This document shows positions 1-18,460 of a stretch of 18,460 nt of DNA, in pieces. Where the stretch lies: the NCBI GenBank assembly GCA_017620455.1, contig JAFZQK010000050.1, positions 1 through 18,460 on the forward strand, read 5' to 3'. The notes under the pieces are model-generated. The model saw only the letters and a program-made list of their open reading frames with translations. It had not been told where the DNA came from and searched no databases. The position numbers were made by a program, and so were the translations under genes. This DNA comes from Clostridia bacterium (GTDB lineage: Bacteria; Bacillota_A; Clostridia; Christensenellales; Aristaeellaceae). Every line of letters starts with the position of its first letter. The first letter of the stretch is position 1.

Positions 1-1
1 G

Positions 2-490
<489 letters not shown>

Positions 491-501
491 GCGGCGGGCA
501 G

Positions 502-530
502 TTGCCAAACCGCCGGAAATCTGCTATACT
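502..530 (+). promoter_or_regulatory. Sigma-A type promoter of the asp23-nusB-xseA gene series
   Basis: The -35 TTGCCA (502-507) and -10 TATACT (525-530) are separated by 17 bp. A TG one base upstream of the -10 (522-523) makes it an extended -10. A second TATAAT overlaps at 530-535 but has no matching -35. The -35 sits in the loop of a small inverted repeat (CGGCGG 492-497, CCGCCG 510-515). This hairpin lacks a T-run, so it does not look like a terminator for aspS. Confidence 0.75.
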
Positions 531-559
531 ATAATATCCCAGTAAGGAGGTGCGTTTGA

Positions 560-1387
560 ATGGCGCAGAAACCCCAAAAGAAGGATAACCTCCCCGTGAA
601 GGTGGATGTTGATTTGGAAAACGGCGGCACCATCAGCTACGCCAACGAAGTGATCGCCACCATCGCCGGCGTGGCCGCCAGCGAGATCGAAGGCATCGCC
701 GGCATGAGCGTCACCGGCGGCATCAGCGAGATCCTGGGCCGCAACCGGAATATCACCCGCGGCGTCAAGGTGGAAGTGGGCAGCCAGGAAGCGGCAGTGG
801 ACCTTTTCATCGTGGTGGAATACGGCCATCCCATCCAGAAGGTAGCCGCCGACGTGCAGGAAAACGTGCGCCGCGCCCTGGAAAGCCTGACGGGGCTGCA
901 CGTAGTCCGGGTGGACGTGCACGTGCAGGGCGTCAGCTTCGAGCAGGAAAAGCGCGCCAACCAGAAGAATCTGGAAGCCTCCAAGGTCAGCGTGCTGCCC
1001 CCCGCCCGGCAGGAAAAGCTGCCCAGGGAAAGCAAGCCCGCCGTCAGGGAGGAAAAGCCCGCCCCGTCGGAAAAGCCTGTCAAAGAAGAAAAGCCCGTCA
1101 AGGAAGAGAAGCCCGCGGAGCCCGAAAAGCCCGCCCCGGCGGAAACGCCCGTGAAGGCGGAAGCGTCCGTTCCGGCGGAAGCGCCCGCCAAGGAAGAAAA
1201 GCCCGCGGAAGCGGCCGCCCCCGCCGACGGCGTCGCAGACGTTCCGGACGCGGAATTCGATCCCGAAACGCTGGCGGAAGAAGAAAAGCTGGACGGCGCG
1301 CCCGAAGGCGCGCCCAAGGCCGATCCCAAACCCGCGCCCAAGCCGGCCCCGGCCCATAAGAAGGCCCCCGGCAGGAAGCGCTGCTGA
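560..1387 (+). CDS. Asp23/Gls24 family envelope stress response protein with long disordered tail
   Basis: Residues about 10-130 form an Asp23/Gls24 (DUF322) domain, seen in GTISYANEVIATIAGVAASEIEGIAGM, the VEYGHPIQKVAADVQENVRRALESLTG segment and VVRVDVHVQGVSF. Family members are soluble and are tethered to the membrane by AmaP, with a role in cell-envelope homeostasis. From about residue 150 the protein becomes a low-complexity Lys/Glu/Pro/Ala tail, including a KPVKEE tandem repeat from residue 172, and ends in a basic cluster (HKKAPGRKRC). At 275 aa it is much longer than typical Asp23 proteins, and the extra length is all tail. The ATG at 560 has AAGGAGG at 544-550. It is the first gene after the promoter, and amaP follows 23 bp downstream, as expected for a partner. 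The domain is clear; the role of the tail is unknown. Confidence 0.9.
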   Translation: MAQKPQKKDNLPVKVDVDLENGGTISYANEVIATIAGVAASEIEGIAGMSVTGGISEILGRNRNITRGVKVEVGSQEAAVDLFIVVEYGHPIQKVAADVQENVRRALESLTGLHVVRVDVHVQGVSFEQEKRANQKNLEASKVSVLPPARQEKLPRESKPAVREEKPAPSEKPVKEEKPVKEEKPAEPEKPAPAETPVKAEASVPAEAPAKEEKPAEAAAPADGVADVPDAEFDPETLAEEEKLDGAPEGAPKADPKPAPKPAPAHKKAPGRKRC

Positions 1388-1410
1388 ATCAGGAAAAGGA
1401 GCGATCCCAA

Positions 1411-2328
1411 ATGAAACTGAAATTCTATGATCGGCTGGTGCTGTTTTTCGGCGCGCTGCTGACCATCGCCGCCGGGGCCGCCCTGGGGGTGACCGGGCTG
1501 CAGATCGCCGGCACCATCGGCGAATCGCTGTCCCTGGGGATGCGCATCGCCTGCATCGGTGTGGGCTCGCTGACGGTCCTCTTCGGTTTTTATCTGCTGG
1601 CATTCCCTCAGAAGCTCCGGGCGGAGCGCCAGGGCTTCGTGGTGCAGCGCACGGATAACGGCGAGCTGCGCATCTCTATCAAGGCCATCGAAGGCCTGGT
1701 GCAGAAGTGCATCGACATGCACGACGAGATCGACGTGGTGTCCCAGCGCATCCGCAACACCCGGGACGGCGTCACCGTGGATCTGAATATCGCCCTGGCC
1801 AACAATATTTCCATCCCCCTGGCGGTGGCCGCGCTGCAAAAGCAGATCAAGCAGTATCTGTCCGCTTCCTCCGGCATTGAGATCACCGAGGTGCGCGTCA
1901 CGGTGGATACCGCCCAGATGCCCGCCCCGGATACGGCGGAGCAGGCCGACGCCGAAGCGGAGCCCGCCGGGGAAGCAATCGCCCCCGCGGAAGCGGAAAA
2001 GCCCGCGCCCAAGGCGAAGCTGCCGCTGCATCAGCGCATTTTCGGCCGTTCCGAAACCGCCGCCAACATGCCGGAGCCGCCCAAGGCGGAAGAGCCCAAA
2101 GCAAAGGAGCCTCAGGCGGAAGAAACGCCCGCTCAGGCGCCTGAAACGGAGGCCGCTCCCCCGGAGGAAGCGCCCCTCCCCGACGGAGAGCCGGCGGCGG
2201 ACGCGGCGGAAGAAATCGCCGAAGCGGCGGAAGAAACCGTACAGGAGATTTCCCAAGAGACCGTAGAAGAAACCGCGGAAATCACGGAAGAAGCGGCCGA
2301 TGATACGGAGGAGACCCGCAATGAATGA
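1411..2328 (+). CDS. amaP: AmaP, alkaline shock response membrane anchor protein, with acidic C-terminal tail
   Basis: Two hydrophobic segments at about residues 8-31 and 44-64 give a membrane hairpin. They are followed by an Asp23-like domain (about 70-165: GELRISIKAIEGLVQKCI, VTVDLNIALANNISIPLAVAALQKQIK) and then by about 135 residues rich in Glu, Ala and Pro. Known AmaP proteins anchor Asp23 to the membrane, and the adjacent asp23-like gene and the DUF2273-like gene make the usual three-gene module. The tail is strongly acidic apart from a short basic patch (KAKLPLHQRIFGR). The ATG at 1411 is preceded by AAGGAG (1396-1401). The last codons overlap the next gene by 8 bp (ATGAATGA), which suggests translational coupling. 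Identification is good; the long acidic tail is unusual compared with short AmaP proteins. Confidence 0.85.
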   Translation: MKLKFYDRLVLFFGALLTIAAGAALGVTGLQIAGTIGESLSLGMRIACIGVGSLTVLFGFYLLAFPQKLRAERQGFVVQRTDNGELRISIKAIEGLVQKCIDMHDEIDVVSQRIRNTRDGVTVDLNIALANNISIPLAVAALQKQIKQYLSASSGIEITEVRVTVDTAQMPAPDTAEQADAEAEPAGEAIAPAEAEKPAPKAKLPLHQRIFGRSETAANMPEPPKAEEPKAKEPQAEETPAQAPETEAAPPEEAPLPDGEPAADAAEEIAEAAEETVQEISQETVEETAEITEEAADDTEETRNE

Positions 2329-2665
2329 GAACCGTCCCAATTCCTTCCTCCGGAACATGTTCCGGATCGGCACGCCGGAATGCGCCGTCACCTTTTCCGT
2401 GATCGCTATGATCCTGGCCGTGCTGTATCTGCTGCTGGGCTTCTGGAAGACGTTCCTGATCGCGGTGCTGATGGTGCTGGGCGGCTTCCTGGGCGGCGTC
2501 AAGAATAAAAAGGAATTCGTCAGCAGCCGGATCAACCGGCTTTTCCCGCCCAAGTCCTCCGTTCCCTATAAGGAAACCAACGAAGAAATTTCCCGGGCCA
2601 TCCGGGAAGCGCGGGAAAGGGAAGACGCAAGAAGAGCCCGCGAAAGCGCGGATACCGACAAATGA
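2321..2665 (+). CDS. DUF2273-like small membrane protein of the Asp23 module
   Basis: This 114-aa protein has two closely spaced hydrophobic helices at about residues 20-50 (TPECAVTFSVIAMILAVLYL, then a Gly-rich helix ending GGFLGGVKNKK). A charged tail rich in Arg, Glu and Ala follows. Small two-helix proteins of this kind (DUF2273) commonly sit between amaP and nusB in Firmicutes; their biochemical role is not established. An in-frame ATG exists at 2300, but the ATG at 2321 is preferred because GGAGGAG (2307-2313) lies 7 bp before it and the resulting 8-bp overlap with amaP is typical of coupled genes. The family label rests on size, topology and position more than on a distinctive motif. 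Confidence 0.75.
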   Translation: MNENRPNSFLRNMFRIGTPECAVTFSVIAMILAVLYLLLGFWKTFLIAVLMVLGGFLGGVKNKKEFVSSRINRLFPPKSSVPYKETNEEISRAIREAREREDARRARESADTDK

Positions 2666-2686
2666 CACACAGGGGGAGCAATACCC

Positions 2687-3100
2687 ATGGCTCGTAAAGC
2701 GGCACGGGCGGCAGCCGTGCAGATGGCATATGAACACATGCTGGGCGGCGCCGGCGGGGATGAAACGCTGCGCGGCCTGATCGAATTTACGCCGGAGGAA
2801 GAGGACCGGGCCTATATCGACGGCATCCTGTCCGGGGTGTCCGCCCACGCGGAGGAGCTGGACGAATCCATCGCCGCCTGCTTAAAGGGCTGGACGCTGG
2901 AGAGGATCGCCCGGGTGGACCTGGCGGTGCTCCGGGTGGCCGCCTATGAGCTTTGCTATCTCCGGGAAACGCCGGACGCCGTGGTGATCAACGAGGCGGT
3001 GGCCCTGGCCCAGCGCTTCGATTCCCCCACCGCGGGCAAATTCGTCAACGGGGTCCTGGCCACGCTGCTGGCCCGGCGGGATCAGGAGAAAGAAAGCTGA
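2687..3100 (+). CDS. nusB: Transcription antitermination factor NusB
   Basis: This 137-aa all-helical protein has standard NusB length. Visible family features are the N-terminal ARKAARAAAVQMAYEHML, the central WTLERIARVDLAVLRVAAYELCY and the C-terminal PDAVVINEAVALAQRFDSPTAGKFVNGVL, which is highly characteristic. NusB with NusE (S10) binds boxA RNA and supports rRNA transcription antitermination in the cytoplasm. The start at 2687 follows GGGGGAG (2672-2678). The stop codon shares one base with the next start (TGATG), so the M22-like gene is probably translationally coupled. The link of nusB with the Asp23 module and xseA/xseB/ispA is common in Clostridia. Confidence 0.95.
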   Translation: MARKAARAAAVQMAYEHMLGGAGGDETLRGLIEFTPEEEDRAYIDGILSGVSAHAEELDESIAACLKGWTLERIARVDLAVLRVAAYELCYLRETPDAVVINEAVALAQRFDSPTAGKFVNGVLATLLARRDQEKES

Positions 3101-4056
3101 TGCTGGCCCTGGGGCTGGATACCAGCTGCTACACCACCTCCTGCGCCCTGTGCGCGCCGGGGGGCGAGCCCGTGCAGGCGCGGCGGCTTCTGCCCGTGCC
3201 CGCGGGAGAACGCGGCCTTCGCCAAAGCGAGGCCGTGTTTGCGCATGTAAGGCAGCTGGGAGAAATGCTCCCGCGGCTGATGGAGAACGCCCCGGAGCCC
3301 GTTTCCTGCGTCTGCGCCTCCGCCGCCCCCCGGGACGGGGAGGACAGCTACATGCCCGTGTTCCAGGTGGGGCTGTCCCAGGGCCGGGGCATCGCCGCGG
3401 CGCTGGGCGTTCCCTTTTTCAGCACCACCCACCAGCGGGGCCATCTCGCCGCCGCCCTGTACGGATCCGGGCTGAGGGAAAAATCCTTTTTGGCACTGCA
3501 TCTCTCCGGCGGCACCACGGACGTGCTGCTGGCGCGGGGGGAGGAAATCACGCTCCTGGGAACGTCGCTGGATCTGCACGCGGGCCAGCTGGTGGACCGG
3601 ATCGGGGTGAAAATGGGGCTCCCCTTCCCCGCGGGGCCTTTTCTGGAGGAGCTGGCGCGCAAGGGCGTATGCGGAAACGCCGTGCCCGTCAGCATGGAGG
3701 GGCTCAGCTGCCACCTGTCCGGCGCGGAAGCGCGGCTTTTGCGCATGCTGGACGCCGGCGAAAGAAAGGAAAACGCGGCGGCGGAGGTCTATGGCGTGCT
3801 GTGCCGCACGGTGCTTAGGCTGCTGGAAGCGGCGGCGGATGAAACCGGCGTCAGCGACGCGCTGCTGTTCGGCGGGGTGATCTCCTCCGCGCTGCTCCGG
3901 GAAATGCTCCTGGACAGGAACGAAAAGCGCCGGACCGGCCTGAAAATGCACTTCGGGCGGAAAGAGTATTCCGGCGACAACGCGGTGGGCGTGGCGCTCA
4001 TCGGCTTACAGCGATTGGAAAAGGAGAAAGCACATGGCGATTTTGATGGACGGTAA
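3100..4056 (+). CDS. TsaD/Kae1-like (peptidase M22 family) protein, clostridial paralogue
   Basis: This 318-aa ASKHA-fold protein starts LALGLDTSCYTTSCAL, where true TsaD usually has GIETSCDET. The metal-binding pair is present as HQRGH (His111 and His115), in the same spacing as the TsaD HxxxH. The third ligand is probably Asp293 in YSGDNAVGVALIG. LHLSGGTTDVLL and LFGGVISSALL correspond to nucleotide-binding segments. TsaD makes N6-threonylcarbamoyladenosine in tRNA with TsaB and TsaE. This shorter paralogue, placed between nusB and xseA, is found in Clostridia in addition to canonical TsaD, and its own role is not known to me. The ATG at 3100 overlaps the nusB stop and has AGGAG at 3084-3088; more upstream starts would run deep into nusB. 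The end overlaps folD by 23 bp. Confidence 0.8.
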   Translation: MLALGLDTSCYTTSCALCAPGGEPVQARRLLPVPAGERGLRQSEAVFAHVRQLGEMLPRLMENAPEPVSCVCASAAPRDGEDSYMPVFQVGLSQGRGIAAALGVPFFSTTHQRGHLAAALYGSGLREKSFLALHLSGGTTDVLLARGEEITLLGTSLDLHAGQLVDRIGVKMGLPFPAGPFLEELARKGVCGNAVPVSMEGLSCHLSGAEARLLRMLDAGERKENAAAEVYGVLCRTVLRLLEAAADETGVSDALLFGGVISSALLREMLLDRNEKRRTGLKMHFGRKEYSGDNAVGVALIGLQRLEKEKAHGDFDGR

Positions 4057-4879
4057 AGCCCTGGCGGCGGAAAAAATGGAGGAGCTCAGGCAGCGCACGG
4101 AGGCATTGAAGGCCCGGGGCGTGACGCCGGGCCTTTCGGTGATCCTGGTGGGCGAGGACCCTGCCAGCCAGGTGTACGTGCGCAACAAGGGCCGCGCCTG
4201 CGAGGAGCTGGGCTTCTATTCCCGGACCATCCGCATGCCGGAGGAAACCACCCAGGCGGAGCTGGAACACCAGATCGACGAATTGAACGCCGACAGCCGG
4301 GTGGACGGCATCCTGGTGCAGCTGCCCCTGCCCCGGCATCTGGACGAAGCCGCCGCCCTGCGCCGCATCCGCCCGGAAAAGGACGTGGACGGCTTTCACG
4401 TGGAAAACGCGGGCAGGCTGTTCACCGGCCAGGACGGGGTGGTGGCCTGCACCCCCAAGGGCATCCTGTACATGCTCAAAAAAAGCGGCGTTCCCCTCTC
4501 CGGGAAGGACGCCGTGGTGATCGGGCGCAGCAACATCGTGGGAAAGCCCGTCGCAATGCTGCTGCTGAATGAAAACTGCACCGTCACCCTCTGCCATTCC
4601 CGCACCGCCGACCTCGCGGCCCACACCCGCCGGGCTGACGTGCTGGTGGCCGCGGTGGGCAGGCCCCGGTTCGTCACCGCCGATATGGTGAAGCCCGGCG
4701 CCGCCGTGGTGGACGTGGGCATCAACCGGGTGGACGGCAAGGTAGTGGGCGACGTGGATTTTGCCGCCGTGGAGCCCGTGGCGGGCTGGATCTCCCCCGT
4801 GCCCGGCGGCGTGGGCAAAATGACCATCTGCATGCTGATGGAAAACACCCTGGAAGCCGCGGAAAAAAGGAGCCGCTGA
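4034..4879 (+). CDS. folD: Bifunctional methylenetetrahydrofolate dehydrogenase/cyclohydrolase FolD
   Basis: At 281 aa this is the normal length. FolD interconverts 5,10-methylene-THF, methenyl-THF and 10-formyl-THF in the cytoplasm, normally using NADP. The catalytic YVRNK motif is present (Tyr48, Lys52), as are QLPLPRHL, the DVDGFHVEN loop, the Rossmann segment VVIGRSNIVGKPVAMLLL and the C-terminal PGGVG motif. The latter reads PGGVGKMT, with Lys262 where most FolD proteins have Pro. The ATG at 4034 follows AAGGAG (4021-4026) and lies inside the end of the M22-like gene, so coupling is likely. The gene sits beside xseA, an arrangement known in other Firmicutes. Confidence 0.95.
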   Translation: MAILMDGKALAAEKMEELRQRTEALKARGVTPGLSVILVGEDPASQVYVRNKGRACEELGFYSRTIRMPEETTQAELEHQIDELNADSRVDGILVQLPLPRHLDEAAALRRIRPEKDVDGFHVENAGRLFTGQDGVVACTPKGILYMLKKSGVPLSGKDAVVIGRSNIVGKPVAMLLLNENCTVTLCHSRTADLAAHTRRADVLVAAVGRPRFVTADMVKPGAAVVDVGINRVDGKVVGDVDFAAVEPVAGWISPVPGGVGKMTICMLMENTLEAAEKRSR

Positions 4880-4882
4880 GCC

Positions 4883-6106
4883 ATGCCCTGGACGCTGACC
4901 GTTTCGGAACTGAATGATTACGTGCGCCGCGCCCTGGCCAGCGACCCGTCACTGCGCTTTCTTTCCCTGCGCGGCGAGGTCAGCGATTTCAAGAAATATA
5001 CCTCCGGCCACTGGTATTTTACCCTGAAGGACGAAGCCTGCACCATCCAGTGCGTCTGTTTCCGGCAGTACAATATGCGCCTGGATTTCCGCCCGGAAAA
5101 CGGAATGAAAGTGGTGCTCACCGGAGCCGTGGGGCTGTACGCCGAGCGGGGCAGCTACCAGTTTTACGCCGATAGCATCACCCGGGACGGGGTGGGCGAC
5201 CTGTATCTGAAGCTGGAGCAGCTCAAGGCCCGGCTGATGAAGGAAGGGCTCTTCGACGTGGCGAAGAAGCGCCCCCTCCCCCTGCTTCCCCGGGCCATCG
5301 GCGTGGTCACCAGCCGCAGCGGCGCGGTGATCCACGATATCGCCACCGTCACCCGCCGGCGCTATCCCGCCATGCAGATCATCCTGCGGCCCGCCCAGGT
5401 GCAGGGCGAAGGCGCGGCGGAGGACATTGCCCGGGGCATCGCGGAAATATCGCTGCTGCCCCAGGTGGACGTGGTCATCGTGGGCCGGGGCGGCGGATCG
5501 CTGGAGGACCTGTGGGCCTTCAACGAGGAGATCGTGGTGCGCGCCATCGCCGCCTGCCCGGTGCCGGTGGTCAGCGCCGTGGGACACGAGGTGGACGTGA
5601 CGCTTTCCGATCTGGCGGCGGACGTCCGGGCCGCAACGCCCTCCGTGGCCGCGGAGGTCTGCGTGCCGGAAAGGGACGCGCTGCTGGCCGCCGTCGAAAA
5701 GATGCGCCGGGAAATGGGCAAAGCGTGCGTCGGCCGCCTGCTGGCGCTTAAGAACCGCACCGCGTACCTGGAAAAGCGCCTGGCCGCCTGCCATCCAGCG
5801 GCGCAGCTGCAGCGCATGAGCGCCCAGGCCGGATTGCTTGCCCAGCGGCTGCGCGCCGCCATGGAAAAAGGCATGACCGCCCGGCAAACCCGGCTGCAGC
5901 TGCTGCGCAATCAGCTCGCCGCCCTGGGCCCCCGGCAGGCGCTGGAAAGGGGCTACGCGGTGGTTTTATCCGGCCGGGACGCCGTCACCAGCGTATCCCA
6001 GGTCAAGGATGAAATGTCTCTGCTCATGCGGGACGGGCGCGTGCGCGTCAGGACCCTGGAGGTGCGAAAGGAGGATCCCTTTGGCGAAGAAGCAAGCGAG
6101 CTTTGA
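4883..6106 (+). CDS. xseA: Exodeoxyribonuclease VII large subunit
   Basis: The product has 407 aa, close to family size. It has an N-terminal OB-fold (about residues 1-105: LRGEVSDFKKYTSGHWYFTLKD), the catalytic domain (IGVVTSRSGAVIHDI, VDVVIVGRGGGSLEDLWAFNEE, GHEVDVTLSDLAADVRAATPS) and a long helical C-terminal region, rich in Leu, Arg and Gln, that binds XseB copies. Exonuclease VII degrades single-stranded DNA in both directions and acts in repair. The ATG at 4883 begins 4 bp after the folD stop, with AAGGAG within the last folD codons. The final 26 bp overlap xseB, which fits co-production of the two subunits. Confidence 0.95.
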   Translation: MPWTLTVSELNDYVRRALASDPSLRFLSLRGEVSDFKKYTSGHWYFTLKDEACTIQCVCFRQYNMRLDFRPENGMKVVLTGAVGLYAERGSYQFYADSITRDGVGDLYLKLEQLKARLMKEGLFDVAKKRPLPLLPRAIGVVTSRSGAVIHDIATVTRRRYPAMQIILRPAQVQGEGAAEDIARGIAEISLLPQVDVVIVGRGGGSLEDLWAFNEEIVVRAIAACPVPVVSAVGHEVDVTLSDLAADVRAATPSVAAEVCVPERDALLAAVEKMRREMGKACVGRLLALKNRTAYLEKRLAACHPAAQLQRMSAQAGLLAQRLRAAMEKGMTARQTRLQLLRNQLAALGPRQALERGYAVVLSGRDAVTSVSQVKDEMSLLMRDGRVRVRTLEVRKEDPFGEEASEL

Positions 6107-6299
6107 GGACAAGCTCACCGAACTGGAGGAAATGATCCGCAAAATGGAAGGGGGCAGCCTGCCCCTGGACGAAACGCTGAAATGCTACGAGGCGGGCATC
6201 AAACTGTCCCGGGAGCTGACGGCGGAGCTGAACGCGGCGGAAAAGAAAATGCAGGAGCTCTCCGCCGGGGAACTGACCGAAATGGAGGACGCACCGTGA
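6081..6299 (+). CDS. xseB: Exodeoxyribonuclease VII small subunit
   Basis: This 72-aa helical protein carries the XseB signature SFEDKLTELEEMIRKMEGG and the LPLDETLKCYEAGIKLSREL segment. A TTG start at 6081 is chosen because AAAGGAGG (6067-6074) lies 6 bp upstream and it gives the standard size. The only in-frame ATG upstream (6009) would add 24 residues unlike the family and overlap deep into xseA. Several XseB copies bind one XseA to form the active enzyme. The stop overlaps the next start by 4 bp (GTGA). Confidence 0.93.
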   Translation: MAKKQASFEDKLTELEEMIRKMEGGSLPLDETLKCYEAGIKLSRELTAELNAAEKKMQELSAGELTEMEDAP

Positions 6300-7159
6300 G
6301 CGATACCGTTCTTGCGCCGTATAAAAAGCGGCTGGAAGCCTATCTGGACGGGCTGCCCATGGCCGGCGCGCCGGAGCCCCTGCGCTCCGCCATGCGCTAC
6401 AGCCTGCTCTCCGGCGGGAAGCGGCTGCGGGGATGCCTGACCCTGATCGCCTGCGAAACCGCGGGCGGCGCCGCGGAGGACGCCCTGCCCTTCGCCGCGG
6501 CCCTGGAAATGATCCACGCCTATTCCCTGATCCACGACGATCTGCCCGCCATGGACAACGACACCCTGCGCCGGGGCAAGCCCACCAACCACGTGGTTTA
6601 CGGGGAAGCGGTGGCCATCCTGGCCGGGGACGGGCTGCTGACCCATGCCTTTGAGCTCATGGCCTCCTCCCCCCATCCCCGGGCCTTCCGGGCCCTGGGC
6701 GAGATCGCCCGGGCAGCGGGGATCGGGGGCATGCTGGCCGGCCAGGCCCTGGACGTGACGCTGGAGGGCGCCCGGTCGGAAAAAGCCGTGGTGGAGCAGA
6801 TCCACCGGGGCAAGACCGCCGCGCTGCTCACCGCCCCCGTCACCGCCGGGCTGATCCTGGGCGTCGCCACGGAAGAGGAGATCGCCGCGGGCCGGGAATA
6901 CGGGCTGCATCTGGGCATCGCGTTCCAGATCGTGGACGATCTGCTGGACCTGGAGGGCGACGCCGCCCTCATGGGCAAGACCCTGGGCAAGGACCTGCAG
7001 GAAGGCAAGCTGACCTGGCCCGCCTGCGTGGGCGTTGCGCAGGCCCGGCTGGACGCCGCCGCCCACACCGACGCGGCGCTCCGCGCTCTTTCTCCCTTCG
7101 GCGTCCGCGGGGATGCGCTGCGCGCCGTCGCCGCGGCCATTCTGAAACGCAATCAATGA
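6296..7159 (+). CDS. ispA: Polyprenyl synthetase family protein, probable farnesyl/geranylgeranyl diphosphate synthase
   Basis: This 287-aa short-chain E-type prenyltransferase condenses isopentenyl diphosphate with allylic diphosphates. The first aspartate-rich motif is DDLPAMDND (residues 81-89, followed by LRRGKPTNH) and the second is DDLLD (214-218). SGGKRLRG and GMLAGQALDV are the usual diphosphate-binding and helix segments. A GTG start at 6296 is inferred from TGGAGG at 6283-6288, from the 4-bp overlap with xseB and from the normal N-terminus it gives. In many Firmicutes dxs follows ispA in this cluster; here it does not. Chain length (C15 or C20) cannot be fixed from sequence reading alone. 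Confidence 0.92.
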   Translation: MSDTVLAPYKKRLEAYLDGLPMAGAPEPLRSAMRYSLLSGGKRLRGCLTLIACETAGGAAEDALPFAAALEMIHAYSLIHDDLPAMDNDTLRRGKPTNHVVYGEAVAILAGDGLLTHAFELMASSPHPRAFRALGEIARAAGIGGMLAGQALDVTLEGARSEKAVVEQIHRGKTAALLTAPVTAGLILGVATEEEIAAGREYGLHLGIAFQIVDDLLDLEGDAALMGKTLGKDLQEGKLTWPACVGVAQARLDAAAHTDAALRALSPFGVRGDALRAVAAAILKRNQ

Positions 7160-7181
7160 TTTTTTCCGGGAGGGATTTTTT

Positions 7182-7742
7182 ATGACGGATCAATTCAAGG
7201 AAGAAGTGGTCACCAAGCGCAATCAGGGGGCGCAAACCGCCCTGTTCGTGCTGGCTAACGTGCTGATGGTGGCCTCGGGGCTCCTGGCGCTGATCAATTT
7301 CACGTCCGTGACCGGCGCGCTGCGCATGACCGGCTTTTCCCAGGATTTCTTCTTCTATCTCGTGATTTTCCTGCTCTTCGCCGCCACCACCGCGGGCTTG
7401 TATTTCTACCGCGACCGGATCAGGATGGAATACGAATACACCCTCACCAACACCCAGATGGATTTCGCCCAGGTGTTCAACAATAAAAAGCGTAAGTCCC
7501 TGGGCACCATGAACATCAAAAACGTGGAGGCCTGCGGCCTGGTGTCCTCCGGCTCCTTCCATCGGTACATCAGCATGCAGGGCATCAAGCGCAGCAACTG
7601 GTTTTTGAACCGGGACGCCGAATTGTTCTACTTCTTCTTCCAGAAAAACGGGGAAAAGCGCATCATCGTCATCGAGCCCAGCGAGGAAATGCGCGGGATG
7701 ATCAAAAAAAGCGTTCCCCAGGGCGTCTGGCAGAACAACTGA
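7182..7742 (+). CDS. Small two-helix membrane protein, DUF6106-like
   Basis: The protein has 186 aa. A short polar N-terminus is followed by two transmembrane helices at about residues 20-42 and 56-76. A soluble C-terminal domain of about 110 residues then begins YFYRDRIRMEYEYTLTNTQMDF and contains KRKSLGTMNIKNVEACGLV and a Phe-rich strand, ELFYFFFQKNG. The topology and the EYEYTLTN start recall clostridial DUF6106 proteins and, more loosely, membrane-attached PH-like domains; this is recognition from memory and not a firm match. The ATG at 7182 has a good GGGAGGG upstream. It lies between ispA and the desulfurase on the same strand with short gaps, so it is probably co-transcribed. Function is unknown. 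Confidence 0.7.
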   Translation: MTDQFKEEVVTKRNQGAQTALFVLANVLMVASGLLALINFTSVTGALRMTGFSQDFFFYLVIFLLFAATTAGLYFYRDRIRMEYEYTLTNTQMDFAQVFNNKKRKSLGTMNIKNVEACGLVSSGSFHRYISMQGIKRSNWFLNRDAELFYFFFQKNGEKRIIVIEPSEEMRGMIKKSVPQGVWQNN

Positions 7743-7775
7743 CCGATTTTTCAATCGTTGAAAGGCTTATTTCCG

Positions 7776-8912
7776 ATGTCGATCTATCTGGACAACAGCG
7801 CCACCACCCGGCCCTGCGAGGCCGCCGTGGCGGCCGTGACGGCGTGCATGCGGGAGGAATACTACAATCCCTCCGCCCTATACGCCCCCGCCCTGCAGAC
7901 GGGCAAAATGCTGCGGGATTGCCGGGATGAGATCCTCCGCGCGGTCCACGCGCCCATGGGGGCCCGGGTGACGTTCTTATCCGGCGGCACCGAGGCGGAC
8001 AACCTGGCCATCCTGGGCCGGGCGGCGAAATGCCGCAGCGGGAAGGTGCTGTATTCCGCCGGGGAGCATCCCGCCGTGAAGGAAGCCTGCCAGCATTGCG
8101 GCCTTCCGGCAGAGGAGATTCCCTATACCGCCCAGGGCATCGCGGATCTGGACGCCCTGCGGGAAATGCTCACGGGCGATACGGCGCTGATCTGCTGCAT
8201 GCAGGTGAACAACGAAACCGGGGCCGTCCAGCCCATCCGGGAGATCGCCGCGCTGCGGGACCGGTTGGCTCCCGGCGCGCTTTTCCACGTGGACGGGGTG
8301 CAGGGCTTCCTGCGCGTGCCCTTCGATATGGCTGCCGCGGGCGCGGACACCTACGCCCTGTCCGGCCATAAGATCCACGCGCCCAAGGGCATCGGCGCGC
8401 TGGTCATGACGGCCCGGGTGCAGTTGAGCCCCCGGCAGGTAGGCGGCGGCCAGGAATCCGGCCTGCGCTCCGGCACGGAAAACACCCCGGGCATCGCGGG
8501 GCTGCTGGCGGCCATACGGGCCTTCCCCCGGGATCATCACCTGCGGGAAACCAAAGCGTACCTGTGGGAAAAGCTGCGGGAGGCGGTGCCGAAGGCCGCC
8601 GTCAACGGCCCCCCGCCGGAAAGCGAAGCGTCCGCCCCCCACATCCTGAATGTATCCCTGCCCCCGGTCCGGTCCGAAACCATGCTGCACGCCCTGGAGG
8701 GCGAAGGCATTTACGTGGGCATGGGCTCCGCCTGCTCCTCCTTCAAGCAGCGGGTCAGCCCGGTGCTCAAGGCCATGCACGTGCCCCCGGCCCTGGCGGA
8801 ATCCGCCCTGCGCTTTTCCCTGTGCCCGGAAAACACCCGGGAGGAAATGGAGCGGGCCGCGGCGGCCGTGGCGCGGCAGTACGCCGTTTTATCCAAATTT
8901 CAACGCAGATAA
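7776..8912 (+). CDS. Cysteine desulfurase (NifS/IscS family)
   Basis: This 378-aa PLP enzyme (class V aminotransferase fold) moves sulfur from cysteine to acceptors as a persulfide. Visible motifs are YLDNSATTRP at the N-terminus, LSGGTEADN and GEHPAV in the cofactor site, the Schiff-base lysine in LSGHKIHAPKG (Lys199), and the catalytic cysteine in MGSACSS (Cys320). The ATG at 7776 gives the standard MSIYLDNSATT start and has a modest GAAAGG about 10 bp upstream. An in-frame TTG at 7758 would add six residues and has no good ribosome binding site. The direct neighbour thiI implies that it supplies sulfur for 4-thiouridine in tRNA, like NifZ with ThiI in Bacillus. A general Fe-S role remains possible. 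Confidence 0.93.
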   Translation: MSIYLDNSATTRPCEAAVAAVTACMREEYYNPSALYAPALQTGKMLRDCRDEILRAVHAPMGARVTFLSGGTEADNLAILGRAAKCRSGKVLYSAGEHPAVKEACQHCGLPAEEIPYTAQGIADLDALREMLTGDTALICCMQVNNETGAVQPIREIAALRDRLAPGALFHVDGVQGFLRVPFDMAAAGADTYALSGHKIHAPKGIGALVMTARVQLSPRQVGGGQESGLRSGTENTPGIAGLLAAIRAFPRDHHLRETKAYLWEKLREAVPKAAVNGPPPESEASAPHILNVSLPPVRSETMLHALEGEGIYVGMGSACSSFKQRVSPVLKAMHVPPALAESALRFSLCPENTREEMERAAAAVARQYAVLSKFQRR

Positions 8913-8925
8913 GGAGATCCGTTTC

Positions 8926-10074
8926 ATGCGAAAGCTGCTGATGGTACGGTACGGTGAGATATATCTGAAGGGCCTGAACCGGCCTTATTTCCTGCGGGCC
9001 TTGGTGCAGCGGGTGCGGGAGGCGGCAAAGCCCTTCGGCGCCCAGGTCTGGCTGCACGACGCCCGGGTGTTCCTGAGCGGCATGGAGGACATGGAGGGCT
9101 GCATGCAGCGGGTGGCGAAGGTGTTCGGCGTTCATTCCGTCGCCCCGGCCATCGAAATGGACAAGGACGATTTCGAGGGCATCTGCCGGCAGGCGGACGA
9201 ATTGATGCAGGGGCTTTCCGGCACCTTCAAGGTGGAGGCCCGCCGGGCGGACAAGCATTATTTCCTGGATTCCCCCCAGATCAACGCCAAGGTGGGCGAA
9301 TACGTGCTCATGCGCAATGAAGACCGTTTGAAGGTGGACGTAAGGCATCCGGAGCATGTGCTTTCCATCGAGATCCGGGATCAGGCCTATCTGTACTGCC
9401 GGGTGTATCCCGCCGTGGGCGGCATGCCCGTTGGCACCGGCGGCAAGGCGGCCCTGCTGCTCTCCGGCGGCATCGACAGCCCCGTGGCGGGCTACATGAT
9501 CGCCAAGCGCGGGGTGCAGCTGGTGGCGGTGCATTTTCATTCCTTCCCTTACACCAGCGAATTCGCCAAGCAGAAGGTGCTGGATCTGGCGAAGATCCTT
9601 TCCGAATACTGCTGCGGCATCCGGGTGTACGTGGTGCCCTTCACCGAGATCCAGATGCAGATCCACGAAAAATGCCCCGAGGATTATACCACGCTGATCA
9701 TGCGCCGGTACATGATGCGCATTGCCGAAAAGATCGCCCGGAAGGAAGAGGCGCTGGCGCTGATCACCGGCGAATCCGTGGGCCAGGTGGCCAGCCAGAC
9801 CATCGAAGCCCTGGTGACCACCAACGAGGTGGTGACGCTGCCCGTGTTCCGGCCCCTGATCGGCTTTGACAAAATCGACATCATGGAATACGCGAAAAAA
9901 ATCGGCACCTACGATACCTCCATCCTCCCCTACGAGGACTGCTGCACCGTCTTTACCCCCCGCCATCCGGCCACGAAGCCCAAGGAGGCCCTGATCGAAA
10001 AGGGCGAAGGGGCGCTGGATCAGGAAATGCTGATCCAAACGGCGCTGGACAATGCCGAGATCGTAGAGCTGTAA
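8926..10074 (+). CDS. thiI: tRNA sulfurtransferase ThiI (4-thiouridine synthase)
   Basis: The product has 382 aa. It has an N-terminal ferredoxin-like and THUMP region (MVRYGEIYLKGLNRPYF at the start, then a THUMP domain to about residue 165) and a PP-loop ATPase domain with SGGIDS at 180-185. ITGESVGQVASQT and EDCCTVFTPRHP are typical of the family. It adenylates U8 of tRNA and replaces oxygen with sulfur. There is no C-terminal rhodanese domain, as in Bacillus ThiI, so sulfur must be passed from the desulfurase by another cysteine. The ATG at 8926 has AAGGAG (8911-8916), which overlaps the stop codon of the desulfurase gene. Confidence 0.95.
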   Translation: MRKLLMVRYGEIYLKGLNRPYFLRALVQRVREAAKPFGAQVWLHDARVFLSGMEDMEGCMQRVAKVFGVHSVAPAIEMDKDDFEGICRQADELMQGLSGTFKVEARRADKHYFLDSPQINAKVGEYVLMRNEDRLKVDVRHPEHVLSIEIRDQAYLYCRVYPAVGGMPVGTGGKAALLLSGGIDSPVAGYMIAKRGVQLVAVHFHSFPYTSEFAKQKVLDLAKILSEYCCGIRVYVVPFTEIQMQIHEKCPEDYTTLIMRRYMMRIAEKIARKEEALALITGESVGQVASQTIEALVTTNEVVTLPVFRPLIGFDKIDIMEYAKKIGTYDTSILPYEDCCTVFTPRHPATKPKEALIEKGEGALDQEMLIQTALDNAEIVEL

Positions 10075-10120
10075 CCCCGGAGCATACAAATCATATTTCC
10101 GCGGAAGGAGGCCGTCGCGC

Positions 10121-12184
10121 TTGCAGCAGACCCAGGAAAAACACCGGGCCCACAGCGCCCTGCGCAGCTTCATGACCATCGGCACGCTGTACTCGTTCTT
10201 GTACTGCATGCTGGCGTCCAACGTGATCCTGTCCATGCCCATTCTGGGCGGCGCCCTGTACCTGGCCGGCCGCACGGCGGCGATGTTCGTGTCCTTCCGG
10301 CGTCCCAGCCAGGAGGGCGTGTTCACCAAGGGCGCCCGCCGGCTGGGCACGGGGCTTCTGGTGCTGCTGTTCCTGCTGCTGCTGGCGCTGATGACCGTGT
10401 ATCCCATCAGCCTCACCAACGCCGATTTCTGGCGGCTTTCCGGCATCGTGCTGTGCATCATCCTGCGCCCCAGCCTCACCCGCTATGTACTGGAGCGCGC
10501 CTTGATCGCCCATAAAAAAACCATGAAGATCCTGCTGCGCATCCTGGGGGTGCAGCTTTTGTTCCTGCCTCCGCTGCTGCTGATGCTGCTGCTCAGCCCC
10601 ATGGACCGCTTAACCGTCTGGGCCCTGCTCGGCGGGTATCTGCTCAGCGGCATCCTGGAATCCTTCCCCCTGGACCGGATGCGGGACCGGATGCGCCCCT
10701 TTTCCGACGAGGACCGGCGGGAAATGGAATGTCTGCGCCAGGCCCACGCCTACCGCATCTTCCAGGACGTGCTGCTGGTGATCGCCGCCGCGCTGCAGAT
10801 CACCCAGGTGATGGCCTATACCTATATCGCCGTCACCGCCGACGCGCTGATATTGTGCATGGCCATCGCGCTGCTGTGCACCTATGCGGCCAGCGCCCTG
10901 GCGGACACGGTGCTGCGCCGCTCCCGGGCAAGGAACAGCGACCCCAATTTCCTGATAATGCTGGGGCTGGTGCTGTGGCTGTACGGGCTGATCCTCTTTA
11001 TCCGGGCGCTGAATACCCCGGGCATGGTGGAGGAATACCTGTCCCTGGCGCTGTGCACCGTGGGCGCGACGGTCTGCGTGCGCGCCGCCGTGGAAATGGA
11101 GCAGGATATGCGCCGGGTGGCCGCCTTCGCCATCGGCCACGACCCCGGCGAAAACCTGAATCCGGCCCAGCAGGCCCGGGTGGATTTCGCCGCCCTGATC
11201 GGCCAGATGGTGGCGCTGCTGGGGCTGACGCTGATCTGCATTTTCACGCCCACCGATTTCCCCGACGACTGGAACGCACTGTTCCTGTCCTTCAGCCCGC
11301 TTTTGACGCTGCCCGCCCTTTCGCTGGTCATCGCCGCCATGGTGTTTTTCCTGCTCTTCCCCCTCACCCGCCAGCATCTGCAGAAGCTGCGCAAGTATTC
11401 CGATATGCAGCGGGAAGGGCGGAGCAACGGCCCGCTGCACGATCAGCTGGAGGCCGTGGTGGTGCAAAGGAGCCTGAAGCATTACGGCATCAAGCTGATC
11501 CTGCTGATCCTGCGGCCGCTGTACCGGCATAAGATCCTGGGCAGGGAAAACCTGCGCCTGGACGAGGATACCCCCTGCGTGTTCGTATGCAATCACGGGG
11601 AGATCTACGGCCCGGTGGTGGCCACGCTGTACGTGCCCTATTCCTTCCGGCCCTGGGTGGCTTCCGAAATGACCGACAAGCAGGTGGTCATCGACCACAC
11701 CATGGACGGCGCCTTCGGGAAGTACACCGGCTGGAAGCGGAAAACGCTGCATTTCCTCATGGTGCATATCGGCGCGCCGTTCCTCACCTGGGTGATGCGC
11801 TCGGTGGACTGTATCCCCGTCTATCACGACAATCCCCGCAAGCTGATGCAGACCTTCCGGGATACCATCGCCGCCATGGAGGCGGGGGACAATATCCTGC
11901 TTTTCCCCGAAAACGCCGCCACCGCCGCCGATCACAAGTACGTGAAGGAAGGCGTGTCCGAGTTTTTCACGGGCTTTACCATGATCGGCCAGCTCTACAG
12001 TCAGAAAACCGGGAAATGCCCCCTGTTCGTGCCGCTGTACGCCAATAAAAAGGAACGCACCATCACCTTCGGCGTGCCCACCCGCTATGACAGCGCCGTT
12101 TCCCCCAACGAGGAAAAGGAGCGCCTGTGCACGTACCTGCGGGGCGAAATGCTGCGCATCGCGGGGCTGAAGGAGGAAGGGTGA
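10121..12184 (+). CDS. Multi-pass membrane protein with C-terminal PlsC-like acyltransferase domain
   Basis: The product has 687 aa. About ten hydrophobic helices fill residues 15-425 (for example GTGLLVLLFLLLLALMTVYP and LLGLTLICIFTP). From about residue 470 a soluble domain resembles 1-acylglycerol-3-phosphate acyltransferases: CNHGEIYGP (His492), RSVDCIPVYHDNPRKL, and LLFPENAAT (FPEN 595-598, where PlsC has FPEG). The usual HxxxxD motif reads HGEIYG, so the catalytic Asp is Gly497; activity is uncertain. The N-terminal half could be a transporter or flippase-like part, as in LplT-Aas fusions, but it is not recognisably MFS. The TTG start at 10121 is supported by GGAAGGAGG (10103-10111); no nearby ATG is as well placed. 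It is the last gene of the series and ends 20 bp before a strong terminator. Its substrate is unknown. Confidence 0.75.
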   Translation: MQQTQEKHRAHSALRSFMTIGTLYSFLYCMLASNVILSMPILGGALYLAGRTAAMFVSFRRPSQEGVFTKGARRLGTGLLVLLFLLLLALMTVYPISLTNADFWRLSGIVLCIILRPSLTRYVLERALIAHKKTMKILLRILGVQLLFLPPLLLMLLLSPMDRLTVWALLGGYLLSGILESFPLDRMRDRMRPFSDEDRREMECLRQAHAYRIFQDVLLVIAAALQITQVMAYTYIAVTADALILCMAIALLCTYAASALADTVLRRSRARNSDPNFLIMLGLVLWLYGLILFIRALNTPGMVEEYLSLALCTVGATVCVRAAVEMEQDMRRVAAFAIGHDPGENLNPAQQARVDFAALIGQMVALLGLTLICIFTPTDFPDDWNALFLSFSPLLTLPALSLVIAAMVFFLLFPLTRQHLQKLRKYSDMQREGRSNGPLHDQLEAVVVQRSLKHYGIKLILLILRPLYRHKILGRENLRLDEDTPCVFVCNHGEIYGPVVATLYVPYSFRPWVASEMTDKQVVIDHTMDGAFGKYTGWKRKTLHFLMVHIGAPFLTWVMRSVDCIPVYHDNPRKLMQTFRDTIAAMEAGDNILLFPENAATAADHKYVKEGVSEFFTGFTMIGQLYSQKTGKCPLFVPLYANKKERTITFGVPTRYDSAVSPNEEKERLCTYLRGEMLRIAGLKEEG

Positions 12185-12204
12185 TCCCGCGCGATCCATG
12201 CGGC

Positions 12205-12241
12205 AAAGCCCGCCGGAAACGCACGTTTTCCGGCGGGCTTT
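12205..12241 (+). terminator. Intrinsic terminator after the PlsC-like gene
   Basis: A perfect 15-bp stem (12205-12219 paired with 12227-12241, core AAGCCCGCCGGAAA) has a 7-nt loop. The T-rich end of the stem runs on to 12243 and TTTT follows after GCG. It closes the long + strand gene series. The minus-strand operon ends 18 bp further on, so it may also slow transcripts coming from the other side, though its T-run on that strand is only three bases. Confidence 0.9.
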
Positions 12242-12258
12242 TTGCGTTTTTATTCAAA

Positions 12259-12783
12259 TCACACCAGTGAAAACACCGCTACATCCTCGGCGTCCTCGTA
12301 GCTGCTGTCCTTCTCCCCGTTCGGAACAAAGCCGAAGGAGGCGTACAGATGCTTTGCGGCTTCATTGTTCCCGTCGTAGGACGTGCTCCAGGCATCTTCT
12401 TTCCCGTCGGGGAACGTCCGCACATAGTCAAGGAGCAGCTTCAATGCGTCCCTCCCCAGGCCCTTGCCCTGATATCTCTGGTCGATCATAAACCGCCAAA
12501 GATAATAGCTGTGCCTGTAGACTTCCGCCATGCCCTCATATTCTTCGGACCGATGCCCGATCATGGCAAATCCCACCGGCGTGTCCCCGTCGTAGATGCC
12601 GAAGCACTGCACGAATCTGCCGCTGGCAAGCACAGCGTATGCCTGCGCCATGCTCACCGTGTTCGACGCCACATACCCCTTCTGCGATTCGGCGGTTTCA
12701 AGTTCCATCAAATCCACAAAGTTGTCATCATTGACTTTTACCAGTCGGATGGCTTTGTTTTTTATTGCTTGGCTGACTGTCAT
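12259..12783 (-). CDS. GNAT family N-acetyltransferase, BltD/PaiA-like (possible polyamine acetyltransferase)
   Basis: The product has 174 aa. The acetyl-CoA binding motif A is clear: LWRFMIDQRYQGKGLGRDALKLLLDYV, with RYQGKG at residues 103-108. NNEAAKHLYASFGFVPNGE is motif B. The order of IRLVKVNDDNF, YVASNTVSMAQA, PVGFAMIGH and the motifs resembles Bacillus BltD, a spermine/spermidine acetyltransferase; this is similarity by eye only. The ATG at 12783 gives a normal GNAT start and has AGGGG upstream. The frame stays open far upstream but only through the ABC gene in another frame. Only 59 bp, without terminator or clear promoter, separate it from the ABC exporter gene upstream, so it is probably the last gene of that operon. 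Drug or polyamine modification would fit beside an exporter. Confidence 0.85.
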   Translation of the reverse strand: MTVSQAIKNKAIRLVKVNDDNFVDLMELETAESQKGYVASNTVSMAQAYAVLASGRFVQCFGIYDGDTPVGFAMIGHRSEEYEGMAEVYRHSYYLWRFMIDQRYQGKGLGRDALKLLLDYVRTFPDGKEDAWSTSYDGNNEAAKHLYASFGFVPNGEKDSSYEDAEDVAVFSLV

Positions 12784-12842
12784 TTTTCCATTTCCCCTTG
12801 AATAGCGATTTGTTGGTCCCCCATCAGCATGCCATGTTCGTA

Positions 12843-14699
12843 TTACGCGGGCGTTTCCTCGGCCTTGCCCAGCACGTCCATGGTGCTTTCCTCCCGGAAC
12901 TGGTTGGTATACAGCTTGTAATACGCGCCCTTTTTCCGGATCAGTTCCTGGTGCGTGCCCATTTCCTGGATCCTTCCGTCGTCGATCACCAGGATGCGGT
13001 CCGCGGTGCGGACGGTGGACAGCCGGTGGGCGATGATGAAGGACGTGCGCCCGGAAAGCACCTTCTGAATGGCCTGCTGGATGATCTGCTCCGTCTGGGT
13101 GTCCACGGAGGAGGTGGCTTCGTCCAGCACGAAGATCCGGGGATCCGCCAGGATGGCCCGGGCGAAGGAGATCAGCTGCTTTTCGCCGGTGGACAGGCGG
13201 CTGCCGCCCTCGCCCACGTCGGTATCGTAGCCCTTCTTCATTTTCAGGATGAAGCTCTCCGCGTTCACCAGCTGCGCGGCCTGCTCCACCTCCTCGTCGG
13301 AGGCGTCCAGCCGGCCGTAGCGGATGTTGTCCCGGACGGTGCCGGAAAACAAACGCGGTTCCTGCAGAACGTATCCCAGGCTGCTCTGCAGCCACAGCTG
13401 GCTGCGCTCCCGGTAGTTCACGCCGTCGATGAGGATCTCGCCCTTTGTGGGCTCATAGAACCGGCAGATCAGGTTTACCACCGTGGATTTTCCCGCCCCG
13501 GTGGGGCCCACCAGCGCGACGGTCTCCCCCGCGTTGATTTTCAGGTTGAAATCGGTGAGCACCTGCTCCCCTTCCTTGTAGCGGAAATCCACGTGACGGA
13601 ATTCCACCTCGCCCCGCAGCGCGGGCCAGTTTTCCTTCTTCGGGTGGAAATTGTCGCCGTATTCCGCTTCCACCTCCGGGGTGTCCACGATGTCCGGCTC
13701 CGTTTCCAGCAAGGTCACCACCCGCTCCGCCGCGGCCTGGGCGCTCTGCATTTCGGAGAACACGCCGGCGATGTTGCGGATGGGCTCGAAAAACTGCACG
13801 GTATAGTTGATGAACACCTGCAGAACGCCCAGGGTCATGCCCCCGATGAGCACCTCCTGCCCGCCCTTCCACAGGGCGTAGGCGGTGGCGATGGAGCCCA
13901 GGGCCACCACGATGGGCAGAAACGCCGCCGAAAGGGACGCCGCCCGGACGGAGGAACGCTTCATTTCGTGGGTCAGTTCGGTGAATTCCGCGGTGTTCCT
14001 TTCCTCCAGCACCAACGTCTTGGTGGTTTTCGCCCCCATGATGCCTTCGTTGAACGCCCCGGTGATCTGGCTGTTGGTTTTGCGCACCGTGCGGTAGGCC
14101 CGGAGGATCTTCTGCTGGAATGCCCAGGAAACCAGCGCCAGCGGCGGCACCACCAGCAGCACCACCAGCGTCATTTTCCAGTTGAGCAGGAACATCGTCA
14201 CGCTGCTGGCCACGATCATCACCGCGCCCCAGGCCAGATCCAGCAGGCTCCAGCCGATGGTCTCCCCCAGGCGCTGGGTGTCGCTGGTCATGCGGCTCAT
14301 CAGGTATCCCACGGGCATCCGGTCATAGTAGGAAAAGGGCAGCTCCTGCAGCTTGCGGAAGGCCCGTTTGCGGATGGTGTAGCATACCCCCACCTCGATC
14401 TTGCCGCCCAGGTACAGAAAGCGGTAAATGCTGACCACCTGCACCGCCAGCACCAAAGCGTACACGGCGATAAAGAGGGGCAGCCCCTCGGTGCCGCCGG
14501 GGCGGTCCAGATTGGGCACGAAATGGTCGATGGCGTAGCTGGTCAGCAGCGGGAACACCACGTCGCACGCCGCGGTGACGCCCATCACCAGCATCAGCCG
14601 GACCAGGTCCTTATAATATTCCCTGGCATAGCGCAGGAGCTTTTTCCACAGCGTCAGGGAAAACCGCTGGGTATAATCCCGCTCCTCAATTTGCTGCAT
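12843..14699 (-). CDS. ABC exporter half-transporter, canonical-site subunit (BmrD-like)
   Basis: This 618-aa type IV ABC exporter half has six transmembrane helices (about residues 25-320) and a C-terminal ATPase domain. Walker A is GPTGAGKST (398-406), the signature is LSTGEKQLISFARAIL, and Walker B is FVLDEATSSVD with catalytic Glu527. The H-loop is FIIAHRLSTV. The signature reads LSTGE and not LSGGQ, which fits a heterodimer in which this signature faces the partner's degenerate site. The start at 14699 (MQQIEERDYTQ) is chosen because GAGGAG lies about 10 bp upstream and it overlaps the upstream gene by only 14 bp; an in-frame ATG at 14777 has no such site. Probable role: multidrug or lipid export with the next protein. 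Substrate unknown. Confidence 0.93.
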   Translation of the reverse strand: MQQIEERDYTQRFSLTLWKKLLRYAREYYKDLVRLMLVMGVTAACDVVFPLLTSYAIDHFVPNLDRPGGTEGLPLFIAVYALVLAVQVVSIYRFLYLGGKIEVGVCYTIRKRAFRKLQELPFSYYDRMPVGYLMSRMTSDTQRLGETIGWSLLDLAWGAVMIVASSVTMFLLNWKMTLVVLLVVPPLALVSWAFQQKILRAYRTVRKTNSQITGAFNEGIMGAKTTKTLVLEERNTAEFTELTHEMKRSSVRAASLSAAFLPIVVALGSIATAYALWKGGQEVLIGGMTLGVLQVFINYTVQFFEPIRNIAGVFSEMQSAQAAAERVVTLLETEPDIVDTPEVEAEYGDNFHPKKENWPALRGEVEFRHVDFRYKEGEQVLTDFNLKINAGETVALVGPTGAGKSTVVNLICRFYEPTKGEILIDGVNYRERSQLWLQSSLGYVLQEPRLFSGTVRDNIRYGRLDASDEEVEQAAQLVNAESFILKMKKGYDTDVGEGGSRLSTGEKQLISFARAILADPRIFVLDEATSSVDTQTEQIIQQAIQKVLSGRTSFIIAHRLSTVRTADRILVIDDGRIQEMGTHQELIRKKGAYYKLYTNQFREESTMDVLGKAEETPA

Positions 14700-16509
14700 A
14701 AGCCGTATTCTCCTCTTTGAATTCGTCCTCCAGATCGCTCTGGATGCGGAAGATCCGCTGATAAAGCCCATCCTCACGGATCAGCTCCGCGTGGGTGCCC
14801 TGCTGGGTGATCCGCCCGTCCTCCAGCACCAGGATCCGGTCCGCCTGGCTCAGCGTCACGATCCGGTGGCTGATGATCAGGGTGGTCACGCCCTGCTTGC
14901 GTTCCTTCAGGGCCTCGCGGATCCGGGCGTCCGTTTCCGTGTCCACGGCGGAGAGGGAATCGTCGAAGATCAGGATGTCGCTGTCCTTCATCAACGTCCG
15001 GGCGATGGCGACGCGCTGCTTCTGCCCGCCGCTGAGGGTCACGCCCCGTTCGCCCACCACCGTGTCGTAGCCCTTTTCGCTGTCTTCGATGAATTCTTTG
15101 GCCGCCGCGTCGGTCACCGCCCGGTCGATTTCCGCGTCCGTGGCGTTCGGCGATGCGATGGTCACGTTTTCCTTCAGGGTTTTGGAATACAGGAAGGGCT
15201 CCTGCAGGATCAGGCCCACCCGGGAGCGCAGGTATTTCCGGTCGATCCGGCTGATGGGCGTTTCCCCGATGCGGATCTCCCCGTTCTTCACGTCGAACAG
15301 CCGCTGCAGCAGGTGCACCAGGGTGGATTTCCCGCTGCCGGTGGCGCCCAGGATGGCCACCGTTTTGCCCGCGGGGATGGTGAAGCTCATGTCCCGGAGC
15401 ACCGGATGGCTTTCGTCATAGCCGAAGGTGACCCGGTCGAACACGATATCCCCCCGGAGGGAGGGCTTCAGCGCGTCCTTTTCCTCCGGCTCTTCCTTTT
15501 CGCGCATCACCTCGTCGATGCGCTCCATGGCCACGCTGCTTTTCCCGGCGTCGCTGAGGATGCGCCCCAGCTGACGGATGGGAAAGAGCAGCTTCCAGAT
15601 ATACGAGGTAAAAATGATCAGCGTGCCCACCGTGATTTCCCCGCGGACGGCGAAGAAAACGCAGGCCAGCAGCGTCATCATGCTCTGCACCATGCTGATC
15701 AGGTCGCCCGTGGCCCAGTAGACCGCCAGCAGCACGCAGATGCGGAAGCTCTTCTTTTTATAATCGCCGCTGACGGCTTCGAACTTCTCCACCTCGTGCT
15801 CCTGCTGCCCGAAGGCGCGCACCACGCGCACCCCGGTGAGGTTCTCCTGCAGCACGGCGCTCATCTTTCCTTCCGCTTCGTCCGCCAGCCGGAAGGATTT
15901 CACCACCCACCGGAAGAACAGCCACGCGAACAGGAACAGCGCCGGCACCATCACCATGCTGATGAGGGCGATTTTCGCGTTTTCCCGGAACAGGTAAAAC
16001 ACCGCGAAGGCCACCATCATCAGCGCGTTGGCCACCTGCATCAGCTGCATGGACAGGAAGCGGCGCACCGTTTCCACGTCGCTGGTGCAGCGCTGCACCA
16101 GATCGCCGGTCTCCGCCTTCACGTGATAGGCGAAGGGCAGGTTCTGAATGTGGGTATACAGCCTTTCCCGCAGCGACAGGCTCACGTTCTCCCCGGCGAT
16201 GGACTGCAGCCTGCCCTTCCCGAAGTTGAACGCGCCGCCCACCACGTTGAGGATCACCAGCGCCAATCCCGCGATCCACAAATTTTTCGCCATGAATCCC
16301 GGCCCGCCCAGGCTGTCCACCCAGGCGTTCACGAAGCCCGGCATGCGGCTGGGCTTGCCCTGCAGATAATAATCCAGCGTTTCCGCCAGCACGATGGGCG
16401 TCAGGTATTCGATCACCACGGTGAACACCGTGAAAACCAGCGCCCAGAAAAAATACCGTCCGTTCTCCCGGACCAGCCTGGCCAGCAGGCCGATTGTCCG
16501 CCTGTTCAT
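14686..16509 (-). CDS. ABC exporter half-transporter, degenerate-site subunit (BmrC-like)
   Basis: This 607-aa ABC exporter half has six transmembrane helices in the first ~320 residues and an ATPase domain. Walker A is GATGSGKST (388-396), the signature is LSGGQKQRVAIARTLM, and Walker B is ILIFDDSLSAVD, with Asp517 where active ABC proteins have Glu. The H-loop histidine is kept (LIISHRIVTL). This Asp is the hallmark of the non-catalytic half of heterodimeric exporters such as BmrC of BmrCD and TM287 of TM287/288. The ATG at 16509 follows GGGAGGA (16516-16522) at 6 bp; in-frame ATGs further upstream (to 16557) fall in the attenuator hairpin and lack a site. It is the first structural gene behind the leader peptide and attenuator. 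Confidence 0.93.
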   Translation of the reverse strand: MNRRTIGLLARLVRENGRYFFWALVFTVFTVVIEYLTPIVLAETLDYYLQGKPSRMPGFVNAWVDSLGGPGFMAKNLWIAGLALVILNVVGGAFNFGKGRLQSIAGENVSLSLRERLYTHIQNLPFAYHVKAETGDLVQRCTSDVETVRRFLSMQLMQVANALMMVAFAVFYLFRENAKIALISMVMVPALFLFAWLFFRWVVKSFRLADEAEGKMSAVLQENLTGVRVVRAFGQQEHEVEKFEAVSGDYKKKSFRICVLLAVYWATGDLISMVQSMMTLLACVFFAVRGEITVGTLIIFTSYIWKLLFPIRQLGRILSDAGKSSVAMERIDEVMREKEEPEEKDALKPSLRGDIVFDRVTFGYDESHPVLRDMSFTIPAGKTVAILGATGSGKSTLVHLLQRLFDVKNGEIRIGETPISRIDRKYLRSRVGLILQEPFLYSKTLKENVTIASPNATDAEIDRAVTDAAAKEFIEDSEKGYDTVVGERGVTLSGGQKQRVAIARTLMKDSDILIFDDSLSAVDTETDARIREALKERKQGVTTLIISHRIVTLSQADRILVLEDGRITQQGTHAELIREDGLYQRIFRIQSDLEDEFKEENTAYAAN

Positions 16510-16530
16510 AAAAATTCCTCCCGAAATCAT

Positions 16531-16569
16531 AGAAAAACAGCCACCGCCCGTTTTCACGGCCGATGGCTG
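16531..16569 (-). terminator. Intrinsic terminator in the leader of the ABC exporter operon (attenuator)
   Basis: On the minus strand, 16556-16569 (CAGCCATCGGCCGT) pairs with 16538-16551 (ACGGGCGGTGGCTG) around a GAAA tetraloop. The 14-bp stem has one G-U pair and one G-G mismatch and is followed by five T (16533-16537). It lies 22 bp before the first ABC gene, after a promoter and a short translated frame, so transcription must pass it to reach the exporter genes. The + strand shows no T-run. That it regulates is inference from position and from the alternative pairing described in the findings. Confidence 0.8.
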
Positions 16570-16575
16570 CTTAGA

Positions 16576-16602
16576 TCGCGCTGCTATGTCAAAGCTGCGC
16601 GA
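16576..16602 (-). promoter_or_regulatory. Hairpin over the leader peptide stop codon
   Basis: TCGCGC (minus strand, 16597-16602) is complementary to GCGCGA (16576-16581). The 15-nt loop holds the leader stop codon, and two more inner base pairs are possible after an A-A mismatch. The hairpin nests inside the proposed antiterminator pairing, so a ribosome at the end of the leader would open it. Confidence 0.5.
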
Positions 16603-16681
16603 ACCTCATTCGGCCGCAAAAATGCACAGAAATATCCCGTCCTGCAAAGGGAATAAGCGTCATTGCGTAGGTTTTCAGCAT
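16589..16681 (-). CDS. 30-aa leader peptide upstream of the ABC exporter operon
   Basis: A 30-codon frame starts with ATG at 16681, 8 bp after AAAGGAGG (16690-16697), one of the best ribosome binding sites in the window. It begins MLKTYAMTLIPFAG and ends CGRMRFAQL before TGA. It starts about 27 nt after the expected transcription start and ends 20 bp before the attenuator stem. The peptide has no recognisable domain. Its size, position and strong initiation signal fit a regulatory leader peptide such as bmrB ahead of bmrCD, where ribosome stalling by translation inhibitors allows readthrough. Translation and regulation are inferred; the frame, binding site and promoter are seen directly. Confidence 0.75.
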   Translation of the reverse strand: MLKTYAMTLIPFAGRDISVHFCGRMRFAQL

Positions 16682-16714
16682 TCCTGCGGCCTCCTTTCTT
16701 CAAAATTCGTTATC

Positions 16715-16743
16715 AGTATAACCAGCCGCCCGGAAATTGTCAA
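16715..16743 (-). promoter_or_regulatory. Sigma-A promoter of the leader peptide-ABC exporter operon
   Basis: On the minus strand -35 TTGACA (16738-16743) and -10 TATACT (16715-16720) are separated by exactly 17 bp; only one base departs from consensus. Just upstream (about 16760-16790) lie several A-tracts in phase with a possible UP element. The predicted start is near 16708. Such a strong promoter ahead of an attenuator is the usual design when control acts after initiation. Confidence 0.88.
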
Positions 16744-16751
16744 CCCTGTAA

Positions 16752-18272
<1,521 letters not shown>

Positions 18273-18304
18273 TGCAGGCATAAAAACAGCATATCTATTT
18301 TAAG

Positions 18305-18344
18305 GGGATCTCGCTTTGCCGGCCAAAGCGAGGTTCCTTTTTTT
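18305..18344 (+). terminator. Intrinsic terminator of gdhA
   Basis: A 14-bp stem (18305-18318 with 18324-18337; two G-U pairs) has a CCGGC loop and is followed by seven T (18338-18344). It lies 32 bp after the gdhA stop. Confidence 0.92.
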
Positions 18345-18368
18345 GCGCCGTTTCTTTTCTATTCCGCT

Positions 18369-18460
18369 CTATTCTGCCGATGCATCAAGATCATCCGTCT
18401 GCGCGCCGATGGGGCATGTAAATATGAAGGCGGACATCCATGCGTCGATGGCGGCCTGCC
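18369..18460 (-). CDS. Possible 3' end of a minus-strand gene (partial)
   Basis: On the minus strand one frame is open from the window edge to a TAG at 18369-18371 and reads QAAIDAWMSAFIF and then ASAE at the end. The 29 codons look protein-like, but they are too few to name a family. On the + strand a short frame starting at the ATG at 18425 runs off the edge but has no clear ribosome binding site. This is a weak call. Confidence 0.25.
   Translation of the reverse strand, partial: QAAIDAWMSAFIFTCPIGAQTDDLDASAE

What the first reader, a model, noticed from the sequence alone, without database searches (positions are those of the whole stretch)
16531..16743. Leader-peptide attenuator controlling an ABC exporter operon
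Seen directly: a near-consensus promoter, a 30-codon frame with an excellent ribosome binding site, a 14-bp hairpin plus U-run, then the exporter genes. Codons 22-24 of the leader contain CGGCCGA (16610-16616), perfectly complementary to TCGGCCG (16557-16563) in the 5' arm of the terminator. Two exclusive folds therefore exist: terminator, or antiterminator with the stop-codon hairpin nested inside it. By analogy with bmrB-bmrCD, a ribosome stalled early in the leader would leave 16610-16616 free and allow readthrough; a ribosome passing over it would favour termination. The peptide sequence is not one I recognise, so the inducing drug and stall site may be new.
Basis: partly seen in the sequence, partly recalled or inferred. 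Interest (0 to 1): 0.82.

Follow-up and report, generated by a model that had tools for sequence, protein, structure and literature searches.

The report
Ribosome-sensing switch for an exporter
In front of a pair of pump genes in a rumen bacterium lies a short RNA switch that probably lets the cell make the pump only when protein synthesis is disturbed; relatives keep the way its parts pair even where the letters themselves have been rewritten.

Summary
The minus strand at 16531-16743 holds a near-consensus promoter, a strong ribosome site, a 30-codon leader ORF, an intrinsic terminator and two ABC exporter genes. This gives an attenuator with three exclusive steps: 1:2 (anti-antiterminator), 2:3 (antiterminator), 3:4 (terminator). 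Models built on the leader's 5' half land upstream of an ABC exporter in 12 of 15 and 13 of 15 inspected loci that were not training rows. In relatives found through the exporter alone, regions 1-3 are often rewritten but stay complementary: true pairings beat all 20,000 re-pairings for 1:2 (n=31) and for 2:3 (n=30). Region 2 is read in all three frames, with at least 13 frame changes on the exporter tree, yet 49 of 49 leaders stay open past it: it is selected as RNA, not as peptide. Best reading: ribosome-mediated transcription attenuation, working like B. subtilis bmrB and vmlR. The drug response is inferred. No Rfam match. New variant of a known kind.

The parts
16715..16743 (-). promoter, TTGACA - 17 nt - TATACT
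   Evidence: 11 of 12 consensus letters; similar -35/-10 region visible in the relatives printed
16690..16697 (-). Shine-Dalgarno AAAGGAGG of the leader ORF
   Evidence: sequence; AAAGG[AG]GG in 23 of 24 rows of the alignment (the other begins GAAGG)
16686..16691 (-). region 1, GGCCGC; 5' arm of the anti-antiterminator P1 (13 bp with extension, 16679-16691)
   Evidence: MFE fold; 1:2 pairing
16589..16681 (-). leader ORF, 30 codons plus TGA
   Evidence: 49 of 49 leaders (window included) open past region 2, shuffle expectation 16.6
16612..16617 (-). region 2, GCGGCC (3' arm of P1 16612-16624; also 5' arm of the antiterminator)
   Evidence: read in all three frames in relatives
16576..16602 (-). 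P2, stop-codon hairpin, apical to the antiterminator
   Evidence: segment more stable than the shuffle mean in 35 of 36 elements, mean z -1.80
16557..16563 (-). region 3, TCGGCCG in the terminator 5' arm; pairs with region 2
   Evidence: in relatives
16533..16569 (-). intrinsic terminator (3:4) with U5
14686..16509 (-). ABC exporter subunit 1, 607 aa, Walker B FDDS (Asp in place of catalytic Glu)
   Evidence: Pfam ABC_membrane + ABC_tran; motif
12843..14699 (-). ABC exporter subunit 2, 618 aa, Walker B LDEATS, signature LSTGEK; start overlaps the end of subunit 1

Best explanation
A ribosome-mediated transcription attenuator for a heterodimeric ABC exporter operon. Without leader translation, region 1 pairs with region 2, leaving the terminator (3:4) free to form: operon off. 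A ribosome that translates the leader normally opens 1:2 but then sits on, or has just left, region 2 near the stop codon while 3:4 is made: still off. A ribosome slowed or stalled at or soon after the start covers region 1 and leaves region 2 free; region 2 pairs with region 3 before region 4 is transcribed, 3:4 cannot form, and RNA polymerase reads on into the exporter. Shown here by comparison: the 1:2 and 2:3 pairings and an open leader frame are kept by selection. Inferred: the ribosome's role, the kinetic readthrough, and that ribosome-targeting drugs (perhaps exporter substrates) are the inducers.
For: Anatomy. Association: a pattern scan of genome contigs gives 43 stretches, 21 with an ABC exporter directly downstream, 8 of these 21 not already seen; model hits 17 of 20 inspected loci (12 of 15 without training rows) and 15 of 17 (13 of 15). 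Covarying pairings in loci found by the exporter alone: 1:2 mean -15.65 against -12.31 kcal/mol for re-pairings (z -7.6), 2:3 -14.40 against -11.24 (z -6.1), 0 of 20,000 each; thinned sets of 23 and 22 also 0. Examples: L112 region 1 GGGTCGCAAA, region 2 TTTGCGACCC, region 3 CGGTCGCA; L114 built on TCGGAT/ATCCGA/TCGGAT. Folding: with the 5' part masked and region 4 not yet made, 2:3 has p>0.5 in 33 of 36; full-length naked RNA has 1:2 p>0.5 in 36 of 36 (these 36 were found by their sequence). Stop codon 5-42 nt after region 2 in 49 of 49 and 13-14 nt in 20 of 49.
Against: No transcript or induction data. With the 5' half masked and the full terminator present, 2:3 loses at equilibrium in most elements (median p 0.001), so readthrough has to be kinetic. 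Before region 4 is made, naked RNA favours 1:2 in only 27 of 36; in the rest 2:3 competes even without a ribosome. GC-rich terminators from the same loci also pair fairly well with region 2 (18 of 51 at -10 kcal/mol or better against 36 of 36; foreign arms gave 2:3 >0.5 in 772 of 1836 trials). Column covariation on the model-found alignments does not exceed shuffles (in one search 185 of 500 reach the 2 pairs with double changes). 2:3 is weak in one subgroup (L087, L096, L100, L102, L105: -5.2 to -11.1 kcal/mol), and L042 and L015 also miss. In the decisive set 2 of 31 (1:2) and 6 of 30 (2:3) pair no better than average, and in L143 and L150 the best region 2 overlaps the stop codon. The window's stop lies 20 nt past region 2, so a terminating ribosome may not cover it. 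Four of 35 exporter relatives at 50% identity or more gave no leader by rule.
Confidence: 0.8

Rival explanations
1. Peptide-specific stalling attenuator: a defined nascent-peptide motif in the 5' half of the leader arrests the ribosome with one cognate drug, as in erm or msrD leaders (recalled).
For: pN/pS 0.42 in the 5' part of the leader over 13 close pairs; NR[LV][NQ]-like words recur near codons 4-9 in several relatives (by eye).
Against: Leaders are 18-57 codons long and by eye share no motif across loci; the window's own leader lacks the NR[LV][NQ] word; the pairs overlap in members and transition bias was not corrected; the part round region 2 gives 1.23.
Confidence: 0.3
2. Amino-acid starvation attenuator, as in trp or his leaders.
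For: Same 1:2/2:3/3:4 topology (recalled for trp).
Against: No run of one amino acid in the leader, and by eye none shared by the leaders listed; the regulated genes are exporters; no Rfam family reached its gathering score in the window and none of the four weak hits overlaps 16531-16743.
Confidence: 0.05
3. Riboswitch or protein-binding antiterminator in which the ORF is incidental.
For: Region 2 is conserved as RNA in the sequence-found set; stable fold.
Against: The ORF stays open past region 2 in 49 of 49 (expected 16.6) through at least 13 frame changes; the loop between the P1 arms is mostly not conserved; no Rfam match.
Confidence: 0.08
4. Ordinary constitutive promoter plus partial terminator; complementarities are by-products of GC-rich DNA.
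For: The window's own 7-nt matches are marginal alone (287 and 269 of 5000 shuffles); background terminators also pair with region 2.
Against: 0 of 20,000 permutations for both pairings in loci found through the exporter.
Confidence: 0.03

Closest known systems
bmrB-bmrCD leader of Bacillus subtilis (PMC4191407: abstract, section 15 and passages read)
   Same: Translated small ORF upstream of a two-subunit multidrug ABC exporter operon; alternative terminator, antiterminator and anti-antiterminator; reported induction by chloramphenicol, erythromycin and lincomycin.
   Different: In bmrB (53 aa) the terminator lies inside the ORF and the anti-antiterminator's role was called unclear; here the terminator lies after the stop codon and the anti-antiterminator spans ribosome site and start codon. 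No sequence comparison with the bmrB leader was made.
vmlR leader of Bacillus subtilis (PMC9226507: passages read)
   Same: Anti-antiterminator holding a uORF, antiterminator with a hairpin at its apex, intrinsic terminator; of three uORF variants from other species two induce at least as well as the native one, the third less.
   Different: Three-codon uORF (Met-Ile-Asn), ABCF protein rather than exporter, plus SD-sequestering hairpin.
toiL uORF of E. coli topAI (PMC12121999: abstract and outline read)
   Same: uORF proposed to sense several classes of ribosome-targeting antibiotics.
   Different: Acts on the ribosome site and Rho-dependent termination, not on an intrinsic terminator.
ABC-leaders of Naville and Gautheret 2010 (PMC2965389: passages read)
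   Same: Predicted attenuators before ABC transporters, one before a multidrug export operon in lactobacilli.
   Different: Found by terminator screening; the examples seen are in other taxa; not compared with this element at sequence level.

Membership tests
ribosome-mediated transcription attenuators (general kind) | intrinsic terminator between promoter and first structural gene | tested here: met
ribosome-mediated transcription attenuators (general kind) | antiterminator exclusive with the terminator, conserved in relatives | tested here: met
   weak in one subgroup
ribosome-mediated transcription attenuators (general kind) | leader ORF with ribosome site overlapping the switch, kept open in relatives | tested here: met
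   starts of 13 of the 49 were set by hand
ribosome-mediated transcription attenuators (general kind) | readthrough changes with leader translation | not testable with these tools
   needs reporter or RNA-seq data
bmrB-bmrCD leader | regulates a two-subunit ABC exporter with one degenerate site | tested here: met
   by sequence only: subunit 1 FDDS, subunit 2 LDEATS; YheI and YheH chains among matches
bmrB-bmrCD leader | terminator within the leader ORF | tested here: not met
   stop at 16589-16591, terminator 16533-16569
bmrB-bmrCD leader | sequence homology of the leader to bmrB | not tested
   no call compared them
Rfam families | match at gathering score | tested here: not met
   0 matches in the window and 0 in relatives L110, L112, L114

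The most novel reading that the evidence does not exclude
A widespread, undescribed attenuator family in Clostridia whose identity lies in a three-way complementarity and in the place of the stop codon, not in sequence or peptide: all three arms are rewritten together, and the ORF changes frame freely. It would act as a sensor of ribosome progress as such, open to any inhibitor that holds ribosomes near the start, and not of one drug.
Probability: 0.45. Interest if true: 0.7.

Novelty: new variant of a known kind. Interest (0 to 1): 0.55.

Why it matters
It extends probable exporter control by ribosome stalling to uncultured, largely rumen Clostridia known from MAGs, and gives a clean case in which a leader ORF seems to be kept for where ribosomes stand rather than for what they make. 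The sequence-free signature (ribosome site, arms 1, 2, 3 and stop position) suggests how to find such switches where sequence searches and Rfam see nothing.

Tried and rejected
The element pattern was absent from viral contigs (0), the leader DNA from plasmids (no match), and the exporter search in viral contigs confirmed none. Rfam with a relaxed threshold on 16480-16900 gave four sub-threshold hits, none overlapping 16531-16743. Column covariation on A2 and A3 was not above shuffles. My first terminator-arm finder picked the wrong hairpin in many loci; its numbers were discarded for those. In one search the script stopped at L109 (no terminator found in 300 nt) and took a wrong hairpin for L103; no count in this report uses a terminator of those two, though their leaders are. 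NCBIfam gave no family above its cut-off among those shown for either exporter subunit, so no substrate is assigned. Paper searches showed in their listings nothing on this element; only open-licence PMC papers are held and only the listed rows were seen. A strict pattern for the different leader of L115-L118 matched 0 of 200 genomes.

Of the 35 loci L058-L092, 20 were inspected, 5 of them rows of the model's own training set; most others repeat loci. Seven weak hits came without loci there and were not inspected, apart from those that were. Of 15 loci, 11 were read. The starts of the 13 leaders added were set by hand. The false-positive rate of the leader rule was not measured. That G009, G013 and G026 lack the element rests on their absence from the hits, which does not list every genome searched; one search shows only exporters of up to 41-42% identity there.

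Full report
WHAT IS THERE. On the minus strand a promoter (TTGACA 16738-16743, TATACT 16715-16720) precedes a leader of about 175 nt. AAAGGAGG (16690-16697) serves a 30-codon ORF, 16681 to 16589. An intrinsic terminator lies at 16538-16569 with U5 at 16533-16537, then ATG 16509 of a 607-aa ABC exporter subunit, whose end overlaps the start of a second, 618-aa subunit. Subunit 1 has Asp in place of the Walker B Glu (FDDS) and subunit 2 an intact LDEATS with signature LSTGEK. From established knowledge of such exporters (recalled), this is the pattern of a heterodimer with one degenerate ATP site. YheI/YheH (BmrC/BmrD, recalled) and TM_0288 with its partner are among the sequence matches with solved structures. 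No NCBIfam model shown passes its cut-off, so the substrate is open.

THE SWITCH. The finding's two 7-mers are correct. Region 2 can instead pair with region 3 (16557-16563) in the terminator's 5' arm. So 1:2 is an anti-antiterminator, 2:3 an antiterminator, 3:4 the terminator, with the stop-codon hairpin P2 at the apex of 2:3. Alone, the window's complementarities are marginal (287 and 269 of 5000 shuffles); relatives were needed.

RELATIVES FOUND BY THE LEADER. Of 200 relatives of the nearest held genome, 14 match the leader DNA, all in one genus, each followed by the exporter's start by eye. A covariance model of the 5' half (R1) hit 39 of 300 family genomes, among them 26 of the 29 same-genus genomes listed, and 9 of 396 in the order. 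Of 20 loci inspected 17 have the exporter (12 of 15 without training rows), down to 38% identity; L089, L091 and L092 are false. A second model (R2) hit 15 of 103 genomes of another family and 5 of 391 of the class; 15 of 17 loci inspected have an exporter downstream (13 of 15 without training rows), and L106 and L108 are false.

RNA, NOT PEPTIDE. In 49 elements region 2 is read in frame 0 in 12, frame 1 in 18, frame 2 in 19. On a quick tree of 48 exporter proteins, some on long branches, at least 13 frame changes are needed. All 49 ORFs run past region 2 (mononucleotide-shuffle expectation 16.6; 13 starts set by hand) and stop 5 to 42 nt after it, 20 of them at 13 or 14 nt. In 13 close, partly overlapping pairs pN/pS is 0.42 for the 5' part and 1.23 for the part round region 2: a hint that early codons matter somewhat, no more.

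PAIRING TESTS. In 36 sequence-found elements the 2:3 duplex is -10 kcal/mol or better in 36 of 36, against 18 of 51 other terminators from the same loci; at -14, 26 of 36 against 6 of 51. Pairing reaches 3 or more loop bases in 27 of 36 against 12 of 51. With the 5' part hidden as by an early ribosome and region 4 not yet made, 2:3 has p>0.5 in 33 of 36 (misses L042, L015, L087), against 772 of 1836 with foreign arms. Naked full-length RNA has 1:2 p>0.5 in 36 of 36, but before region 4 is made only in 27 of 36. With the full terminator present and the 5' part hidden, 2:3 mostly loses (median p 0.001): readthrough must be decided while RNA is being made. The P2 segment is more stable than its shuffle mean in 35 of 36. 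Column covariation on the model-found alignments is not above shuffles, since those sets were found by their sequence.

THE DECISIVE TEST. To escape that bias I searched for the exporter in 91 genomes (13, 78) that were not among R1's hits, and read the DNA upstream of 41 loci. A rule (ribosome site, start, ORF of 14-75 codons) gave a leader in 32 of 41: 31 of 35 loci whose exporter is at least 50% identical, and 1 of 6 at 44% or less, which is another leader type and was dropped. Regions 1, 2 and 3 here are often rewritten: L112 GGGTCGCAAA / TTTGCGACCC / CGGTCGCA; L114 on TCGGAT / ATCCGA / TCGGAT; L113 with, by eye, an extra base in both arms of 1:2; L125 CTGCGTAT against ATACGCAG for 2:3. 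Permuting partners among loci, the true 1:2 pairs average -15.65 against -12.31 kcal/mol (n=31, z -7.6; 29 of 31 better than expected) and the true 2:3 pairs -14.40 against -11.24 (n=30, z -6.1; 24 of 30), 0 of 20,000 permutations each; leaving out near relatives (n=23 and 22) still 0. Both pairings are therefore selected.

MECHANISM. Shown by comparison: arms 1, 2 and 3, the open frame and its stop beyond region 2. Inferred: a ribosome held early covers region 1, frees region 2 and so lets polymerase pass; no ribosome, or one that runs through, leads to termination. This matches vmlR closely in topology (PMC9226507, passages) and bmrB in the kind of operon (PMC4191407, abstract, section 15, passages), where drug induction was measured by others. 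That the trigger here is an antibiotic is analogy.

LIMITS. One subgroup (L087, L096, L100, L102, L105) has weak 2:3. In L143 and L150 the best region 2 overlaps the stop codon. Four of 35 exporter relatives gave no leader by rule; one of them (L148) seems by eye to have one. The listings of the literature searches show no description of this family, in open-licence papers only.

Noticed in passing
L115, L116, L117, L118 (upstream of exporters 41-44% identical to subunit 1): A different conserved leader, CATCGGAGGGT...GGATA..CAGGTG..TCCTG..terminator, precedes another ABC exporter in four genomes; the leader rule found no ORF in three of them and Rfam gave no match at gathering score. Possibly an undescribed riboswitch-like attenuator. 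A strict pattern matched 0 of 200 order genomes.
   Followed up: partly
L107, first 230 bases after the element: Two near-identical terminators in tandem, both carrying the word AGGTC that can pair with GACCT of region 2.
   Followed up: no
L087, L096, L099, L100, L102, L105: A subgroup keeps leader ORF and 1:2 (with compensatory GACCGC/GCGGTC in L087) but has a terminator with weak complementarity to region 2: perhaps another antiterminator there.
   Followed up: partly
window 12259-12783 minus strand: Acetyltransferase-like ORF (only sub-cut-off NCBIfam hits) about 60 nt after the second exporter gene, before a strong hairpin at 12205-12241; possibly the operon's third gene.
   Followed up: no
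window 16926-18281 minus strand: 451-aa ORF without Pfam match upstream of the promoter, followed by a terminator-like repeat near 16842-16877 (by eye).
   Followed up: no
leader peptides of L040, L047, L052, L018, L044, L073, L080 and others: NR[LV][NQY]-like words recur near codons 4-9 in several lineages, absent from the window's leader (by eye); a possible stall word or shared descent.
   Followed up: no
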